Under the pieces are notes generated by a model. The model saw nothing but the letters and a program-made list of their open reading frames with translations. It made no database searches and had not been told where the DNA came from. Source: Bacillota bacterium (GTDB taxonomy: Bacteria; Bacillota; Negativicutes; CTSoil-072). Taken from it: 64,000 nt of DNA. Of the stretch, positions 1 through 64,000 are shown piece after piece (position 1 is the stretch's first letter; each line of letters starts with the position of its first letter). The DNA is taken from contig JAGFZV010000020.1 in assembly GCA_017889545.1 (NCBI GenBank), positions 1 to 64,000 on the forward strand, written 5' to 3'. Made by a program: the position numbers and the translations under genes.

Positions 1-109
1 CTGGAATTTCATTCTGTGGTGTGATCGGATATCCGGCGAAAAACCGACAGCCGGCTCTAACAGCTGCTTCTGCGATCGCTTCACAGCCTTTCATAAATAC
101 TCTAGCCAT
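1..109 (-). CDS. 2-oxoacid:ferredoxin oxidoreductase, alpha subunit (N-terminal part only)
   Basis: Only the first 36 codons lie in the window; the gene runs off the left edge. The N-terminus reads [20 protein letters not shown], then a [10 protein letters not shown] motif, which is the pyrimidine-domain start of KorA/VorB-type alpha subunits. The family oxidises 2-oxoacids such as 2-oxoglutarate or branched-chain 2-oxoacids to acyl-CoA and reduces ferredoxin. The ATG is preceded by an AGGAGG box. It follows the delta-subunit ferredoxin by about 20 bp, so the two form one operon. The sequence cannot tell the 2-oxoglutarate enzyme from the 2-oxoisovalerate enzyme. Confidence 0.85.
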
Positions 110-129
110 TTTCTGTTCCTCCTTATTTA

Positions 130-333
130 TTATTTATATACTTCAATCGCAGCATCCGGACACATTCTTGCACAAATTGAACATCCGATACAAGCATCCA
201 TATTAACCGGTACTACATACTCATAGCCTTTTGCATTCACTTTGTCTCCTACGGCGAGCACGCCCTTAGGACAAAACTTAACGCAATATTGGCAGCTTTT
301 ACAGCTTTCTGATCTAATCTCTACTTTTGCCAT
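130..333 (-). CDS. 2-oxoacid:ferredoxin oxidoreductase, delta subunit (2x[4Fe-4S] ferredoxin)
   Basis: A 67-residue ferredoxin with two complete CxxCxxCxxxC cluster motifs ([12 protein letters not shown] and [12 protein letters not shown]). Size and sequence match KorD/VorD subunits, which carry electrons from the thiamine-pyrophosphate catalytic subunits to free ferredoxin. It sits directly upstream of the alpha subunit, and the likely order is delta, alpha, then beta/gamma outside the window. A cytoplasmic, oxygen-sensitive complex of anaerobic carbon metabolism is implied. Confidence 0.9.
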
Positions 334-439
334 TTTGAATTCTCCTCTCTAACGTAAATATGATTTATTTTTTCATTTAAACATTGCCAGCAATGTTTAG
401 AGCGAATGAAGCATTTTTTCATCAACAAACTGTCGCAAA

Positions 440-1132
440 TTATTGGTTCCACGGATAGGTTAGATACAAATGGATCGGCAGCAAAGGACCGTCGATCCGC
501 TCTTTTACTGCGTCATACAAAGTATCGTTGACGCAGGTGAACTCTATAGCCATCAGCGGACCGATCATCTCAGTCATTTTTGAATTTCCTTCCAATACCT
601 CTTGCACGGTTGTCGAAATTCCGTTGTTCGGATTGCTGATCATGCGTACTCTGTCTAATTGAATATGGGAAATCTTCAATATTGATGAAAGTGTTCCATC
701 AATATGGTTCACATTAGCGGACCAAGGCCGGTATGCATTCAGAACATAGTATACAACGGTATTCTCTTGATTTACTTTCGGTGCAAATCCTCCCAATGCA
801 CGTGCACCTATATCATTTCCGCCAACATCCATAACTACATAACAGTTTTCATCTTTCAAAAGACGGTTAACCCCGCCTATCAGTGTTGGTGCATCAAAAA
901 ACTGTTCCTGATGATGAAAAACAATTCCCATGTTTTCAATTTCACTCTGCACATCTCTAGAACGAAACAATGGTTTTGTCATATCCATATCAAAAAAATG
1001 TACGGGTTTTTCCTTTAAATCAACAAGATATTTTGCAAAATTGATGGCAATCTCACTCTTGCCGCTCCCGGCTTCACCAACAAAGATAAAATTGGATCTA
1101 TTCATTGTGAACTCTTTGTACATACTGTTCAT
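440..1132 (-). CDS. P-loop ATPase of the MinD/ParA-like type, first gene of the Kor operon
   Basis: A 230-residue protein with a Walker A motif near its start (GEAGSGKS) and a Walker-B-like VVMDVGG segment. The start is the ATG seven bases after AAGGAGG (1139-1146); an upstream in-frame ATG lacks a ribosome binding site. No DNA-binding or membrane segment is evident. It lies 107 bp upstream of korD on the same strand and has its own strong promoter, so it is probably co-transcribed with the oxidoreductase. Its role is unknown; maturation or energy coupling of the Fe-S complex would be guesses. Confidence 0.7.
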   Translation of the reverse strand: MNSMYKEFTMNRSNFIFVGEAGSGKSEIAINFAKYLVDLKEKPVHFFDMDMTKPLFRSRDVQSEIENMGIVFHHQEQFFDAPTLIGGVNRLLKDENCYVVMDVGGNDIGARALGGFAPKVNQENTVVYYVLNAYRPWSANVNHIDGTLSSILKISHIQLDRVRMISNPNNGISTTVQEVLEGNSKMTEMIGPLMAIEFTCVNDTLYDAVKERIDGPLLPIHLYLTYPWNQ

Positions 1133-1216
1133 AAACCGCCTCCTTGCAGGCAACCAACTGAAGTAAGTCTTCCTCTATCGTGATGGCAGCAAAACCTACC
1201 ATGTTACAACATTTTT

Positions 1217-1245
1217 ATCATAAAACCTACGATATCATTTGTCAA
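1217..1245 (-). promoter_or_regulatory. Sigma-A promoter of the ATPase-korDA operon, with a nearby palindrome
   Basis: Reading on the minus strand, TTGACA and TATGAT are separated by exactly 17 bases. Just downstream of the -10 box, at 1201-1212, is the palindrome ATGTTGTAACAT, a possible operator. The nonamer GTAGGTTTT occurs twice around the -10 region. The transcript would start about 80 bases before the ATPase start codon. Confidence 0.7.
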
Positions 1246-1375
1246 CATTTTTTGTATAGAATGAACAAAATGTTTAATAATATTTTCTCCTTCACACGGA
1301 CGGAATATCCCAGTCGGGAATAACTAGCCGGAAGGCACAGGCAACTTTACCTGAAGCAAGTCCGTATTACCAAAA

Positions 1376-1406
1376 AACCTGAAACTCGAAATGAGCTTCA
1401 GGTTTT
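1376..1406 (-). terminator. Rho-independent terminator of the chemosensory operon
   Basis: On the minus strand, a hairpin with arms AACCTGAA and TTCAGGTT is followed by TTTTTT. It lies about 45 bases past the stop codon of the REC-GGDEF gene. Confidence 0.8.
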
Positions 1407-1451
1407 CATTCTCTATTTCCATTGTTCCAAACATATTGCCGGGAAATATTC

Positions 1452-2393
1452 TTAACTGGCAACACAATTTTTGGACATTTTTTTACCCTTATACAAGGCT
1501 TCATCCGCTTTTTGTATACTTGCGTCAACTCCTGCAGCTTCATCTAATTCCGCCATTCCCAATGTCAACGTTGTCGAAATCATCTTTTCTCTGCAAGGAA
1601 ACAGCTTCGTCTCAACTATTTTACGGATTCGTTCCGCAACGATCTTGCCGTCCTCCAAATCAATTCCAGGCAACAACAGCAAAAATTCTTCGCCGCCCCA
1701 GCGAGCGAGGATGTCTTCTAGCCTGATAACCGATTTCAACAAGTCCGCCATGCCTTTGAGAACAAAATCGCCGCAGTCATGGCCGTAAGTGTCGTTGATT
1801 TTCTTGAAGTCGTCAATATCTGCCATAATCAACGTTGCTTTCCCGCCATTTCGTTTCATCCCCGATATTTCCGCTTTAATACGCTGCATCATCTGCCTGC
1901 GATTTGCCATACCGGTCAAAAAATCGGTCATCGCGCTGTTTTCAAGTTGAACCATCAGTTCACTTAATTCTTTATTTTTGATTTCCATTTCTTGTGCATA
2001 TTCCAACAAAGCTTCCTTTGATTTCTTTAAGTCCAGGTGAACTTTAACACGTGCGCAGAGTTCATGGGAATGAAAAGGTTTTGTGATGTAATCCTGGCCT
2101 CCGGCTTCAAAACCCTTGACGATATCCTTAGAATCGGAAACAGCAGTAATGAAAATCACCGGAATATCGGCAGTGGCCGGCTGGCTTCTTAACGCTTTAC
2201 AAACAGAAAGACCGTCCATTCCCGGCATAATAATATCCATCAAAATCAAGTCGGGCATGGCGGCCTTGGCCAAGTCAATCGCAGCTTTGCCGTCACCTGC
2301 CTCAATAATTTCATATTCATTTTCATTGCCCAAAAATTTGCGGATAATCTTTATCTCCAACGGGCTATCGTCCACAATTAAAATTTTCGGCAC
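1452..2393 (-). CDS. Response regulator with diguanylate cyclase output (REC-GGDEF)
   Basis: A 313-residue protein. Residues 1-120 form a receiver domain (ILIVDDS acidic pocket, phosphoacceptor Asp in LILMDIIMP). A coiled linker follows, then a GGDEF domain with an intact GGEEF active-site loop. RLED sits at the position of the inhibitory I-site (RxxD), so product inhibition is expected. It makes c-di-GMP when phosphorylated, most likely by the hybrid CheA encoded just upstream (gap about 55 bp). The start is a GTG behind GGTGGCTGGAGG; the exact start is less certain than the frame. It resembles WspR in role, although the output here is part of an MCP-CheA operon without CheR or CheB. Confidence 0.92.
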   Translation of the reverse strand: MPKILIVDDSPLEIKIIRKFLGNENEYEIIEAGDGKAAIDLAKAAMPDLILMDIIMPGMDGLSVCKALRSQPATADIPVIFITAVSDSKDIVKGFEAGGQDYITKPFHSHELCARVKVHLDLKKSKEALLEYAQEMEIKNKELSELMVQLENSAMTDFLTGMANRRQMMQRIKAEISGMKRNGGKATLIMADIDDFKKINDTYGHDCGDFVLKGMADLLKSVIRLEDILARWGGEEFLLLLPGIDLEDGKIVAERIRKIVETKLFPCREKMISTTLTLGMAELDEAAGVDASIQKADEALYKGKKMSKNCVAS

Positions 2394-2447
2394 ATCCTCC
2401 AGCCACCCTTACACATCAATTTTCATCTTGCAAATAGTCTATTTCAA

Positions 2448-5063
2448 TTAAGCCCGTTGTTGCAGGATATGTCGAAGGCTATCCAACAGTCTCGTACGGT
2501 CAAGTTTGTACTCATATACGTCAAAACCAGCTCGAATTCCTTTTTCTTTATTGACATCCCCCGTTAATGAAGTCAAGGCAATGACCGGCAGATGCCGCAG
2601 AGCTTCGTTGGCTCGAATGGCTCTCACCAGTTCAATACCTGTCATAAGCGGCATTTCAATATCGCTTACAACCGCATCGACCCTGATTTGACCCAACTTT
2701 TCATATGCTTCGACTCCATTTTCTGCAGTAATGACCTGGTAGCCATCACTTTCCAAATAACTTTGAATTACTTTCAAAAAGAATGGTGTGTCTTCCACAA
2801 GAAGAATCGTTTTTCTGCCTTCTTCCTTCTCACCGGCAAAAGAGAACTTCCCATCCATTTTATTTGCGCCAACAAGCCTTTTGTAATATTCAGGCACCGC
2901 CTTTACAAACAATTCATGAATATTCAAAAAAGTAACCATTGAATCGTTGATCAGCGCCGAACCGACAATACCGTCACCGCATACTCCATCTTTATCCAGC
3001 AACACCGTTGTGTAGACCGCATCATGAATTTCTTGGGCAATTATTCCGACGGGATGTTTCATCAACTTGGGCAATATGATATAGAACTTGGAAGGAAGCT
3101 TCTTATTCCGCGAAATCGGCAGATAATGTTCCGGCCGTATCACCCTAATCGTCTGTCCTTGAAAAATGTAATAATACTTCGAGCCGATTTTTTGCAGTTG
3201 TGACAACTCAACTTCTTCCACACGCGACACCATCGCTAAATCCATGCCCAGCATTTCACCGCCTGCACATTTAAACAGCAGGACATATTGGAGTTCCTCA
3301 CTGATTTTTTTTCTCACCGGAACATCCATGAAGTCAGAAGATTCTTTGACAGTTGAAAAGCCGGCCTGACGCCGAAGGTTTTCCGTATCAAGGATCATCA
3401 CAATGCTTCCATCACCAAGAATAGTTACGCCCGAATAAAGCCCGCAATTGCCAAGAGCTGCCGGGAGCGGCTTGACCAGAAGTTCCTCCGTATCATAAAT
3501 AGAATCGACAATCAAACCGTACGGCATACGGCCGGCCTTGATGACCAATATACGCAGGGTTTGGTCTTGGCAGGCAACCTCTTCAACCGCTTGATTTGGT
3601 TCGGCTAAACGATCATCTGCAAGCAGATCACTCAATTTGGCCAGCGGCAGCAACCGCCCGCGCAAAAGCAAAACGGGGCGGCCATTCACCATCTTGATAC
3701 GATTTTCGCTGGGCTCGCCTGGCTGGATCAAAACCAGTTCGCGGATATTCGCCTGCGGTATGACAAAAGATTGTTTATTCGCCTTCACAATCAAAGCGGA
3801 GATAATCGCCAAAGTCAATGGCAATATCAAGCGAAAGGTGGTACCCGCCCCCATTTCCGAAATAACCTCGACTTTGCCGCCCAATTTTTCAATATTGGTC
3901 TTTACTACGTCCATGCCGACGCCGCGGCCGGAAAGATCGGTAACTTTTTCCGCCAAGGAAAACCCGGGACGCATGATCAGATTAAGAATATCCGATTCAT
4001 TCATGCCTCCGATTTCTTTTTCGCCGGCCAGTCCTTTTTGCAATGCTTTCGCTTTTATCTTTTCAGGATCAATACCGGCTCCGTCATCGCAGATATCAAT
4101 AATAACCCGTCCGCTCTCCTGATAAGCATGCAATACCAGCGAACCTGCCAGAGGCTTGTTGTGCGCCTGACGTTCCGTCGTCCGTTCAATGCCATGATCA
4201 ATTGCGTTCCGCACCAAATGCGTCATCGGATCAACCAAGGACTCGATTAAAGAGCGATCCAACTCCACATTCATTCCCCGCATCACCAAATCAATCTCTT
4301 TGTCCGTTTTACGGGAGAGGTCGCGAACAATACGCGGGAATTTGTTGAACACATTGGCAATCGGCTGCATCCTGGTTTTCATTACGTTTTTCTGGAGGTT
4401 GGTAGTCAGTTCGTCAATCCCTTTAGCGACGGCTTCCAACTGGGGCATCTGCCGGTCAGCTTCCTGCGCAATTCGCAGCAATTGATTGCGCCAGAGAACC
4501 AATTCGCCTGCTAAATTAACCAAATCATTCAACACGCTTACATTGACCCGTATGCTGTCGTCCATTGTCGTCTCACGGACTGGACCGTCCTGATTCTGCC
4601 GCTGGACATTGGCCAAAGCTTCTTGAACATGACGATCATCCGTTTGGGGCGTCTCAGCATCATTCACAGGCAGAATGACCGAGTTTTTTATGGCAGCCAA
4701 ATTCTCTCTAATGTCATAGCTTTCGCTGCCTTCCGGATCATGAACAAGCTCTTTTAACTTATCCGCAGTTTCCAGCAATGTGTCAATGATATCCGAATTG
4801 GCTTTTAAGCGGTGTTCACGCAACTCTCCGAATAAGGCTTCAATCGCATGGGCCAATTCCACAATCTTGTTTAATCCAAAGAAGCCGGCAGTGCCCTTGA
4901 TGCTGTGGGCGGCGCGAAAAATCCGGTTAATCACATCATCATCGCTTTCCCCTGCTTCCATACGCAAAAGACCGGCTTCCATATCCGCAATATGAGCCTT
5001 TGCTTCCGAGACGAATTCATTTAAAAGTTCACCGTCTATTTCCAAGCCGATCACCTGCCGCAA
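2448..5063 (-). CDS. Hybrid chemotaxis kinase: CheA with two CheW-like domains and a C-terminal receiver
   Basis: 871 residues. An HPt domain with phosphoacceptor His53 in AAHSIKG comes first, then a dimerisation segment near 170-235, an HATPase domain with N-box (LVRNAIDHG) and G-boxes (DDGAGID, SGRGVGMD), a CheW-like domain near 385-515, a second CheW-like region near 535-690, and a receiver domain to the end (LLVEDTPFF, phosphoacceptor in VVSDIEMP). Carrying both CheW functions and a receiver in one chain means no separate adaptor is needed. The start shown is a TTG. A second TTG six codons inside (5045) follows AGGTGA at better spacing and may be the real start. It lies 14 bp from the MCP gene and is surely co-transcribed with it. 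Confidence 0.92.
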   Translation of the reverse strand: MRQVIGLEIDGELLNEFVSEAKAHIADMEAGLLRMEAGESDDDVINRIFRAAHSIKGTAGFFGLNKIVELAHAIEALFGELREHRLKANSDIIDTLLETADKLKELVHDPEGSESYDIRENLAAIKNSVILPVNDAETPQTDDRHVQEALANVQRQNQDGPVRETTMDDSIRVNVSVLNDLVNLAGELVLWRNQLLRIAQEADRQMPQLEAVAKGIDELTTNLQKNVMKTRMQPIANVFNKFPRIVRDLSRKTDKEIDLVMRGMNVELDRSLIESLVDPMTHLVRNAIDHGIERTTERQAHNKPLAGSLVLHAYQESGRVIIDICDDGAGIDPEKIKAKALQKGLAGEKEIGGMNESDILNLIMRPGFSLAEKVTDLSGRGVGMDVVKTNIEKLGGKVEVISEMGAGTTFRLILPLTLAIISALIVKANKQSFVIPQANIRELVLIQPGEPSENRIKMVNGRPVLLLRGRLLPLAKLSDLLADDRLAEPNQAVEEVACQDQTLRILVIKAGRMPYGLIVDSIYDTEELLVKPLPAALGNCGLYSGVTILGDGSIVMILDTENLRRQAGFSTVKESSDFMDVPVRKKISEELQYVLLFKCAGGEMLGMDLAMVSRVEEVELSQLQKIGSKYYYIFQGQTIRVIRPEHYLPISRNKKLPSKFYIILPKLMKHPVGIIAQEIHDAVYTTVLLDKDGVCGDGIVGSALINDSMVTFLNIHELFVKAVPEYYKRLVGANKMDGKFSFAGEKEEGRKTILLVEDTPFFLKVIQSYLESDGYQVITAENGVEAYEKLGQIRVDAVVSDIEMPLMTGIELVRAIRANEALRHLPVIALTSLTGDVNKEKGIRAGFDVYEYKLDRTRLLDSLRHILQQRA

Positions 5064-5077
5064 CCCGAATTTTCCTT

Positions 5078-7384
5078 CTAAAGTTTGAATTTTCCTTCCA
5101 GCATTTTCAGACGGTTCGCCAGTTCTCCCATTTCATAGGCAGATTCGCTCACTTTTGTGGCTTTTTCAGCGGTATCAACGATCGCCTTATCCGTATCTTG
5201 CATGCTTTGTGAAATGTCCTGCGTTCCCTGCGCAATTTCCTGTGTAGCCTGAGCAATCGCGTTCATCATTGATTGCATTTCATCCGCGCTGCAAGCAACC
5301 TCATCCGCTTTTTGGGAAATCTTCTCCGTAGTGCGAAACATCGCTTCAACGCCGCGGGCCGCTTCCACTGCATTTTGTGAAACTTGTTCGGCCTTGCTGG
5401 CGATGACAGTCACTTCCTTACTAATCGTCGTTCGTTGCGCCCCATTCGGAATTCCGGCAGCAGCTTCCGGCCTGCTGTGTGGTTCTTCACTTACGGCTAA
5501 TGCAATGTTCTGCGTGATATCCATGGTCTCGGCTATAACACCGGTAATCTTTGCTACCACAGCCACTGCCTCTCCCATATTGTTTTGCATGTCTTCAATT
5601 TGTTGGCCGATACGTGCGGCTTCTTCCGTTGTCCTTTTGGATAGTTCTTTCACTTCTGCCGCAACCACAGCAAATCCTTTTCCGGCTTCTCCTGCGCCAG
5701 CCGCCTCTATTGTTGCATTCAGCGCCAGCATATTGGTCTGCTCTGCAATACGGCGGATCACATCAACAATTTTACTGATTTGTTTGGAGGAAGCATTGGA
5801 CTTTGTGATAATATCATTCGTTTCAAGCGAAAGAGATTTCGCTTCGGCAGCGATATCAATTGATCGTTTGCAGGAGGCTGCAACCTCTTGCGCAAAAATC
5901 GCCACATGCTGAATGCTTTGCGAAACGTCTTCAATGACAACGCTCACTTCTTTCACTTCATCCGCAACACGCTCGGAGGTCCTAACTGCCTCTTGCGCAG
6001 CAACCGACATTTCGTTGGCCATCTTTGCAACCAACCCAACACGGTGGCTGACTTGTTCGGTAGAACTTGCATTTTCTTCTGTACCGGCGGTAATCTCTTC
6101 TATAGCCGCACTCACTGTGCCAACCGCAGCGCTCATTTCCTGGCTGTTGGCAGCAACATTGCAGGCAATATCGATTAACTGGCTTGAACTTCCATGCAAT
6201 TCCTCGGTTACACGATAAATGTCTTTTGTCAAGGATTGAAGATCTTCTACCATTTTGTTAAAATTTTGCGCTAAAACTCCAAATTCATTCTCAGAATGCA
6301 CTTTTACTCGCGCAGTTAAATCCCCATTCTTAATTCTCCCTGTTGCACCCACAATCGCAAGAATAGGATCGGTGAATCGCTTGGAGAACCAATAAGAAAA
6401 GAACCCCGCAAATAAAATGACAAAGATACAAATCAACGTATTTTTCATTGCGATGTTTGTAACAAAAGCCAGTGCCGCGCTTTTTTTCTGAACCATGATC
6501 AGGCTCCAGGGAGTGGAATTCCCAGGCATTGGTACACTTCGATAGGCGCAAATGTATTCGTCACCACTGCCATCCGTATATTCCCCAACTCCTTTTTCAC
6601 CCTTCAGAACCTTATCAATAATGTTCTTTAGTCGGGCAGGAACGGCAAAATCAACTTCTTCCGTTACTTCATTGCCTTTTCCATCCTTAATAACATTGCC
6701 TTGCGCATCCTTCTTTAATATCACTTTCTTTTGCAATTTGTAATTATATAATTCGGCAATCTGACCTTTATCAGGGTGCGCGACAACGACTCCTTCCCCA
6801 TCCAAAAGGTAAGCATAGTTGCCTTCTCCAAAATTATATTTTTCCACCATTTGTTGGAGTGTGCTCGTCTCTATGTCAGCCATCATCACACCGACAAGCT
6901 TATCGCCATCATACATGCCGTTCACCGCTGTGGTAACAGCCATATGCCCGGCGATGGAATAATAGGATTTTGTGATATAAGATTTTTTTTCGTCCATGAA
7001 CTTTTTAAACCACCAACGGTCGGCGCGATTAGCCAATACGCCGTTGGACCGTGCCGTTTGATCGCCGTCCAGCCGATGACTGGCTAAAAGCTGGAAGAAC
7101 GGATAACGCTTTACCGTATCCGCTAATATCTTTTTTTGCCTTTCTCCATCACTGCCAATCATGTCGGTGTTTACACCTAGTTCCGCATTGAGGTTATAGG
7201 CATTCTGCATAAATTGGCTGACATTGGCTGCCAAACCTTCCGCCATAACAGCGTTTGTCTGCTTAATTGTTTTTTCATAATCCGAGGATATCCAATAATA
7301 ACTGGCGGACATCGATACGACAATCGCAAGAATCACGAGGGCGCAGTTCATAAAGATCAATTGATGACGGATGGATTTAAACAT
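5078..7384 (-). CDS. Methyl-accepting chemotaxis protein with extracytoplasmic dCache sensor
   Basis: 768 residues. A membrane segment near residues 8-28 is followed by a large double-Cache-like sensor region to about 300, a second membrane segment near 312-332, a HAMP domain, and a long cytoplasmic coiled coil. The signalling tip is conserved ([17 protein letters not shown], then [11 protein letters not shown]). It is the probable receptor for the CheA hybrid encoded immediately downstream. At residues 635-640 (DNA 5465-5482) the six residues PHSRPE look out of place. Adding one A and removing one A would give TTQQAG, which fits this helix family better, so a compensated frameshift or a pair of sequence errors is possible. 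The ligand cannot be told from the sequence. Confidence 0.93.
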
Positions 7385-7582
7385 TGTTTTCTCCCTTTCT
7401 TTGGCACAGCAACGTTATTTGTTCATTATTTTGGATCGTCTATCCGCTTGGTCAAAAGTAAAAACCATCATTCACCGGCAAAGGCAAATCATGGCTTTAT
7501 CTTCTCTATATAGATGAATTCTCCTGCCAAAATTGCAAAAACAAGGCAATTTTTCAATAAATTATTAAATCTTTTCCTTACG

Positions 7583-8158
7583 TTATTTTGTACAAGACTG
7601 ATAGCCATCTACGATTACCTCAAGCTGTCCCGACTGCGGATTAAACAGTAAGCCATGCACAGGCACATCCTTGGGGATCAGCGGATTGCTGCGAATTTTT
7701 ATCACAACTTCCTCGATGTTATCTACCGGATGATGAAAATGATCGATCCAATTTTTCAACTCTGCTTCTACCATTTTGATCGCATCCGGCGAAATCCCCC
7801 GCTCCAGCATCTTTTGAATCAGTCCTTCAGCCGAAGTATGGGCTATCCCGCAATCAAGATGGCCAATCACCATGACTTCTTTTACCCCCAACTCATAAAT
7901 ACCGACAATTAAGCTGCGGATCGTCGATTCAAAAGGACCGGTTACCGAATTTCCTGCATTTTTTATCATTTTTGCTTCACCGCGTTTGATCCCCATGGCC
8001 GGTTCCAAAAAATCTACTAATCTTGTATCCATGCAAGTAAAAATCGCTAATTGCCGAGTGGGCAATTTACTCGTTTCAGGGCAATAGTGAATATATTCAT
8101 CAGGCAAATGCTCAACAAAATGATGATTAGCAGCCAAAACCTGGTCTAAAATGTTCAT
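7583..8158 (-). CDS. Beta-class carbonic anhydrase
   Basis: 191 residues from an ATG that follows AGGAGG by four bases. Longer in-frame starts would translate the palindrome at 8222-8267 and are rejected. The zinc site is complete: Cys42 with Asp44 and Arg46 (CMDTR), then His100 and Cys103 (GHLDC). The family interconverts CO2 and bicarbonate in the cytoplasm, which in an anaerobe supports carboxylation reactions and pH balance. It is preceded by the PhoH gene, with the long palindrome between them, so it may have its own transcript. Confidence 0.93.
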   Translation of the reverse strand: MNILDQVLAANHHFVEHLPDEYIHYCPETSKLPTRQLAIFTCMDTRLVDFLEPAMGIKRGEAKMIKNAGNSVTGPFESTIRSLIVGIYELGVKEVMVIGHLDCGIAHTSAEGLIQKMLERGISPDAIKMVEAELKNWIDHFHHPVDNIEEVVIKIRSNPLIPKDVPVHGLLFNPQSGQLEVIVDGYQSCTK

Positions 8159-8221
8159 AATGCCTCCTATAAGTTTCTTCAATCCAAATTTCAAAGAAAT
8201 CCTTGGCACAGCCGATGACTC

Positions 8222-8267
8222 GAAACAAGTGCGACTATACTCCTCGGGGTATAGTCGCACTTGTTTC
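8222..8267. repeat. Perfect long inverted repeat between phoH-like gene and carbonic anhydrase gene
   Basis: Two 19-bp perfect arms (GAAACAAGTGCGACTATAC and its complement) flank eight bases. It begins four bases past the stop codon of the PhoH-like gene. There is no long T-run, so it may act as an RNA-stabilising or transcription-pausing hairpin rather than a classic terminator. In architecture it resembles the palindromes at 22711 and 32007, but not in sequence. Confidence 0.75.
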
Positions 8268-8271
8268 ACTG

Positions 8272-9654
8272 CTACAACCGTAATGCAGCTTCCGCCGCCA
8301 AAGGCGAGCGTTCGCATTCATCATGCTGGAGAGTGATTTGGAAACAGAGTTTGGAACCGCGCATTTTTTCGCTCGCATAAACGAGCCCGTTTGAACGGCT
8401 ATCCAAATAGGGGTGATCGATTTGCGCCGGATCGCCAATCAGGATCATCTTCGTTCCCAACCCCGGTCTGGTAATGACCCCCTTAGCCTGGCGGGGAGTC
8501 GAATTTTGCATTTCATCAAGAATCATCCAGTATTTTTGCAGTGAACGGCCCCGTTGAAAAGCTAACGCTTCCGTCTGAATAATGCGTTTATCGAACAGCA
8601 TCTGCACGGAATCTTCCGCTTGCGCCAATTCCCTGGCATCCTCAATCGTGTTGCTATGCATCAGCGTAAACAGATTATCACGAATGCCGCGCATAAACGG
8701 GCTAACCTTCTCCACTTCCGAACCAGGAAGATAGCCAATGTCTTCGTCCATCGGAATATTCGGCCGGCAAATCAGCAAATGATGATATTCACGCGGCTGG
8801 CGTTCCATGGTCTTATACAAGCCCACCGCCAGTGAATAGAACGTTTTTGCGGTACCTGCAGGGCCCTTAATAATAACCAGCGGCGCTTCTTCAGCGCTCA
8901 TCATCAAACATTCCTGCATGAATATTTGGCCGACATTACGGGGAATTACGCCGAATGGATTGCGTTTGTGGTAACGCAGATGCACAACACTGCGCCCGTC
9001 AAACCGGCCCAAAGCCGTATGCTGATCATTATCTGTCGAGCAGATTAACAAAAATTGGTTTACGTTTAATGTTGCCGGCATCAGAGTATTCGAGCATTCA
9101 TCAAATGAATATACCGATCCGGGATCAATACAGCCCGAATCATTCGCATGAAAAGAGTCGATGACGTCAGACGAAGCATACACAACTGCCCGACCCGAAT
9201 ATTGCTCATCCACATTTGGAACTTTATCGTTGCGAAAATCCTCCGCTTGTATGCTCAAAATGGCCGCCTTTACTCTCATATTGGTATCACGGCTAACCAG
9301 AATAACATTGCGGTTGCTTTCGCTGAGACCTTTGCATACCTGCAGAATGCGGTTGTCGGCTTTGGATTGGGCCCAATATTCAGGCATACGTATATTTAAA
9401 TGATTGGTTTCGATTTTCAAAACGCCGCCAAAATCATTGATTGGCACACCGTCCAGCAAATTACCGATAGGCAGCAAAGAATCAATAATCCGGCTCACTT
9501 GCCGGCTATTGACGCCACGGTCGGAAGATTCGCTTTTAAAGTGGTCAAGCTCTTCCAATACCACTTCCGGCAGAACAACGACATGCTCATTAAAGGCGAA
9601 TAGGGCATTCGGGCTGTGCAGCAGAACACTAGTATCAAGAACGTAGTACTTCAT
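8272..9654 (-). CDS. PIN domain-PhoH family ATPase (YlaK type)
   Basis: 460 residues. An N-terminal PIN-type nuclease fold (YYVLDTSVLLH with the first acidic residue; later EELD) covers about 1-130. A C-terminal PhoH P-loop ATPase domain has Walker A GPAGTAKT and Walker B (WMILDEMQNS). PIN-PhoH fusions are linked to RNA turnover in other bacteria: the PIN part cleaves RNA and the ATPase part unwinds it. The ATG follows GGGGTGA at good spacing; a GTG one codon earlier is possible. Its length is normal for the family and nothing is missing. Confidence 0.9.
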   Translation of the reverse strand: MKYYVLDTSVLLHSPNALFAFNEHVVVLPEVVLEELDHFKSESSDRGVNSRQVSRIIDSLLPIGNLLDGVPINDFGGVLKIETNHLNIRMPEYWAQSKADNRILQVCKGLSESNRNVILVSRDTNMRVKAAILSIQAEDFRNDKVPNVDEQYSGRAVVYASSDVIDSFHANDSGCIDPGSVYSFDECSNTLMPATLNVNQFLLICSTDNDQHTALGRFDGRSVVHLRYHKRNPFGVIPRNVGQIFMQECLMMSAEEAPLVIIKGPAGTAKTFYSLAVGLYKTMERQPREYHHLLICRPNIPMDEDIGYLPGSEVEKVSPFMRGIRDNLFTLMHSNTIEDARELAQAEDSVQMLFDKRIIQTEALAFQRGRSLQKYWMILDEMQNSTPRQAKGVITRPGLGTKMILIGDPAQIDHPYLDSRSNGLVYASEKMRGSKLCFQITLQHDECERSPLAAEAALRL

Positions 9655-9774
9655 CACATGTCACCCCTTCCCGTTTATATTAGATAATATTCTCTAATGA
9701 TCTCCGCTTATCCTACCGGAAGACATCGACTGAACATGAAAAATATGGTTTTTCGTGTTGCGATAGAACCAATA

Positions 9775-10971
9775 CTATGCAATATTTTGTTTACGGTCTG
9801 CTGTTGACAGCAGCAAATAAACTACAATGACTAAAATCCCGGCTGCGGGGAACAGACTGCCGACACCGAACAAAGTCGAATAGCCCCAATATTCCCCCAC
9901 AAAGCCCAAAACGATTGCACCCGCACTAATCCCAAGGTCAAGAAACGAAGTAAGAATACCGAGAGCAACACCCCGTTCCTGCGGCTTTGTTTTATCCGCA
10001 ACCAACGCGATCAATGAAGGAACAAGAGCTCCAAAACCTATGCCGGCACAGACGCCGCTAATCATTAGCGTGTAAAACTGAGATAGTGACGCGATCAAAA
10101 AACTGGATAGTCCCAATAGAAGCAACCCGAGGATAATGATCCGATACCGCCCGAACCGGTCCGATATTTTACCCAATACCAGTCTGCTGGTTAAACTGCC
10201 CACAGCATACATCGTAAAAAATAAACCAAAATCGGCAAAACCCCTCTCCACCGCGAAAACGGGGAGAAAAGCCGTCAAGGCTCCATAGACAGTCGTACCG
10301 GCGAACATCGCCGAGGCAGCAATCAGGATTACATTTTGCCGCGCTGCTGTCAACATGGAACTTCCCACAGAATGCTTCCCGGCAGGGGTTCGAACTTCCC
10401 GGACGATCATTGCCATCAAAAATGCACTCATTGCCAACAAGGCTCCGACCACACACAAATTGGAAAAACTATTCGTGTAATTGACAATGGTTATCCCAAT
10501 AGCAGGAAAAATTGACATCGCAAAAACATTCGTGATGCCGAATATGCCCATCACTTCTCCTCTTCTTTCAGCCGGCGCCAAATCAGCAGCGTAGGCCGTG
10601 GAAGCAGGAATAAACGCTGCATAACCGAGTCCATGAAGCAATCTAATTGGATATAACGGTGCAAATTCGCTAGCCTGACAGTATAGTATGTACACTATGT
10701 ATACTATATATACGATACCAAAAAAGCCTGCACCAAATAACATCAGGCGCCTACGACCGTAAGCGTCTGCCAATTTGCCAAAATAAGGTCTGCACAATAC
10801 TGCAGCCAGGGTAAACAATCCGATAATCACGCCGGTCTGGATCTTCGAAGCGCCGATTTCAATTACATAATGCGGCAAAGTCGGGAGAAGCAAATAATAA
10901 CTGCCGAAAAAAAAGAAACTTGCTAAAAAATTACACACAAAGTTTCTGGACAAAAATCTAAACTCATTCAA
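9775..10971 (-). CDS. MFS transporter, 12-TM drug-efflux-like
   Basis: A 398-residue major facilitator protein starting at a TTG eight bases after AAAGGAGA; the longer frame upstream has no ribosome binding site. It has the loop 2-3 signature (GKLADAYGRRRLML), repeated as GKISDRFGRYRIII in the second half, and a motif-C-like glycine-rich helix. This pattern suits proton-driven efflux. It is divergent from the molybdoenzyme operon but has no clear functional tie to it. A short direct repeat in the DNA encodes IVYIVYIVYI in the fourth helix. The substrate is unknown. Confidence 0.85.
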   Translation of the reverse strand: MNEFRFLSRNFVCNFLASFFFFGSYYLLLPTLPHYVIEIGASKIQTGVIIGLFTLAAVLCRPYFGKLADAYGRRRLMLFGAGFFGIVYIVYIVYILYCQASEFAPLYPIRLLHGLGYAAFIPASTAYAADLAPAERRGEVMGIFGITNVFAMSIFPAIGITIVNYTNSFSNLCVVGALLAMSAFLMAMIVREVRTPAGKHSVGSSMLTAARQNVILIAASAMFAGTTVYGALTAFLPVFAVERGFADFGLFFTMYAVGSLTSRLVLGKISDRFGRYRIIILGLLLLGLSSFLIASLSQFYTLMISGVCAGIGFGALVPSLIALVADKTKPQERGVALGILTSFLDLGISAGAIVLGFVGEYWGYSTLFGVGSLFPAAGILVIVVYLLLSTADRKQNIA

Positions 10972-11108
10972 CGGGAATAATCTCCTTTCGGTTTGTGCAT
11001 TATCAATCGAAATAAAAGTACTTTGTGAATGGGTTCGTATTGACTTCGATCTACTATGACAAACATCCTTCACATCATTCCAACGGCCAAAACAAGGCTA
11101 TTTCTCCA

Positions 11109-11124
11109 TGGCATGATTCTTGCA
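11109..11124 (+). promoter_or_regulatory. Sigma-54 promoter of the molybdoenzyme operon
   Basis: TGGCATGATTCTTGCA matches the sigma-54 consensus TGGCAYR-N4-TTGCW at every fixed position, with GG and GC the right distance apart. It lies about 100 bases upstream of the oxidoreductase start. No activator gene is adjacent; the nearest sigma-54 activators in the window are at 29.6 and 38.4 kb. Confidence 0.85.
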
Positions 11125-11157
11125 TTATTAGTTTAGTGGTATGCGCAAGGAGGTGTC

Positions 11158-11187
11158 ATGAATATCGAGGTCGATCCTGATAAATAA
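11158..11187 (+). CDS. Possible nine-residue leader peptide or ferredoxin remnant
   Basis: An ATG five bases after AAGGAGG opens MNIEVDPDK and then stops. The ribosome binding site is stronger than that of the oxidoreductase itself. The peptide resembles the first residues of many small ferredoxins, in which such a stretch leads into the first cluster motif. It may therefore be a decayed ferredoxin start or a translated leader. Confidence 0.3.
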   Translation: MNIEVDPDK

Positions 11188-11224
11188 GTTATGAAAAATT
11201 TAATTTTGTTAGGAGTGAAGCTTT

Positions 11225-13579
11225 ATGTCGAATGAAACATGGCAGTGGCAAGAGGACGGCTGCACAGTTAGCCGTTCTACCCAGTGGTCCGGCCCAGGCT
11301 GCCATAATGGGTGCGGAATTCTTTACTACACAAAAGGAGATAAATTAATCAAGGTCGAGGGAGATGCGACAAATCCTTATAACGCCGGGCGCCTATGCAT
11401 GCGCTGTCTTAATTTAACAGAAGCAGTAAACCATCCCGACCGCCTGAAATGGCCGCTTAAGCGCGCAGGCAATCGGGGCGAAAATAAATGGGAGCGCATT
11501 CCATGGGATGAAGCCTATGATATCATCGAAGAAAAAGTAAAATCGATTAAAAAAGACTATGGCCCGGAAAGCATCATTGGCATGGAAGGTACCGGACGAA
11601 ACATTATCTGGCAAGTTCCTTATCTCACCTACGCCGGATTTGAAAGCCCGAACTATACGCTGGGCTTTCTGAGTGGTGACGCCTGTTACCTGCCCAGAGC
11701 GGCACAACAGGCCGTAATGCAAAGTGACTTCTTCGTTACGGACTGTGCCCAACATTTCGAAACACGTTATGAGACACCGGAATATGAAGTGCCGAAAGTG
11801 ATTATAATTTGGGGTAATAATCCGATTATCAGTAACGGCGACGGTTTCTTCGGGCACTGGATTATCGACTTGATGAGAAAAGGCTCCAAGCTGATCGTTA
11901 TTGATCCAAAGTTGACATGGTTGGCATCCAAAGCAGATTTCTGGCTTCAATTACGGCCCGGAACCGATTCTGCTTTAGCCATGTCCATGCTGAACGTGAT
12001 CATTAATGAAAGTCTTTATGACAAAGAGTTTGTCGAAAAATGGACCGCCGGCTTTGAAAAATTGAAGGAATGCGTCCAGGAATATCCTCCGGAAATAGCA
12101 TCTGAAATCACCTGGGTTCCAAAAGAAATGATTATTGAAGCAGCTCGTTTCTACGCCAAAAACAAACCGGCAGCCATCCAGTGGGGTCTTGCCGTTGATC
12201 AACAGGTGACCGGCATTTCCGCCGCCCAAGCCATTACCAGTCTGTGGACGATCACCGGCAACGTAGACGTCCCTGGCGGCAATGTGATCTCAAAAAGCGG
12301 TTTCAATGTAGACGATGGCTATAACTGCGGGATTGAGTGGGTAAGCGAAGACACCCTGCAGAAACGTTTGGGAAATGAAAGCTATCCGTTAAAAATGTAC
12401 GGATTTGCTTCCACCGCACATGGAGATTCTGTGTTAAAAGCGATTGAGTCGGGCAAACCGTATCCGGTCAAAATGCTTTGGCTGCAAACAACGAATCCGA
12501 TCGCCAATATGGGATCGGAAGCACCGCGTGTTTACGATGCCATGCGCAAAGTAGACTTCAACGTTGTGGTAGACTTGTTCATGACTCCAACAGCAGTAGC
12601 TTGTGCAGATATTGTGCTGCCTGCCGGCATGAGCCTCGAACGGGATAGTTTCCGGGCTTGGTTTGCACCTCTGCGGGCAATATCCAAGATCATCCAATAT
12701 GAAGAGTGCAAGTCGGATGAACAAATCGTTCTTGATTTAGGCAAACGCCTCAACCCGGCCGCTTTCCCATGGAAAACGGTAGAGGAATGGCTGGAATGGA
12801 AATTCGGCAACGCCAAAGATCACTATCCTGATGCGTTTCAAATCCCTTGGTCTGGGAAAACTTACCGGGAACGAGGCAATACCCGCGGCGTAACCTTTAA
12901 AGAACTTCAGGAACGCGGTTGGATATATGCGGACTGGCAATATCGCAAATATGAAAAAGGCCTTCTGCGCCGCGACCGGCAACCCGGCTTTAATACGGCC
13001 GATGGCAAGATCCAATTATTTAATACCCTTTTTGACGACTGGGGCCTTAATCCATTGCCTTACCATGAGGAACCGCCGGAAAGCCCGTATTCCGCACCGG
13101 AACTTTACAAAGAATACCCCTTAATTCTCACTTCCGGCGCCCGTTCTTGGGAATTCTTCCATTCCGAACATCGCCAACAGCCCACGATGCGTATATTCCA
13201 TCCGGATCCATTGGTAACCATTCACCCTGATAAGGCCAAAGAATTAGGAATTAAAGATGGCGACTGGGTCTGGCTTGAAAGCAAGCGAGGCAGATGCAAA
13301 CAAAAAGCAAAACTTGCAGCAACTCTTAATCCCAAAGTAGTCAGCGCCGAGCATGGATGGTGGTTCCCCGAAAAGCCAGGCGCCGAGCCGATTCTGTTTG
13401 GCGTGTTTGACTCCAATATCAACAATCTGACAGCACAATGCCAAAACGGCGAAACAGGATATGGCGCCCCCAACAAAGGCTTGCTTTGCAAAATATACAA
13501 AGTCACCGAAGAAAACAGTCAAGTAATGCCCACGATGCAAGTAACCAAGATGGGAGGGTTCGGATATGACAGAAAATAA
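11225..13579 (+). CDS. Molybdopterin (bis-MGD) oxidoreductase, DMSO reductase superfamily, catalytic subunit
   Basis: 784 residues. An N-terminal Fe-S region is followed by the molybdopterin domains and a C-terminal dinucleotide-binding domain (LILTSGARSWEFFHSEHRQ, then TIHPDKAKELGIKDGDWVW). The N-terminal cluster motif is unusual: Cys26, Cys30 and Cys58 are present (GPGCHNGCG and GRLCMRC), but the usual first cysteine is a glycine; Cys61 may substitute. A candidate metal ligand is Cys154 in SGDACYLPR. There is no twin-arginine signal, so the enzyme is cytoplasmic. The layout of one large subunit plus one small Fe-S subunit recalls the hydratase/dehydroxylase branch of the superfamily rather than respiratory reductases. 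The substrate is not known. Confidence 0.85.
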   Translation: MSNETWQWQEDGCTVSRSTQWSGPGCHNGCGILYYTKGDKLIKVEGDATNPYNAGRLCMRCLNLTEAVNHPDRLKWPLKRAGNRGENKWERIPWDEAYDIIEEKVKSIKKDYGPESIIGMEGTGRNIIWQVPYLTYAGFESPNYTLGFLSGDACYLPRAAQQAVMQSDFFVTDCAQHFETRYETPEYEVPKVIIIWGNNPIISNGDGFFGHWIIDLMRKGSKLIVIDPKLTWLASKADFWLQLRPGTDSALAMSMLNVIINESLYDKEFVEKWTAGFEKLKECVQEYPPEIASEITWVPKEMIIEAARFYAKNKPAAIQWGLAVDQQVTGISAAQAITSLWTITGNVDVPGGNVISKSGFNVDDGYNCGIEWVSEDTLQKRLGNESYPLKMYGFASTAHGDSVLKAIESGKPYPVKMLWLQTTNPIANMGSEAPRVYDAMRKVDFNVVVDLFMTPTAVACADIVLPAGMSLERDSFRAWFAPLRAISKIIQYEECKSDEQIVLDLGKRLNPAAFPWKTVEEWLEWKFGNAKDHYPDAFQIPWSGKTYRERGNTRGVTFKELQERGWIYADWQYRKYEKGLLRRDRQPGFNTADGKIQLFNTLFDDWGLNPLPYHEEPPESPYSAPELYKEYPLILTSGARSWEFFHSEHRQQPTMRIFHPDPLVTIHPDKAKELGIKDGDWVWLESKRGRCKQKAKLAATLNPKVVSAEHGWWFPEKPGAEPILFGVFDSNINNLTAQCQNGETGYGAPNKGLLCKIYKVTEENSQVMPTMQVTKMGGFGYDRK

Positions 13580-13919
13580 AGCCTCATCCCGCAACGGTTT
13601 ATTAATTGACTATGAATTCTGCACCGGCTGTCACTCCTGCGAAGTGGCCTGCATGAAAGAATTAAAGCTGCCGCCTGAACAGTATGGGATTAGAGTTTTA
13701 GAAGACGGTCCACGCAAAACACCGAAGGGTAAATGGGATTGGACCTATCTACCCTTTCCTACCAGCCTGTGTGATCTTTGCGAAGACCGGGTAAAAGCCG
13801 GCAAAAAACCAAGTTGCGTGCAACATTGCCAAGCTGCGATCATGACGTATGGTCCAGTTGAAGAATTGAGCAAAAAACTGGCCGAAAAACCGAAGATGGT
13901 CCTCTTTACTCCAGTATAA
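13566..13919 (+). CDS. Fe-S electron-transfer subunit of the molybdoenzyme
   Basis: 117 residues. Two cysteine groups are visible: FCTGCHSCEVAC near the start, and CDLCEDRVKAGKKPSCVQHC in the second half. This is enough for two clusters, whereas DmsB-type subunits carry four. The gene overlaps the end of the catalytic subunit by 14 bases and has its own GGGAGGG site, so translation is coupled. It should pass electrons between the molybdenum subunit and a soluble carrier, because no membrane anchor gene follows. Confidence 0.88.
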   Translation: MTENKASSRNGLLIDYEFCTGCHSCEVACMKELKLPPEQYGIRVLEDGPRKTPKGKWDWTYLPFPTSLCDLCEDRVKAGKKPSCVQHCQAAIMTYGPVEELSKKLAEKPKMVLFTPV

Positions 13920-14055
13920 AGTTTCTTCGAGAGACAAATGAATTTTCATGATTTTACCAAAGGCTGTGTTGAAGCGAAAATTTCAATGCGGCCTGCGGAT
14001 TTAAACTAAATGCATTCCAAGTTCCTATTTAAATCAATTGATAACAAAAATGCAA

Positions 14056-14084
14056 AGAAGCAAAAAGAACGTCCCCTTGCTTCT
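14056..14084 (+). repeat. REP-like hairpin, copy 1
   Basis: A hairpin with arms AGAAGCAA and TTGCTTCT and a 13-base spacer that includes AGAACGTCCCC. The same unit occurs at 31966, 40160, 40208 and 41064. The copies at 40208 and 41064 bracket a RAYT transposase gene. This copy lies between the Fe-S subunit gene and rarD. Confidence 0.8.
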
Positions 14085-14168
14085 TTTAAAACAGTTGACA
14101 GGCAGGAATATAAATGATAGCCTCGAAGAAACCGGGAATTCTATATTCTTCTTTTGAGGTAAACTTAG

Positions 14169-15122
14169 ATGAAAAAAGATCAAGCTTGGGGTATCGCATC
14201 AGCGGTTGGCGCTTACACCTTGTGGGGCTTTCTGCCCATCTATTGGAAGTTAATTCAGCAGATCCCCGCCCTGGAAATCCTGGCGCATCGGATCGTCTGG
14301 TGTTTACTGTTTATGGGAATCGTTTTATTCGCGACCAGGGGCATGCTTTCGTTTTGCCAAGAAATCCGCAGCATCGCGCACCAGCGCAAACGGCTGTTGG
14401 GTCTGGTTTGCGCAGCAGCTCTCATCACGCTCAACTGGCTCATATACATCTGGGCGGTCAATGATAACCGCATAGTCGAAACCAGCCTTGGCTATTACAT
14501 CAACCCGTTAGTCAGCGTCTTCTTAGGCATCATCGTGCTCAAGGAAAGACTGACGTTCTGGCAGACAGTGGCTGTTGTTTTGGCAGGCTTAGGTGTGCTC
14601 AACCTGACTTTCAATTTCGGTGCTTTTCCATGGGTGTCTGTATCTTTGGCCATTTCCTTCGGCCTATATGGGCTGGTAAAAAAAATCGTGAACATCGGAG
14701 CAATCACAAGCATCACATTGGAAACATTGCTGCTATCGCCGTTGGCATTGATTTACATTGTCTATCTGCAGCAGCAGGAGGTTGGCGCATTCGATTTCGG
14801 CCAATCGATGATCACCGGAATGCTTATCGGTTCAGGAATCGTCACGGCAATCCCGATGGTTCTTTTCTCCAATAGCGCCATACGGCTTCCGCTGACTGTG
14901 CTGGGCTTTATCCAATATCTATCCCCGACCATAGCTCTATTCATCGGTGTATTCCTGTACCACGAACCATTTTCTTTAACCCATTTGATATCATTCAGTC
15001 TCATCTGGCTGGCCCTGGGTATCTTTTCGCTGGCACGAACAAGAACGTTTGTCCGGATCGAAGCAATCGTGATGAAAACTGCGAAAAAATATTTTTCAGC
15101 TAAAGGAGAGGATTATTTTTGA
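14169..15122 (+). CDS. rarD: RarD-type EamA permease
   Basis: 317 residues with ten hydrophobic segments arranged as two EamA repeats. The N-terminus (YTLWGFLPIYWK) and NWLIYIWAVN are typical of RarD. The family is linked to chloramphenicol sensitivity and metabolite export, but the substrate is not established. The ATG follows TTGAGGT by eight bases. A REP element and about 250 bp separate it from the molybdoenzyme genes, so it is probably a separate transcript. Confidence 0.88.
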   Translation: MKKDQAWGIASAVGAYTLWGFLPIYWKLIQQIPALEILAHRIVWCLLFMGIVLFATRGMLSFCQEIRSIAHQRKRLLGLVCAAALITLNWLIYIWAVNDNRIVETSLGYYINPLVSVFLGIIVLKERLTFWQTVAVVLAGLGVLNLTFNFGAFPWVSVSLAISFGLYGLVKKIVNIGAITSITLETLLLSPLALIYIVYLQQQEVGAFDFGQSMITGMLIGSGIVTAIPMVLFSNSAIRLPLTVLGFIQYLSPTIALFIGVFLYHEPFSLTHLISFSLIWLALGIFSLARTRTFVRIEAIVMKTAKKYFSAKGEDYF

Positions 15123-15218
15123 AGTTTATTCAGCAATGGGATCAAAGTCTGTTGTTCAGGCAGGGATCGCGTCTATCGCTGGCAAGTGTGCAAATTAGAA
15201 ATTTTGGAGGAATTTAGT

Positions 15219-16448
15219 ATGAATTATGAGACACAACGGTGGCTGGCACTTGTTTCTAGTATCATTGCCAGTCTCTGTGCCGGATTTTGTTATGCATGGA
15301 GCGTTTTTCAAAAACCATTAATCGGTATATTTAATTGGGCGCCCGCTGATGTTGCGTTGTCATTTTCTCTGCTTATGTCAGTAGCGGCAACGATGGCCAT
15401 AATGGCTGGTAAAGCGTTGGATTATATGCAGCCGCGTCAAGTCACTTTAATAGGCGGGGCGTTATTAGGGCTTGGTATTGCCGGTATCGGTTTTGTTCAA
15501 ACACTGTATCAAATGTACATAAGCATTGTGATCGCTGGAATTGGAATTGGGTTTGTATATCCAGGGGGAACAATCAGTAATGTCCTTCGCTTTTTTCCAG
15601 ATAAACAGGGTTTGGCCTCCGGATTGCTGGCTGGGGGATTCGGGTTAGGCGCTCTTGTTTGGGCGCCAATATCGGTAATGCTGATTTCGCAATATGGCGT
15701 TTTTTCTGCGTTGAAAATGTTGGGCGCGTTCTTTTTTTGCCTCATTGCTCTCGTTTCACGGATCATGGCAACTGCTCCCAATGGATACCTTCCAAGTGGC
15801 TGGACGCCGCCTAAACAGGCAGAAGGAACAACAGGAACAGACAAAAAATGGAACCAAATGTTGAAAGATCCGGTTTTCTATTTCATTGGCAGCGTGTTTA
15901 CCTTGGGGTGCATTACCGGAATGATGGTGGTTGGACAGGCCTCGCCTATCGCGCAAGATTTACTCAGGATTACGCCGCAGGCAGCGGCAGGCATTGTCGG
16001 ATTAATGTCAATTGGCATGTGTGGAGGTAAGGTGTTTTGGGGAGCGGTGTCTGATAAAATCGGCCGCAATCTTGTGATTGTTTTGATGTTTGTATTGGGC
16101 GGTACAGCAGTGGCTGTAATGCCTATTGCGGTGAGTTACTATTCTTTTGCCGGCGCAATTATGCTCATTGCTTCCTGTTATGGAGGAATTCTGGCTGTCA
16201 TGGCTCCGATTACGGCGGAATTATTCGGCACAAAGAACCTGGGGTTGAATTTTGGCATCATGTTTCTTACCGTTGCTCTCGCCGCAGCCATAGGGCCGCG
16301 ATTGGTGGCGGTTATCAAACAGACCACCGGAGAATATACTCTGGCTTTCCATATTGCGGTGGTTATTAATTTGGTAGGCCTTATCGTGTTTGGGTTGTTT
16401 GTGTTCTACAGAAAACGTAAAAAAAATGCATGCCAAAATATGGCATAA
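15219..16448 (+). CDS. OxlT-like MFS transporter (oxalate:formate antiporter family)
   Basis: A 409-residue, twelve-helix protein. The start is the ATG nine bases after TTGGAGG; an ATG eleven codons earlier has no ribosome binding site. The N-terminal segment (LCAGFCYAWSVFQKPL) and the glycine-rich stretch IGFVYPGG match the OxlT branch of the MFS, which exchanges small carboxylates such as oxalate and formate. No oxalate-decarboxylation genes lie nearby, so the substrate is uncertain. A strong terminator follows. Confidence 0.85.
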   Translation: MNYETQRWLALVSSIIASLCAGFCYAWSVFQKPLIGIFNWAPADVALSFSLLMSVAATMAIMAGKALDYMQPRQVTLIGGALLGLGIAGIGFVQTLYQMYISIVIAGIGIGFVYPGGTISNVLRFFPDKQGLASGLLAGGFGLGALVWAPISVMLISQYGVFSALKMLGAFFFCLIALVSRIMATAPNGYLPSGWTPPKQAEGTTGTDKKWNQMLKDPVFYFIGSVFTLGCITGMMVVGQASPIAQDLLRITPQAAAGIVGLMSIGMCGGKVFWGAVSDKIGRNLVIVLMFVLGGTAVAVMPIAVSYYSFAGAIMLIASCYGGILAVMAPITAELFGTKNLGLNFGIMFLTVALAAAIGPRLVAVIKQTTGEYTLAFHIAVVINLVGLIVFGLFVFYRKRKKNACQNMA

Positions 16449-16569
16449 AGTTATTTGTAACCGTTGCGCGAATTTAACGGCGAAAGAAAAATAAAGTGTA
16501 TCAAAAAAGCACGATCATTCTGAATATAGTTGTTTCTTAACCATACAGTTGCGCAATTCTAAAATCTTT

Positions 16570-16626
16570 AAAACGAAGCACGGCATTAGAAAATTCAATT
16601 TTTCTTATGCCGTGCTTCGTTTTTTA
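16570..16626 (+). terminator. Rho-independent terminator after the OxlT-like gene
   Basis: Arms AAACGAAGCACGGCAT and ATGCCGTGCTTCGTTT close a long stem that is followed by T residues on the plus strand and preceded by A residues. It may work in both directions. The stretch from 16630 to 16760 holds no convincing gene. Confidence 0.85.
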
Positions 16627-16764
16627 TACCAACTTATATGGAGCCAAGTGCCCTCGTCTCGAACGCCCAACGGTGACACCGCGTGCCATGCTGGACAAAT
16701 TCAAAAAGACTCAGACAGAAACCAAGTAAGAATAGCCAACTACCGACTTAAATAGTTACTTGTT

Positions 16765-16800
16765 AAAAGGATACCAGCGTTTTTACGCTGGTATCCTTTT
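16765..16800. terminator. Bidirectional terminator between converging genes
   Basis: A 15-bp perfect stem (AAAAGGATACCAGCG and its complement) with a short loop and T-runs on both strands. It sits just past the stop of the minus-strand GGDEF-EAL gene and faces the plus-strand MFS gene. Confidence 0.9.
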
Positions 16801-16819
16801 ATACTACGAATCCAATACT

Positions 16820-19204
16820 CTATAAGTCCGAAATGATGCTTTTCAAGGAACTTTTCCCCTTGTTCTCTTCGCTGAGCATGTCAATTACAAACCTTGCCAA
16901 TCTATGCGCTTCCATTGGTTCCTGATAATAATATCCCTGCACAAAATCACAATCCGTGGAAGCGATATAATCGGCCTGTGCCTCTTCTTCAATTCCCTCA
17001 GCCACTACACTCAAGCCAAGTCGTCGTGACAAAAAAACAATTCCGTCCAGCATATCTTGGGCACGTCGATTGAATACGATATCTTGAAAAAAAGTTTTAT
17101 CAATTTTGATCGTGTCAATCGGCAAATGATGCAAATAGGACAAAGAGGAATAACCCGTGCCGAAGTCATCCAGTGAAACTTTGACCCCCATTTTTCTCAG
17201 TTGTTTCAACATTGCCACTGCTTCTTCCATTGATCCGACAACGGCGCTTTCTGTAATCTCTAGTTCCAAGTGTGCCGGTCTAAACTTATGCTTTTCCAAT
17301 GTCGCTGCTACATCATGAATAAAATCAACATCTTTAATCTGCAGGGCCGACACATTCACCGACATGATGAAATCGCCGCCGGTCTTTTTGAGCAGTTCTG
17401 CAAGCTTTGCACAAGCATTCTGAAGAACCCAGCGGCCAACATCATTGATCAGCCCAATTTCCTCAGCAATGGGAATAAACTCCATCGGGGAAACAGAACC
17501 AAATTCACTGCAATTCCAACGCAGCAGCGCTTCGAACCCTCTCAAGCTGTTGCCATCGACAGATAGCAATGGTTGGTAGTTCAGCGTGAATTCCTGTCGC
17601 GCTAAAGCCTTCCGCAAGGCTCCCGCAATATTAATTTTTCGCTCCAATTTTGCATGCATTTGAGCAGTGTAAAAGTGATAGCCATTTTTCCCTATATTTT
17701 TCACCTGGTACATCGCCATATCGGCGTATTGCAGTAATTCATCCGCGCTTTTGCTGTCATCCGGAAACACCGCCACGCCTATGCTCCCGCCTGTATACAA
17801 GGAATATAGCCCAATTTGCACCGGCTTTGCCAAATGACTCCGCACGGTTTCAAGCCATTGCCGCCCCTGGCGTTCATCCCACTCCTTTATAAGAAAGATA
17901 AACTCATCTCCGCCAAGGCGAGCCAACAAGGTCTTTTCGGGCATTAATGCTTGCAGGCGTTCCGCTACAATCTGCAGCATTTCATCGCCCCGGCAATGCC
18001 CATGAGTATCATTGATGGCTTTAAAGTTATCCAAGTCGACAAAAGCTACCGCAAACTTGCCGCCCGGCTCGGCATTTACAACAGCATCGTTTAATTTTTG
18101 CAGGAAATAACTTCGGTTCGGCAAACCCGTGAGCGGATCCTGGGATGCCAGCTTTTGCAATCGTTTATCTCTATCCCTTATACTATCGGCCATCTCATTG
18201 AAAGACCGAACGATTTGGTTCAGTTCGTCGAACTTTCCTTCCCTAACTTTTTCTCCGAATTTCCCGCAAGATATTTGAATAAAGCTGCTGTTGAGTTGAG
18301 CGAAAGCTTCCACAACAGCTCCACTCATGCGACGCGAAAATAAAATTCCGCCAAAAAGCAGCAGAGCAGCAGCCAAACTAAAATACAATTCCAACCGCTG
18401 CAATAAAGAAAATGCTTCATTATACGATTGATACACGATAATATGCCATCTTACATCACGAATTTCATCTATGCTGACCAAGTAATCTTTACCTGAAATT
18501 CGTGTACGATAATTTTTTTGTTCCGCATGATTTTGTTGATATAATGATGAAGCCTCTTCTACTGCTTGCCGCTGCAATACCCGGTCGTCGTCCAAATGCG
18601 AAATGTAAACTCCATTGGCATCCGTTACGGCAATAAAAAAATCGCTCCCATAATTCTCTTTCAAGCCTTCCGATAATAGATTGAGTCGGCTTAAGCTTAA
18701 ATATCCTGCCAGAATTTTATTTTGCAAGGGAATCGCAAGCATTACCGTCGGACGTCCTGTTTCTGCAGAGATGAAGGAATTTGACCAGAAAAATTCCTCT
18801 CCTTGTTTGATGTGCTTAAAAAATTCCTGGCGTGACCGATCAATAGCAAGCATATTCTTATTACCCGGAATTCGATGTGTGATAAGGCCATGATCATCTA
18901 AAATCTCAATGCTTTCAAAATACGGCTCTTGCTGCAAAATAGTGCTGATTAAAAGATCGGTTTTCTCGGGTGAAACTTCTTCCGGTTGATCATACACGGC
19001 CCGGATCTGCTTCAACAGGCGCAGCGGATCATCTAACATCGTCGCCATATGGTTGCCCATCGAGTGGGCAATCATATAATTTTTCGCATATATTTCATTT
19101 TGTATATACTGAGAAACAAAATGAAACATCATTCCAGCAAATATGCACAGGGGTACCACAAGTAAGAACAATTGCCTATTTACTAAATACTTTTGCAGTT
19201 TCAT
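16820..19204 (-). CDS. Membrane-anchored GGDEF-EAL c-di-GMP enzyme with Cache sensor
   Basis: 794 residues: a membrane segment near 12-32, an extracytoplasmic Cache-like sensor to about 270, a second membrane segment, a HAMP-like linker, a GGDEF domain with an intact GGDEF loop, and an EAL domain. The RxxD inhibitory site is absent. The EAL half looks catalytically complete (EALLRW, NVSALQ, ELEITES, DDFGTGYSS, KIDKTF, VVAEGIEEE), so phosphodiesterase activity is expected; GGDEF may make c-di-GMP or only bind GTP. The ATG overlaps the stop of the upstream binding protein by four bases (ATGA), which argues that the two are made together and work as a sensor pair. Both lie behind a c-di-GMP riboswitch. 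Confidence 0.93.
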   Translation of the reverse strand: MKLQKYLVNRQLFLLVVPLCIFAGMMFHFVSQYIQNEIYAKNYMIAHSMGNHMATMLDDPLRLLKQIRAVYDQPEEVSPEKTDLLISTILQQEPYFESIEILDDHGLITHRIPGNKNMLAIDRSRQEFFKHIKQGEEFFWSNSFISAETGRPTVMLAIPLQNKILAGYLSLSRLNLLSEGLKENYGSDFFIAVTDANGVYISHLDDDRVLQRQAVEEASSLYQQNHAEQKNYRTRISGKDYLVSIDEIRDVRWHIIVYQSYNEAFSLLQRLELYFSLAAALLLFGGILFSRRMSGAVVEAFAQLNSSFIQISCGKFGEKVREGKFDELNQIVRSFNEMADSIRDRDKRLQKLASQDPLTGLPNRSYFLQKLNDAVVNAEPGGKFAVAFVDLDNFKAINDTHGHCRGDEMLQIVAERLQALMPEKTLLARLGGDEFIFLIKEWDERQGRQWLETVRSHLAKPVQIGLYSLYTGGSIGVAVFPDDSKSADELLQYADMAMYQVKNIGKNGYHFYTAQMHAKLERKINIAGALRKALARQEFTLNYQPLLSVDGNSLRGFEALLRWNCSEFGSVSPMEFIPIAEEIGLINDVGRWVLQNACAKLAELLKKTGGDFIMSVNVSALQIKDVDFIHDVAATLEKHKFRPAHLELEITESAVVGSMEEAVAMLKQLRKMGVKVSLDDFGTGYSSLSYLHHLPIDTIKIDKTFFQDIVFNRRAQDMLDGIVFLSRRLGLSVVAEGIEEEAQADYIASTDCDFVQGYYYQEPMEAHRLARFVIDMLSEENKGKSSLKSIISDL

Positions 19205-20340
19205 ATCGGCCCCACCTTAACAAAAACCCCGTCCCGGACGCGATACAGATAATATCCGCCGACAGCATCGCCGTAACGATCAATTTGAATTTCTTGTTGC
19301 AGCCCCTGAAATCGTTCTTTTTGCAAAATGGCTGTCTTGATTCCGTCAGCAGACATTTCCGGCGCCGAATTCATCCCTTCAAATAATACCATAGCCGCAT
19401 CATAACTCAGTATTGCCGAATAAGTTGGTTCAGCTCCATACCGTTTGTTATACCTCTGGCGAAAATCACGATAAGCGAGAACTTCCGAAGCAAGATCTTC
19501 CTGGTTGATGAGATAAGCTCCTTCTACGGCAGTTCCTCCTGCCAAAATAAAGTCATTGGTCATTGTCCACATAGGGAAAAACATCAGCTTTTTGATCCCC
19601 ATTTTTTTGGTTTGCTGACAAAACATCGCCGCATCAATGGAAGATGCAACAATTAAAATTCCATTTGCATCCGTTGCTTGGATCCTAAGTAAAATTTCCG
19701 TAAAATCTTCTTGTGTATGGTAGGTTTCAACTAAAATAATATCTCCGGAAGTTCTTTTCAGATTTTCTTGAAAAGCAACGATAATCGGCTTCGCAAAAGA
19801 AGCATTCTCAGCATCGTACACTGCCACGATTTTGTTAACGCCCGCATACACTGTCGCGGCTTTCGCCAAACAACCTGCCTGCACTTTATTAGAAGGAATA
19901 ATACGGATAAAATGATCATCCAACCCCGTCAAATCTTCCGTACTGATAGTTGGACTAATCAGGAGCAAACCTTTGCTATCCGCAAAAGGAACTGTCAATT
20001 CGGCCATGTCGCTGGTCATATGGCCGATAATAAACCGGACCCCTTGCCCTGCTAAATATCGGTCTGCCTCTAACGCTGCTTTTTTGCTATGTTTGTCATC
20101 CGCCACTACAAGCTCGACTTTTCTTCCTTTTATCCCGCCCTGACGGTTGATGTCCTCAACTGCCAAAAGTGTCCCGTTTCTGCCATTCACACCCATCTCG
20201 GATTTAACCCCCGTTAAACTGCCGGAAAAACCGATCTTGATTGGAGTCGAAAGAGACATTTTCAAATACAGTGCTCCTAAAGCTGAAACAAGACAAATTC
20301 CCACCACGATAACAATTTCTTTGCTGTTTAAAAACTTCAT
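19201..20340 (-). CDS. Membrane-tethered periplasmic binding protein, LivJ/ANF type, sensor partner of GGDEF-EAL
   Basis: 379 residues. One N-terminal hydrophobic segment without a lipobox cysteine suggests an uncleaved anchor. A two-lobed branched-chain-amino-acid-type binding fold follows (KIGFSGSLTGVKSEMGVNGR, later GRKVELVVADDKHS). There is no ABC permease or ATPase gene nearby, so transport is unlikely. Four-base overlap with the GGDEF-EAL gene suggests ligand sensing for c-di-GMP control. The start chosen is the second ATG (MKFLNSKE), because AAGGGGA abuts the first one. Confidence 0.85.
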   Translation of the reverse strand: MKFLNSKEIVIVVGICLVSALGALYLKMSLSTPIKIGFSGSLTGVKSEMGVNGRNGTLLAVEDINRQGGIKGRKVELVVADDKHSKKAALEADRYLAGQGVRFIIGHMTSDMAELTVPFADSKGLLLISPTISTEDLTGLDDHFIRIIPSNKVQAGCLAKAATVYAGVNKIVAVYDAENASFAKPIIVAFQENLKRTSGDIILVETYHTQEDFTEILLRIQATDANGILIVASSIDAAMFCQQTKKMGIKKLMFFPMWTMTNDFILAGGTAVEGAYLINQEDLASEVLAYRDFRQRYNKRYGAEPTYSAILSYDAAMVLFEGMNSAPEMSADGIKTAILQKERFQGLQQEIQIDRYGDAVGGYYLYRVRDGVFVKVGPI

Positions 20341-20460
20341 GGGCATTCCCCTTTAAAAAACGCCATCAGTAAGTAATTTGGGACTAACGGTCTGAACAGC
20401 ACTTGCTCTCATCCCGACATTTTTTTGCTGTCTGCAGAATTTCTTGCACGAACATGAAAA

Positions 20461-20486
20461 TGAGACGATTCATAACCGTCTCACAA
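20461..20486 (-). terminator. Hairpin downstream of the c-di-GMP aptamer, possible expression platform
   Basis: On the minus strand GAGACG and CGTCTC close a stem that is followed by ATTTTCAT. It is placed between the aptamer and the binding-protein gene, as an intrinsic terminator would be, but the T-run is short. Upstream, AATTAG and CTAATT can form another hairpin that could compete with the aptamer's closing stem. Confidence 0.5.
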
Positions 20487-20499
20487 TAATTAGGCAACA

Positions 20500-20594
20500 A
20501 CTAATTGCTGGCAGCGTGGCAATCATAAGCATCTCTGCTCGTAGACCCATCGCTTTGCGTCCTCGCCTTTCGACAAGTTTGCCTAATACTGAAA
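20500..20594 (-). ncRNA. c-di-GMP-I (GEMM) riboswitch
   Basis: On the minus strand the core elements appear in order. AGGCAAAC comes first, then a six-pair stem CTTGTC/GGCGAG closed by a GAAA tetraloop, then the invariant GGACGCAAAGC, and then a second arm with GGGTCTA and the receptor side ending in GCCACGCTGCC. This is the GEMM-I layout. It lies about 160 bases upstream of the binding-protein/GGDEF-EAL operon, so c-di-GMP probably feeds back on its own sensor and turnover enzyme. On or off cannot be settled by eye. Confidence 0.85.
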
Positions 20595-20770
20595 AACATA
20601 TTTTTTATCAGTTTTTTACGAACCGTCAGTATCTTCAATCATAGCGTATTTAAACCATGTTTATGCATTCACACAACATGGCTATTATATAAAAAAATGG
20701 ATATTATTGCAATAAAATAGTAAATTTTTCTATTTGCAAGTTTTTCAACCTCTTACAAAGGGATCTTTTT

Positions 20771-20804
20771 ATAAAAAAATCCGGGTGATCGCAAAAAATC
20801 ACCC
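20771..20804 (-). terminator. Rho-independent terminator of the phnA-like gene
   Basis: On the minus strand, GGGTGAT and ATCACCC form a stem followed by a T-rich run. It lies about 60 bases past the stop codon. Confidence 0.85.
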
Positions 20805-20861
20805 AGACTCAAATTTCCTTTGCTCCTACCCATAGAATCAGCTGTTGCATAAAAACAATAT

Positions 20862-21203
20862 CTATATCTTTTTAACAAACTCAGATTTCAATTTCATAGC
20901 TCCAAAGCCATCTATTTGACAATCAATATTATGATCTCCGTCGACTAACCGGATATTTTTAACTTTTGTACCTATCTTTAAGACTGATGAACTCCCTTTA
21001 ATTTTAAGATCTTTTATTACTGTTATAGAATCACCATCGGTTAAGATATTTCCATTTGCATCCTTGATAATTTTTTTGTCTTCCATGTTTCCGGTTTCTA
21101 ATTCTAATGTCCACTCATGGGCACATTCCGGACAAACTAAAAGACGTCCATCTTCGTAAGTATACTCTGAATTACATTTTGGGCACTTTGGCAAATCAGA
21201 CAT
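20862..21203 (-). CDS. PhnA/YjdM family zinc-ribbon protein
   Basis: 113 residues. An N-terminal zinc ribbon ([21 protein letters not shown]) is followed by the conserved [20 protein letters not shown] and a C-terminal beta-rich domain. This is a typical full-length YjdM/PhnA protein. The family name comes from linkage to alkylphosphonate genes, but a phosphonate role is not established. It has its own terminator and no operon partner. Confidence 0.9.
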
Positions 21204-21422
21204 GATTTACATTTCTCCATTCGTTTTTATTAATTTAAATATAATATCATAGTCCCCTTATATTTACAAACGTTTCTACCAGTCTTTGCAGGAAAATAAT
21301 AATATGCCGCGAATATGTTTGGTTGATTTATTAAAACAACCAAAATCCCTTTTCGCAATGGAGCGTTTTCGTTGGATTTGTTTAAGTGAATTCTCAATTT
21401 ATGTTAAAGTTGGTGTACGCAT

Positions 21423-22028
21423 TTGAGTAAGAAATTTTTAATTATTATCGCTATCTTTGTCCTATTCAGTAGTTTATCCTGGAATTTTTCAAAAGCCGAG
21501 GCGGCTTTAAAACAAGATCTGCAAGCGCTTACCACGCAACAGGATATCGTCGTCTTGATAGAAAAATCCGCTAACAAGCTGACCGTATTTTACCAAGGAA
21601 ATCCATTGAAAAGTTTTTTATGCGTGTCCGGAGTAAATCCGCAAGGCGATAAACAAAGGCAAGGTGACAATCGCACCCCCGAAGGCCAGTTTTTTATCAC
21701 AGAGAAGGACCGTTTGAACGATCATCCTTATCTCGGTCGTAAATGGCTGGGTTTAAGTTATCCTACTCCTGTTCATGCACAAAAAGGTCTCGAAAATAAC
21801 CTGATTAATTCAGACCAATACAATGAAATTGTTGGCGCTGCCGCCCAAAAAGTCCTGCCGCCGCAAAATACAGCATTGGGAGGCTGGATTGGCATACACG
21901 GCGGAAGGGAAGATTTGACAAAACAGGGGTTGAACTGGACTGAAGGCTGCCTCGCTTTGCAGGATGCTGATTTAGAAGTATTATACTCTATGGTTCAATA
22001 TGGCACTCCCGTGATTATTGTTCCTTAG
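21423..22028 (+). CDS. Exported L,D-transpeptidase (YkuD domain)
   Basis: 201 residues with a signal peptide (charged start, hydrophobic core, cleavage probable near KAEAA). The YkuD active-site region has HGG upstream and WTEGCLAL around the catalytic cysteine; the usual S-x-G-C is T-E-G-C. Such enzymes crosslink peptidoglycan or attach proteins to it. The start is a TTG without a clear ribosome binding site, and a candidate promoter (TTGTTT, 16 bases, TATGTT) ends only about 17 bases upstream, so the exact start is open. A second YkuD gene follows immediately. Confidence 0.85.
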   Translation: MSKKFLIIIAIFVLFSSLSWNFSKAEAALKQDLQALTTQQDIVVLIEKSANKLTVFYQGNPLKSFLCVSGVNPQGDKQRQGDNRTPEGQFFITEKDRLNDHPYLGRKWLGLSYPTPVHAQKGLENNLINSDQYNEIVGAAAQKVLPPQNTALGGWIGIHGGREDLTKQGLNWTEGCLALQDADLEVLYSMVQYGTPVIIVP

Positions 22029-22065
22029 GGGGCCGGTTAAAAATTTGATCATCAGGAGACAATTC

Positions 22066-22713
22066 ATGCGCATTCTAATTCTAGCCTTACTGTTCCTTTG
22101 GGCTTTTTATCCTACCGCGTGGGCGGCGCCGGAAATTCATATTAATGTGCCTGAATTTATGTTGCGGTTATTGGATCGTGACAAACTGGTAAAAGAATAT
22201 CCAATTGCATTGGGAACTCCGTATGAGCGAACCCCAATCGGCAATTACAAAATATTTTATAAAGAAAAAAATCCCACGTGGATTCCCGGTTCAGGTTTTT
22301 TGGATAAGACTCCCGTTCCGCCAGGAAGCAATAATCCGTTAGGCACTCGATGGATGGAATTTAAACCCACCTACGGAATTCATGGCACAAATAAGGATTG
22401 GGATATTGATTATCCAGTATCTGGCGGCTGCATTCGCATGCATAATGTTGATGTTGAAGAATTATACGAATTAGTCGATGTGGGTACGCCTGTGATCATT
22501 ACCTATCAAGCTCTTTTGTTGAAAGAACGTGACAATTCTCTGTACCTCATTGTTCTACCGGACATATATGATCAAAAGCAGATCACCAGGGAAAATGTAT
22601 TGGAATTATTTAAGCCTTACGCAAACAGATATAAGCTTATCCCTAACTGGAAACTGCCGGACAGCCCATTGTTAACCCGCTATGAGTTCAAAATTGCATT
22701 AGCTGCTCAATAG
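22066..22713 (+). CDS. Exported L,D-transpeptidase (YkuD domain), second copy
   Basis: 215 residues beginning at the ATG after CAGGAGA. Signal peptide MRILILALLFLWAFYPTAWA. The catalytic motif is complete: YGIHGTNKDW, then SGGCIRM. It is not a recent duplicate of the gene upstream, since the two share only the fold motifs. The stop codon TAG is also the first three bases of the long palindrome that follows, so the palindrome abuts or created the gene end. Confidence 0.9.
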   Translation: MRILILALLFLWAFYPTAWAAPEIHINVPEFMLRLLDRDKLVKEYPIALGTPYERTPIGNYKIFYKEKNPTWIPGSGFLDKTPVPPGSNNPLGTRWMEFKPTYGIHGTNKDWDIDYPVSGGCIRMHNVDVEELYELVDVGTPVIITYQALLLKERDNSLYLIVLPDIYDQKQITRENVLELFKPYANRYKLIPNWKLPDSPLLTRYEFKIALAAQ

Positions 22714-22801
22714 TAAGCAAGTATGCTGTAGGACCCCGGCCTTAGAGGCCGGGGTCCTACAGCATACTTGCTTACTATAAGTTAGACTCGTTTTTTATTT
22801 C
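22711..22801 (+). repeat. Long palindrome with fixed tail (H element), copy 1
   Basis: Two perfectly complementary 31-base arms (first arm starts TAGTAAGCAAGTATGCTGTA) surround the loop TTAGA. They are followed by a tail containing AAGTTAGACTCG and TTTTTTATTTC. A second copy with the same loop and tail lies at 32007-32094. Here the first arm supplies the L,D-transpeptidase stop and the tail supplies the BKACE stop. As a stem followed by a T-run, it may also terminate both genes. Confidence 0.85.
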
Positions 22802-23655
22802 AAACAGTGTAATTTTTGTCGGCATATTGAAAGTTTCAGCATGCTGCGCACTTGTTCGGGAGTAGCAATCGGTCGATTTAATTCTTTAGCGAGCCGTGTC
22901 ACACGTTCCACTAGGTCATAATTAGTCGAAAGAACGGCACGATCATCATTCATCCAAATATTATCCTCCAAGCCGGTACGAACTCCGTCAGCTACCGAAA
23001 TACCCAAAGAATTAGCAATCACCTGTGAGTTGCCGATCCCGCCAACCGAACAAATGGAGCCAGTTGGAAGTTCCGACATGATCAGGCCAAGATGAAGCAG
23101 TTTTGCTTGCGCTGTTGCCACATTCCCGAGCAAAATATTAAAGTAGTAAGGAGGACGGATATTTTTTTTGTTGATCAAGTAATGTGCATAGTTTACCATT
23201 CCCAAGTCAAATACCTCGAATTCAGGAAGTATGCCACGCTCTAGCATCCGCTCGGCAAGACTTTCAATCATTGCCGGACTGTTGGTACTGGCAGTTTTAG
23301 CAAAATTCAATGAGCTTAATGTCAAACTTGCCATATCTGGCCGGTAATCTCCTTCTAAGCCCAACACATCAGAACGTTTTTCATATTCGGGAATATTGCG
23401 TCCGCTTGTAGAAACAACAATAATAATTTCCGAATCAACATTGCGGATTCCCTCTATAATGCGAGCATATACTTCTTTTCGATAGGTGGGATAACCATTT
23501 TCATCCCGAGCATGAAGATGGACCATCGAGACCCCAAGTGGAATGCATCGGCAGACATCATTCGCTATTTCTTCTGGCGTAATCGGAACATATGGAGTAT
23601 CCTCCCGAGTAGGCACCATTCCTGTGGGAGCTAAATTAATAACTAACGGCTTCAA
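22795..23655 (-). CDS. Beta-keto acid cleavage enzyme (BKACE, DUF849)
   Basis: 286 residues. The TIM-barrel family splits a beta-keto acid and acetyl-CoA into acetoacetate and a CoA ester. The zinc motif HLHARDENG is present, as are the conserved NLAPTG start and a SVGGIG strand. The last dozen residues (SICRQKLHCLK) and the stop codon run into the tail of the repeat at 22711-22801, so the C-terminus may have been altered. An acyltransferase gene lies five bases upstream in the same operon. The substrate cannot be read from the sequence. Confidence 0.9.
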   Translation of the reverse strand: MKPLVINLAPTGMVPTREDTPYVPITPEEIANDVCRCIPLGVSMVHLHARDENGYPTYRKEVYARIIEGIRNVDSEIIIVVSTSGRNIPEYEKRSDVLGLEGDYRPDMASLTLSSLNFAKTASTNSPAMIESLAERMLERGILPEFEVFDLGMVNYAHYLINKKNIRPPYYFNILLGNVATAQAKLLHLGLIMSELPTGSICSVGGIGNSQVIANSLGISVADGVRTGLEDNIWMNDDRAVLSTNYDLVERVTRLAKELNRPIATPEQVRSMLKLSICRQKLHCLK

Positions 23656-23660
23656 AATAT

Positions 23661-24302
23661 TTACCCCCTCTTCTCCGATAATTCCCGAGCCGGAACTCCG
23701 GCAACCGTAGTGTGCGCCATAACATCTTTCGTTACGACGGAACCGGCACCGACCATGGCCCCTGCGCCAACTTCACGATACAACATGACTGTTGCACCAG
23801 CACCAACAAAGGCTCCCTCCTTTAAAATCGTCTCTCCGCCAATAATCGCACCGGGTCCCACAAAAACATAATCTTCTACCTTAACATCGTGACTTAATAA
23901 GACTCTCAACCGAAGAGTTACAAAATTACCAATTCGAGTCCCACTCCCAACTACACAGCCATCAGGCAATATGCAGCCAATACCGGTAGTAACGTAATTC
24001 ATATCAATGCCTGGATGTATTAAAGTCGCAATACGACAACCTTGATCCAATAACATATCAGCGACCACTTTTTTATTTCGCGGACCATGTACGTTGTTGA
24101 CAAAATAAACTCCTTGCAGGTTTAACTCAGGTATCCTTTCCCTTCCGCCCAATATCGGATACCCCATAAAGCTCTTGCCCTGTATTTCTTGGGTATCATC
24201 AATAAAACCAAGCAAATTCCATGTTGGAGCATGCCGATTTATTGCATCAATCAGTTTGATTACGTCAAAAAAAGCTGCTCCGAAAATAACTAATGGCTTC
24301 AT
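23661..24302 (-). CDS. NeuD-like sugar/acyl O-acyltransferase (left-handed beta helix)
   Basis: 213 residues from the ATG six bases after GAGGGG. A short Rossmann-like N-terminal domain (KPLVIFGAAFFDVIKLIDAI) is followed by hexapeptide repeats (GCIL, GCVVGSGTRIG, GAIIGGETILKEGAFVG) and the typical end TTVAGVPARE. This is the NeuD/PglD type, which acetylates sugars or other small acceptors with acetyl-CoA. It shares an operon with BKACE, so a non-sugar role in acyl metabolism is possible. Confidence 0.85.
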   Translation of the reverse strand: MKPLVIFGAAFFDVIKLIDAINRHAPTWNLLGFIDDTQEIQGKSFMGYPILGGRERIPELNLQGVYFVNNVHGPRNKKVVADMLLDQGCRIATLIHPGIDMNYVTTGIGCILPDGCVVGSGTRIGNFVTLRLRVLLSHDVKVEDYVFVGPGAIIGGETILKEGAFVGAGATVMLYREVGAGAMVGAGSVVTKDVMAHTTVAGVPARELSEKRG

Positions 24303-24385
24303 TCCAATCCCCCTCATCAGTTTTTCCAAGCCGTTGCAGCAATGACACTCACTTTCAGTTAAATCTCTTAGATCCGTTTTAGGGA

Positions 24386-24425
24386 ACAAAAAACCACCTC
24401 TATTCAGATTCTTTAGAGGTGGTTT
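24386..24425 (-). terminator. Hairpin with T-run in the leader of the acyltransferase-BKACE operon
   Basis: On the minus strand AACCACCTCTA and TAGAGGTGGTT form a perfect stem followed by TTTTT. It lies 84 bases upstream of the acyltransferase ATG. A second stem (GCATAAAAC and GTTTTATGC, 24439-24470) precedes it. Together they could be an attenuator, or the end of an older upstream unit. I saw no T-box or known riboswitch core. Confidence 0.6.
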
Positions 24426-24470
24426 CACTACTCGCTCCGCATAAAACAAGTGACCACATACGTTTTATGC

Positions 24471-24846
24471 TTCAATGCGTCCCCTATATCACTATTTGAT
24501 TGCAATACCAAATATGAATAGGATCGGGTAAAACTGGATCACTTTACACTATTAGATTTTTGATCGGGAAGTTTCATTCGCCATTGTGGACATTCTTCCA
24601 CTTTTCCTTAGCTTTTCACCATCCAATTTCAAGGGTATGGTTTTATTGTACTCCACTGGAATTATTCCTGTCAATTGCTTCATGACAATATTTGCCGAAT
24701 ATTTTAATTATTATAATTATTTACATTGTATTCTTGTTATTGTGTATTTAATACAATAATATACATCATTGTTTTTCCTGTATGGATTTTTATACGGGAA
24801 CACCATTTGATCTTTGTTTTATGTTATCGACGCATAAACGCTGCAG
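24471..24846. other. AT-rich intergenic stretch without recognisable gene
   Basis: Very AT-rich from 24590 to 24830, with no open frame that looks coding. It ends at the left edge of the 170-bp repeat. Confidence 0.6.
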
Positions 24847-25016
24847 GCAGGAATTCGCTAGAATATACAGAAATGATACATCGAATTAAGTTGGGAGGGC
24901 TTACCCATGATTAACGATGACCTAATTAAAAAATACTCCGGTGGTAATAAATCAATTATCGACTTCAAAGGGTGTACCCGAAAGCAAATCGTCAAGGATG
25001 CATGGGAACAATCAGA
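24847..25016 (+). repeat. 170-bp repeat (R170), copy 1, abutting the RAYT pseudogene
   Basis: Nearly identical over its whole length to 32095-32264. It starts GCAGGAATTCGCTAG and ends CAATCAGA. Inside it is a GGGAGGG site and a short open frame. Its right edge touches the C-terminal end of a decayed RAYT transposase gene. Confidence 0.9.
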
Positions 25017-25029
25017 GATACTTGGATGA
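24907..25029 (+). CDS. Small open frame in R170 copy 1 (40 residues), unknown
   Basis: Opens with MINDDLIKKYSGGNKSIIDF after a GGGAGGG site and stops just past the repeat edge. The only internal amino-acid difference from copy 2 is Asp4 to Val. I do not recognise it. It is charged, with one cysteine and no membrane segment. It could be a truncated first part of a larger mobile-element protein. Confidence 0.35.
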   Translation: MINDDLIKKYSGGNKSIIDFKGCTRKQIVKDAWEQSEILG

Positions 25030-25448
25030 ATGCCCATGATTCTGGCAATTTGTCGTTGCGTTACACCTTTTATGCGTTTAATTTGGCAAATCATTCCATT
25101 GCGTTGATCTATCTTTAACCTTTGCAAAATCCCGATCGGTTGCCCGTTCATCAATTCTTGAATTTCCCATGAATTGATCCGTATTGTCTTTTTTCATAAA
25201 ATCATCTAATTCCTTTATTCTCGATTCTCTGTTTCTGTGCAAAGAATCGAGAATAAAGGAAAAATCAGTCAAACCAAAAAAATCTTGTCCTTTATAATAT
25301 GCTTTACAGCTACTCCAGTTATATTTTTCAGGTATTGATGTTAGCTGTGCTTTAACTGAGTTATTATGAATGCATCTTAGCGCACTCAATAAATATGCCT
25401 CGGTTTCTATTGTCTCGCTTTAAAAACGGTTCTGAAAAACATGTCCGA
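25017..25448 (-). pseudogene. Decayed RAYT (REP-associated tyrosine) transposase
   Basis: Clear DNA and protein match to the intact RAYT at 40250-41020, from residue 94 to the C-terminus. Shared stretches include the segment running from YNWSS to DFFGLTDFSFILDSLH, and GVTQRQIAR. The first 93 residues, including the HxH metal motif and catalytic tyrosine, are gone, and frames shift along the remainder. It lies directly downstream of the lpd stop. Confidence 0.88.
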
Positions 25449-25459
25449 ATGAAGATAAA

Positions 25460-26845
25460 TTAATTTACGCCATGAATCGATAATCCTTGTATGCCTTCGG
25501 CGGCTTCAAGAAAAGCCTCAGAAAGGGTCGGATGTGCGTGGATTACTTCGGTCAGGCGCTCTGATGTTAATCCTAGTTCGAGAGCCAATGCGCCCTCTGC
25601 AATCAAATCGGAAGCGTGTGCGCCAACAATATGAACTCCTAACAAATGGTTTGTTTCCGATTCGGCTATTATTTTGACGAATCCGGTTGTTTCTCCCATA
25701 GCATGAGCTTTCCCGGACGAGAGCAACGAAAATTTAGCCGTTTTAATAGAGTAGCCCTTTTTTATTGCAGCCTCTGCCGTCAAACCAACTGACCCTATTT
25801 CGGGCTGCGTAAATATGCAGGATGGCACCTTTGCATAATCAATCGACCTTGTGATCCCGCAAATTTTGTCTACAGCAATCAACGCTTGCGTTGCTGCAAC
25901 ATGGGCTAGTTGCAATCTTCCTGTAACATCACCAATGGCAAAGACTCCAGGAACAGAAGTCTCTAACTGCTCATTAACAATAATTTCTCCCCGGTCTCCT
26001 TGCTCTACGCCCACCTCTTGCAGCCCCAAGCCTGAAGAGTTCAAAACCCTCCCAATCGACAGCAGCACTCTATCACCCTCAACCTCTTTCCCGTTTTCCA
26101 ACTGCACAACTACTTTACCCGCTTCTTTACGCACCGCTGCAATGGAGGCACGCGTTACAATATCAATCTTTTGCCGTCTAAAGAGTCCCGACATCAACTG
26201 AGAAACTTCCCGATCCATGGTCGATAAAATGCTCGGTTGCATTTCAATGATTGTCACCTTGCTTCCCAGTATTGAAAAAATTGACGCGAACTCACAACCA
26301 ATAACACCCCCGCCAATAATAATCAATCTTTCAGGAATAGACGACATCATCAATGCTTCATTCGAAGTGATGACCCTTTGCCCATCATAGCCCAAGGAAC
26401 TAATAAGCGCTGGACCAGAGCCGGTTGCTATAACAATATGGCGCGCATTCACAATGCGAACATTCTGATCAACATTCGAAACAGATAACGTTCGATCATC
26501 AATGAATCTGGCTTCCCCTTGGCAGTAATCGACTTTGTTCTTTATTAATAACGCTTCAATACCCGCTTTCAATTGTTCCACTACCCGTTGCTTCCGGTCC
26601 ATCAATTTGCTGAAGTTCACATGAACTGGACCCGTTTCAATTCCAAATTCTTGAGAATGTCGAATTTTCGAGATCATTTCCGCTCCAGCTGCTAAAGCCT
26701 TAGTAGGAATACACCCCCAGTTAAGACAAGTCCCGCCGATTTGTTCCTTCTCAATCAAGATAACCGACTTTCCCTTTTGAGCGGCCCGGACCGCGGCGGT
26801 ATATCCGCCAGGGCCGCCTCCAATAATTGCAACATCATACTTCAA
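25460..26845 (-). CDS. lpdA: Dihydrolipoyl dehydrogenase
   Basis: 461 residues. FAD-binding GGGPGGYTAA, the redox disulfide GGTCLNWGCIPTK, an NAD-binding GGGVIGCEF, and the C-terminal His-Glu dyad region (HAHPTLSEAF) are all present. The start chosen is the TTG (KYDVAIIGGG) five bases after AGAGGTGA; a GTG three codons earlier overlaps that site. It oxidises dihydrolipoyl groups using NAD+, or runs in reverse with NADH. Its neighbours are a lipoyl carrier (GcvH) and an OsmC thiol peroxidase, not a 2-oxoacid dehydrogenase or glycine decarboxylase. Confidence 0.95.
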   Translation of the reverse strand: MKYDVAIIGGGPGGYTAAVRAAQKGKSVILIEKEQIGGTCLNWGCIPTKALAAGAEMISKIRHSQEFGIETGPVHVNFSKLMDRKQRVVEQLKAGIEALLIKNKVDYCQGEARFIDDRTLSVSNVDQNVRIVNARHIVIATGSGPALISSLGYDGQRVITSNEALMMSSIPERLIIIGGGVIGCEFASIFSILGSKVTIIEMQPSILSTMDREVSQLMSGLFRRQKIDIVTRASIAAVRKEAGKVVVQLENGKEVEGDRVLLSIGRVLNSSGLGLQEVGVEQGDRGEIIVNEQLETSVPGVFAIGDVTGRLQLAHVAATQALIAVDKICGITRSIDYAKVPSCIFTQPEIGSVGLTAEAAIKKGYSIKTAKFSLLSSGKAHAMGETTGFVKIIAESETNHLLGVHIVGAHASDLIAEGALALELGLTSERLTEVIHAHPTLSEAFLEAAEGIQGLSIHGVN

Positions 26846-26857
26846 CAAACTCACCTC

Positions 26858-27244
26858 TTATTTCCCTGCTTGATCTAACATAGCTGCATACTCTGCTGAA
26901 CTCATCAGTGCCTCAACCTGTTCCATATTCTTAATTTCCACCAATACCATGTAGCCATCGCTGTATGGCGCCTGATTGATGATTTCCGGGTTATCAAAAA
27001 TCTTAGCATTGATTTCGACAATTTTTCCATCAATTGGTGCAATCACATCCGAAGTGGACTTTACCGATTCCAACGATCCAAGCGCTGTACCAGCGGTGAT
27101 CATTTCTGAGTCATCAAAAACATTCGCAAAAACAATATCCCGAAGCTGTTTTTGAGCGAAATCGGTAATTCCTATCCGGGCCAAGTTTCCCTCCACCTTT
27201 ACCCAGGTGTGAGCGCGATAATATTTATATTCCTGCGGATCCAT
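26858..27244 (-). CDS. gcvH: GcvH-like lipoyl carrier protein
   Basis: 128 residues, the normal length for glycine cleavage H protein. The lipoylation site is Lys62 in LESVKSTSD. The hammerhead fold motif IGITDFAQKQLRDIVFANV is intact. The genes for GcvT and GcvP are absent from this operon, so the protein may serve as a mobile lipoyl arm between Lpd (13 bp downstream) and OsmC (12 bp upstream). A role in glycine cleavage with gcvTP elsewhere in the genome remains possible. Confidence 0.93.
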   Translation of the reverse strand: MDPQEYKYYRAHTWVKVEGNLARIGITDFAQKQLRDIVFANVFDDSEMITAGTALGSLESVKSTSDVIAPIDGKIVEINAKIFDNPEIINQAPYSDGYMVLVEIKNMEQVEALMSSAEYAAMLDQAGK

Positions 27245-27255
27245 AATGTCCTCCT

Positions 27256-27720
27256 TTATACGCCTTTGGTTTCATGAGAAGTTGCAAATGGATAATCATA
27301 ACGCTCCCCATTAATTTCAAATGAATAAGAAATCTCTGCCGCTTTGTTTACCATGTTTGAAACTGAACAATACGTCTCATCTGTTAATTTAAGCGCCTGA
27401 TTCACTTTGCCTGGGATCAGTCCATGCCCGGTAAAACGATAGATAATTTGGATACCGGTAAATATTTTCGGATGGTCCTCAGCCCGTTGTCCCTTTACAT
27501 CAATCACCAAACTATCGAAGGAAATTCGCATTTTATTCAAAATATGGGTCAGCTCTATCCCGCTGCAGCCAGCGACTGCAGTCAATAATAGTTCCATCGG
27601 CCTTATTCCCTGATTCATTCCACCATAAATCGGTCCGGCGTCCATTGAGACCATATGCCCAGAATCATCCTGTCCCACGAAATTCATATTTTCCTGCCAA
27701 CTTACACGCACATCTGCCAT
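27256..27720 (-). CDS. OsmC/Ohr family thiol peroxidase
   Basis: 154 residues with both family cysteines: Cys52 in AVAGCSGIEL and Cys118 in DETYCSVSNM. OsmC/Ohr proteins reduce organic hydroperoxides, and in the Ohr branch the physiological reductant is dihydrolipoyl protein recycled by lipoamide dehydrogenase. The gene order OsmC-GcvH-Lpd fits that chain. The subgroup resembles YhfA-like OsmC proteins, for which peroxidase activity is less certain. Confidence 0.88.
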   Translation of the reverse strand: MADVRVSWQENMNFVGQDDSGHMVSMDAGPIYGGMNQGIRPMELLLTAVAGCSGIELTHILNKMRISFDSLVIDVKGQRAEDHPKIFTGIQIIYRFTGHGLIPGKVNQALKLTDETYCSVSNMVNKAAEISYSFEINGERYDYPFATSHETKGV

Positions 27721-27768
27721 ATTCTTCAGCCTCCATTTTTAAATTACATTTGATACAACAGTTCAAAA

Positions 27769-29388
27769 CTATACAATTTTTTTTGCCGTGTTCTTCTCCT
27801 CGCGCATTACAACCAGCGTCACCACCATGACAAATAATCCTGTCGCAATCGCAAAGAGAGATAATCCCAGCAAGCCCATTTTTGTTAACAATGCAAAATT
27901 CATCGAACTATATAGTAATGTTCCAACAGAAACAAGTCCGCCAGCAATCCCGATGTTTTTCTTTAGCGAAGAGATGTTCTTGCCGCCAATTTGCCATTTA
28001 CCCGCTTGCTCAATTAGGCAAAATGCGATCATTGTAAGAATATTGACAGTCATTCCGGGAAAAGCAGGGTGAATGTTCATAAAAAACTTCGCCGGATGCC
28101 AGTCTCCCAAATAGTACCAAGTCAATCCGCCGATAAAACCGAAGGCCATTGCCGCAATCGCCGCCCTTGCAGTCGCCATCGGCCAAAATAGCGCGGCGAC
28201 AACCGGAGCAAAAGTTGCCCCATTACGAAGCGTCCATCCCAGTATATTCCACCAAGCAGCCTGATCGCTCCGCAAAAGGCTGAAACCAATCATAATAATC
28301 GTTAATGCTACCAAGGAAATTTTCGTGTAGAACACTTTCTTTTCATCAGATGCTGCCGGGTTCACTGCGCCCATAACATCACGTCCCAGGCTAGTTGCTC
28401 CTGAAAACTGACAAGGAGCTCCCCAGCCCAAAGCACAAGCCCAGACGCCAAGGAAAAATACGCCAACCAACGGAGCAGGGAGAACCTGTGCCAGATAGAG
28501 AGGAACCTGTATCATTCCACGTGCACCGCCAGGCACAACAATAGCTGCCGCTACTCCAAAAGCAACTCCCAAGACTACGAAAATAATATTTCCACCGACT
28601 GCCATCAGCAAACCTTTGCGGCCTTCTTCGACAGTCCTGCATGATAATGTCATTTGCAAGCAAGCCTGTGCCAACAAAATATTAATAAAAAAAGTCGCAA
28701 ACCAAGCAATGATTATTTGCAGGCCAACATTGGTCGGATCAAACATTTCCGGACGTTGAGCCGCAAAGTCCATAAATCCTGCTAATCCCGGTTTAATAAA
28801 TAGTGCAAAGAGACCAACTAAAAACATGGCAAGGAAAACCACACTATTTGCCGTTTGAGTGACAACCACCGACCACATTCCACCAGCCTGAAGATACACC
28901 AGCAATAATACAGCACTTATAGTCACCGTCACTGTTAATGGCAAACTGGTGAATGCCGAAATTGCCGAAGCAAAAGCCAACGTGGTCGCCACAGAAAACA
29001 TTGGAAAGGTAAATGCAGTAATTGCACCTCCTAACCCAAGTGCTACTCGTCCAAAATGCTCACCAATGAGTCCTGATACAGTAACCTTCATTTTCTTATG
29101 GAATAGGCCCAATAAGGCCGCAATAATAAGAATATGTGTCATTTCTGCAACCCCATACCAAGCTGCAGAGACACCCTTAATGTAAGAAAGTTCCATTACC
29201 GCGATAAAAGTCGATCCAGAAAACAATCCTGTTATACAAACTCCAACCATCCAGGGCTTAAAGCTTCTTCCTCCGACCCAAAAACCCTCTGCGGAAACTG
29301 CTTTGCGTTTTACGACATTTCCCAAAACAATAAGAATTGCCGTATACGCCACTGCCAATCCCAAAATCCAATATCCGTATTCGTTCAA
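27769..29388 (-). CDS. Sodium:solute symporter (SSS family)
   Basis: 539 residues with about thirteen hydrophobic segments and the SSS features GGRSFKPWMVGVCITGLFSG near the N-terminus and a GMWSVVVTQ segment. The start is a TTG seven bases after AAGGGGA. It is the first gene of the operon SSS-osmC-gcvH-lpd and stands behind a sigma-54 promoter, so its solute is probably the inducer or substrate of the pathway. The substrate is unknown; SSS carriers take up sugars, amino acids, betaines, pantothenate or carboxylates. Confidence 0.9.
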   Translation of the reverse strand: MNEYGYWILGLAVAYTAILIVLGNVVKRKAVSAEGFWVGGRSFKPWMVGVCITGLFSGSTFIAVMELSYIKGVSAAWYGVAEMTHILIIAALLGLFHKKMKVTVSGLIGEHFGRVALGLGGAITAFTFPMFSVATTLAFASAISAFTSLPLTVTVTISAVLLLVYLQAGGMWSVVVTQTANSVVFLAMFLVGLFALFIKPGLAGFMDFAAQRPEMFDPTNVGLQIIIAWFATFFINILLAQACLQMTLSCRTVEEGRKGLLMAVGGNIIFVVLGVAFGVAAAIVVPGGARGMIQVPLYLAQVLPAPLVGVFFLGVWACALGWGAPCQFSGATSLGRDVMGAVNPAASDEKKVFYTKISLVALTIIMIGFSLLRSDQAAWWNILGWTLRNGATFAPVVAALFWPMATARAAIAAMAFGFIGGLTWYYLGDWHPAKFFMNIHPAFPGMTVNILTMIAFCLIEQAGKWQIGGKNISSLKKNIGIAGGLVSVGTLLYSSMNFALLTKMGLLGLSLFAIATGLFVMVVTLVVMREEKNTAKKIV

Positions 29389-29438
29389 AGTTTCATCCCC
29401 TTCTTTTTGTTACTTTTCCCAAACATACAAATCTTTAT

Positions 29439-29454
29439 TGCAATAACCATGCCA
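29439..29454 (-). promoter_or_regulatory. Sigma-54 promoter of the SSS-osmC-gcvH-lpd operon
   Basis: On the minus strand TGGCATGGTTATTGCA matches TGGCAYR-N4-TTGCW at every fixed position. It lies about 50 bases upstream of the symporter start, and the CBS-PAS sigma-54 activator is the next gene upstream. Confidence 0.88.
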
Positions 29455-29510
29455 ACATTGTGAATGCAGTAACCTAAGGGCATTTTGCGTTTCTCATCCA
29501 ATTTAAAACA

Positions 29511-29562
29511 AGAAAAACAGAGCCTTTTGGTTTTATTTCAAACCAGCCGGCTCTGTTTTTCG
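29511..29562 (-). terminator. Terminator of the CBS-PAS sigma-54 activator gene
   Basis: Arms AAAAACAGAGCC and GGCTCTGTTTTT form a 12-bp stem with T-runs on both strands. It separates the activator gene from the sigma-54 promoter it probably controls. Confidence 0.85.
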
Positions 29563-29595
29563 CCATTATAACGGTTCAATAATAGACCACTGTTT

Positions 29596-31677
29596 TCATG
29601 ATTGAACCATTATTCCATACTGTTGGGCTTTTCGAAGTAATGTTGAATGAGATATTCCCAACATCTGCGCTGTTTTTCGCAAACTATTTTTTGTCTCTAA
29701 TGCCATGCGAATTAATTCGCGTTCTGTTGTTTCTTTTGCCTGCTGCAAAGGAATAATATCCATCAATTTCGGGGTCCATTCTTCAATTTGCATTACTTCT
29801 CGAAATTCGATAGGCAGATGCCGTGGGGTAATGACCTCTTCGTCGGACATGATAACTACTCGCTCAATCAAATTCTTAAGTTCCCGAACATTTCCTGGCC
29901 ATGAATAATTTTCAATTAACTGGCATGTCTCCAGACTTAACTTTTTATCCATATTGTTTTTTTTATTGAAATGATTTAAAAAAGAAATCGCCAAGATTAA
30001 AATATCTTGCTTTCGGTCCTGTAATGAAAGGATATGCAAAGGAATAACATTTAATCGATAGTATAAATCTTCACGAAAACTTTTATTAACAACTAACTGT
30101 TTAAGATCTTTATTGGTAGCTGCCAAGATACGAATATTAAGTTTCACCGGCTTTGATCCGCCAATCCGATAGATAACCTGTTCTTGTAATGCCCGCAACA
30201 ATTTCACTTGCATATGAAGTGGCATATCCCCAATTTCATCCAAAAATACTGTTCCACCATCAGCTAATTCTAATAATCCTGGTTTTCCATCACGATGAGC
30301 TCCAGTAAAAGCGCCTTTTTCATAGCCAAAAAATTCCGACTCGATCAGCGGTTCAGGAATGGCTCCACAATTAATGCAAATCATCGGTTTTTCAGCTCGC
30401 AAGCTATGTTTATGAATATATTTTGCCAATTTTTCTTTTCCAACTCCTGATGGCCCGTTGAGCATGACCGTTGAATCTGTTGGCGCCACACGCAAAGCTT
30501 GTTGAACGACACGCTGCATAGCTAAGCTTTTAAAGATGAGGTCATCGTCCTCAAATTGCCTCGAACGCAACTCACCGAGTTCCAATGCCGCCCGGGCCGC
30601 TTCCATTTTGAATAAGTTTAATTCGGTAAAATCACGTAAAGTGATCACAATTTGGGCAATATGACCAATATCATTAGTTACGATACTTCCTGAAAAGACG
30701 ATATCTTTGCCATCTGTCGTTTTTATCGCTAAATTAAAACTTTGCAGGCTCGCGGTAATGTTTTTATATATGCTATCGAGTTGGCAATGCTTGTCTATTA
30801 ATGTCGCAACATTTTTACCAATCAAGTCCTCTTGGGTTCCATCGCCAATGATCCGTAAATAACTATCATTCACGCGGACAATCGTTCCACCGCAATCGAT
30901 GACAACAATTCCATCATAACAGGACTGAATAACCCCTTCCAATTCCTTATTTAGTAACCATGCCGATTGTAACTCTCCGGATAATTCTTCTAATGCAGAA
31001 ATGTCTTGCAAGACAAGAACATAGCCTCCATTATGGTCTTCTCTTTCAATCGGACTATGTTGAATCAAGATCGTTTTATTCCCGATCCGAAACCGTTCTA
31101 CTAATGGGTCTGAAGAAGTTTCAAAATGTTTCAAATCAAGATCAAGATGTTTTAGTAACACCTCTGCAGATTGTCCTAAAATATCTTTGCTTACTAGACC
31201 AGTCAGTTTTTCTGCTGCTGCATTGAAATAACATACTTCACCGGTATGGTCCACTCCGATAATTCCATTATAAATCGAACGGAGCATAACACTTAAATCA
31301 GATTCCGTCTTTTCCAATGCGTGGTGAACTTTGTTAATTAGCTCCATCCTCGTCAGAACTCCCGCCAAGAAGCCATGTTTATTTAAAATGATCAGGCGAT
31401 CAACAGGGAGAGCACAAACTTCATTAAAATCCGTATCCTCAGGAAAAGTTGAAATATTTGGATCCATAATCTGTTCAATGGATGAAAAAAACGAAGCACC
31501 TTCTTTTAACGCCTGTAATAGTCGGAAAACGGTTAAAATCCCAACCACTTTGCCTTCTTCGTTGATAACCGGTGCACAATTTACTCCCTGCTGATTATAA
31601 AGTTCACATGCATCGGCTATGGTATTTCCGCATAGTAAAGTCTTAGGATTTTCCAACATAATTTCTTTTACCAACAC
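29596..31677 (-). CDS. Sigma-54 activator with CBS pair and two PAS domains
   Basis: 693 residues. Two CBS motifs cover about 1-115, where adenine nucleotides usually bind. Two PAS domains follow (near 120-230 and 245-355). The AAA+ domain has Walker A GPSGVGKE, the sigma-54 contact loop GAFTGA and Walker B GGTVFLDEIGD. A Fis-type helix-turn-helix (LRKTAQMLGISHSTLLRKA) closes the protein. The start is a GTG eight bases after AGGAGG. It most likely controls the operon downstream, whose promoter at 29439 is a perfect sigma-54 site. There is no receiver domain, so the signal is sensed directly. Confidence 0.93.
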   Translation of the reverse strand: MLVKEIMLENPKTLLCGNTIADACELYNQQGVNCAPVINEEGKVVGILTVFRLLQALKEGASFFSSIEQIMDPNISTFPEDTDFNEVCALPVDRLIILNKHGFLAGVLTRMELINKVHHALEKTESDLSVMLRSIYNGIIGVDHTGEVCYFNAAAEKLTGLVSKDILGQSAEVLLKHLDLDLKHFETSSDPLVERFRIGNKTILIQHSPIEREDHNGGYVLVLQDISALEELSGELQSAWLLNKELEGVIQSCYDGIVVIDCGGTIVRVNDSYLRIIGDGTQEDLIGKNVATLIDKHCQLDSIYKNITASLQSFNLAIKTTDGKDIVFSGSIVTNDIGHIAQIVITLRDFTELNLFKMEAARAALELGELRSRQFEDDDLIFKSLAMQRVVQQALRVAPTDSTVMLNGPSGVGKEKLAKYIHKHSLRAEKPMICINCGAIPEPLIESEFFGYEKGAFTGAHRDGKPGLLELADGGTVFLDEIGDMPLHMQVKLLRALQEQVIYRIGGSKPVKLNIRILAATNKDLKQLVVNKSFREDLYYRLNVIPLHILSLQDRKQDILILAISFLNHFNKKNNMDKKLSLETCQLIENYSWPGNVRELKNLIERVVIMSDEEVITPRHLPIEFREVMQIEEWTPKLMDIIPLQQAKETTERELIRMALETKNSLRKTAQMLGISHSTLLRKAQQYGIMVQS

Positions 31678-31718
31678 CCGTATCGCCTCCTATAGCTGGA
31701 TATTCTTTAAAACACTCC

Positions 31719-31748
31719 AATAGCGGCGATAATAGTATCGCCGCTATT
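31719..31748. promoter_or_regulatory. Perfect 13-bp palindrome in the activator leader
   Basis: Arms AATAGCGGCGATA and TATCGCCGCTATT with a four-base loop, about 40 bases upstream of the activator's start codon. No T-run follows, so it could be an operator or an mRNA structure controlling translation. Confidence 0.45.
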
Positions 31749-31832
31749 TAGATCATTTACTATTTGAAACAAAAAAGTTCCATATTCTGATGTCCGATGC
31801 TACGGTCTATATATTAAAATAACTTTATCTTC

Positions 31833-31896
31833 GAAATAATAATTCGTCAAAATAATAATTCGTCAAAATAATAATTCGTCAAAATAATAATTCGTC
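31833..31896. repeat. Four tandem copies of a 16-bp unit
   Basis: The unit AAAATAATAATTCGTC repeats at a strict 16-bp period, about 1.5 helical turns, with the first copy one base short. It is AT-rich and non-coding. Confidence 0.9.
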
Positions 31897-31965
31897 AAAA
31901 ATTTGCTGGAACCTTTATTCAAAATAACGCATTAAGAATCACAATTTCTATCATCCTTTGCAAAA

Positions 31966-31992
31966 GAAGCAAAAAGAACGTCCCCTTGCTTC
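31966..31992 (+). repeat. REP-like hairpin, copy 2
   Basis: The same 27-base unit as at 14056 (arms GAAGCAA and TTGCTTC). It is followed after about 14 bases by the H palindrome and then by R170, forming a composite of three repeat families. Confidence 0.85.
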
Positions 31993-32006
31993 TTCTGATC
32001 AGTAAT

Positions 32007-32094
32007 AAGCAAGTATGCTGTAAGACCCCGGCCTTAGAGGCCTAGGTCTTACAGCATACTTGCTTGAAATAAGTTAGACTCGTTTTTTATTTCA
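32007..32094 (+). repeat. Long palindrome with fixed tail (H element), copy 2
   Basis: 27-base arms with two mismatches, the same TTAGA loop as copy 1, and the same tail (AAGTTAGACTCG, TTTTTTATTTC). The tail abuts R170 copy 2. Confidence 0.85.
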
Positions 32095-32264
32095 GCAGGA
32101 ATTCGCTAGAATATACAGAAATGATACATCGAATTAAGTTGGGAGGGCTTACCCATGATTAACGTTGACCTAATTAAAAAATACTCCGGTGGTAATAAAT
32201 CAATTATCGACTTCAAAGGGTGTACCCGAAAGCAAATCGTCAAGGATGCATGGGAACAATCAGA
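32095..32264 (+). repeat. 170-bp repeat (R170), copy 2
   Basis: Near-identical to 24847-25016 over 170 bp. Its left edge touches the H-element tail, whereas copy 1 touches the RAYT pseudogene on its right. The unit therefore moves or recombines independently of both. Confidence 0.9.
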
Positions 32265-32274
32265 AATAATTTGA
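32155..32274 (+). CDS. Small open frame in R170 copy 2 (39 residues), unknown
   Basis: Opens MINVDLIKKYSGGNKSIIDF after GGGAGGG and ends with an in-frame TGA just beyond the repeat. See the copy at 24907. The frame is kept in both copies, but two near-identical copies give little power to test for selection. Confidence 0.35.
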   Translation: MINVDLIKKYSGGNKSIIDFKGCTRKQIVKDAWEQSEII

Positions 32275-32297
32275 CTCGATATTTGATCTTAAAGAAT

Positions 32298-32334
32298 GGG
32301 GATGCGCCGCAGTTTAATCTGTCGGCGCATCCCC
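32298..32334 (-). terminator. Hairpin terminator of the dpaL operon
   Basis: A 12-bp perfect stem GGGGATGCGCCG with its complement, just past the stop codon of the last MFS gene. On the minus strand it is followed by ATTCTTT. Confidence 0.75.
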
Positions 32335-32341
32335 ATTCACA

Positions 32342-33619
32342 TTAACCGTTGCTTGCCGTACTGCCTTGTTTCTGTACCGTCAATGCAACAAATATAGATG
32401 CAACCATCGCAATGATCAGAAAGATAAACGCCGTATCAAACGACCCACCGCTCTTATCAATCAGGTATCCCATGACGAACGGCGAGATAAAACCGGCTAC
32501 CTGTCCGCCAAAGTTTACCGTTCCCGAACTGGATCCCATGATATGAGGCGGGATCGTATCCATAACAAGTCCCCAAAAAGCTGCCATAGCCAGGAACATA
32601 AAGAACGCCGAAACACTTTGATACACAACAGCCATATTCGCTGACGGAACAGTATACGTCATATAAAGGAAGAAGCTAGCAATCAGAGCGTTCGGAATAT
32701 AAATCCATTTCCGTTGTCCCTTGGTCCGATCAGATAAATATCCACCAACAAGCGTACCAATCGTTCCTACAAAAAATGGTATGGATCCCGTGATACCCGT
32801 CTTAATCAAGGAGAACCCGCGAACCTTCATAAGGTAAGATGGCAGCCAAGAAACATAACCCCAGAAAGTGATGTCAAACAAAAACCAAATCAGAACCATT
32901 TGCCAAAGGATTGGTTTTTTCATGAATTCTTTAAAACTCATCCCCGTGTTAGGCTTTTCATTCGCCTTAACGTCCACCGTATCTTCAGCCAGTTCAGCCA
33001 ATTCCTCTTTTGTCATAGAGGGATGTTCGGCCGGATTGTCTCTGAAATAAATCCAGATAGCGATTGCAATGAGCAGTCCCGGAATACCAAGGACGATGAA
33101 AACAGTACGCCATCCATAGAGAGCAATGATCCCTGCAGCAACCAGCGAAGCGACAGCCGGTCCTAATGTATTCACCGAGGATTGGATGGAAGTGGCCCTG
33201 CCTCTTTCACTGCGAGGGAAATAAGTAGCAATCGCTTTCCAAGAAGCCGCCGGGAAACAACCTTCGCCAACTCCAAAAACGAAACGGCAAAATAACATCA
33301 ACGGATAACTTGCCACAAAACCGGTGATACTTGTAAAAATCGACCACCAAGCGATAGCCAGTGCCATTACTTTTCGGAAACCAAACCGATCTGCCAACAT
33401 CCCGCCCGGTATTTGGAACAGTGCGTACCCAGCAAAAAATGCGCTCAATATTGCTCCTTGGGTGGTTGCATCAAGATTAAAATCCTGACCAATGAATGGC
33501 AACGAGATGCTGATAACCATACGATCCAGAAACGAGAACAGCCAGCCTGACCAAATAATTGTAAGAATAGTATACCGAAGTTTCCAACGAAAGCCTTGTT
33601 TCTTTACCTCAGTAGTCAT
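32342..33619 (-). CDS. MFS transporter, anion:cation symporter (ACS) type
   Basis: 425 residues, twelve helices. The MFS motif GGMLADRFGFRKVM, the GVGEGCFPAASW helix and FRDNPAEHPS in the central loop are hallmarks of the ACS family, which brings in organic anions such as galactonate or related acids with H+. It is the last gene of the operon that begins with dpaL, so it probably imports the acylated or anionic amino acid that the enzymes degrade. Confidence 0.88.
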   Translation of the reverse strand: MTTEVKKQGFRWKLRYTILTIIWSGWLFSFLDRMVISISLPFIGQDFNLDATTQGAILSAFFAGYALFQIPGGMLADRFGFRKVMALAIAWWSIFTSITGFVASYPLMLFCRFVFGVGEGCFPAASWKAIATYFPRSERGRATSIQSSVNTLGPAVASLVAAGIIALYGWRTVFIVLGIPGLLIAIAIWIYFRDNPAEHPSMTKEELAELAEDTVDVKANEKPNTGMSFKEFMKKPILWQMVLIWFLFDITFWGYVSWLPSYLMKVRGFSLIKTGITGSIPFFVGTIGTLVGGYLSDRTKGQRKWIYIPNALIASFFLYMTYTVPSANMAVVYQSVSAFFMFLAMAAFWGLVMDTIPPHIMGSSSGTVNFGGQVAGFISPFVMGYLIDKSGGSFDTAFIFLIIAMVASIFVALTVQKQGSTASNG

Positions 33620-33684
33620 ACATTATTTCCCTCACATTTCATTTCATTATATTTCGCTTGTAAAATTTCCATCTTTACCGCCGT

Positions 33685-34065
33685 TTAACCAAGTATTGCG
33701 ATGGCTTCAATTTCAACTAAGGCATCCTTGGGTAATTTTGCTACTTGGACACAAGACCGTGCTGGAGCTTCCTTGCTGAAATACTCGGCATAAATGCCAT
33801 TCACCGTTTGAAAATCATTCATGTTTGCTAAAAATACGGTAGTTTTTACAACATTTTCCATGCTAACGTTTTGGCACGCCAAGATGCTCTTCATATTCGC
33901 CAAAGATTGCTTGGTTTGCGCTCCTACCCCACCGTCAACGATATTACCGCTGATTGGATCGACGGGAAGCTGTCCTGATACGAATAAAAATCCTCCTGCT
34001 TTGATAGCCTGCGAATAGGGTCCGATTGCTGCCGGCGCCTTATCTGTATTAACCACTGTTTTCAT
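33685..34065 (-). CDS. ridA: RidA family enamine/imine deaminase
   Basis: 126 residues, normal for the family. The key residues are visible: IGPYSQAIKAG near the start, the FVSGQLP strand, and the arginine in the C-terminal RSCVQVAKLPKDALVEIEAIA. It hydrolyses reactive 2-aminoacrylate-type enamines. Diaminopropionate ammonia-lyase and other PLP lyases release exactly such intermediates, which explains its place in this operon. Confidence 0.95.
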   Translation of the reverse strand: MKTVVNTDKAPAAIGPYSQAIKAGGFLFVSGQLPVDPISGNIVDGGVGAQTKQSLANMKSILACQNVSMENVVKTTVFLANMNDFQTVNGIYAEYFSKEAPARSCVQVAKLPKDALVEIEAIAILG

Positions 34066-34111
34066 GGTATAGCCTCCAAATATTATTTTTTACATCAATT
34101 TCATGTAATTG

Positions 34112-35701
34112 CTACTTGCCTCGTCTAAGAACCCGTCCGGGCAATTGTTTGCTTTGCGTACCGTTTTCCACTGCCACAGCCCCGTTAATCAGCACATATT
34201 CTATGCCCTCCGGGTATTGGATCGGATCGATAAAAGTTCCTTTATCAATAATTGTTTCCGGATTGAAAACAACTACATCAGCATAGTTTCCAACTTTTAA
34301 AACGCCTCTACCGGTAAAACCTAAGACTTCTGCCGGCTTGCTAGTCATCTTCCGAATGGCAGCTTCCAGAGTCAACGCTTTGTCTTCCCTCACATATTTC
34401 CCTAACACCCGGGGGAAGGACCCAAAAACCCGGGGATGCGGCTTGCCGCCTAATAAACCATCGGTGCAAACGTTCTGTTCAGGCCGGGTTAAAAAACGGA
34501 TTACGTGTTCCTCAGTACCGTAAAAATCCACCATGCCCACGGCATTTTCTTCGTCGTGCAATAAATCAAACGTGGCCTCCAATGGTTCTTTGCCGCGAAT
34601 TCGACCGATTTCAATCAAATTTTTTCCAATCAAATCCGCATTCATTTCCGTCTTGACACTCGTAACAAAGATTTGATCCAATCCGGCGAAATCAACAAAA
34701 TTATCCCAGCCAGCGATCCCATTTTCAATATCATGGATCATCTTTTTGCGCAAAACAGGGTCTTCCAGCCGCTTGATCAGTTTGTCTGTGCCGCCATCAT
34801 GAACCCAGGGGGGCAATATGACGCCCAGCATGGTGCTGCCGGCCACATAGGGATATTGGTCAAAGGAAACTTTTATCCCCTCGGCTTGAGCCTTTTCCAA
34901 TAAGGCGATTACCGATTCAATATGGCCCCAATTTTTCTTGCCGCAGACTTTGAAGTGGGAAAAATGAATTCTCACTCCTGACTGCCGGCCAATATGAATC
35001 ACTTCTTCCATGGATTCCAAAATGGTGTCTGCCTCACTGCGCTGGTGAATGACGAACAACCCGTTATACTCAGCGACTACTTTACACATTTCAATAATTT
35101 CGTTCGTCTCGGAATAGGCGCAAGGCATATAAATCAGTCCTGTGGACAACCCAAAAGCTCCGGCTTCCATTTCACGCCTAGTGATATCACACATTTTTTG
35201 CAGATCGTCCGCGTTAGGCAGCCGATTATCCAGTCCCATCGCTTCCATGCGGATATTGCCGTGCGGTACCAAATAACTTTCATTGATACCAACTCCGGAT
35301 TTTTCAATCAGGTCCAAATAGCCTTGGGTTGTTTCGTAGTTCCAATCAATATCATCACTATCGCCATCGAGTCCGGCCAGATTCTTTCGCCAAGGGCCGA
35401 TATACTGTTTGGGTAACGGAGCCATGGAAATTCCGTCTTGTCCCAGAACCTCCGTCGTAATGCCTTGCATTACTTTCGGTTTCACATACGGATCAATCAG
35501 CAATTGTAAATCAGAGTGGCTGTGAGTATCGATGAATCCCGGAGCCACAACTAAGCCTTGCGCATCGATTACCCGGTCAAACCCTTCTTCCTGAACTTGA
35601 CCCATCGCAATAATTTTGTCATTTTCTATGGCTAAGCTTCCCTTAAATCCATTGCTGCCCGTACCGTCAACAAGCAATCCATTTTTTATCAATATGCGCA
35701 T
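34112..35701 (-). CDS. N-acyl-D-amino-acid deacylase (D-aminoacylase family amidohydrolase)
   Basis: 529 residues. The amidohydrolase metal motif GFIDTHSHSD is followed by the family features QGITTEVLGQDG, STGLIYMPC and HFSHFK. The normal length is about 480-530 residues. It removes acyl groups from N-acyl-D-amino acids (or dihydropyrimidine-like relatives). In this operon the freed amino acid could be the substrate of the diaminopropionate lyase, which accepts D- and L-isomers in known enzymes. Confidence 0.9.
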   Translation of the reverse strand: MRILIKNGLLVDGTGSNGFKGSLAIENDKIIAMGQVQEEGFDRVIDAQGLVVAPGFIDTHSHSDLQLLIDPYVKPKVMQGITTEVLGQDGISMAPLPKQYIGPWRKNLAGLDGDSDDIDWNYETTQGYLDLIEKSGVGINESYLVPHGNIRMEAMGLDNRLPNADDLQKMCDITRREMEAGAFGLSTGLIYMPCAYSETNEIIEMCKVVAEYNGLFVIHQRSEADTILESMEEVIHIGRQSGVRIHFSHFKVCGKKNWGHIESVIALLEKAQAEGIKVSFDQYPYVAGSTMLGVILPPWVHDGGTDKLIKRLEDPVLRKKMIHDIENGIAGWDNFVDFAGLDQIFVTSVKTEMNADLIGKNLIEIGRIRGKEPLEATFDLLHDEENAVGMVDFYGTEEHVIRFLTRPEQNVCTDGLLGGKPHPRVFGSFPRVLGKYVREDKALTLEAAIRKMTSKPAEVLGFTGRGVLKVGNYADVVVFNPETIIDKGTFIDPIQYPEGIEYVLINGAVAVENGTQSKQLPGRVLRRGK

Positions 35702-35743
35702 TTTTCTTCACCTCACCAGAATATATTTCTTCTTTTCGTACAG

Positions 35744-36931
35744 CTATTTCTTCAATACGGATTTCAATATGCCATAGTAGCCTTGTGCTGCCTTAAACAA
35801 CTGATCGATTTCAATATACTCATCGATTGTATGGGCTAAATTTTCGCGGGAAGGCCCAAAACCGATTGTCTTGATGCCTGCCTCGCCGGCATAATGACTG
35901 CCATTGGTACAGAATGAATAATTGGTGACCTCCGGCTGCAAGCCAGCATCCTTCAAGCCATGGAGCGCTGCCTGCACAAATTCATCCTGTTCCTCATACA
36001 ACCAACCCGGGAAAAACCGTTCCCCCTCAATAACCTTGCCCGTATAGCATTTCTCGGAGCCGGTAGCATAATATGCTGCTCCTTTGAATTGGCTGTCATG
36101 CAAGGTCATCTGCTGGATCAAATCTAAAATGGGTCGAAGAACGGACTCTTTGGTCTCTCCTACTAATAATCTCCGGTCATAAGTTGCCCGGCAGTAATCG
36201 GGTACCACTGATGCTCCCGGATACGGCGAAGATTTTATATCGGTTAGTTCAAGTATTCCTTGCCCCAATTCCGCTTGCGATGAGGTGGCTAAGTTTCTAA
36301 TTTGTTCGATTAACTTGGCCATTTGATAAACCGCATTGATTCCATTTTGCGGATTAGCCGAATGAGCAGGTTTGCCGTAGGTTTCCACCACAATCTCCGC
36401 CCGGCCGCGTTGGCCGCGTTTCAAATTAAGTTCAGATGCTTCACCGATAATTACATAATCAGGATGAATTCTTTCACTGATTTTTCTTGCGGCTACACCC
36501 TCAAAACATTCTTCATGCACTACACAAGAAATATAGATGTCACCGGCAAAATCCCGCCCAGTATCCGAGGCAAAAAAAGCGACCGCAGTAATCATGGCAC
36601 TAATGGCGCCTTTCATGTCGGAGGCTCCCCTGCCATAAATCTTTCCATCCTCCACTTCGCCGCCAAATGGTGCGTGCTTCCACTTGGAATCATCTGCAAC
36701 AGGAACGGTGTCAATATGTCCATCAAACAGAATGGATTTCCCCGGGCGATTTCCCTTGATATGACCGATGATATTGCCGTACTCGTCGACAAATGCATCG
36801 TCAAAACCCATTTCTTTAAATGCCGTCCTAATTCGTTCTACTACTAAATTTTCTTCGCCGGAGTAGCTTTGTTTTTGAATTAATTCACGGCACAAGGTAA
36901 TTAATTGTTGTTCTCTCTGTTCTGTTAACAT
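35744..36931 (-). CDS. ygeY: YgeY-type M20 metallopeptidase/deacylase
   Basis: 395 residues. M20 metal ligands are visible in DGHIDTVPV, GRGASDMKG and the HEECFEG pair. The segment YVIIGEASELNLKRGQRGRA is typical of YgeY, the hydrolase that travels with dpaL and selenium-linked purine genes in enterobacteria. The start is the ATG ten bases after AGGAGA; a frame extension of 27 codons overlaps dpaL and has no ribosome site. Its substrate is not established. Confidence 0.9.
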   Translation of the reverse strand: MLTEQREQQLITLCRELIQKQSYSGEENLVVERIRTAFKEMGFDDAFVDEYGNIIGHIKGNRPGKSILFDGHIDTVPVADDSKWKHAPFGGEVEDGKIYGRGASDMKGAISAMITAVAFFASDTGRDFAGDIYISCVVHEECFEGVAARKISERIHPDYVIIGEASELNLKRGQRGRAEIVVETYGKPAHSANPQNGINAVYQMAKLIEQIRNLATSSQAELGQGILELTDIKSSPYPGASVVPDYCRATYDRRLLVGETKESVLRPILDLIQQMTLHDSQFKGAAYYATGSEKCYTGKVIEGERFFPGWLYEEQDEFVQAALHGLKDAGLQPEVTNYSFCTNGSHYAGEAGIKTIGFGPSRENLAHTIDEYIEIDQLFKAAQGYYGILKSVLKK

Positions 36932-36947
36932 GCTTTCTTTCTCTCCT

Positions 36948-38168
36948 TTACTCGTAGCTTGGATATTCGCCATCCCAAACGATGCTGCGATATTTTTCCT
37001 GATCAGTATCACCCTCTGTACTGAACAACAACACTTTTGAATCGCTATTTAATTGTATGTACTCCCTTGCTTCCTTTAACTCATCATTTTGCATCAGTAC
37101 ACTTAATACTCCCAGGGTAACAGCACCAGATTCACCAGAAATCACTCGATAATCGTTGCCAATCGGGTTGCCCAGCATTCTCATCCCCTTAGCCGCAACC
37201 CAATCGGGACATGATACAAACATATCGCTGTAATCTCGCAAAATTTCCCAACCGATGGTATTTGGCTCACCGCACGCCAGACCGGCCATAATAGTTTGCA
37301 TATCGCCGCCAACCATTCTTGCTTTTCCATCACCGGCTTCAACCGATTTGTAGAGACAATCTGCTTTATTGGCTTCTACGATCACTGTTTTCGGTGTGTT
37401 TGGAGAAAATACCGAAGCATAATAGCCTTGTATCGCACCTGCCAGGGACCCTACTCCTGCTTGGACAAAAATATGTGTCGGCTTGTCTACCCCCAAGTGA
37501 TTCAACTGCTCTAATGCCTCAGCAGCCATGATGCCATAGCCCTGCATAATCCAAGTTGGAATGTCCTCATAACCACTCCATGCAGTATCCTGAACCATCA
37601 CCCAGCCATATTTATCCGAATTGTCCGCGGCCAACCGAACAGCATCATCATAATTCAGTTCCGTAATATACGCTTCGGCACCCTCAGCTTGAATGTTTTT
37701 TAGCCGGATTTGCGAAGACCCCTTTGGCATGTATACGACAGATTTTTGACCTAATTGATGAGCCGTCCAGGCAACACCACGCCCATGATTTCCATCCGTT
37801 GCCGTAGTAAAAGTAATATCCCCAAGCTTTTCCTTTATTGCCTTGGAAGTTAATAAATCAAAGGACAATTCGCTAATATCCATGTTCAAACGCTGCGCAA
37901 GATACCTTGCAATTGCGTAAGAACCGCCTAATACCTTGAAGGCGTTTAAGCCAAAGCGGTAGGATTCGTCTTTCACATAAATACCGGCAACTCCCATTTT
38001 ATGGGCAAGATCATCAAGATTTCGCAACGGTGTTTCCTTATAACAAGGAAAACTCATGAGAAACTTTTTCGCTTTTACTATTTCCTCCGGACTTAGAAAA
38101 TCGATTGCCGCCTTTTTCTCATGCTTTTTTTTCATCTGGTTAGCTATCCATTGAATTTTTTCATTCAT
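36948..38168 (-). CDS. dpaL: Diaminopropionate ammonia-lyase
   Basis: 406 residues, PLP fold-type II. The Schiff-base lysine is in FGLNAFKVLGG. The asparagine loop TATDGNHGRG and the glycine-rich phosphate loop (VQAGVGSLAGA) are present, as is the GEPNTIGWEILRD segment of the family. It converts 2,3-diaminopropionate to pyruvate and two ammonia via 2-aminoacrylate. It is the first gene of the operon dpaL-ygeY-D-aminoacylase-ridA-MFS and has an AAGGAGAGG site. A perfect sigma-54 promoter lies 44 bases upstream. Confidence 0.95.
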   Translation of the reverse strand: MNEKIQWIANQMKKKHEKKAAIDFLSPEEIVKAKKFLMSFPCYKETPLRNLDDLAHKMGVAGIYVKDESYRFGLNAFKVLGGSYAIARYLAQRLNMDISELSFDLLTSKAIKEKLGDITFTTATDGNHGRGVAWTAHQLGQKSVVYMPKGSSQIRLKNIQAEGAEAYITELNYDDAVRLAADNSDKYGWVMVQDTAWSGYEDIPTWIMQGYGIMAAEALEQLNHLGVDKPTHIFVQAGVGSLAGAIQGYYASVFSPNTPKTVIVEANKADCLYKSVEAGDGKARMVGGDMQTIMAGLACGEPNTIGWEILRDYSDMFVSCPDWVAAKGMRMLGNPIGNDYRVISGESGAVTLGVLSVLMQNDELKEAREYIQLNSDSKVLLFSTEGDTDQEKYRSIVWDGEYPSYE

Positions 38169-38211
38169 TACTTACCTCTCCTTAGATTAATCACTTTACA
38201 ATGATAACTAT

Positions 38212-38227
38212 TGCAACTTCCGTGCCA
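38212..38227 (-). promoter_or_regulatory. Sigma-54 promoter of the dpaL operon
   Basis: On the minus strand TGGCACGGAAGTTGCA is a full match to TGGCAYR-N4-TTGCW. The YgeV-like activator gene ends just upstream, behind its own terminator. Confidence 0.92.
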
Positions 38228-38291
38228 ACGCATAAAAGAGCCGGAAAAGTCAATTTTAACCGCTTTTTTTGCCACGCTCAGATGAGCTTGA

Positions 38292-38357
38292 AACAAAAAA
38301 CACGTCTATCAAAATGATAATTTTTATCATTTTGATAGACGTGTTTTTTGTTTTTTA
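38292..38357. terminator. Very long bidirectional hairpin terminator after the YgeV-like gene
   Basis: A stem of about 29 bp (arms include ACACGTCTATCAAAATGATA and its complement) with a short T-rich loop, flanked by A-runs and T-runs. It isolates the activator transcript from the dpaL promoter. Confidence 0.92.
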
Positions 38358-40148
38358 TCACTTTGATAATTGATACTCTTCAATTCTCCGGTATAGCGTG
38401 GCAATCCCAATGCCCAATTGTTTCGCTGCCAATTGCTTTCCTTCCGTAGTATCGCCGTTAATCTGCAATGCTTTTTGAATCAGCATTCGTTCCATTTCCT
38501 TGATCGGCCGTATGCTGTCGGCCTCAATAAGGCAATTGTCATAATTGCGTTCAACCGGATTAGGCGGTATATCCTTGGCAATGTAGTCCTGGATATTATT
38601 GGGCAGCGTTTCTTTTGTAAGGCTGCCCATATCATCTACCATGTTAATCATAAATTCTATGGTATTTTCAAGCTCCCTTACATTACCCGGCCAAGGATAG
38701 TCAATAAGTTCCCGTATCGCATCCTCGTCAATACCGAACACTTTTTTGTCAAATAAGCGACTATATTTTTCGATAAGATGCATTGCAATCAGTCTAATAT
38801 CCTCTTTCCGCTCGCGCAAGGGAGGAATTTCCAAGGGGATTACATTTAGCCGGTAATACAGGTCCTCACGAAACTTATTCTCCGCAATCATCGGTACCAA
38901 ATTCTTATTGGTTGCCGCAATGACCCGAACGTCAATATCGATTTGCTGATTGGAACCAATCCGGGTAATTTTTCGTTCCTGCAGAACCCTCAGCAGTTTG
39001 ACCTGAAGATACAAAGGCATGTCGCCAACTTCGTCTAAAAAAATAACACCTTTATTGGCCAATTCAAATTTGCCGATCTTTCCTCGGGGATCTGCCCCAG
39101 TAAAGGCGCCTTTGACGTAGCCAAACAACTCACTTTCCAGCAAGGTGTCGGGAATGGCGCCGCAATTTATCGCCACAAAGGGCTGGGAATGGCGTACGCT
39201 CTCCGTATATATCGCCCTAGCCACCAGTTCTTTGCCCGTCCCACTCTCACCGGTGATTAACACAGTAGACTTCGATTCTGCTATTTTTAATATTTTCCTT
39301 TTTAATTGCCGCATTACCTCTGCTTCACCCAAAATATGATCTAGTCTGATCTCGTTGGCAATATTGGTTAAATCGTAGATCTTTGATTTTACTTCCTTCA
39401 TTTCGTTGAATATTAATATTTTTGCATATTCAGCTACCCGAGGGATAACAGGCAGCATGTCACCCATCAAATAGAACACTTTTTCATTCAAAGTAACCTT
39501 AAATTCATCCAGCCCAAGAATATTATCGCCGGTAGCTTCAATATTGATCTTTTTTTGCAAACAATCCCGCGTCAAAAATAGCTGTTTCAGTGCGCTGCCG
39601 TTAATGTGAACAATTCTGTCATCCTTATCGAGAATTAAGACGCCCTTTCCCATGTTGTCAATTACAACATTAAGCAATTTCATTAACATGGATGTTCGTT
39701 CGTTTTCTTTGTTCTCATAGGCTTTGATGCTGATAAACCCGGCGATTTGATCAAGAAACTCCCGATAAACATCCAGTTCCCGCAACAAATGATCCTTTTG
39801 TTCATTATCAAAGCAGATTAACCCGATCACTCCAATAATTTCGTTATTGAGTTTAATAGGAGTACAAAGTTCTAATTTTTCCTCACATGACTGTCGTTTA
39901 GGGCAAGCTGCACAGAGAGGATGATTGCCCGGCTCTTCAATAAGCTGCGGTTCGCCCGTCTCTAAAACAGTCTTATACACAAAGCCCTCGCAAGACATAT
40001 CTTCATTAATCTTGCTTTCAAAAACGCCTGTTCCCGCAATCCGATAAAGGTTCGCATCAACGATTTCAACATCCACCTTGATAATGTGGGAAATGATTTT
40101 AGCATAGGTAATAACTGTGTCCTGAATATCCTTTAAAACTGATTTCAT
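38358..40148 (-). CDS. YgeV-like sigma-54 activator with cysteine-rich GAF-like sensor
   Basis: 596 residues from the ATG five bases after GAGG. The 35-codon longer frame translates two REP elements (SKKNVPLLR twice) and is artefactual. The N-terminal GAF-like domain contains Cys53 and a tight group Cys79, Cys82, Cys88, Cys95, as in redox or Fe-S sensors. A PAS-like segment follows, then the AAA+ domain (GESGTGKE, GAFTGA, GVIFLDEVGD) and a Fis-type HTH (AAKQLGIGIATLYRR). By position it should drive the sigma-54 promoter of the dpaL operon. Confidence 0.92.
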   Translation of the reverse strand: MKSVLKDIQDTVITYAKIISHIIKVDVEIVDANLYRIAGTGVFESKINEDMSCEGFVYKTVLETGEPQLIEEPGNHPLCAACPKRQSCEEKLELCTPIKLNNEIIGVIGLICFDNEQKDHLLRELDVYREFLDQIAGFISIKAYENKENERTSMLMKLLNVVIDNMGKGVLILDKDDRIVHINGSALKQLFLTRDCLQKKINIEATGDNILGLDEFKVTLNEKVFYLMGDMLPVIPRVAEYAKILIFNEMKEVKSKIYDLTNIANEIRLDHILGEAEVMRQLKRKILKIAESKSTVLITGESGTGKELVARAIYTESVRHSQPFVAINCGAIPDTLLESELFGYVKGAFTGADPRGKIGKFELANKGVIFLDEVGDMPLYLQVKLLRVLQERKITRIGSNQQIDIDVRVIAATNKNLVPMIAENKFREDLYYRLNVIPLEIPPLRERKEDIRLIAMHLIEKYSRLFDKKVFGIDEDAIRELIDYPWPGNVRELENTIEFMINMVDDMGSLTKETLPNNIQDYIAKDIPPNPVERNYDNCLIEADSIRPIKEMERMLIQKALQINGDTTEGKQLAAKQLGIGIATLYRRIEEYQLSK

Positions 40149-40159
40149 AATTACCTCGC

Positions 40160-40186
40160 GAAGCAAGGGGACGTTCTTTTTGCTTC
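40160..40186 (-). repeat. REP-like hairpin, copy 3 (inverted)
   Basis: The same 27-base unit in the opposite orientation to copies 1, 2 and 5. It lies in the untranslated leader of the YgeV-like gene, ending 12 bases before the start codon. Confidence 0.88.
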
Positions 40187-40207
40187 TCCCAGCTGTTGCT
40201 TTTAAGC

Positions 40208-40234
40208 GAAGCAAGGGGACGTTCTTTTTGCTTC
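40208..40234 (-). repeat. REP-like hairpin, copy 4 (inverted), 3' flank of RAYT
   Basis: A second inverted copy 48 bases from copy 3. The stem extends by two bases on each side (GCGAAGC and GCTTCGC). It lies 16 bases past the RAYT stop codon. Confidence 0.88.
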
Positions 40235-40249
40235 GCTCACCTCCTATTG

Positions 40250-41020
40250 TCAAATTTTAAAAATAATACTTTGATGAACGCCCGTGACCCTGGCAATTTG
40301 CCTCTGTGTTACACCTTCCAAAACTTTAACCCGTCTGATTATTTCATTGCGTTGATCCATCTTCAGGTTTTGCAAAGTTTCAACCGGTTGCCCGTGCAGC
40401 AGGTTTTGAATTTCCCGCATCAAATCATGATCACTTTTTCGTACCTTTACCTCAAAGTCCATGAATTGATCTGTACTGTCTTTTTTCATAAAATCGGCAA
40501 ATGCCGTAATAGCCGCTTCTCTGTTGCTATGCAAAGAATCGAGAATAAATGAAAAATCAGTCAAACCAAAAAAATCTTGTCCTTTATAATAAGCCTGACA
40601 ACTGCTCCAGTTATATTCTTCAGGTATTGACGATATATTTGCTTCAACTGGGTTATTATGAATGTATCTGAGTGCGCCCAATAAATATGCTTCGGTTTCC
40701 ACTGCCTCACTTTGAAACCTGTTCTGAAAAACATGTCCGACTCGATCATATTTTTTATTATACCACCAAGCATAACTTGTACCAATACGCTGCATAGTAA
40801 CAGACACCGTTTCTGCTTTTTCATGCAACAAGAGATGGATATGGTTATCCATCAAACAATATCCGTAAAGAGCACAACTGCCATTTTCTTTAATATGTTT
40901 CATGGTTCTCAAAAAATGGGAATAATCTTCATCGTCAAAAAAAATATCTTGGCGATTTATTCCACGCATCATTATATGATAAATTCCGCTGGCACTCTTT
41001 TTCCTCGCACATCTTGCCAT
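40250..41020 (-). CDS. REP-associated tyrosine transposase (RAYT, IS200-like Y1 family)
   Basis: 256 residues. The HUH metal motif is His60-Ile-His62 in MDNHIHLLL; catalytic tyrosine candidates are Tyr83 and Tyr87 in SYAWWYNKKY. The C-terminal third adds a helix-turn-helix-like region (GVTQRQIARVTGVHQS). RAYTs cut and join REP hairpins and lack own terminal repeats. It is flanked by inverted REP copies at 40208 and 41064, the classic REPtron layout. A decayed homologue lies at 25017. Confidence 0.92.
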   Translation of the reverse strand: MARCARKKSASGIYHIMMRGINRQDIFFDDEDYSHFLRTMKHIKENGSCALYGYCLMDNHIHLLLHEKAETVSVTMQRIGTSYAWWYNKKYDRVGHVFQNRFQSEAVETEAYLLGALRYIHNNPVEANISSIPEEYNWSSCQAYYKGQDFFGLTDFSFILDSLHSNREAAITAFADFMKKDSTDQFMDFEVKVRKSDHDLMREIQNLLHGQPVETLQNLKMDQRNEIIRRVKVLEGVTQRQIARVTGVHQSIIFKI

Positions 41021-41063
41021 ATTATCCCCCCATTTTTCTCCATTTTATCATCTCTTTGCAAAA

Positions 41064-41090
41064 GAAGCAAAAAGAACGTCCCCTTGCTTC
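41064..41090 (+). repeat. REP-like hairpin, copy 5, 5' flank of RAYT
   Basis: Same orientation as copies 1 and 2, opposite to copies 3 and 4. It stands 44 bases upstream of the RAYT start and shares the leading CTTTGCAAAA with copy 2. Confidence 0.88.
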
Positions 41091-41164
41091 GCGCTGCTTG
41101 GAGGTTTTTTTAGTCCTGCGCCGGAAATTAAGAAGTCTGAGAATAATGAACAAAGGGGTGCTTT

Positions 41165-41491
41165 ATGCCGCAACTGATTTTGAAAGGGATTGAAATACAA
41201 GATGTGAAACTCATCAGCAAGGACTTGGTAGACGAACTGCAGGAGATCATAGAATGTCCACGGGATTACCTGACACTCGAAGTATCTGGGGGTACTTTTA
41301 TCGCGGACGGAGAGGAAATTTCGACAACGCCCATGATTCAAGTAAACTGGTTTGATAGAGGACAGGCCATTCAAGATCTGGTTGCTGCGGCTATCACGCG
41401 GCATATACAACAAGCCGGCTATTCGCAGGTAGAAATATTTTTTAATTTGCTTGAGAAACACAGTTATTATGAAAATGGCGAGCATTACTAA
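41165..41491 (+). CDS. DUF1904 protein (tautomerase-like fold)
   Basis: 108 residues matching DUF1904: an initial Met-Pro start (MPQLILKGIEI) reminiscent of tautomerases, FIADGEEI in the middle, and a C-terminal SQVEIFFNLLEKHSYYENG. The function is unknown. Pro2 may be exposed after Met removal, as in tautomerases, but no activity is established. It has its own terminator. Confidence 0.85.
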   Translation: MPQLILKGIEIQDVKLISKDLVDELQEIIECPRDYLTLEVSGGTFIADGEEISTTPMIQVNWFDRGQAIQDLVAAAITRHIQQAGYSQVEIFFNLLEKHSYYENGEHY

Positions 41492-41513
41492 TTTCATCAT
41501 TTAACGATTACCA

Positions 41514-41564
41514 AAAGAAAAAGTCTGTTCCCCAAGAGCGAAGGGAAACAGGCTTTTTCTTTCA
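41514..41564. terminator. Bidirectional terminator between DUF1904 and ART-like genes
   Basis: A stem with arms AAAGAAAAAGTCTGTTCCC and its near-complement, with T-runs on both strands, between two converging genes. Confidence 0.88.
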
Positions 41565-41582
41565 TCGGTTATGTTGTTTAAT

Positions 41583-41927
41583 TTACATTTTTCTGTTTTT
41601 ATAGCTTAGTCCCTTATGAATAGCCCAATGCCCTTTCTTGAATGCCTCCACATCAACCCATAGTTTCTGTGGTATCGGATTTTCTGTTGTGTACCAATCC
41701 GCTGCACCTTGCAACAGTTTCTGCGGCGGGGCATTCTTGCCAAAATGCGATATGTTGAGAAGCGAAACGCTTATCCTGATTGTGGAATTACTTCCACCAG
41801 ACCATTTCTGCGCTTCAAGTTCCTTGTTCTTGGTTAGCCACACAACTCCACCGCCTGATTGATTGAGACAGCCATTCTCCAATATTCCTTCCAAGTTATC
41901 CTCTGTAGTAAAATGATATAATCTCAT
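41583..41927 (-). CDS. Small ART-like protein of unknown function
   Basis: 114 residues beginning at the ATG eight bases after GAGG. The opening RLYHFTTEDNLEGILENGCL resembles the first strand and helix of ADP-ribosyltransferase-like folds (DarT, KptA and relatives); VVWLTKN could be the second strand. No partner antitoxin gene is adjacent. This is a fold-level guess only. Confidence 0.5.
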   Translation of the reverse strand: MRLYHFTTEDNLEGILENGCLNQSGGGVVWLTKNKELEAQKWSGGSNSTIRISVSLLNISHFGKNAPPQKLLQGAADWYTTENPIPQKLWVDVEAFKKGHWAIHKGLSYKNRKM

Positions 41928-42000
41928 ACGTTTATCCTCTTCTTTCATCTATACTTCCATTTTACGCTTTGCGCGGGTTATTCAATTGTTTTGATAATGT

Positions 42001-42080
42001 AAAAAAGCCGCCTACGAGGATATTCGGCGCGTGCCGGCAAGTGTGATGCGTCACACCCAGCTCTTATCCTGTGGCGGTTA
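42001..42080 (-). ncRNA. Structured RNA or elaborate terminator after the helicase gene
   Basis: On the minus strand the outer arms AACCGCC-CAGGATA and TATCCTCGTAGGCGG pair and are followed by TTTTTT. Inside are two further stems, GTGTGA/TCACAC and GGC/GCC. It lies about 105 bases past the helicase stop and before the ART-like gene. It may be only the helicase terminator, but the internal structure is more than a terminator needs. I match it to no known family. Confidence 0.5.
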
Positions 42081-42184
42081 AACCCTATATCAATAGAATT
42101 ATTATATCATGATTAACCTCAATTGTCACTTATTTAGACAATGGTACCAATGGCTAAAGTATCTCGGCGACAATCATATACCCA

Positions 42185-43636
42185 TTACATGCCGCGGAAG
42201 CCAACTTCTTTGATCATATATACTTTCCCCTTTATCTTGGTGCGCGAGAGTGCCTCTATGACTCGAGATCCTTGTCCGCTGAGGATCTCCACATAAGAAC
42301 AGGTCTCCTGAACATCGATAATACCGATATCTGCCGCGTTGACACCGACAATATTGCTAATGGCCCCCAGGATGTCGCCCGGCCGCATTTTCGTTTTTCT
42401 CCCTGCATTGATACGAATTTTGGTAATTTCCTTGTTTAATTTCTCACTGTGATCACTTTTGAATTTAGGCAATACGTTATTGTTTTTTAAAATTTGTTTT
42501 CCGATTGCCGCTTCCTCGCTTGACGGCGGTTCTTGCCGGGGGATCTGATAATGAATAACTCCTTCGATATCCGCCAAACTCTTTCGTTCATTCAGCGTTA
42601 CGAAAGTAATTGCGATCCCTTCATTACCAGCTCGCCCTGTCCTGCCAATTCGATGAACATAGCTCTCAGCATCAAGCGGCAGATCATAATTGATAATCAG
42701 AGACACTTTTTCCACATGAATACCACGCGCCGCCACATCGGTTGCAATCAGAAAATGAAATGCCCCTCTTTTAAAGCCCTGAATAGTTTTTAACCGTTCT
42801 CTTTGCAGCATTCCCCCATGCAAACTGCCGCAAAGATGTCCTGCCTGTTTTGTTTTTTTAAACAGAGTCTCTACTTGTTCCCTGGTGCTGCAAAATATGA
42901 TGCAGCTATCCGGCCGTTGTGTATAGATGATCTTTTGCATAAGGTCAAACTTGTCGATCTCCTGGACCTCATAATATATCTGCTGAATTTTTTCCGCCGC
43001 AGGATTTTTTGACTCAATATCGATCCGCAACGGATCTCGCATGTATTGCTTGCAGATTGTTTGAATTTCCTCCGGCAGCGTAGCAGAAAAAAGCATGGTA
43101 ACCCGATTGCGAGGCAATAACTGTACAATTGCAGCAACCTGATCGATGAAGCCCATCGCAAGCATTTTATCGGCTTCGTCGATAATAAGATACTTCAGCT
43201 CTTCCAATTGAATATTTTCTCTGTCGATATGATCCAACGTTCTTCCCGGTGTGCCAGCGATCACATGCACCCTCTGTTTCAGCTCTCTTTGTTGTATGGC
43301 CATAGGTTGTCCGCCAAAAATAACCGCGCATCTTATTTTTTTGAACCTGCCAATATTAGCAATATCCTGTTTTACTTGTAGCGCCAACTCTCTGGTTGGC
43401 GTGAGAACGAGTGCTTGAGGAAACCTTTGCTCTAATACTATTTTTTCACATACGGGAATAGCAAACGCCGCGGTCTTTCCGCTTCCCGTCTGGGATCTGA
43501 CGATTACATCTTTACCGGCAATCACTGCGGGTATTACTTGAGCTTGCACCTCGGTAGGCGTTTCGTATCCTAAGTTTTGTAATGCCTTACCTATTTCTTG
43601 ACTGATCCCCAAACGGGTAAAACCGTTATTATCCAT
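42185..43636 (-). CDS. dbpA: DEAD-box RNA helicase, DbpA/YxiN type
   Basis: 483 residues. Motifs in order: Q motif, Walker A (SQTGSGKT), IIDEADKM (DEAD), SAT (LFSATLP), and HRIGRTGR. The C-terminal 75 residues resemble the RNA-recognition domain of DbpA/YxiN that binds 23S rRNA hairpin 92, which implies a role in large-subunit assembly. The ATG follows AGAGG; an earlier in-frame start overlaps the upstream gene. It lies five bases downstream of the CCA-enzyme homologue. Confidence 0.92.
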   Translation of the reverse strand: MDNNGFTRLGISQEIGKALQNLGYETPTEVQAQVIPAVIAGKDVIVRSQTGSGKTAAFAIPVCEKIVLEQRFPQALVLTPTRELALQVKQDIANIGRFKKIRCAVIFGGQPMAIQQRELKQRVHVIAGTPGRTLDHIDRENIQLEELKYLIIDEADKMLAMGFIDQVAAIVQLLPRNRVTMLFSATLPEEIQTICKQYMRDPLRIDIESKNPAAEKIQQIYYEVQEIDKFDLMQKIIYTQRPDSCIIFCSTREQVETLFKKTKQAGHLCGSLHGGMLQRERLKTIQGFKRGAFHFLIATDVAARGIHVEKVSLIINYDLPLDAESYVHRIGRTGRAGNEGIAITFVTLNERKSLADIEGVIHYQIPRQEPPSSEEAAIGKQILKNNNVLPKFKSDHSEKLNKEITKIRINAGRKTKMRPGDILGAISNIVGVNAADIGIIDVQETCSYVEILSGQGSRVIEALSRTKIKGKVYMIKEVGFRGM

Positions 43637-43641
43637 GCTAT

Positions 43642-44787
43642 TCAAACCTCTTTTGCCCATGCTTTTGTGATTACTTCAACATATTTTCGCCTTAACCATT
43701 CCCCGATTTCTTTGCCTTTTAACTGCTCCGGCGCCATGTCCTTCGACAGCGAGGTCATGATCGCCTGGTACGGACCTAGTGCCGGTAATTTTCGTTCCAC
43801 TGCCTGGGAGATGATATCAAACTCCTCTACACTCAGCGCACCACGCCGCAAAAGTTGAATGGCCCCTACGATTTTTCCCGGGTCAGGCTGCGCCAATAAT
43901 CGCATAACGTTCCTGCTAATATTAGCGGCGTTAAACCAATCAACAGGCAAAGTCATTTTATTGTTCCAGCGCAATAGGCTTTGTTCGTCCAGCACGGAAC
44001 CCAGAACGGCAAACCTCAGCTTAGCACTTGAAGCAGCTTTCGCCACTGCATCAAGCTCCGCCATCGCAAGCCTAAAATTCTCTGCTGACAAATCGGCAAT
44101 TTCTTTAAACACAAGCGGTAATAAATCAACTTTCGCCAAAATCTTAAAAAATTTTGCCGGTGCCGGCGCTTCACGCAAGGCCTTTGCCATTTCAGCAAAT
44201 AGCCGTTCTGATGGTTCCCCGCCTATTTCAGCTCCTGCGGCACGGGCAAAATTTAACGTTGCGCCATCAATCTCGTAGTCTAACCTCGCCGCTTCCCCGG
44301 CAAGCCGGAGTGCGCGCATGGGATCATCCGAAAAATGCCGGCCCGTGGCGCGAAGCATCCCGTCTTTGCTGTCTTGTATGCCATGAAAAGGGTCAATCAC
44401 TTCACCAGTCAGGCAGTCTATTGCCATGGCATTCACCGTCGTATCACGCCGGAACAAATCTTGTTCGATCGTTATTTTAGGGTTCGATGCAATTTTAAAT
44501 CCTCTATGCCCGCTGCCATCCTTGCGCTCCGTTCGGGCAAAAGCGATCTCGCACTTTACGCCAGCGATCGATAGGCGAAAAACCGGAAAATACTTGCCGC
44601 ATTCCACCGCATCCGGAAAGAGTCCTTTGAAATTTTTCTTAACCATACCAACTACACAGAAATCAATGCCGTTCGGGTTGATCCCCCTAATCATATCATG
44701 GACACACGCACCTACCCGATATGCACGCCCCCCTTGGGCGGCTATCGTTTCGGCAAAAATTCGCTCCGTTACAATATTGCTGCTCAT
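43642..44787 (-). CDS. CCA-adding enzyme/poly(A) polymerase family protein with altered metal site
   Basis: 381 residues. The fold is clear from ARTERKDGSG, LFRRDTTVNAMA and DPMRALR, which are class II tRNA nucleotidyltransferase hallmarks. The metal-binding DxD segment is changed, however. Where the E. coli enzyme has KDRDWVVVG this protein has NGIDFCVVG, so the first carboxylate is Gly. The preceding GGxVRD reads GACVHD. It may be impaired or have changed activity, in which case another CCA enzyme must exist elsewhere. The start chosen is the ATG (MSSNIVTE) downstream of AGAGG; it is not firm. Confidence 0.8.
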   Translation of the reverse strand: MSSNIVTERIFAETIAAQGGRAYRVGACVHDMIRGINPNGIDFCVVGMVKKNFKGLFPDAVECGKYFPVFRLSIAGVKCEIAFARTERKDGSGHRGFKIASNPKITIEQDLFRRDTTVNAMAIDCLTGEVIDPFHGIQDSKDGMLRATGRHFSDDPMRALRLAGEAARLDYEIDGATLNFARAAGAEIGGEPSERLFAEMAKALREAPAPAKFFKILAKVDLLPLVFKEIADLSAENFRLAMAELDAVAKAASSAKLRFAVLGSVLDEQSLLRWNNKMTLPVDWFNAANISRNVMRLLAQPDPGKIVGAIQLLRRGALSVEEFDIISQAVERKLPALGPYQAIMTSLSKDMAPEQLKGKEIGEWLRRKYVEVITKAWAKEV

Positions 44788-45004
44788 CGATGTCTGTTTC
44801 CTCTGCTCTGATTTGACCTTCAATCTATATTCCATCACAAATTATTATTGATCTTAAAATTATATTATACCATATATTGCTTACTGCCCGCCTGCATAGC
44901 CGCATTTGAAGGTGATCATTCGTTCAGCAAAAAAACTACGTTCCGTGCATTGGATGCAAAAACGCAGTTTCTCAATGGAACATATTTAATTCGCCTTTCG
45001 TCGT

Positions 45005-45673
45005 TCAGCCAAAAAACGGAACATTTTCATTCTTTTCATCCGGCATTTGACGGGCCAAATAATAGGAAACGCTGCTTAACCCCGTAGATAAATCTTCATT
45101 AACCAAACAAGTCCCTTCCGGAACACGCACTTTCACCGTCGCAAAATTCCATATCCCTTTGATCCCGGCAGCAGTCAACCGGTCAGCAACTGCCTGAGCC
45201 CGATTGTTCGGTACGGTGATCACCCCGATATGAATATTTCTTTCTGCAGTAATCGCCTCGAGATGATCAAAATGATCGATTACAATACCCTTAATTGACC
45301 GCCCTACAATATCTGGCGAAATATCAAAAATAGCCCGGAGATTACAGCCTAATCCTTCAAAATTGATATAATTCGCCAACGCCCAGCCGAGATGCCCAAC
45401 CCCCACGATCGCAATGTTCCAATTACGATGAAGCCCCAAGATTTCACCGACATTGCGAAGCAGTTCCTTTACGAAATATCCTACGCCTTTTTTCCCAAAG
45501 TCGCCAAACGATGCAAAATCCTTGCGTATCTGTTCGGGCGTGATCCCCAGCCGGCGGCCTAATTCCTCAGATGAGATGATCGTTATGCCTTCTCCCTCAG
45601 CCTGCTTAAGAGTGCGAAAGTACAATGGGAGACGATCAATCGTAGCTTTCGATATGACAATATTATCTTTCAA
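45005..45673 (-). CDS. rex: Redox-sensing repressor Rex
   Basis: 222 residues. An N-terminal winged helix (SEELGRRLGITPEQIRKDFASFG) and a Rossmann domain with GVGHLG. Rex senses NADH/NAD+ and represses fermentation and respiration genes when NADH is low. Length and features are normal. A promoter on the minus strand (TTCACA, 16 bases, TATATA) lies 70-100 bases upstream. I saw no convincing Rex operator there. Confidence 0.95.
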   Translation of the reverse strand: MKDNIVISKATIDRLPLYFRTLKQAEGEGITIISSEELGRRLGITPEQIRKDFASFGDFGKKGVGYFVKELLRNVGEILGLHRNWNIAIVGVGHLGWALANYINFEGLGCNLRAIFDISPDIVGRSIKGIVIDHFDHLEAITAERNIHIGVITVPNNRAQAVADRLTAAGIKGIWNFATVKVRVPEGTCLVNEDLSTGLSSVSYYLARQMPDEKNENVPFFG

Positions 45674-45847
45674 ACCGATAATCCTCCTCTATAAGCGCCC
45701 AGCCCTGAATAATAACTACGCTCCTTAAGTCGCTTTCTTACTTCAACTATATAGCAAAACAAGTTGTTCTGTGAAATAGTTTTTTAAATTGTCAGACATC
45801 TTTGGGAGCGATACCAAATGCCATCCTTCATTGCAAATCAGGCAAGG

Positions 45848-45900
45848 AAAAAGGGAACAGATACCAGTCACAATAAACCAGTATTTGTTCCCTTTTTTTG
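45848..45900. terminator. Terminator after the DUF2284 gene
   Basis: Arms AAAAAGGGAACA and TGTTCCCTTTTT with a T-run, downstream of the minus-strand gene that ends at 45936. Confidence 0.85.
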
Positions 45901-45935
45901 TATTTTATACTTTTATTATAATTTATATATTTTTT

Positions 45936-46427
45936 TTACTCAACCAATATAAGTCCAAAAAAATTTGGAGTGTCAGTCTTATTTCTTAATGTTGTAATTG
46001 CATAACCATTCTTTCTTGCGGTTTGAAAAACGTCAATCCCGCATGCTTCCATGGATGGCGCAGTTTGTCCTGGAAAATTACAGACCTTCATATTGCACTC
46101 ACTGCATTTTTTACACGGGCCACTTCCCAAAACGATCACTTTGTAATATCCGTCAAGAAACATCTCTTTTGCAACATCTACAGCCATATCAGTAACAATA
46201 GACATATCATGACACCGAAAAAGGACCGCCTTTTCATAGCTGTCAAGGATTCCTTGGGTCTCCTTATAACTTGGAGATTTGGGCGGGCAACACAAGTTTT
46301 TTCCATAACGTGCACAGCCAAATTGGCATTTGTAAATTGGCCACGGTGCAGTAACAATCGATTGCGTATTGATGATTGTTGCGCTGTCCGCCCCGGCGCT
46401 TCTTAACATTTGTATGAATTTTTCCAT
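45936..46427 (-). CDS. DUF2284 predicted metal-binding protein
   Basis: 163 residues, start five bases after AGAGG. It is rich in conserved cysteines (KCQFGCARYGKNLCCPP, CKKCSECNMKVC), which suggests Fe-S or zinc binding. DUF2284 proteins are typical of anaerobes and have no proven function. It follows a ferredoxin-like gene in the same operon (72 bp apart). Confidence 0.85.
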   Translation of the reverse strand: MEKFIQMLRSAGADSATIINTQSIVTAPWPIYKCQFGCARYGKNLCCPPKSPSYKETQGILDSYEKAVLFRCHDMSIVTDMAVDVAKEMFLDGYYKVIVLGSGPCKKCSECNMKVCNFPGQTAPSMEACGIDVFQTARKNGYAITTLRNKTDTPNFFGLILVE

Positions 46428-46498
46428 ATGCACCTCTCATTTAAAAATCACTCGCACACTCATTTTCCGGTCATTCATGGAGCAATTTGCATCATTTA

Positions 46499-47194
46499 TC
46501 ACTTTACGGAAGTTTGCGCTTGCATACTGGATTTTTTGCGAAGTTTCATTGTGATCGCATTCGTTGGGCATTGGGTCACACACAAGCCGCAGCCGTAACA
46601 ACGGTCCTGATGGAACACTACCTTTTCCCCGTTCTTTTCCTGTGCATCAAAAATACACCGTTTGACACAAGCGCCGCATTGTATGCAAAGGTCCGTATCA
46701 ACCTCGGCGACGTAATCGGCATGCGCGACCAAATCGGGGCGTTGATACTTTTTCATCACCTGAAGGTCCCAGCAGCAGCATTCGCAGCAACTGCACAAGG
46801 CATAAATATATTGATTGGGGTTATAGAAGGTAAGATGGACTAAACCATTTTCATGCGCTATATTGAGTATTGCCTTCGTTTCATCGAGCGTGATATAGCG
46901 AGCTTTTCCCTGAACAACCCATTGATCCGCAGTATCATTGACAACAATACACGATTCCAAAGGATTGTCACAACGCTTATAATGTTCACGGCACGTACAC
47001 TTGGCCAGTGCAAAGGTTCGCATATTGCGCAGAATTTCTGTTGCCTGCTGGGTCGGCAAGACCCATTGAAGACCGGACAGAGATTCCGATACCGGGATCA
47101 CTTTGGCCGGTGATGGAATCTTGCCTTCTTTTACCCATGTATCGTATTTAACGAAACGCTCTTCCAAAAATTCGTCTTTGCCTTCAGACTTCAT
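46499..47194 (-). CDS. Ferredoxin-like protein with two C-terminal [4Fe-4S] motifs
   Basis: 231 residues. The N-terminal part has cysteine groups CTCREHYKRC and CSCCECCC, and the C-terminal part carries two [4Fe-4S] motifs (CIQCGACVKRC, CYGCGLCVTQC). No signal peptide is present. Such proteins act as soluble electron-transfer subunits, but the partner is not in the window. It is transcribed away from an hxlR gene and is likely to be its target. Confidence 0.85.
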   Translation of the reverse strand: MKSEGKDEFLEERFVKYDTWVKEGKIPSPAKVIPVSESLSGLQWVLPTQQATEILRNMRTFALAKCTCREHYKRCDNPLESCIVVNDTADQWVVQGKARYITLDETKAILNIAHENGLVHLTFYNPNQYIYALCSCCECCCWDLQVMKKYQRPDLVAHADYVAEVDTDLCIQCGACVKRCIFDAQEKNGEKVVFHQDRCYGCGLCVTQCPTNAITMKLRKKSSMQAQTSVK

Positions 47195-47259
47195 GCACAG
47201 CCCCTCCTGATAAGGATTTCATGCCATATCCTCCGTTGTTTTTATTACTCTCTAATGCT

Positions 47260-47288
47260 ATAGTATATGCGATACATTCTTTTTACAA
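47260..47288 (-). promoter_or_regulatory. Promoter of the ferredoxin-DUF2284 operon
   Basis: On the minus strand TTGTAA and TACTAT are 17 bases apart, about 65 bases upstream of the start codon. Confidence 0.6.
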
Positions 47289-47318
47289 GTATGCACTTTT
47301 TTGTAACGTTACCTACCT

Positions 47319-47340
47319 GATAGTAAGTAATGAAACAACA
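47319..47340. promoter_or_regulatory. Palindromic operator for the HxlR regulator
   Basis: TTACCTAC and GTAAGTAA flank six bases as a near-perfect inverted repeat (TTAC-x-TAC ... GTA-x-GTAA). It lies 12 bases before the hxlR start and about 30 bases upstream of the divergent gene's -35 box, a position suited to repressing both genes. The layout matches known HxlR/YodB sites. Confidence 0.7.
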
Positions 47341-47352
47341 GGAGGTCTTGTC

Positions 47353-47718
47353 ATGGAAAATAAATGTCCGATCGAATCCACGCTCTCGCTAATCAACGGC
47401 AAATGGAAGATCCTAATCCTCAAAGAGCTTTCTCAAGGGCCGGTGCGCTACGGACAAATCGGCAAACAGATCCCGGCCATCAGTGCGAAGGTCCTCACCC
47501 AGCAATTGCAGGAAATGATGGCCGATGGCTTGGTCATGCGAACCGTGTTTGCTGAAATTCCGCCACGTGTGGAATATTCCTTGAGCGAAATGGGGATCAG
47601 CATTTTTACAATTTTTAAGGAATTGCGGCGCTGGGGCCTGAACGAAGACAAAGTGCATTCTGTCCAATGCTCCTTTTGCCATAATTGCCAGCCATTTTTT
47701 TCACAGGACAAGCCATAA
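47353..47718 (+). CDS. HxlR family transcriptional regulator
   Basis: 121 residues, ATG seven bases after AGGAGG. Winged-helix core with CPIESTLSLINGKWKILIL, which carries the conserved N-terminal cysteine of this family, sensitive to oxidants or electrophiles in YodB/HypR. Two further cysteines are near the C-terminus (CSFCHNC). It should regulate itself and the divergent Fe-S operon. Confidence 0.92.
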   Translation: MENKCPIESTLSLINGKWKILILKELSQGPVRYGQIGKQIPAISAKVLTQQLQEMMADGLVMRTVFAEIPPRVEYSLSEMGISIFTIFKELRRWGLNEDKVHSVQCSFCHNCQPFFSQDKP

Positions 47719-47755
47719 GTATGAAACTAGAAAATCGTTACTTCATAGAAAAACA

Positions 47756-47789
47756 GGGGTTCGCCTATCAAATTGATAGGCGAACCCCT
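47756..47789 (+). terminator. Hairpin after hxlR
   Basis: GGGGTTCGCCTATCA and its complement form a perfect long stem 35 bases past the stop codon. Only a short TTG follows, so termination is likely but not textbook. Confidence 0.65.
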
Positions 47790-47927
47790 TGTAGCAAAAG
47801 GTTGAAATAATAAACTCTTGCATTTCATTTTGCAATGCACCTTAGTAAAAAGCTTACTCAAATCACTTATAATCAGCTATTTTTATCCATTAGTTTTTAG
47901 AGACTAAGATTGCGCAGCTAAGAAATG

Positions 47928-48596
47928 TTACAATATCTTTCTTTTCCTTTTGTTTAAAACCTCTTTCACATGGTAAACAAGCAAAATTAATCCTAAATAT
48001 ACAAAACACTCATTCATTTCCTCCATAGCCTGAAGACGTAATTTGTGTTCAGCAACTTCTGCAACGATCAGGGCGATAACCGTAATGATCATCTCAGCAA
48101 TAGGAAATTGCCGTTCCTTAACTAGTTCGAAAGGGATTTTATACAAAACGTATTTTATGCCTATGTACAACCATACGATAAGCATGATGGCCAACAGCGG
48201 GTAAACCAGTTGACCATAGGGCAGTTGAGCCAGCGGAAGAAATGATGGCCCTTTGACAGCATTAAAACCGCTAGGATAGAAGACTCTGCCCCAACTCAAT
48301 TCTCTGCCAATGATCAATAGCCATAAGGGCATAGTCCAGGCTAGAAAGCGTTTTCCAGCAGGGTTATGATACGAAACTTCTCGAACCCACCTGTAATTCA
48401 AGACCATGCCTACTGCTAAAATAACAACCTGCAGCCATTCCAGGACACTATTCTCCCATCCCCACTCAACCGGTACGTAAGGATTGATAAAATACGATAA
48501 CAAAATACACAGCAGCAAAAACCATTTGCATTTTTTCACGCTGACAAACCCCTCTTCAATTTGGAGATTGTAATCGCGCCTACTTAACCATAGCAA
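47928..48596 (-). CDS. Multi-pass membrane protein of unknown function
   Basis: 222 residues with six or seven hydrophobic segments and short loops. Conserved-looking features include IIGRELSWGRVFYPSG and AEVAEHKLRL; I do not recognise a family. It follows the OYE-family reductase gene by about 40 bp on the same strand. The true start may be internal (FVSVKKCKW) rather than the first Met. Confidence 0.6.
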   Translation of the reverse strand: MLWLSRRDYNLQIEEGFVSVKKCKWFLLLCILLSYFINPYVPVEWGWENSVLEWLQVVILAVGMVLNYRWVREVSYHNPAGKRFLAWTMPLWLLIIGRELSWGRVFYPSGFNAVKGPSFLPLAQLPYGQLVYPLLAIMLIVWLYIGIKYVLYKIPFELVKERQFPIAEMIITVIALIVAEVAEHKLRLQAMEEMNECFVYLGLILLVYHVKEVLNKRKRKIL

Positions 48597-48633
48597 TAAT
48601 CAATGTCCATTATTCTGAATTTTGGAAATGCAA

Positions 48634-50583
48634 TTAAATATCCAGTGCGGCATGATATCCCTGATAAATTGCAGTCGTTATCGTCGACGCGCAGACACAA
48701 TCGCCAATTTGCGCAACATACGGCGCACAGTCGATTAATTCTTCCACTACATTTCTTCTTGCGCGTTGTCCAAGTGCGCAAATGACGGTAGTGCCTGGAA
48801 CAAGATGTTCTTCACCGGCCTTATCAACACAGACAACACCTTCTTCGGTCACGCGTAATCCCTTATATTCTGTATGAACCTGGATCGTACTCTTGTCAAT
48901 TTCCGCTAACAGGATCGGACGATGCCTGATATTTGCATCCGGAGCCAGTTCCGTCCTCATTTCTACCAAATGCACGGTCTTTCCTTCCCGGGCAAGATGA
49001 ATGGCTGCTTCACAGCCGGCCAGACCGCCGCCAAGGACGACTACCTGATCGCTGACCTTATCCATCTCCAGATAATAGTCATTCACAACAATTACCTGAT
49101 CGCCCGCCAAACCAGGAATCGGTGGAATAAGCGGTTCGGAGCCAACAGCAATAATCAACGCATCCGCATTTTCTGTTTCAGCATATTCTTTTGTGACCGG
49201 CGTATTTAAGCGGATCTCAACTCCGGCATCTTTTGCTAATTTCCCAAGCGTAACGCCTAACTCATACATCTCATACTTAAATGGAATTGCCTGTTCTCCC
49301 TTCAGAATGCCGCCTAACTGGTCCGATTTCTCACACAGAATCACCTTATGTCCACGCTTTGCCGCAGTGATCGCCGCTTCCAATCCGCCCGGTCCGCCAC
49401 CGGCCACCAAAACCTTACGGGACTGGGAAGAAGGAACAACTTCTGTCCCATCCAATTCACGTCCGATGAATGGATTCACCGTACAGCGTCGCGTGGAGGT
49501 AACAGCCCGTTCGGCCATACAGGTAAAACAGCGCAGACATTTTACAATGTCCTCATCACGGTTGCTCATTACTTTTCTGGGAAGTTCATGATCCGCCAGG
49601 AGTGCACGCGCCATCTCCACAACGTCCGCTTTCCCGCTGGCAATGATTTCCTCCATCATCGCCGGGTCATTCAAGCCGCCAATCGTTGCAACCGGAACAC
49701 TCACATGTTTTTTGATCTCTGCAGCCAGGTAAACATTGCTGCCATGCGGTACAAACATCGAAGGATGTGTTATGCTAAAGCCTCTCTGGTAGGTTCCTGC
49801 CGATATATGCAGTAAATCGATTTGAGACTCAAGCAATTTGGCAATTTCAACGCCTTCAGCCAGATCATAGCCGCCCTCAAATAACTCCGAACCACTCATT
49901 CGAAACTCGATAGGGAAACCGGGTCCAACGGCTTTGCGCACACTGTCAAGGACCTCCCGGGCAAAACGCACTCTATTTTCCAGCGAACCGCCGTATTTGT
50001 CTGTCCGGTGGTTGAAATAAGGCGACAGGAACTGATTAATCAGCCAGCCATGACCGCCATGAACCATAACCATCTCAAAGCCTGCCCGCTTAGCTAATCC
50101 GGCAACATTTCCATAAGCTGCTACGATATCCGCGATCAGCTCTTCAGTAAGCTCCTTTACTTCCAGCCCGTCCGGGCGGACTCCCGCGCTCGGGCCCCAT
50201 TGGGCCAGGGAGTGTTTCTTATCCTTATCGGTCAGATACGTTCCGGCATACTGTCCGGAATGCGACAATTCCACACTGGCAATTGCCCCATGACGCCGTA
50301 TCGCATCCGCCGTGTAGGTAAAACTGGAAAGCGAACCTACCGTCTGCAAATCCAGGTGATACATATGAGATCCTTCTGTTTCCGGATGAACGACACATTC
50401 ACTGACAGTAACGGAGGCGGCGCCGCCTTTGGCTCTTAATTCATAAAAAGCGGTGGATGCGCGCCCTATGGTACAGTCGGCGGTAATGTCCGTTCCGCCC
50501 ATTGGAGCAGAAAACATTCTGTTGCGAAAATTCACATTGCCAATTTTGATTGGTTTGCACAGGTTGGGATATTTTCTCTGCAT
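48634..50583 (-). CDS. FadH-like NADH:flavin oxidoreductase (OYE family, Fe-S/FAD)
   Basis: 649 residues. An N-terminal FMN-binding TIM barrel of the Old Yellow Enzyme family ends in a cysteine cluster (CLRCFTC, then 11 residues, Cys), which binds a [4Fe-4S] cluster in FadH; here the third spacing is one residue shorter than in E. coli FadH. Two Rossmann domains follow (AGGGPGGLEAA, LGGGLAGCEAA). The family reduces enoyl-CoA or other activated alkenes. It is divergent from padR, with an operator between them, so phenolic or enoate substrates are plausible. Confidence 0.92.
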   Translation of the reverse strand: MQRKYPNLCKPIKIGNVNFRNRMFSAPMGGTDITADCTIGRASTAFYELRAKGGAASVTVSECVVHPETEGSHMYHLDLQTVGSLSSFTYTADAIRRHGAIASVELSHSGQYAGTYLTDKDKKHSLAQWGPSAGVRPDGLEVKELTEELIADIVAAYGNVAGLAKRAGFEMVMVHGGHGWLINQFLSPYFNHRTDKYGGSLENRVRFAREVLDSVRKAVGPGFPIEFRMSGSELFEGGYDLAEGVEIAKLLESQIDLLHISAGTYQRGFSITHPSMFVPHGSNVYLAAEIKKHVSVPVATIGGLNDPAMMEEIIASGKADVVEMARALLADHELPRKVMSNRDEDIVKCLRCFTCMAERAVTSTRRCTVNPFIGRELDGTEVVPSSQSRKVLVAGGGPGGLEAAITAAKRGHKVILCEKSDQLGGILKGEQAIPFKYEMYELGVTLGKLAKDAGVEIRLNTPVTKEYAETENADALIIAVGSEPLIPPIPGLAGDQVIVVNDYYLEMDKVSDQVVVLGGGLAGCEAAIHLAREGKTVHLVEMRTELAPDANIRHRPILLAEIDKSTIQVHTEYKGLRVTEEGVVCVDKAGEEHLVPGTTVICALGQRARRNVVEELIDCAPYVAQIGDCVCASTITTAIYQGYHAALDI

Positions 50584-50701
50584 ACATTCATTCTCCTTCA
50601 TCATTCATATTGAGGTTCTGTTTTCCATGTCTAACCTTGCTTCTTTCCGGCACTAATCCAATAAGGTCGGGATAAGACCTTGTATTTTTCATTCCATCTG
50701 T

Positions 50702-50730
50702 ATTATAATAGTTATACTAATACATGTCAA
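50702..50730 (-). promoter_or_regulatory. Consensus sigma-A promoter of the OYE-family reductase
   Basis: On the minus strand TTGACA and TATAAT are exactly 17 bases apart, a perfect consensus. Such a strong promoter needs a repressor; the PadR operator overlaps its -35 box. Confidence 0.9.
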
Positions 50731-50742
50731 TATTTACATGTT
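50721..50742. promoter_or_regulatory. PadR operator
   Basis: ATGT, eight bases, ACAT at 50724-50739 is the PadR consensus ATGT-N8-ACAT; the symmetry extends to TACATGT ... ACATGT. It overlaps the -35 box of the reductase promoter. An outer pair ATACTA/TAGTAT brackets the region. Confidence 0.85.
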
Positions 50743-50815
50743 GTACATTACATTGTAGTATGGGATTACTTTTGGCATGAAAGCAAAGTGTTTGGGAAAG
50801 GTGGCGGCTGGCAAA

Positions 50816-51391
50816 ATGCGTACGTTAAAATATGCGATTTTAGGGTTGATCAACCGGAAAGCGATGACCGGCTATGATTTGATGAAAGAGTTTACTATCG
50901 ATTTAGTGAATTTTTGGCATGCGCAGCACAGCCAACTCTACCCCGAGTTAAAAAAGTTAACCAATGAAGGCCTAATTACCTTCGAAACCGTGCTGCAGGG
51001 TGAAAAACTGGAAAAAAAACTCTACTCCATTACAGACGAAGGAAAAAAAGTTTTTTTAAGCTGGCTGGCGAAACAGGATCCCTTGGAACCGACACCAAAG
51101 GATATTTTCAGACTGAAAGCTTACTTCATCGAGTCCATGCGCAAGGAAGATATTCTGAAACAGTTTCATTATCAGCTTGATCAGCGAAAAGAAAAGTTAG
51201 TAAAGTTAGAGGCGACCATGCGTCAGCATCCTTATGCCAAAAACATTGCCGATATTATTTCTCCACTGTATGGAGACTATATTGTATTGAAAGGGGCTAT
51301 TATGAGAGAGCGAACCAATATAGACTGGTTGACGCAATGTATTAAAGAAATCGAAAAAGCTAAGAAAAACTGTTTTTATGGTTCTTCTTAG
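50816..51391 (+). CDS. PadR family transcriptional regulator
   Basis: 191 residues. The N-terminal winged helix (LKYAILGLINRKAMTGYDLM) is followed by a long C-terminal helical dimerisation region (VKLEATMRQHP). PadR proteins repress genes for phenolic-acid or drug detoxification and release DNA when the compound binds. The operator in the divergent promoter region supports control of the FadH-like reductase. The start could be 13 codons earlier; neither site has a perfect ribosome binding site. Confidence 0.9.
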   Translation: MRTLKYAILGLINRKAMTGYDLMKEFTIDLVNFWHAQHSQLYPELKKLTNEGLITFETVLQGEKLEKKLYSITDEGKKVFLSWLAKQDPLEPTPKDIFRLKAYFIESMRKEDILKQFHYQLDQRKEKLVKLEATMRQHPYAKNIADIISPLYGDYIVLKGAIMRERTNIDWLTQCIKEIEKAKKNCFYGSS

Positions 51392-51436
51392 CCTAAAACG
51401 GTTTCATTTTATCAATATCCGCTGATTTGCATTTTC

Positions 51437-51466
51437 AAAACACCGGTTTTAAGCCGGTGTTTTTTG
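51437..51466. terminator. Terminator between padR and the aldolase gene
   Basis: Arms AACACCGG and CCGGTGTT with T-runs on both strands, between converging genes. Confidence 0.9.
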
Positions 51467-51485
51467 TTGATCGAAGACACTGCGT

Positions 51486-52244
51486 CTATTTTAATTCGCC
51501 CACGAACCGTTTCGCTTCCTTGCCAAAAAGCGAATAAGCGCTCGTTATCAGCATCGAAAATCCCGCATCAAGATATCCTTGCACGCTTTCCCCGGGTCTC
51601 ACCACAGTACCGATCGATTTGGTTGTTTTTAAGCCTTCTGTTACAAACTGCTGATATGCCTCCTGCACCTTGGGATGTTGTCCTTGGCCTGGCACTCCGA
51701 GAGATTGCGAGAGATCGGAGGTCCCTAGAATCACTCCATCAATTCCATCCACAGAGAGAATATCCGCCAAATTTTCTATTGCGGTCGTATTTTCAATGAT
51801 CGCAAGAACCACTGTTTCTTGGTTTGCATCAACCACATACTCCGCTAACGGTTTTGCCATCCCATAGTCGGAGGCCCTTACTGCATTCAGCCCACGGTTC
51901 CCCTGGGGATAGTATTTTACTGCGCGAACTGCTTTTTCCGCTTCTTCCTTCGTTGAAATTCCCGGCAGGATGACGCCCATCGCGCCAATATCCATAAAGC
52001 GAAGAATGGTGTCGGGCTCAGAATTAGGAACTCTGATGAGTGGAACGGTATGACGAACTTCTGCTGCCCGTACCAGTTCTTCACAGTCGTTCGGCGAAAG
52101 TGATCCATGCTCCGCATCAATAAAAATAAAATCAAATCCTGCAATCCCGCATATCTCCACAAATGCCGGGAAAAATCCTTGAATCATGCATCCCGCTACG
52201 GGCTCGCGTCTGTTCATCTTTTCTTTCAGTGGGTTTTTATACAT
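51486..52244 (-). CDS. HpcH/HpaI family 2-oxoacid aldolase
   Basis: 252 residues. FIFIDAEHGSLS, the conserved MGVILPGISTKEEA with YYPQGNRG, and the GTSDLSQSLG metal region match class II pyruvate aldolases (HpaI, GarL). It cleaves a hydroxy-2-oxoacid to pyruvate and an aldehyde. No other pathway enzyme is next to it, so the substrate is unknown. Confidence 0.92.
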   Translation of the reverse strand: MYKNPLKEKMNRREPVAGCMIQGFFPAFVEICGIAGFDFIFIDAEHGSLSPNDCEELVRAAEVRHTVPLIRVPNSEPDTILRFMDIGAMGVILPGISTKEEAEKAVRAVKYYPQGNRGLNAVRASDYGMAKPLAEYVVDANQETVVLAIIENTTAIENLADILSVDGIDGVILGTSDLSQSLGVPGQGQHPKVQEAYQQFVTEGLKTTKSIGTVVRPGESVQGYLDAGFSMLITSAYSLFGKEAKRFVGELK

Positions 52245-52385
52245 TTTTTCGCCCCTTATCCTTAATGGTTCATCTGATCTACAGTTCGGCTATTTCTTCC
52301 TTTTCCGTATTATTTCAATATTCCTTTTTATTTTCCCTTTACAAGGACAAAATCGCCTTTCTCTTCCCTATTCGTCCAAGCTGTT

Positions 52386-52414
52386 TTGCGTCGTTCAGAA
52401 TGATACTGTATAAT
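52386..52414 (+). promoter_or_regulatory. Promoter of the Crp/Fnr-family gene
   Basis: TTGCGT and TATAAT are 17 bases apart, with a TG before the -10 box. It is about 90 bases upstream of the start codon. Confidence 0.75.
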
Positions 52415-52502
52415 AGTTATGTAATGGCCGACCATAAAATATCAAACCCTTTCTTAGTGTTTATGGATGTCTGCTGGAATAGTCATTCAAGGAGGGCAAT
52501 CA

Positions 52503-53174
52503 ATGGAAAAAAGCGCCTCAAGCACACCTTTTATTCATGGCAATAATGCGTTATTGAAAGTTTTTATGGAGAATTTAAAACAAAGCATTATGCTGAAAAA
52601 AGGAGAGCAATTTTTGCCTCAACTTTATGACACAATGATTTGCCTGATCAAAAAAGGCAGAGTAAAGGTCGCTTTATCCAATGAAGAAGGCGAAGATAAG
52701 TTAATGTGGTTTTTAAATGAAAACTGCATCATTTCTACGTTCAGCAAGTGTTTTTTTCAAGAAATTGTGGCTTTAGAGGCAACGGAGGTTCTCTTAATCG
52801 ACAAGGTTGTTTTTTTTGATTTTATTCGTTCTGATCAACAATATTTAGATATTTTCCTAAACCAGATCTATCGCAGATATGAGTACTGTATCGATAGTTT
52901 GCTTATCCAAAATAAAATAAACAGTAAAATGAAGGTTTATACGTTGCTGCAGCAATTAGGCAAACTCTACGGAACCGTTCAGCCAGACAACAGCCAATAC
53001 ATTAAAAGCTTTCTAACCCGCAATGAAATGTCCTCCATTACCGGGGTCCATCGGTCAAATATTATTAAATATCTGACCGAACTGGAACGTCTGGATGTCA
53101 TAGAAAAAAGCGGGAAGGTCATCATTATAAAAAAACCGCAGTTACTGGATGAACTAATTAAAGCAGAAGAATAA
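52503..53174 (+). CDS. Crp/Fnr family transcriptional regulator
   Basis: 223 residues, ATG five or six bases after AAGGAGGG. N-terminal cyclic-nucleotide-type beta barrel and a C-terminal winged helix with LTRNEMSSITGVHRSNIIKY. The N-terminus lacks the four-cysteine group of Fnr, so it does not carry an Fnr-type cluster; single cysteines are present. It faces the minus-strand cassette genes across a terminator. It may regulate the hydrolase-thioredoxin cassette, but no operator has been identified. Confidence 0.9.
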   Translation: MEKSASSTPFIHGNNALLKVFMENLKQSIMLKKGEQFLPQLYDTMICLIKKGRVKVALSNEEGEDKLMWFLNENCIISTFSKCFFQEIVALEATEVLLIDKVVFFDFIRSDQQYLDIFLNQIYRRYEYCIDSLLIQNKINSKMKVYTLLQQLGKLYGTVQPDNSQYIKSFLTRNEMSSITGVHRSNIIKYLTELERLDVIEKSGKVIIIKKPQLLDELIKAEE

Positions 53175-53203
53175 AGCCTATTCTTTAATGACAGAAGACA
53201 AGG

Positions 53204-53244
53204 AAGGCCGGACACTTTCGTCAAAGTGTCCGGCCTTCTTCTTA
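53204..53244. terminator. Terminator between the Crp/Fnr gene and the MFS gene
   Basis: A 16-bp perfect stem (GAAGGCCGGACACTTT and its complement) followed by TTCTT on the plus strand. Confidence 0.85.
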
Positions 53245-53329
53245 TACTGAAGCTACTCACTTGAGCATAAGAAGAGCAAATTCGCAAATAAACTTTTTCT
53301 ATCCTATTGATTACAGAAAAATCCTGCTT

Positions 53330-54652
53330 TTACCCTTTACCCAGTTTGAATGTTCCCAAAGCTTTTACTCGGCTCAGATCTGTCATATAATAGCGCAGTG
53401 AGAGATAAAAGAATATCTCACAAAGCACAAGAGAAGCGATCGCCAACATCTGCAGCGCATACGGCAAACCATATAAGTCTGAAAGTCTCCCTGCTACCAT
53501 GGGAGCCCAGACACCGAAACACAAATGATTGAAGATCGGCACCAAAGATACGCTCATGCCCCGGAGATACGGCGGCACAAGATCTTGGGTTACGGCATAA
53601 ACATTAATTTGCAATCCCGGCAATATGAACATTGCAGCCGTCCAGAGAATTGCTGTCGTACGAAAATCCCCGCTTTTCAGCGCTGCGGTCATCAGTATAA
53701 ACATGAACACAGCAAGTGTCATCGCAGTATAAATACGTCCTTTCGGTGAACGTTTCAGAAGCTTGTCACCCAGCGCCCCAAAAACCGGCGCTCCAATGCA
53801 GGCAACTAATCCGATGAGCCCGACCACCGCCCCTGCCTCTTTTACGTTCATTCCAAAAGTCCGGGCGTAATACGTAGCACCCCAAATCATAAACGTGTTT
53901 TCAAAAATGAACACAGATGCTCCACCCAATAAAACGATCAAAATGGTTTTGGTACGCAAAAGGTAGAGGATCGATTCTTTTAACGGTACCTTTTCTGTCT
54001 GATCAGAGGCACCCTTTTTCACCTTATAGTCAGGAATAAACCAGAACATGATTGCGATCAGAATTCCAGGGGCAGCCAGGATACCAAACATTGTCCGCCA
54101 ACCAAATTCGTAAGCTAAATAACCGGCAATGGCGACACCGGCAGCTGCGCCCAAAGGCTTTGCCGCATTAAATACACCCAACACCAACCCGCGTTTATTT
54201 TTAGGATACCACGCACTAAGGAGTGAAAAGGCTGGTGCAGCATAACCGGCTTCTCCGGTGCCAACAGACAGGCGAGCCAATATCAAATGCGTATAATTCT
54301 GAGCCATACCAGTTCCGTAAGTAGCTAAACTCCAAAAACCAACCATGAATGACATCATTTTACGGCGACTCCACTGGTCGCATAAGATCGCAACCGGGAA
54401 AACCAGAACCGCCATTGAAATGCCAACAACCGATCCAACAAAGCCGGCCTGAGCATCGGAAAGGGCAAATTCTTTTTTGAGCAGCGGCAATATTGCGTTT
54501 ACTGCTGTACGGTCAATCATATCCAGTATCATGGCCAAGCAGATTACAAATGTCCAAAAATATGCCTTCCCGCGGGGAATATTAAGTTCTGCCTGGTTGT
54601 CATCAGGATTGGATACATCGTTTTGTTTTGCCTGCAAATCTGGATTTGCCAA
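53330..54652 (-). CDS. MFS transporter, last gene of hydrolase cassette 1
   Basis: 440 residues, twelve helices with a charged N-terminal extension. MILDMIDRTAVNAILP and CDQWSRRKMMSFM are MFS signatures of the anion-transporting (ACS/spinster-like) branch. It ends the operon hydrolase-thioredoxin-flavoprotein-MFS. In cassette 2 an unrelated DASS-type carrier takes the same place, so the two operons probably move related but different anions. Confidence 0.85.
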   Translation of the reverse strand: MANPDLQAKQNDVSNPDDNQAELNIPRGKAYFWTFVICLAMILDMIDRTAVNAILPLLKKEFALSDAQAGFVGSVVGISMAVLVFPVAILCDQWSRRKMMSFMVGFWSLATYGTGMAQNYTHLILARLSVGTGEAGYAAPAFSLLSAWYPKNKRGLVLGVFNAAKPLGAAAGVAIAGYLAYEFGWRTMFGILAAPGILIAIMFWFIPDYKVKKGASDQTEKVPLKESILYLLRTKTILIVLLGGASVFIFENTFMIWGATYYARTFGMNVKEAGAVVGLIGLVACIGAPVFGALGDKLLKRSPKGRIYTAMTLAVFMFILMTAALKSGDFRTTAILWTAAMFILPGLQINVYAVTQDLVPPYLRGMSVSLVPIFNHLCFGVWAPMVAGRLSDLYGLPYALQMLAIASLVLCEIFFYLSLRYYMTDLSRVKALGTFKLGKG

Positions 54653-54848
54653 TTTTATATCCTCCTTTTATTTCCTTCATTTTCTAATTTTTTATTCTCG
54701 AAGGTTCCGAACTTTTGAAATCGACAACCTTCCTCCGAGGATGTGAATGAAAATAGAAAACTAATATAACTGAAAATATTCGGAAAAATCGCACTCCATT
54801 TAGACAACTACGCTTTCTTAGGAACAAGATCTTATTTCAATGATTGAT

Positions 54849-56042
54849 CTAAAATGAAACCACAGATAATTCTTCGGAAAGATCACGGATAACCGTTCCG
54901 TCCTCCAACAGCATTGCTGCTGGTATATTCGTCACATTGTAGCGCTGCGCCAGTCGTTTTTTTCTTGATATGTCCACTTTGACCAGACCTACCCGTCCTG
55001 CGCTTTCTGCTACTGCCTGTTCCAGTTTTGCCAATGCGCTAATGCTATTTTCATCCATCGGGCTCCAGAATGCAAGAACAACAGGCTTCTTTGCATTTTG
55101 AACATTGTCTTTAAAATCGTCTTCTTCAAGCAGATATTTTTCTGCATTGACTGCAGCGATGGCCCCGTCGGATGCTGCCGTTACCACTTGGCGCAGATGT
55201 TTCATTCTGGCATCTCCGGCTGCATATACGCCGTCTACCGAAGTCTCCATCAATTCATTCGCTGCAATGTAACCCCGCGCATCCAAATCGACTTTGTCTT
55301 TTAAAAGTCCCGTTTCCGGGATCATTCCCACATAGATAAATACCCCTTCGGTCTTGAGGTCTGTCAGATTTCCAGTTTTTAAGTTTTTTATGACGACTCC
55401 TTCTACCGCTTCTTCCCCTTTGATTTCAGTCAGAACAGAGTTCCATACAAACTCAATTTTTTCATTTCTGAACGCTTTTTCGGCACTAGCCTTGTTGCAG
55501 TCGACAATCCCTTCATCGTGAATGACAATGACAATCACTTTGCTGGCATACTTTGTAATATAGACCGCTTCTTCTATTGCTGCATCTCCGTTCCCGACAA
55601 TAACGACAGTCAAATCTTGATAAAAATCAGCGTCACAGGTAGCACAATAGGATACGCCGCTGCCTCTGAGCCTGCGCTCGCCGGGGATGTTCAATAAACG
55701 GGGCTGCGAACCTGGAGCAAGGATCACCGCTCTTGCCGCATACTTGTTGCCTTTTTTCGTTGTAATCGTTTTCATTTCTTTGCTCAGATCAATATCCAGC
55801 ACTTGTTCTTTGATGATTTCGGCGCCAAATTCTTTGGCATGGTCAGCCATGCTCTTCATGAGATCCGGACCTGTCGTCGCTTTAAACCCCGGATAATTTA
55901 CGATTTCCCGGGTTGTAAAGGCAAGTCCGCCGACAGCGCCTTTTTCCAAAATTGCAGTCTTTAGTTTTGCCCTCGCGCCGTAAACTCCTGCAGCCAGACC
56001 CGCCGGTCCTCCGCCTATAATAAGTAAATCATACTCTTTCAA
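54849..56042 (-). CDS. Thioredoxin-reductase-like flavoprotein with degenerate thioredoxin domain, copy 1
   Basis: 397 residues, TTG start after GAGGTGAT. FAD motif GGGPAGLAAG, redox disulfide CATCD, nucleotide motif GNGDAAIEEA. The HRRxxxR motif that binds NADPH phosphate is missing (the region reads VIHDEGIVDCNKA), so NADH or another donor is likely. After about residue 312 an extra thioredoxin-fold domain follows, with FWSPMDENS where thioredoxin has its CxxC; the cis-proline loop (NIPAAM) remains. It should reduce the thioredoxin encoded 73 bp upstream. Nearly identical to the copy at 61515. Confidence 0.9.
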   Translation of the reverse strand: MKEYDLLIIGGGPAGLAAGVYGARAKLKTAILEKGAVGGLAFTTREIVNYPGFKATTGPDLMKSMADHAKEFGAEIIKEQVLDIDLSKEMKTITTKKGNKYAARAVILAPGSQPRLLNIPGERRLRGSGVSYCATCDADFYQDLTVVIVGNGDAAIEEAVYITKYASKVIVIVIHDEGIVDCNKASAEKAFRNEKIEFVWNSVLTEIKGEEAVEGVVIKNLKTGNLTDLKTEGVFIYVGMIPETGLLKDKVDLDARGYIAANELMETSVDGVYAAGDARMKHLRQVVTAASDGAIAAVNAEKYLLEEDDFKDNVQNAKKPVVLAFWSPMDENSISALAKLEQAVAESAGRVGLVKVDISRKKRLAQRYNVTNIPAAMLLEDGTVIRDLSEELSVVSF

Positions 56043-56115
56043 AATTTATCACCTCATCGAATATGCCTGTGCGCATGGCATGTCGCCAATGCCCAAACTC
56101 CAGCAATCATGGCTG

Positions 56116-56436
56116 TTATAGAAGTTCTTTAATTTTTTCTTTCAGTGCCTCTTCTTCCACCAGTCCGCCCATCTTGCCTTTAAAATCGCCGTCCGCAAAC
56201 AACATGATCTGCGGCACCCCACGCAATGAAAATCGCGTATATAAGTCTCTTTCATCTTCCACATCAACATAATAAAACGTCATTTTATCTTTGTACTCTT
56301 CTGAGATTTCGGTTACCATCGGAACCACTTCCGCACAGACATGACACGTCTTTCTGCTGAACACGACCAGGCAGGTTTCGCAGTTGTCATAGATTTTTTC
56401 TTCGAATGTTTCCGCATTCAAACTTGTAAGTTCCAT
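56116..56436 (-). CDS. Thioredoxin with CHVC active site, copy 1
   Basis: 106 residues. Active site CHVC in VVFSRKTCHVCAEVVP, with a further cysteine just before it (DNCETC). The cis-proline is in LRGVPQIMLF. This is not a housekeeping WCGPC thioredoxin, so a dedicated client is likely, perhaps the hydrolase encoded upstream. The ATG (MELTSLNAE) follows AGTGGTGAT; a GTG four codons earlier is possible. Confidence 0.92.
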   Translation of the reverse strand: MELTSLNAETFEEKIYDNCETCLVVFSRKTCHVCAEVVPMVTEISEEYKDKMTFYYVDVEDERDLYTRFSLRGVPQIMLFADGDFKGKMGGLVEEEALKEKIKELL

Positions 56437-56587
56437 CACTATCACCACTTCATTGCATTATTTTTGTTTGGTTCCTATTCAGCGGCATTCATCAATTTAC
56501 CAATGTGCATGGGTGGGCAGAGTATGAATTGAATACTCTGCCCGGTCTGATTTTTCCATACCTATTCAGACGGCTAGCAAATTGAGT

Positions 56588-58609
56588 TTAAAATTCATCC
56601 TTTAAAATCTGGTAAACCGGCGCCCCTTCGCAATGTTCCGGCATTCTTACTCCGCCCAGCACTGCAAGGGTCGGCGCAAAATCAACCTGGCGGACTACAC
56701 GCTTGGTTGTAAACCCTTCTTTCAGGCCCTTACCGGCAGCAACAAAGATTGGACTGATCGAAGTGTCAAAGTATCCATAGTACGTGGACATGCTTTCACC
56801 GTGTTCACGGCAGCAGCCTTCTTTATTCATGTAAATAATATCGCCCGTTTCATCACCGCTCAGACCTAAAACGGAAGCTTCTTTATTTCGCAGTGCAATA
56901 CCGACTACGCGTTTTCCGGTTTTCGGGTTTCGATAATTATACAGATCGTCAATAATTTTTTCTTCCAGAGCGAATTTATCTTCCGGCTCAACAATACCGG
57001 TTGCATTTCTGCCCTTAAGATTGATCCAGATAAAGCTGCTCCGGGTGGCAACCGCCGTGGTTTTCTCCCAGTCAATTTCCCTCATGTCATTCCCGTTTTC
57101 ATCTTTTTTCAATACAGTATAGCCCAATTCTTGCATTACGCCGACATTGCAGGCCATGCCGTCTCCCAACAAGGGAAGTTCTTCTGTATGAATTTGCAAA
57201 CCATGGTCAGACGTAATAAAAATCGTCCAATCTTGATCCAGCAAATGCATGAACCTGCCAATGTAATAATCGGCATCTTTGTATACTTTTTCAATCAACC
57301 CCTGGTACAGCGTCTCATCATTGCCAACGCCCTCCTTGGTTAACGCATAGTTCCAATATAAGTGTCCCTGGTGGTCAATGAAGTGTACATGAGAGAAGAT
57401 CACTTCTATGCCCTTCTCATCGATAAGATAATTCATTGCATCCGCTTGCCATTTCACATAATTGGCCCAGACCGGGTTTAATAATTCTTTGCAATTTTCA
57501 AAGTTGGAACCGCCCATTTGACAGAACGGCGGAACATAGCCGACATTGCTGACAACATCTTGGTAGATTGTTTTCGGCGACCACCGCGTACTGTTGCTGA
57601 CATCAAACGCTGAGCTCGTCCAGATTCTTACCCGTGAGCCATCCGGAGCGATTTCCAGGGGTTTAAAATGCCGGTTGCACAACACCATGTCTCCATTTAC
57701 ATTGCATTCATCCATCACATTCCAGGCAAATTCTTTTTCTTTCATCATTGCCAGTGGTTGTTCATCTTTTTTAGATTTGTATAATGCTACGGCGTCATAA
57801 ATACCGGCTTCATTTTTCAAAATCAAAGCGGGTCTTCTCACTAATCCGTTGGAAAGCACAACAGAAAATTCCAGCGCGCCTTCAGGCGCATTTGCCCAGC
57901 CGGTCGCTTCTTTAATTGGGCTTACGGATCGATCGTAAGGGAGTTTATCTAAGCCAGCCGCGCCTTCCTCTAACGTCAGGAAGATGTTACGAACGGTTTT
58001 CTTCTTATGGCGTTCAAGCAAAAAGGATCCTGCTGGGCCTTCTTCGTCCGGCAAATCCTGAATAACGCAATTTGCTCCGGAATCATCGGTTACACACGGT
58101 TTATAGCCAACTTTCGTAACCGTATTCGCAGCTAATATCATTTTTTCGCCATCCACGTTGGCAGTACTCATATTTACCGCAGCCGGCTGGGCTCCGTCAA
58201 CAACGTACAAATTTTCGTTTTCAGAAGTCGGCGGCCACGCAGAACCGGGCCAGTGCCATACCAATGTTTTTTTGCCGGCTTCCGCAAAACAATTCCAAAG
58301 CTGTTCAGACTGACACATTTGCGAGTCCAGAGCATAAACCATTTCCGATAAATCATCCTTGCTTTGGTTCCAAAAATCAGTGATCCCATGGGTTTCCGGA
58401 TATGCACCGGTAGCAAGCGTAGTCCATTGCGCCGGAGTGATTGTTGGCATGGCGCCTAACATCTGCAAGTCTTCTCGCTGCGCCCCCCGCTCGATTAATT
58501 TTTTCAGGTTCGGCATAATCCCCTTGTCGACAAATTTCTTTGACAATTTGGGATCCATACCATCCAGGCCTAATACTAAAATTTTGTCTGCCTTCGCGTC
58601 TCTTTTCAC
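56588..58609 (-). CDS. Cytoplasmic NPP-like hydrolase of the alkaline phosphatase superfamily, copy 1
   Basis: 673 residues, GTG start after GGGGGAG. No signal peptide. The metal and nucleophile residues of type I phosphodiesterases are all visible: Asp16 in LGLDGMD, Thr58 in PTITPAQW followed by PETHGITDF, Asp and His in FIDHQGH, Asp-His in TSDHG, and His in REHG. It should hydrolyse a phosphate mono- or diester, or a sulfate or phosphonate ester. The central insert (about 150-400) is unlike common relatives. It heads the operon hydrolase-thioredoxin-flavoprotein-MFS. Substrate unknown. Confidence 0.88.
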   Translation of the reverse strand: MKRDAKADKILVLGLDGMDPKLSKKFVDKGIMPNLKKLIERGAQREDLQMLGAMPTITPAQWTTLATGAYPETHGITDFWNQSKDDLSEMVYALDSQMCQSEQLWNCFAEAGKKTLVWHWPGSAWPPTSENENLYVVDGAQPAAVNMSTANVDGEKMILAANTVTKVGYKPCVTDDSGANCVIQDLPDEEGPAGSFLLERHKKKTVRNIFLTLEEGAAGLDKLPYDRSVSPIKEATGWANAPEGALEFSVVLSNGLVRRPALILKNEAGIYDAVALYKSKKDEQPLAMMKEKEFAWNVMDECNVNGDMVLCNRHFKPLEIAPDGSRVRIWTSSAFDVSNSTRWSPKTIYQDVVSNVGYVPPFCQMGGSNFENCKELLNPVWANYVKWQADAMNYLIDEKGIEVIFSHVHFIDHQGHLYWNYALTKEGVGNDETLYQGLIEKVYKDADYYIGRFMHLLDQDWTIFITSDHGLQIHTEELPLLGDGMACNVGVMQELGYTVLKKDENGNDMREIDWEKTTAVATRSSFIWINLKGRNATGIVEPEDKFALEEKIIDDLYNYRNPKTGKRVVGIALRNKEASVLGLSGDETGDIIYMNKEGCCREHGESMSTYYGYFDTSISPIFVAAGKGLKEGFTTKRVVRQVDFAPTLAVLGGVRMPEHCEGAPVYQILKDEF

Positions 58610-58929
58610 TATTCAGTCTCCCCCTATCATTTTGAGCACTTACCTATAGCATAATCGATTATTTTTTCACAAAGGTCGCGAAGGCTACCTTTTTCTGAAT
58701 ATCCGAAAAAATAAGTTAAATTTTTCTCGTTTCAAACAACGATGTAAATTTTTTCTATTTAACCGGGATTGCGCATTAAAGAACTTTATAAAAGTTATAA
58801 TTTTAAGCAAACTAAAAAGTACACAATTTTTGCAATTTTATTTTTGCAATACTCGTGTACTTTGATAATAATTTTATTCTTTTATATTTGGATTAAGGTC
58901 TTTCCCTTTATTGAATCATTTCCGGTTTA
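58610..58929. other. Intergenic region between the two cassettes
   Basis: AT-rich, 320 bp, no gene. It must hold the promoter of cassette 1, but no consensus pair stands out and there is no sigma-54 site. A hairpin (AAAGTACAC and GTGTACTTT, 58816-58863) with internal TTTTTGCAAT repeats lies downstream of the kinase gene and may end cassette 2 transcription. Confidence 0.5.
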
Positions 58930-59826
58930 TTAATGCCAGGTCTTGTTAGTTCCGCAAATGTCAATCCCTTGATTGGCAGCACCGGTTTTTCGATACAGCC
59001 ATGGCAATACTGCTTCCAACAATACCCCTTCCCTTGGCGGCGTCCCGGCCAAAAAAGTGGTTTTAATTCCCAATTCTACAAACGCCGATGCTGTATTCAT
59101 TGCCGCCGCCAAACTGTGTCCCTGAAGTAATGATCCCAGCAGAACACTGGCAAAAATATCCCCTGTTCCGGGATATTTAGCTGGAACTAAGGTGCTGATC
59201 ACTTCCGTGAAACCGCCAATCGTACTATTATAACCCAAATTCATAATTCGGTTACCCGTCAAAGGAATACCGGTGATAACAACAGCCCGCGGACCAAAGC
59301 TGGCTAGGGCAACCAACCAACTTTTCATTTCTTCCACGCCGGATACCACATCAAGGTACGCTTTTTCTAATAAAAAACAAGCTTCCGTATAATTGGGCGT
59401 AATGATATCGGCCTTCCGCACCAATTTTTGCATCTGTTCCTGCATTTTAGTAGTATATACCGAATATAGCCTGCCTTCATCCCCCATTACCGGATCGACC
59501 AGCACAAGAGGGTTATTGTCAGAAAAATCGTCAATAAAGTTAACTACAGTATCAATTTGCTCTGTCGAAGCCAAAAATCCGCTATAAATACTGTCAAAAA
59601 CCACATTTTCCCGTTTCCAGTGCTCCGAAAAATTGGCCATATTCTCGCTCAAATCGCAAAAGGCGACCTTGGAAAAACCGCCCAAATGAGTGCTCAACAC
59701 CGCGGTAGGCAACGGACAGACCTGAATCCCCATCGCCGACAAAGTCGGAATGATCACCGTCAAAGCGGCTCTGCCGAAACAAGATAGATCATGTACCGCG
59801 GCCACTCTTTTTACAGTTGAAACCAT
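58930..59826 (-). CDS. Pyridoxal/pyridoxine kinase (PdxK/PdxY type)
   Basis: 298 residues, ribokinase fold. The N-terminal VAAVHDLSCFGRAALTVIIP and the PGTGDIFAS catalytic loop are typical. It phosphorylates pyridoxal, pyridoxamine or pyridoxine. It follows the DASS carrier in the cassette-2 operon; why a PLP kinase belongs there is not obvious, unless the pathway uses a PLP enzyme elsewhere. Confidence 0.9.
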   Translation of the reverse strand: MVSTVKRVAAVHDLSCFGRAALTVIIPTLSAMGIQVCPLPTAVLSTHLGGFSKVAFCDLSENMANFSEHWKRENVVFDSIYSGFLASTEQIDTVVNFIDDFSDNNPLVLVDPVMGDEGRLYSVYTTKMQEQMQKLVRKADIITPNYTEACFLLEKAYLDVVSGVEEMKSWLVALASFGPRAVVITGIPLTGNRIMNLGYNSTIGGFTEVISTLVPAKYPGTGDIFASVLLGSLLQGHSLAAAMNTASAFVELGIKTTFLAGTPPREGVLLEAVLPWLYRKTGAANQGIDICGTNKTWH

Positions 59827-59951
59827 TGCTTTTCTCCCTTATTTATCCGGTGAACAGCATATGCAAGAACGATTCATGCAACAGTATACAGTATTTATGC
59901 GTTAAAGTCAGCCTATTTCTTGTTATATAAACAATAAAACCATCATCCGTA

Positions 59952-61430
59952 TCAAAACAGCAGCATACCCAAAGGAATTCCAAGCACCACTATAATCAAA
60001 TAGGCACTGAAAGCTGCCCATATCCCAAAAATATACGCGTCTTTAGGTGCAACCCATTCTGTATTACCAAATACCAAAGCCGACCTGCTGGACGCACCAG
60101 GAGTAGCAATGGCCGCCATAATCGCTAAAATCAGACCGAGCGTTACAATAATCGGATTAGCACCAATAGAAACAGCCAGCGTAGTCAAAATTGGTGTCAT
60201 AATGGTTAGCAACACAAGATTATGAACAAATTGTGTAATTACAAGCGCAATGAAAAAACTCAATGCATAAAATAAAAAAGGATGGAGATTACTTAATAAA
60301 GGAGTCCAAGTAGTTGTCAAGGCTTGAATAATACCCGCATCTTTCAGTTCCAATGCATTGCCTAATGGTACCGTACAGGCCATAAGAACGATGATGCTCC
60401 AATTTGTTCCATTTGCTCCTAATCTTTGAAAACTGGTAAGAGGCTGACCATCTTTCGTCTTGATTAAACAGATGATTGCCATAAGCGCAGCAATGGTTGC
60501 AGGTACAGTAAATTTCGCAAGTACAGCGCCTATCGCTGTCGTTTTCGGAACAACTTGGGGCGCTAAAAGTGCTAGAATAAACACTATTGAAAAAAATATT
60601 GCCACTTTTTGTTCTTTCGTTACGGGCTCCAACTTCATGTTTTTGGCATAATCACCAGTTTCCAAGACACTCGTATCCAACTTAAATATATACTTCCCGC
60701 CGATGTGATACGATAACAGAGTGATCACCGATATCGGAGCCATGAAAATCAGATATTTTACAATATCAACGGACACACCGGTAGATTTCGCCAGCAAAGT
60801 AAGTCCTTGCAAGGGAAATAATGTAAACGGAAACACTCCCCAGCCTAACATAACAACATTAGCAACGCCGACCAAAATAAATCCAACTAATCGGTCTCTT
60901 TTCTCTAAACCAACTGTATCGGCAATGTTATAAACGATGCTCCATACAACAAGGATCGCCGCATAAACACCCATAATCGTAGCGACAAGATAGGACGCTA
61001 CAAAGATCATTAATACTAGGCGCCATGGCTTTCCAATCAGGAACTTACGCGTAATTAACCATGTTGCCATATACCTGTTCAATCCTGTTTCTTCAAGATA
61101 TGCGGCAAAAATAAAGAAAAACAACAACGTTAAGACAATATCGCTCCCGAAGCCTTCCAAGAATATTTTTTTAAGATTGCCATAGCCTGTAAAGCCTAAT
61201 ACAATCATTGAAACTAAACTTGGCCAAAGGACATCAATAAACAGCCAAGCGTATAAAGTCGCGATAAATACTCCGAGAATTTGCATACCCATTGGAGTTA
61301 TTGTGGCAATCGGCGGAACTATTTGTCCAAACCCAAACATCAAAAGGACAAACACCATCACATGAAAATAATGCATTTTGACCGAGGAAGATCCTTCGCT
61401 GGCACTTTGATTGTTTTTTTTAACAGTCAT
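59952..61430 (-). CDS. DASS/SLC13-type anion permease of hydrolase cassette 2
   Basis: 492 residues, ATG eight bases after GGAGG; the six-codon longer frame is less likely. About twelve hydrophobic segments, with the duplicated DASS elements ending in TPGASSRSALVFGN. DASS carriers move dicarboxylates, citrate, sulfate or sulfonates with Na+. It takes the place that an MFS protein holds in cassette 1. Confidence 0.88.
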   Translation of the reverse strand: MTVKKNNQSASEGSSSVKMHYFHVMVFVLLMFGFGQIVPPIATITPMGMQILGVFIATLYAWLFIDVLWPSLVSMIVLGFTGYGNLKKIFLEGFGSDIVLTLLFFFIFAAYLEETGLNRYMATWLITRKFLIGKPWRLVLMIFVASYLVATIMGVYAAILVVWSIVYNIADTVGLEKRDRLVGFILVGVANVVMLGWGVFPFTLFPLQGLTLLAKSTGVSVDIVKYLIFMAPISVITLLSYHIGGKYIFKLDTSVLETGDYAKNMKLEPVTKEQKVAIFFSIVFILALLAPQVVPKTTAIGAVLAKFTVPATIAALMAIICLIKTKDGQPLTSFQRLGANGTNWSIIVLMACTVPLGNALELKDAGIIQALTTTWTPLLSNLHPFLFYALSFFIALVITQFVHNLVLLTIMTPILTTLAVSIGANPIIVTLGLILAIMAAIATPGASSRSALVFGNTEWVAPKDAYIFGIWAAFSAYLIIVVLGIPLGMLLF

Positions 61431-61514
61431 CTTACCGACCTCCGTCATTTATATACTTTTATTCTACTTATCCAGTCAGCTCGAATCATACTTAAATCAT
61501 TTTTGGGGTTTAAG

Positions 61515-62708
61515 CTAAAATGCAACGACAGATAAGTCTTCGGAAAGATCACGAATGACCGTTCCGTTCTCCAAGAGCAATGCTGCCGGTATATTGGTCA
61601 CGCTGTAGCGCTGCGCTATCCGTTTTTTTCTTGATATATCCACTTTGACCAAACTTACCTTGTTTTTGCTTTCTGCTACTGCCTGTTCCAGGTTTGCCAG
61701 CGCGCCGATGCTATTCTCATCCATCGGACTCCAGAATGCAAGAACAACAGGCTTTTTTGCGTTTTGGACATTGTCTTTAAAATCGTCTTCTTCCAGCAGA
61801 TATTTTTCCGCATTGACAGCAGCAATCGCCCCGTCCGATGCCGCCGTTACCACTTGTCGCAGATGTTTCATTCTGGCATCTCCGGCTGCATATACGCCGT
61901 CTACTGAAGTCTCCATCAATTCATTCGCTGCAATGTAACCTCGCGCATCCAAATCGATTTTGTCTTTTAAAAGTCCCGTTTCCGGGATCATTCCCACATA
62001 GATAAATACCCCTTCGGTCTTGAGGTCTGTCAGATTTCCGGTTTTTAAGTTTTTAACGACGACTCCTTCTACCGCTTCTTCCCCTTTGATTTCCGTCAGA
62101 ACAGAGTTCCATACAAACTCAATTTTTTCATTTCTGAACGCTTTTTCGGCGCTGGCCTTGTTGCAGTCGACAATCCCTTTATCGTGAATCACAATGACAA
62201 TTACTTTGCTGGCGTATTTAGTAATGTAGACCGCTTCTTCGATTGCCGCGTCTCCGTTGCCGACAATAACAACGGTCAAATCTTGATAAAAATCAGCGTC
62301 ACAGGTAGCACAATAGGATACGCCGCTGCCTCTGAGTCTTCTTTCGCCTGGAATGTTCAGCAAGCGGGGCTGCGAACCTGGAGCAAGGATCACCGCTCTT
62401 GCCGCATACCGGTTGCCTTTTTTCGTTGTAATCGTTTTCATTTCTTGGCTAAGATCGATATCCAGCACTTGTTCTTTGATAATTTCAGCGCCAAATTCTT
62501 TGGCATGGTCAGCCATGCTTTTCATGAGATCGGGACCTGTCGTTGCTTTAAACCCCGGATAATTTACGATTTCCCGGGTTGTAAAGGCAAGCCCGCCAAC
62601 TGCGCCTTTTTCCAAAATCGCGGTTTTTAACTTTGCTCTTGCGCCGTAAACTCCTGCTGCCAGACCCGCCGGGCCCCCGCCGATAATAAGTAAATCATAC
62701 TCTTTCAA
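61515..62708 (-). CDS. Thioredoxin-reductase-like flavoprotein with degenerate thioredoxin domain, copy 2
   Basis: 397 residues, TTG start after GAGGTGAT. I count about 17 amino-acid differences from copy 1, some 12 of them within the last 75 residues, in the degenerate thioredoxin domain. FAD motif, CATCD disulfide and the missing HRRxxxR are the same as in copy 1, as is FWSPMDENS. It should reduce the thioredoxin encoded just upstream. Confidence 0.9.
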   Translation of the reverse strand: MKEYDLLIIGGGPAGLAAGVYGARAKLKTAILEKGAVGGLAFTTREIVNYPGFKATTGPDLMKSMADHAKEFGAEIIKEQVLDIDLSQEMKTITTKKGNRYAARAVILAPGSQPRLLNIPGERRLRGSGVSYCATCDADFYQDLTVVIVGNGDAAIEEAVYITKYASKVIVIVIHDKGIVDCNKASAEKAFRNEKIEFVWNSVLTEIKGEEAVEGVVVKNLKTGNLTDLKTEGVFIYVGMIPETGLLKDKIDLDARGYIAANELMETSVDGVYAAGDARMKHLRQVVTAASDGAIAAVNAEKYLLEEDDFKDNVQNAKKPVVLAFWSPMDENSIGALANLEQAVAESKNKVSLVKVDISRKKRIAQRYSVTNIPAALLLENGTVIRDLSEDLSVVAF

Positions 62709-62783
62709 ATTGTATCACCTCATCGAATATGCCTGTTCACTTAACCTGTACGCCAACGAATACAACTTCAACAATCATTGTTG

Positions 62784-63104
62784 TTACAGGAGTTCTTCAA
62801 TTTTTTCTTTCAGGGCCTCTTCTTCCACCAGTCCGCCCATTTTGCCTTTAAAATCGCCGTCCGCAAACAACATGATTTGCGGTACCCCTCGTAATGAAAA
62901 TCGAGTATATAAGTCTCTTTCGTCTTCCACATCAACATAATAAAACGTCATTTTATCTTTATACTCTTCAGAGACTTCGGTTACCATAGGAACCACTTCC
63001 GCACAGACATGACAAGTTTTTCTACTAAAAACGACCACGCAGGTCTCGCAGTTGTCATAGATTTTTTCATCGAATGTTTCCGCATTCAAACTTGTAAGTT
63101 CCAT
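62784..63104 (-). CDS. Thioredoxin with CHVC active site, copy 2
   Basis: 106 residues, four differences from copy 1 (at positions near the start, before the CHVC site, in TEVSEEY, and near the end). CHVC and cis-proline are intact. The gap between this gene and the flavoprotein has the same length class as in cassette 1. Confidence 0.92.
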   Translation of the reverse strand: MELTSLNAETFDEKIYDNCETCVVVFSRKTCHVCAEVVPMVTEVSEEYKDKMTFYYVDVEDERDLYTRFSLRGVPQIMLFADGDFKGKMGGLVEEEALKEKIEELL

Positions 63105-63272
63105 CACTATCACCACTTCATCACATTTTTGGGGTTTGCTTCTTATTATGTAATATGCAGAATAGCACTGTTAATTTATTGACTGGGCAGAATATCTGCT
63201 GCTTATTCCACCCAGTCGTCACTATCCACTCTTACCTATTCAAATGATACACATCATTGTACAACAAATTTC

Positions 63273-64000
63273 TTACTCCAAAATTTGATATACAGGAGCG
63301 CCTTCACAATGCTCCGGCATACGTACGCCAAGCAAAGAAGCCATGGTTGGAGCCAGATCTACTTGACGAACATTCCGCTGCAAATCCGGATTATTCACAA
63401 TGCCTTTGCCGGCTGCAATGAAGATCGGAGATACAGACGTTCCATAATAACCGGTATAGGTAGATAAACCAAGCCCATGCTCTCCTACACAGCCTTCTCT
63501 GTTCATGACAATGATATCACCGGTTTCAGGACCGTCCATGCCAAGAATGATTGCATCTTTGTTTTTCAACGCCATGGAAACAATACGTTTTCCTGTTGCA
63601 GGATCCTTGTAAGCATATAAAGAGTCAATAATTGCTTCTTCAACCGCCTCTTTATCTGCTGGATCTACAATTCCATTCGGATTTCTGCCTTTTAAGTTAA
63701 TCCAAATATAACTGGTTCGGATGCTGACAGCTTTTGTTTTTGTCCAGTCGATTTCCTCTAATTCGTTGCCTTGTTCATCTTTCTTCAATACAGTCCAACC
63801 CAATTCTTTCATAACACCGAGACTCACACCCATGGGAGACCCCAATTTAGCGAGAGGTTCGTAATGGATCTGTTCACCGTGGTCAGAGACAATAAAGATT
63901 GTCCAGCCTTTATCCAATAAATGCATAAACTGACCAATATATTCATCGGTATCCTGATAGGTTTTGTCAATTAAAGCCTGGAATTCAGTTTCAGGTGGCG
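63273..64000 (-). CDS. NPP-like hydrolase of the alkaline phosphatase superfamily, copy 2 (C-terminal part only)
   Basis: The gene runs off the right edge; about 241 C-terminal residues are visible, and the frame continues past the internal Met at 63926 (residues QALIDKTYQDTDEYIGQFMH precede LLDKGW). SDHG and GEHG metal residues are present. It is clearly related to copy 1 but far more diverged than the thioredoxin genes; by eye more than one third of residues differ. The shared end MPEHCEGAPVYQIL is intact. Confidence 0.88.
   Translation of the reverse strand, partial: PPETEFQALIDKTYQDTDEYIGQFMHLLDKGWTIFIVSDHGEQIHYEPLAKLGSPMGVSLGVMKELGWTVLKKDEQGNELEEIDWTKTKAVSIRTSYIWINLKGRNPNGIVDPADKEAVEEAIIDSLYAYKDPATGKRIVSMALKNKDAIILGMDGPETGDIIVMNREGCVGEHGLGLSTYTGYYGTSVSPIFIAAGKGIVNNPDLQRNVRQVDLAPTMASLLGVRMPEHCEGAPVYQILE

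Follow-up and report, generated by a model that had tools for sequence, protein, structure and literature searches.

A sigma-54-controlled operon joining an OsmC-family protein, a GcvH-type lipoyl carrier, lipoamide dehydrogenase and a sodium/solute symporter

Layout and control of the operon

Within the window (the whole 64 kb stretch of DNA that was analysed), the minus strand between positions 31677 and 25460 carries, in the order of transcription, genes for an activator, an SSS-family symporter, an OsmC-family protein, a GcvH-type carrier and lipoamide dehydrogenase (Lpd). The features of the locus are as follows.

25460..26854, minus strand: Lpd (dihydrolipoyl dehydrogenase), 464 aa; TIGR01350 at 557.9 bits, cut-off 408.8
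26858..27244, minus strand: GcvH-type lipoyl carrier, 128 aa; TIGR00527 and PRK01202 above cut-off
27256..27720, minus strand: OsmC-family protein, assigned by its sequence to the YhfA class, 154 aa; matches to PF02566 and PRK10738
27769..29388, minus strand: SSS-family sodium/solute symporter, 539 aa; matches to TIGR00813 and PF00474
29439..29454, minus strand: sigma-54 (-24/-12) promoter TGGCATGGTTATTGCA; exact pattern match, 50 bp upstream of the symporter start
29596..31677, minus strand: sigma-54-dependent activator, PrdR-like, 693 aa; PF00158, PF00571, PAS and HTH_50

An earlier, sequence-only reading of this DNA had described the OsmC, GcvH and Lpd genes as adjacent, in an operon with a symporter and with gcvT and gcvP missing, and had singled out Cys52 and Cys118 of OsmC and Lys62 of GcvH. 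All of this is borne out, with the four genes lying on the minus strand in the order given. The same reading put the gaps between the OsmC, GcvH and Lpd genes at 12-13 bp, slightly above what is measured; the compact packing stands, and the distances from the symporter through OsmC and GcvH to Lpd are 48, 11 and 3-9 bp, the last depending on the start codon of Lpd.

Control by sigma-54, also proposed at that stage, is borne out. An exact -24/-12 promoter precedes the first gene and is kept in most relatives, whilst only 0.16 exact sites are expected by chance in a whole 64 kb window. The adjoining activator contains CBS, PAS and AAA domains in profile searches; it scores 457.8 bits with the PrdR model, below the cut-off of 795, and is thus PrdR-like rather than PrdR. 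A homologue of this activator adjoins nearly every related locus. Matches to sigma-70-type promoters and to terminators were at chance level only and were left unused.

The OsmC protein, the lipoyl carrier and Lpd

The OsmC protein belongs to the Ohr/OsmC fold superfamily, with a PF02566 score of 65.3 bits and a predicted model of pLDDT 91.6. The closest solved folds are 2egt (A. aeolicus Aq_1549), 1ml8 (E. coli YhfA) and 1vla (T. maritima TM0919), and structure comparison of the model gave Z scores of 16.7 to 2egt and 1ml8 and of 12-13 to Ohr and OsmC. Cys52 and Cys118 are invariant across 28 aligned relatives (in one genome, G261, the OsmC gene is present and had been missed by the gene call), and the same alignment shows no conserved Arg in the first strand hairpin. 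Met42 lies ten residues before Cys52, at the position where XfOhr has Glu51 ten before Cys61, and Glu43 lies nine before Cys52; this register is our own reading of the sequence alignment, not a structural superposition. The catalytic Arg and Glu of Ohr/OsmC thiol peroxidases were accordingly not found. The protein belongs to the YhfA class. Members of this class keep both cysteines but not the Arg and Glu that flank the peroxidatic one, and the class is excepted from peroxidase activity, with no activity assigned (PMC4069020, PMC8945050, PMC5962072). The OsmCs linked to the symporter form one clade (support 97/97) with the signature Glu56 and His59, both on the Cys52 helix, His59 following Cys52 by seven residues in the same predicted helix.

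Lpd scores well above the cut-off of the lipoamide_DH equivalog and has the CxxxxC disulfide of a dihydrolipoyl dehydrogenase (C43 and C48 in GGTCLNWGC), together with the HPTLSE motif. The carrier matches the GcvH profile, has its lipoyl Lys62 in LESVKSTSD (the ESVK motif), and contains no cysteines in its 128 residues. When compared with ten GcvHs taken as the glycine-cleavage type, it is without 7 of the 33 residues that are invariant among them, although one of the seven (L6) reflects only a trimmed sequence end. In the tree it groups with the operon GcvH of another family, f112 (support 97/91). A single origin of all the operon GcvHs was not rejected (p 0.09 and 0.24), and we therefore do not claim independent recruitment.

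Four GcvH genes, each in a different setting, are present in the genome. One lies in a complete gcvT-gcvH-gcvPA-gcvPB operon on another contig (contig 10), which answers the question, raised with the sequence-only reading, of whether gcvT and gcvP exist elsewhere; each of the other three, including the one in the window, has an Lpd gene beside or near it. Co-regulation of gcvT and gcvP with the present operon had been named as evidence that would count against that reading, and none was seen: no sigma-54 site was found around the contig 10 operon with up to one mismatch allowed. The operon gcvH is thus neither encoded nor co-regulated with glycine-cleavage genes. Because this separate and complete operon exists, the GcvH of the window operon is an extra one; its lineage is not that of glycine cleavage. 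Two lipoate ligases of the LplA type are encoded in the genome, and a targeted search (the basis for all gene absences reported for this genome) found no LipA; the operon GcvH is presumably lipoylated in this organism.

Distribution among relatives and other partners of the symporter

OsmC together with the symporter was searched for in 398 genomes of the phylum and 113 of one class, and the surroundings of the matches were then read. The taxonomic order to which the organism belongs is represented by this genome alone, and the comparison is with other families. The core of activator, symporter and OsmC recurs in six further families. The distribution of the OsmC, GcvH and Lpd trio had been suggested as a check, and the association of GcvH or Lpd with OsmC is repeated in four other families with the gene order shuffled. 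In four genomes of f112 the order is s54-Lpd-SSS-OsmC-GcvH-LipS1-LipS2, where s54 is the activator and the lipoyl synthases LipS1 and LipS2, both above their model cut-offs, directly continue the run. All six genomes of family f74 have Lpd and five of them also GcvH, these five in the order GcvH-s54-SSS-OsmC-Lpd; f65 has s54-SSS-OsmC-Lpd-GcvH, and in f75 GcvH joins the core as SSS-OsmC-s54-GcvH. The activator gene separates GcvH from OsmC in f74 and f75, and the detached GcvH there carries a separate sigma-54 site, which is an exact match in five genomes of the six (G151, G441, G444, G445 and G121) and has one mismatch in G203. Because it recurs in other genomes, the gene association exceeds chance.

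In every genome checked, another GcvH lies beside gcvT or gcvP, and it is these other GcvHs, not those of the OsmC locus, that gcvT and gcvP accompany. In Moorella-type loci neither GcvH nor Lpd adjoins OsmC and the symporter, and because of these loci a dedicated carrier is not obligatory; in G153 the single contig is too short to show GcvH or Lpd neighbours.

Members of the symporter clade match at E 1e-160 or lower. Six symporter relatives lie in loci without OsmC, and none of the six has an adjoining GcvH or a closely related Lpd. Four of these loci contain a UROD-type methyltransferase, a corrinoid protein and a methyltetrahydrofolate methyltransferase; another (G462) has two sulfatases, a PAPS-reductase-family gene and two other transporter genes, and one has a multihaem cytochrome as neighbour. 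A TauE/SafE gene is found near the symporter in G042, and in G421 the corrinoid protein next to the symporter gets its highest score from a glycine-betaine model. A search of solved structures gave no informative relative for the symporter or for the UROD methyltransferase. The symporter tree does not separate OsmC loci from corrinoid loci; the two are interleaved, which requires at least four changes.

GcvH and Lpd track OsmC rather than the symporter. One or the other adjoins the symporter in five of six OsmC-bearing families and in none of the six loci without OsmC (Fisher p 0.015, with families that are not fully independent), and a tree-aware test of the same contrast gave p 0.5, with only three independent pairs on supported branches and significance therefore out of reach. 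Given the methyltransferase loci and the neighbours related to sulfur, a plausible candidate for the substrate is a compound that is methylated or contains organic sulfur.

A candidate reductase chain, its alternatives and known systems

We propose, with a probability of roughly one half, that the operon, which lies in an anaerobic bacterium, codes for a thiol-disulfide reductase chain directed at a compound imported by the SSS symporter. Electrons from NADH would pass to Lpd, which would reduce the lipoyl arm on Lys62 of a dedicated GcvH; the dihydrolipoyl arm would in turn reduce a Cys52-Cys118 disulfide in the YhfA-class OsmC, and the OsmC thiols would then act on what the symporter brings in. 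Disulfides, thiosulfonates, sulfoxides and other organosulfur compounds that can be reduced are examples of possible substrates. The PrdR-like activator may turn on the set through sigma-54 when the substrate is present, as with Stickland-type reductases. We infer both the direction of electron flow and the substrate, and co-regulation with the symporter does not imply that OsmC acts on the imported solute. That GcvH serves OsmC is supported by their conserved association and co-regulation, namely by conservation in shuffled order, by LipS1 and LipS2 in the f112 locus and by the sigma-54 sites of detached GcvHs. That relatives share the set suggests a reductase of catabolism or respiration, with an imported compound as its substrate, rather than ordinary peroxide defence.

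A broader version of this proposal is more tentative: a new dissimilatory reductase of anaerobes, in which a YhfA-class OsmC with its own GcvH, Lpd and sometimes lipoyl synthase would use NADH to reduce imported organosulfur compounds, and which could be exchanged, behind one and the same symporter, for a module of corrinoid methyltransferases. If true, it would provide the first function for the YhfA class and make lipoate a redox carrier in anaerobic respiration or fermentation.

Among the alternatives, the lipoyl arm could carry a fragment as in LbpA systems, with OsmC passing sulfane sulfur or another group to lipoyl-GcvH and Lpd re-oxidising or re-reducing it. We consider this unlikely. 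LipS1 and LipS2, first known from sulfur oxidisers with LbpA (PMC10332631), do sit in the f112 locus, and a sulfur theme runs near the symporter in G042 and G462, but the window GcvH is without the two LbpA cysteines (PMC6067878), and Hdr, DsrE and TusA genes were not recognised beside the window operon.

The sequence-only reading had proposed a peroxidase chain from NADH through Lpd and lipoyl-GcvH to OsmC. Its electron-chain half, which includes the symporter and sigma-54 control, gains strong support from the shuffled conservation, the distinct GcvH, LipS1/LipS2 and the separate sigma-54 sites; its peroxidase half does not, because what is known of lipoyl-dependent Ohr/OsmC peroxidases does not cover the YhfA class and the context of the locus is catabolic, not oxidative defence. 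A chain for the removal of organic hydroperoxides, in which the symporter would be only a bystander, thus appears improbable. It would fit the presence of both OsmC cysteines, the reduction of Ohr and OsmC by lipoylated proteins with NADH electrons (PMC4069020, PMC8945050) and the Ohr structures with dihydrolipoamide (6ebg, 6ebd). Against it are the exception of the YhfA class, without Arg and Glu beside the peroxidatic Cys, from peroxidase activity in the same two papers, Met42 at the XfOhr Glu51 position and a hairpin without Arg (in the register read from sequence), regulation by a PrdR-like sigma-54 activator, and a symporter lineage that also serves corrinoid methyltransferase loci. Very improbable is an account in which GcvH and Lpd are additional components of glycine cleavage, induced along with a symporter for amino acids or betaine, and OsmC is unrelated: the operon GcvH passes glycine-cleavage models and the G421 corrinoid protein favours glycine betaine, but the complete gcv operon has its own GcvH and no sigma-54 site, several residues that never vary in the glycine-cleavage set are lost from the operon GcvHs, and gcvT and gcvP keep to other GcvHs.

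For the reductase chain that we favour, parts of the background are already known: it is established that Ohr and OsmC are reduced in a lipoyl-dependent manner, and LbpA systems offer examples of GcvH-like carriers that stand alone (PMC10332631, PMC6067878). In the open-access literature we found no text joining OsmC, GcvH and lipoamide dehydrogenase, and none linking an OsmC of the YhfA class to a GcvH and an Lpd dedicated to it. The YhfA class is widespread, with no function, partner or electron donor on record. This locus names lipoyl-GcvH and its Lpd as a candidate donor, together with an importer and a promoter that can be induced, and the question is therefore directly testable. The four GcvH genes in four settings of one genome are further evidence for GcvH-type lipoyl carriers beyond glycine cleavage.

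Several known systems resemble parts of the operon. The lipoyl-dependent Ohr/OsmC peroxidases (Cussiol et al. 2010, as cited in PMC4069020) share the fold, the two cysteines and the proposed route from NADH through Lpd and a lipoyl protein; their lipoyl partner is a 2-oxoacid dehydrogenase subunit instead of a dedicated GcvH, they have neither symporter nor sigma-54 activator, and they differ from the operon OsmC, which is of the YhfA class and is missing the catalytic Arg and Glu. LbpA, the lipoate-binding protein of sHdr sulfur oxidation, is likewise a stand-alone GcvH-like carrier, with LipS1/LipS2 nearby in some loci; it has two conserved cysteines (PMC6067878) and Hdr-like genes, whereas the operon has neither, and by the cysteine criterion of that paper the operon GcvH is not an LbpA. 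The YhfA class itself (1ml8, 1vla, 2egt) contains the closest relatives of the operon OsmC in sequence and fold, but Glu56, His59, Tyr32 and a C-terminal Tyr, which mark the symporter-linked clade, are mostly missing from its other members.

In the AhpC-AhpD-DlaT-Lpd NADH peroxidase of M. tuberculosis, Lpd and a lipoyl protein also feed a thiol peroxidase, with another peroxidase family and another lipoyl carrier; the system is not known to form an operon with a transporter. Staphylococcal GcvH-L/SirTM macrodomain operons likewise place a GcvH-like protein outside glycine cleavage and provide it with a lipoylation enzyme of its own; we know of no OsmC in them, and, unlike in those operons, no sirtuin or macrodomain gene was seen at this locus. 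The regulon of the present operon is not among the sigma-54 Stickland regulons listed in the portion of PMC6615313 drawn on here, but it resembles that of PrdR and proline reductase in having a CBS/PAS sigma-54 activator that adjoins a reductive catabolic operon.

Sigma-54 sites and short frames elsewhere in the window

Besides the promoter of the symporter-OsmC-GcvH-Lpd operon, two further exact sigma-54 sites are present in the window, and short frames lie 3' of Lpd:

11109-11124, plus strand: third exact site, ~100 bp upstream of a large gene (11225-13579) named by eye as molybdopterin-oxidoreductase-like
24858-25389, minus strand: short frames, similar by eye to parts of a transposase-like protein (40250-41020)
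38212-38227, minus strand: second exact site, flanked by a catabolic-looking gene run and the gene for an activator (38358-40253)

The last members of this catabolic-looking run are RidA and an MFS transporter. Judged by eye, the short frames may be a decayed copy of the transposase-like protein.

Other GcvH genes of the source genome

A further GcvH and Lpd pair is located on contig 5 (locus L017, 7470-10193), where its partners are a radical-SAM/glutaredoxin-like protein and two proteins labelled arylsulfate-sulfotransferase-like by eye rather than through a family search. Three members of this arrangement, namely its GcvH, radical-SAM protein and large protein, are also neighbours in a relative, G203. 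The fourth GcvH, on contig 40 (locus L018, 6693-10542), carries a fused N-terminal domain; around it lie small related proteins and an Lpd, an arrangement repeated in the Moorella-family genome G371 (locus L138).

The symporter lineage in related genomes

In G371, the OsmC-symporter module adjoins a UROD-corrinoid-methyltransferase-symporter module (loci L120 and L066); each has a separate sigma-54 activator, and a CO-dehydrogenase-family protein follows the pair. In another relative, G462, a possible sigma-54-controlled operon (locus L105, 7945-16631) combines a symporter of the same SSS lineage with two sulfatases, a PAPS-reductase-family protein, and DASS and DUF1646 proteins.

Follow-up and report, generated by a model that had tools for sequence, protein, structure and literature searches.

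Gene organization of the cassettes

The window, namely, the whole stretch of 64,000 nucleotides analyzed here, carries two cassettes in which every gene lies on the minus strand. The cassette gene coordinates given by an earlier interpretation made from the sequence alone (the sequence-only reading) were all confirmed. The features are as follows:

52467..53174, plus strand: CRP/FNR-type regulator; closest solved relative, CprK (chlorophenol sensor)
53330-54652, minus strand: cassette 1 MFS transporter; anion/aromatic-acid-type subfamily matches, below cut-offs
54849-56042, minus strand: cassette 1 thioredoxin reductase, CATC (codons 55635-55646), fused to a thioredoxin domain without CxxC
56116-56448, minus strand: cassette 1 thioredoxin, CHVC (codons 56335-56346)
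56515..56543, minus strand: hairpin, 11-bp stem, in the gap between hydrolase 1 and thioredoxin 1
56588-58609, minus strand: cassette 1 hydrolase, AP superfamily (PF01663, E 6.6e-33), 673 aa
58067..58069, minus strand: Cys181 codon of hydrolase 1, proposed sulfuryl acceptor
58436..58438, minus strand: Thr58 codon of hydrolase 1, predicted nucleophile
58930-59826, minus strand: cassette 2 pyridoxamine kinase (NF005491, over cut-off); not conserved among the cassettes
59952-61448, minus strand: cassette 2 anion transporter, DASS/CitMHS-type
61515-62708, minus strand: cassette 2 thioredoxin reductase, fused to a thioredoxin domain without CxxC
62784-63116, minus strand: cassette 2 thioredoxin, CHVC
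63181..63217, minus strand: hairpin, 14-bp stem, in the gap between hydrolase 2 and thioredoxin 2
63273..64000, minus strand: cassette 2 hydrolase, AP superfamily, 687 aa; runs past the window end and is complete at contig position 65336

The same gene set was present at both loci, as the description of a duplicated cassette implied. However, the copy number is five rather than two, with two more cassettes built on arylsulfate sulfotransferase (ASST). All five hydrolase genes of the genome sit beside a thioredoxin (Trx) and a thioredoxin reductase (TrxR), which bears out the proposal of a dedicated thiol couple. Two further Trx/TrxR pairs adjoin ASST (cassettes C3 and C31); 7/7 such pairs are located with a hydrolase or ASST and 0/7 with dsr. 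Since the five hydrolase copies are all beside Trx/TrxR and the neighborhood recurs in many other genomes, we do not regard the cassette as a chance arrangement. The transporters agree with the anion-type carrier that had been suggested, by assignment in cassette 2 and by subfamily matches below cut-offs in cassette 1.

The Trx and TrxR genes of cassettes 1 and 2 are 92-93% identical in DNA, and the hydrolases are 62% identical in DNA and 60% in protein. From these comparisons, the cassettes appear to be a shared redox module joined to diverged substrate modules. In four of the five hydrolase cassettes, a hairpin (11-17 bp) lies between the hydrolase gene and trx; therefore, simple co-transcription is not assured. 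The kinase noted in cassette 2 is present, but we rejected it as a cassette member because no kinase was found in the other four hydrolase cassettes of the genome. Another kinase lies near a Trx/TrxR pair but in a separate transcription unit.

The hydrolase and its cysteines

The assignment of the enzyme to the NPP-like alkaline phosphatase (AP) superfamily was upheld by the PF01663 match, the retained metal site, and the predicted fold. Thr58 and the residues D412, H416, D468, H469, and H603 were kept in 109/109 homologues, and D16 in 106/109, with a gap at this position in the remaining three. The enzyme thus has the bimetal ligands of the PF01663 branch (D16, D468, H469 and D412, H416, H603) together with the Thr nucleophile. 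The C/SxPxR signature of formylglycine sulfatases was absent, with Thr at the nucleophile position in all 109 homologues and no match to PF00884. Phosphonoacetate hydrolase and NPPs are the solved proteins nearest in sequence, and the predicted fold matches PafA, PhnA, and NPP. The fold matches include ENPP6; this fold also covers choline-specific phosphodiesterases, which counts against the proposal made below.

Cys181 is the only Cys common to all Trx-linked hydrolases (32/32) and lies on a loop predicted at low confidence (pLDDT <50). It was kept in 102/109 homologues overall, equally in most copies without a Trx neighbor, and therefore does not distinguish the Trx-linked copies. One gut clade has lost it. 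Both of these observations also count against the proposal. Cys99 and Cys660 were both present in 87/109 copies. However, two Trx-linked hydrolases lack both residues and a third lacks Cys99; a Cys99-Cys660 switch disulfide was thus rejected as a general Trx target.

Thioredoxin reductase and ASST

The extra degenerate domain that had been noted in TrxR was identified as a thioredoxin domain lacking CxxC (PF00085, E 7.9e-10). Of 43 distinct fused TrxRs drawn from this genome and related ones, none had CxxC in the fused domain, and 42 had the CATC-type redox motif. The protein scored as TrxB (TIGR01292, 352 bits against a cut-off of 343). The HRRxxxR motif of NADPH-specific TrxRs occurred in 0/43, and the electron donor could be NADH or ferredoxin. 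With NAD(P)H as the reductant, the energetics of reducing alkyl sulfate esters are marginal, which weighs against the reaction proposed below; this reaction would need low sulfite or a ferredoxin-type donor.

The ASSTs of C3 and C31 matched PF05935 at E 4e-89 and 2e-105, respectively, with E. coli AssT (3elq) as the best solved match. No Cys was invariant across the eight ASSTs compared, and Cys577 was the only Cys common to the four linked to Trx/TrxR. A single-sequence structure model had a pLDDT of 33, too low for use. Other ASSTs, including that of C5 with GcvH and Lpd, adjoin a lipoyl-protein/Lpd pair.

Sulfur metabolism genes of the genome

The genome contains a dsr operon with dsrA, dsrB, dsrC, and dsrK over the NCBIfam cut-offs and a dsrM-like gene. 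ATP sulfurylase (sat, PF01747) and CysH/CysD (PF01507) gave no match in the genome, the latter in a search that was positive in 14/14 controls, and aprA gave no match over its cut-off. The canonical set for dissimilatory sulfate reduction (sat, aprAB, and dsrAB) is thus represented by dsrAB, dsrC, and dsrK only. The genome is 96% complete, and most of the absences reported here come from a single assembly or from MAGs. An AprA-like flavoprotein in C1 was rejected as an APS reductase (81 bits against a cut-off of 642), and Trx was rejected as the partner of a CysH-type PAPS reductase because PF01507 was not found.

Distribution in other genomes

The expected co-occurrence of hydrolase and Trx/TrxR gave a mixed picture. 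Approximately two thirds of 79 related hydrolase loci had no adjacent Trx, yet the fused TrxR was found in 36 of 50 named genomes carrying the hydrolase. It was present in 30/30 genomes with dsr and in 6/20 without (Fisher 4e-8, uncorrected for kinship). About half of these dsr genomes had no ATP sulfurylase; Pelotomaculum propionicicum and Anaerospora hongkongensis possess dsr and hydrolase-Trx-TrxR cassettes, and no ATP sulfurylase was detected in them. Clostridia and lactobacilli with the hydrolase mostly lacked dsr and a full-strength TrxR; this, together with the loci without adjacent Trx, speaks against the proposal. Their position beside TauA/SsuA-like ABC transporters was noted for the clostridial copies.

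In a Gracilibacteraceae genome (G047), Trx-TrxR lies directly upstream of dsrA-dsrB on one strand, and an ASST gene is on the same contig. TrxR adjoins a dsrMK-like pair in another genome (G048, locus L126). An AsrC-like sulfite reductase gene follows the hydrolase at some loci, and TauE genes are also among the linked neighbors. A 43% cousin of the fused TrxR adjoins a YeeE/YedE sulfur transporter and TusA, and several DASS-rich genomes have a single unlinked TrxR. Genes for choline TMA-lyase (CutC) were beside the hydrolase in four genomes and EutE/BMC (compartment) genes in three others, all with hydrolases of one clade. The CutC neighbors suggest choline-O-sulfate as a possible substrate of that clade.

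Proposed function and alternatives

The seven-fold occurrence of the cassette, the exchange of the hydrolase for ASST, the presence of dsr without Sat, AprA, or CysH, the Trx-TrxR-dsrAB cluster, and the CutC neighbors point to organosulfates as substrates and to Trx as an electron supply. The sequence-only reading had envisaged a hydrolysis that needs or is controlled by thiol redox. The link to a thiol couple stands; however, the evidence argues for electron supply rather than for a regulator alone. A role for the cassettes in sulfur metabolism is well supported. We give an even chance to the more specific proposal that they are organosulfate-use modules, which feed sulfite respiration and replace ATP sulfurylase and APS reductase. 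The joint occurrence of dsr and the fused TrxR, the dsrMK-like and AsrC-like neighbors, the TauA/SsuA-like transporters of the clostridial copies, and the invariance of Cys181 in Trx-linked copies also speak for it.

An organic sulfate ester would be imported by the carrier specific to each cassette (MFS or DASS; ABC in other genomes). In the cytoplasm, the AP-superfamily enzyme, with its Thr58 nucleophile and two-metal site, would take the sulfuryl group off the alcohol, a step that ASST would perform in two cassettes. A thiol would then accept the group, with the mobile Cys181 of the hydrolase as the simplest candidate, and an enzyme S-sulfonate would result. The dedicated thioredoxin would attack this S-sulfonate and release sulfite rather than sulfate, and the fused TrxR would re-reduce thioredoxin. 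Sulfite may serve DsrABC/DsrMK as the electron acceptor, and the freed alcohol (choline for the CutC-linked copies) may be fermented.

The hydrolase may instead be an ordinary Thr-type sulfatase that releases sulfate, with Trx/TrxR keeping it or ASST reduced or switching it on under reducing conditions. Hydrolysis by AP-superfamily enzymes proceeds via a Thr intermediate, Trx is missing from many hydrolase loci, and Cys99 and Cys660 could form a switch disulfide in the copies that have both. However, no means of using sulfate was detected in the genome, and the losses of these cysteines occur in Trx-linked copies. Such a sulfatase also leaves Trx-TrxR beside dsrAB and the lipoyl-protein/Lpd pair beside other ASSTs unexplained, and we consider it unlikely.

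A phosphorus substrate (phosphocholine, glycerophosphocholine, or a phosphonate), handled by a phosphatase/phosphodiesterase or PhnA-like hydrolase, agrees with the closest solved sequences and with the fold matches to ENPP6 and the alkaline phosphatase PafA, and CutC neighbors are compatible with any choline ester. However, ASST fills the same slot in two cassettes, the linked genes include dsr, AsrC-like, TauE, and TauA/SsuA-like genes, and the Trx/TrxR pair would have no role; we judge this explanation improbable. We find it still harder to accept that Trx/TrxR serves sulfite reduction (e.g., DsrC trisulfide or thiosulfate) and is beside hydrolases only through a common sulfur regulon. The arrangements in G047 and G048, the TrxR cousin beside YeeE/YedE and TusA, and the unlinked TrxR of DASS-rich genomes favor such a role, whereas none of the seven pairs in this genome is with dsr, and the presence of a separate pair for each substrate enzyme suggests that the two are direct partners.

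Comparison with known systems

No described pathway with this gene set was found in the openly accessible literature, in agreement with the sequence-only reading. The organosulfate proposal resembles Trx-dependent APS/PAPS reductases (CysH, PF01507) in that a single Cys, carried on a mobile segment, would receive the sulfuryl group, and thioredoxin would free sulfite from it; APS reductases are known to use a Trx-dependent thiosulfonate mechanism (PMC6827007). However, the hydrolase has the unrelated AP-superfamily fold, and the donor would be an organic sulfate ester rather than an ATP-activated sulfonucleotide. The AssT-DsbL-DsbI operon of uropathogenic E. coli and Salmonella also combines a sulfuryl-transfer enzyme with its own thiol redox pair, which is periplasmic and oxidizing and forms a disulfide in AssT (PMC3526765). 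In contrast, inspection of the N-termini by eye showed no apparent signal sequence in the cassettes, and their pair is a reductase system (Trx/TrxR), which also accompanies an unrelated hydrolase.

In organosulfonate respiration, C-S lyases (isethionate lyase and Xsc routes) supply sulfite for DsrAB. An organic sulfur compound would likewise be the sulfite source here, but through an O-sulfate enzyme and thioredoxin without C-S lyase chemistry. NPP, phosphonoacetate hydrolase, and PafA share the metal ligands, Thr nucleophile, and fold with the hydrolase, which differs in its length (approximately 670 aa), added mid-domain, conserved Cys181 loop, and redox partner genes (identity, 10-14%). The choline sulfatase BetC (PF00884) is a formylglycine sulfatase with CxPSR; choline-O-sulfate may be a substrate common to it and the CutC-linked clade, although the cassette hydrolases have Thr and no CxPSR motif.

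To our knowledge, thioredoxin chemistry on sulfate is known only for nucleotide-activated sulfate. We speculate, at slightly less than even confidence, that a sulfate ester is equivalent to sulfate that has already been activated, and that dedicated thioredoxin systems on two unrelated enzymes (an AP-superfamily sulfuryl transferase and ASST) reduce it to sulfite. Organisms that have dsr but neither ATP sulfurylase nor APS reductase would then respire organosulfates, for example, choline-O-sulfate. If so, thioredoxin chemistry would extend to sulfate esters, and sulfur respiration would have a new point of entry. P. propionicicum and A. hongkongensis may respire organic sulfates, and osmolytes and host and plant sulfates may be a source of sulfite and sulfide in soils, sediments, and guts. 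Choline-O-sulfate would also be linked to trimethylamine formation.

Probable sulfur role of the cassettes

The cassettes probably have a role in sulfur metabolism, and it is plausible, with the case about evenly balanced, that they reduce organosulfates directly to sulfite. We found no description of such a reduction by these cassettes in the open-access literature.

Both cassettes that the sequence-only reading had placed in the window were present as described, and Pfam and NCBIfam searches matched its family assignments. The hydrolase belongs to PF01663, the CHVC protein is a thioredoxin (Trx), the thioredoxin reductase (TrxR) exceeds the TIGR01292 cut-off, and the remaining proteins are MFS and DASS/CitMHS carriers and a pyridoxamine kinase (formerly read as a pyridoxal kinase). 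The window ends within hydrolase 2, whose complete gene spans contig positions C18:63270-65336. The extra degenerate domain noticed in TrxR proved to be a fused thioredoxin domain without CxxC. In 43 distinct fused TrxRs, CxxC never occurs in this domain. All of them also lack the NADPH motif HRRxxxR, so NADH or ferredoxin may serve as electron donor. The two window Trx-TrxR modules share 92-93% DNA identity versus 62% for the hydrolases, which suggests that a copied redox module serves diverged substrate enzymes. Also adjacent to the cassettes, at 48634-52244, are genes for a 656-aa flavoprotein of the old-yellow-enzyme type, a PadR regulator and an HpcH/HpaI aldolase.

The source genome (3.27 Mb, 96% complete) contains five full hydrolases (two on C18, the contig holding the window, and one each on contigs C22, C14 and C1), all five adjoined by Trx and fused TrxR. 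C3 and C31 carry one further TrxR/Trx pair each, with a fused TrxR on C3 and an ordinary one on C31. Each pair lies beside a PF05935 arylsulfotransferase-family protein (ASST; E values 4e-89 and 2e-105) with an MFS or DASS carrier. Two unrelated enzyme families thus fill the slot upstream of Trx/TrxR, and one of them, the arylsulfotransferases, has sulfuryl transfer as a known activity. C5 and C7 hold three more ASST-like genes (examined stretches L106 2786-13193 and L107 6213-7820). The locus of the C5 ASST pair also encodes a GcvH-type lipoyl protein, dihydrolipoamide dehydrogenase (Lpd) and a glutaredoxin-like protein; these neighbours are again dithiol reductants, and may form a lipoyl-based counterpart of the Trx/TrxR link. 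Around the C22 cassette lie a formylglycine-type sulfatase and two TauE/SafE genes (L011 884-4891 and 16165-16911).

Association with sulfite reduction

In the source genome, dsrA, dsrB, dsrC and dsrK score above their NCBIfam cut-offs and form a single cluster with a dsrM-like gene. In this one 96%-complete assembly, ATP sulfurylase (PF01747) and CysH/CysD (PF01507) were not found, and no aprA exceeded the cut-off; the PF01507 search was positive in 14/14 control genomes. Because dsr is present and these genes are missing, the genome appears, by these searches, able to reduce sulfite and unable to activate sulfate.

A scan of named genomes yielded 79 hydrolase loci, mostly from Desulfosporosinus, Desulfotomaculum-type and gut or termite Peptococcaceae, with some from clostridia and lactobacilli. 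The dedicated Trx/TrxR pair of the sequence-only reading, which hydrolases found mostly without it would contradict, held in part: cassette-type Trx occurs in approximately one-third of the loci and is missing from two-thirds, whereas fused TrxR is present in 36 of 50 genomes. It occurs in 30/30 dsr genomes (27 with dsrA above cut-off, 3 with dsr genes that are partial or split between contigs) versus 6/20 others, three of these six being only 43-49% identical (Fisher 4e-8 over the 50 genomes, kinship ignored). ATP sulfurylase was detected in only 15 of the 50, and approximately half of the dsr genomes are without it, among them those of the isolates Pelotomaculum propionicicum and Anaerospora hongkongensis. 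One hydrolase-DASS pair (L035) comes from a MAG labelled Rickettsiales; its sequence is nested among Bacillota, and the locus is probably misbinned.

Sulfur genes also adjoin these modules elsewhere. On contig C66 of a Gracilibacteraceae genome (G047), Trx and TrxR immediately precede dsrA-dsrB, with all four genes on one strand, and an ASST-TrxR pair is also present:

L116 6731-11214 with L138 3256-6056: Trx-TrxR-dsrA-dsrB-...-dsrC run and ASST-TrxR pair

Another genome has a dsrMK-like pair followed by TrxR, and in two Bacillota MAGs an AsrC-like sulfite reductase comes after the hydrolase. In L132 (3562-7619), a YeeE/YedE-type sulfur transporter and TusA neighbour a fused-TrxR cousin of 43% identity, an arrangement that perhaps reflects a thiosulfate route; a similar neighbour precedes such a cousin in L134 (5883-7695).

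Proposed mechanism

The AlphaFold model of the hydrolase (pLDDT 88.9) matches the folds of PafA, phosphonoacetate hydrolase and NPPs, and the AP-superfamily metal ligands and Thr58 are all conserved (numbering of hydrolase 1, 673 aa). Cys181 is retained in 102 of 109 copies and in 32/32 Trx-linked copies, among which it is the sole invariant Cys. It lies within segment 173-203 (predicted pLDDT <50) and is far better conserved than its surroundings (entropy 0.38 versus a median of 2.77). Since most copies without Trx neighbours also retain it, Cys181 does not appear diagnostic of Trx linkage. It was lost in a gut clade; tandem arrays of up to four consecutive hydrolases in gut Peptococcaceae (L083, L085, L091) belong to a clade that includes copies without Cys181.

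Alkyl sulfate reduction driven by NAD(P)H is energetically marginal, which limits the mechanism proposed below. In Trx-dependent APS/PAPS reductases, thioredoxin resolves an enzyme thiosulfonate to sulfite (PMC6827007). The hydrolase similarly has a lone conserved Cys in a predicted mobile loop, putatively near the site of sulfuryl transfer, and a dedicated thioredoxin. Based on this likeness, we propose that the sulfuryl group would pass to Cys181, via Thr or by direct transfer, and that Trx would then drive sulfite release.

Candidate substrates

In four genomes, the source genome with its C14 cassette and three others, the hydrolase has CutC (choline TMA-lyase), EutE and shell genes as neighbours; the two CutC proteins tested scored 1540 and 1570 bits on TIGR04394, above its cut-off of 1050. 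Three more hydrolases neighbour EutE and BMC genes. MES5 encodes the hydrolase, an EamA-type transporter, Trx, TrxR, BMC, EutE, CutC and CutD on one strand. In the tree, all seven CutC/EutE-neighboured hydrolases fall inside one 41-member clade and none among the other 68 copies (p 8e-4, kinship ignored); clostridial members of this clade have TauA/SsuA-like ABC transporters. Choline-O-sulfate would be the simplest substrate for the CutC-linked clade. Phosphocholine is a possible alternative because the choline-specific phosphodiesterase ENPP6 is among the fold matches.

The window hydrolases form a separate clade with DASS partners. Since the CRP-type regulator of their cassettes is closest, among solved structures, to the chlorophenol sensor CprK, our guess is an aromatic or other organic sulfate.

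Hairpin between hydrolase and trx

An 11-17 bp hairpin separates the hydrolase from trx in four of the five cassettes of the source genome and in many relatives, and matched no Rfam family:

56515-56543 (window): hairpin
63181-63217 (window): hairpin
L011 9969-10329: hairpin site
L010 7744-7844: hairpin site
L018, L019, L021, L023, L075: hairpin sites

In several loci a terminator-like T run comes after the hairpin; the arrangement suggests that the hydrolase is produced in excess over Trx/TrxR.
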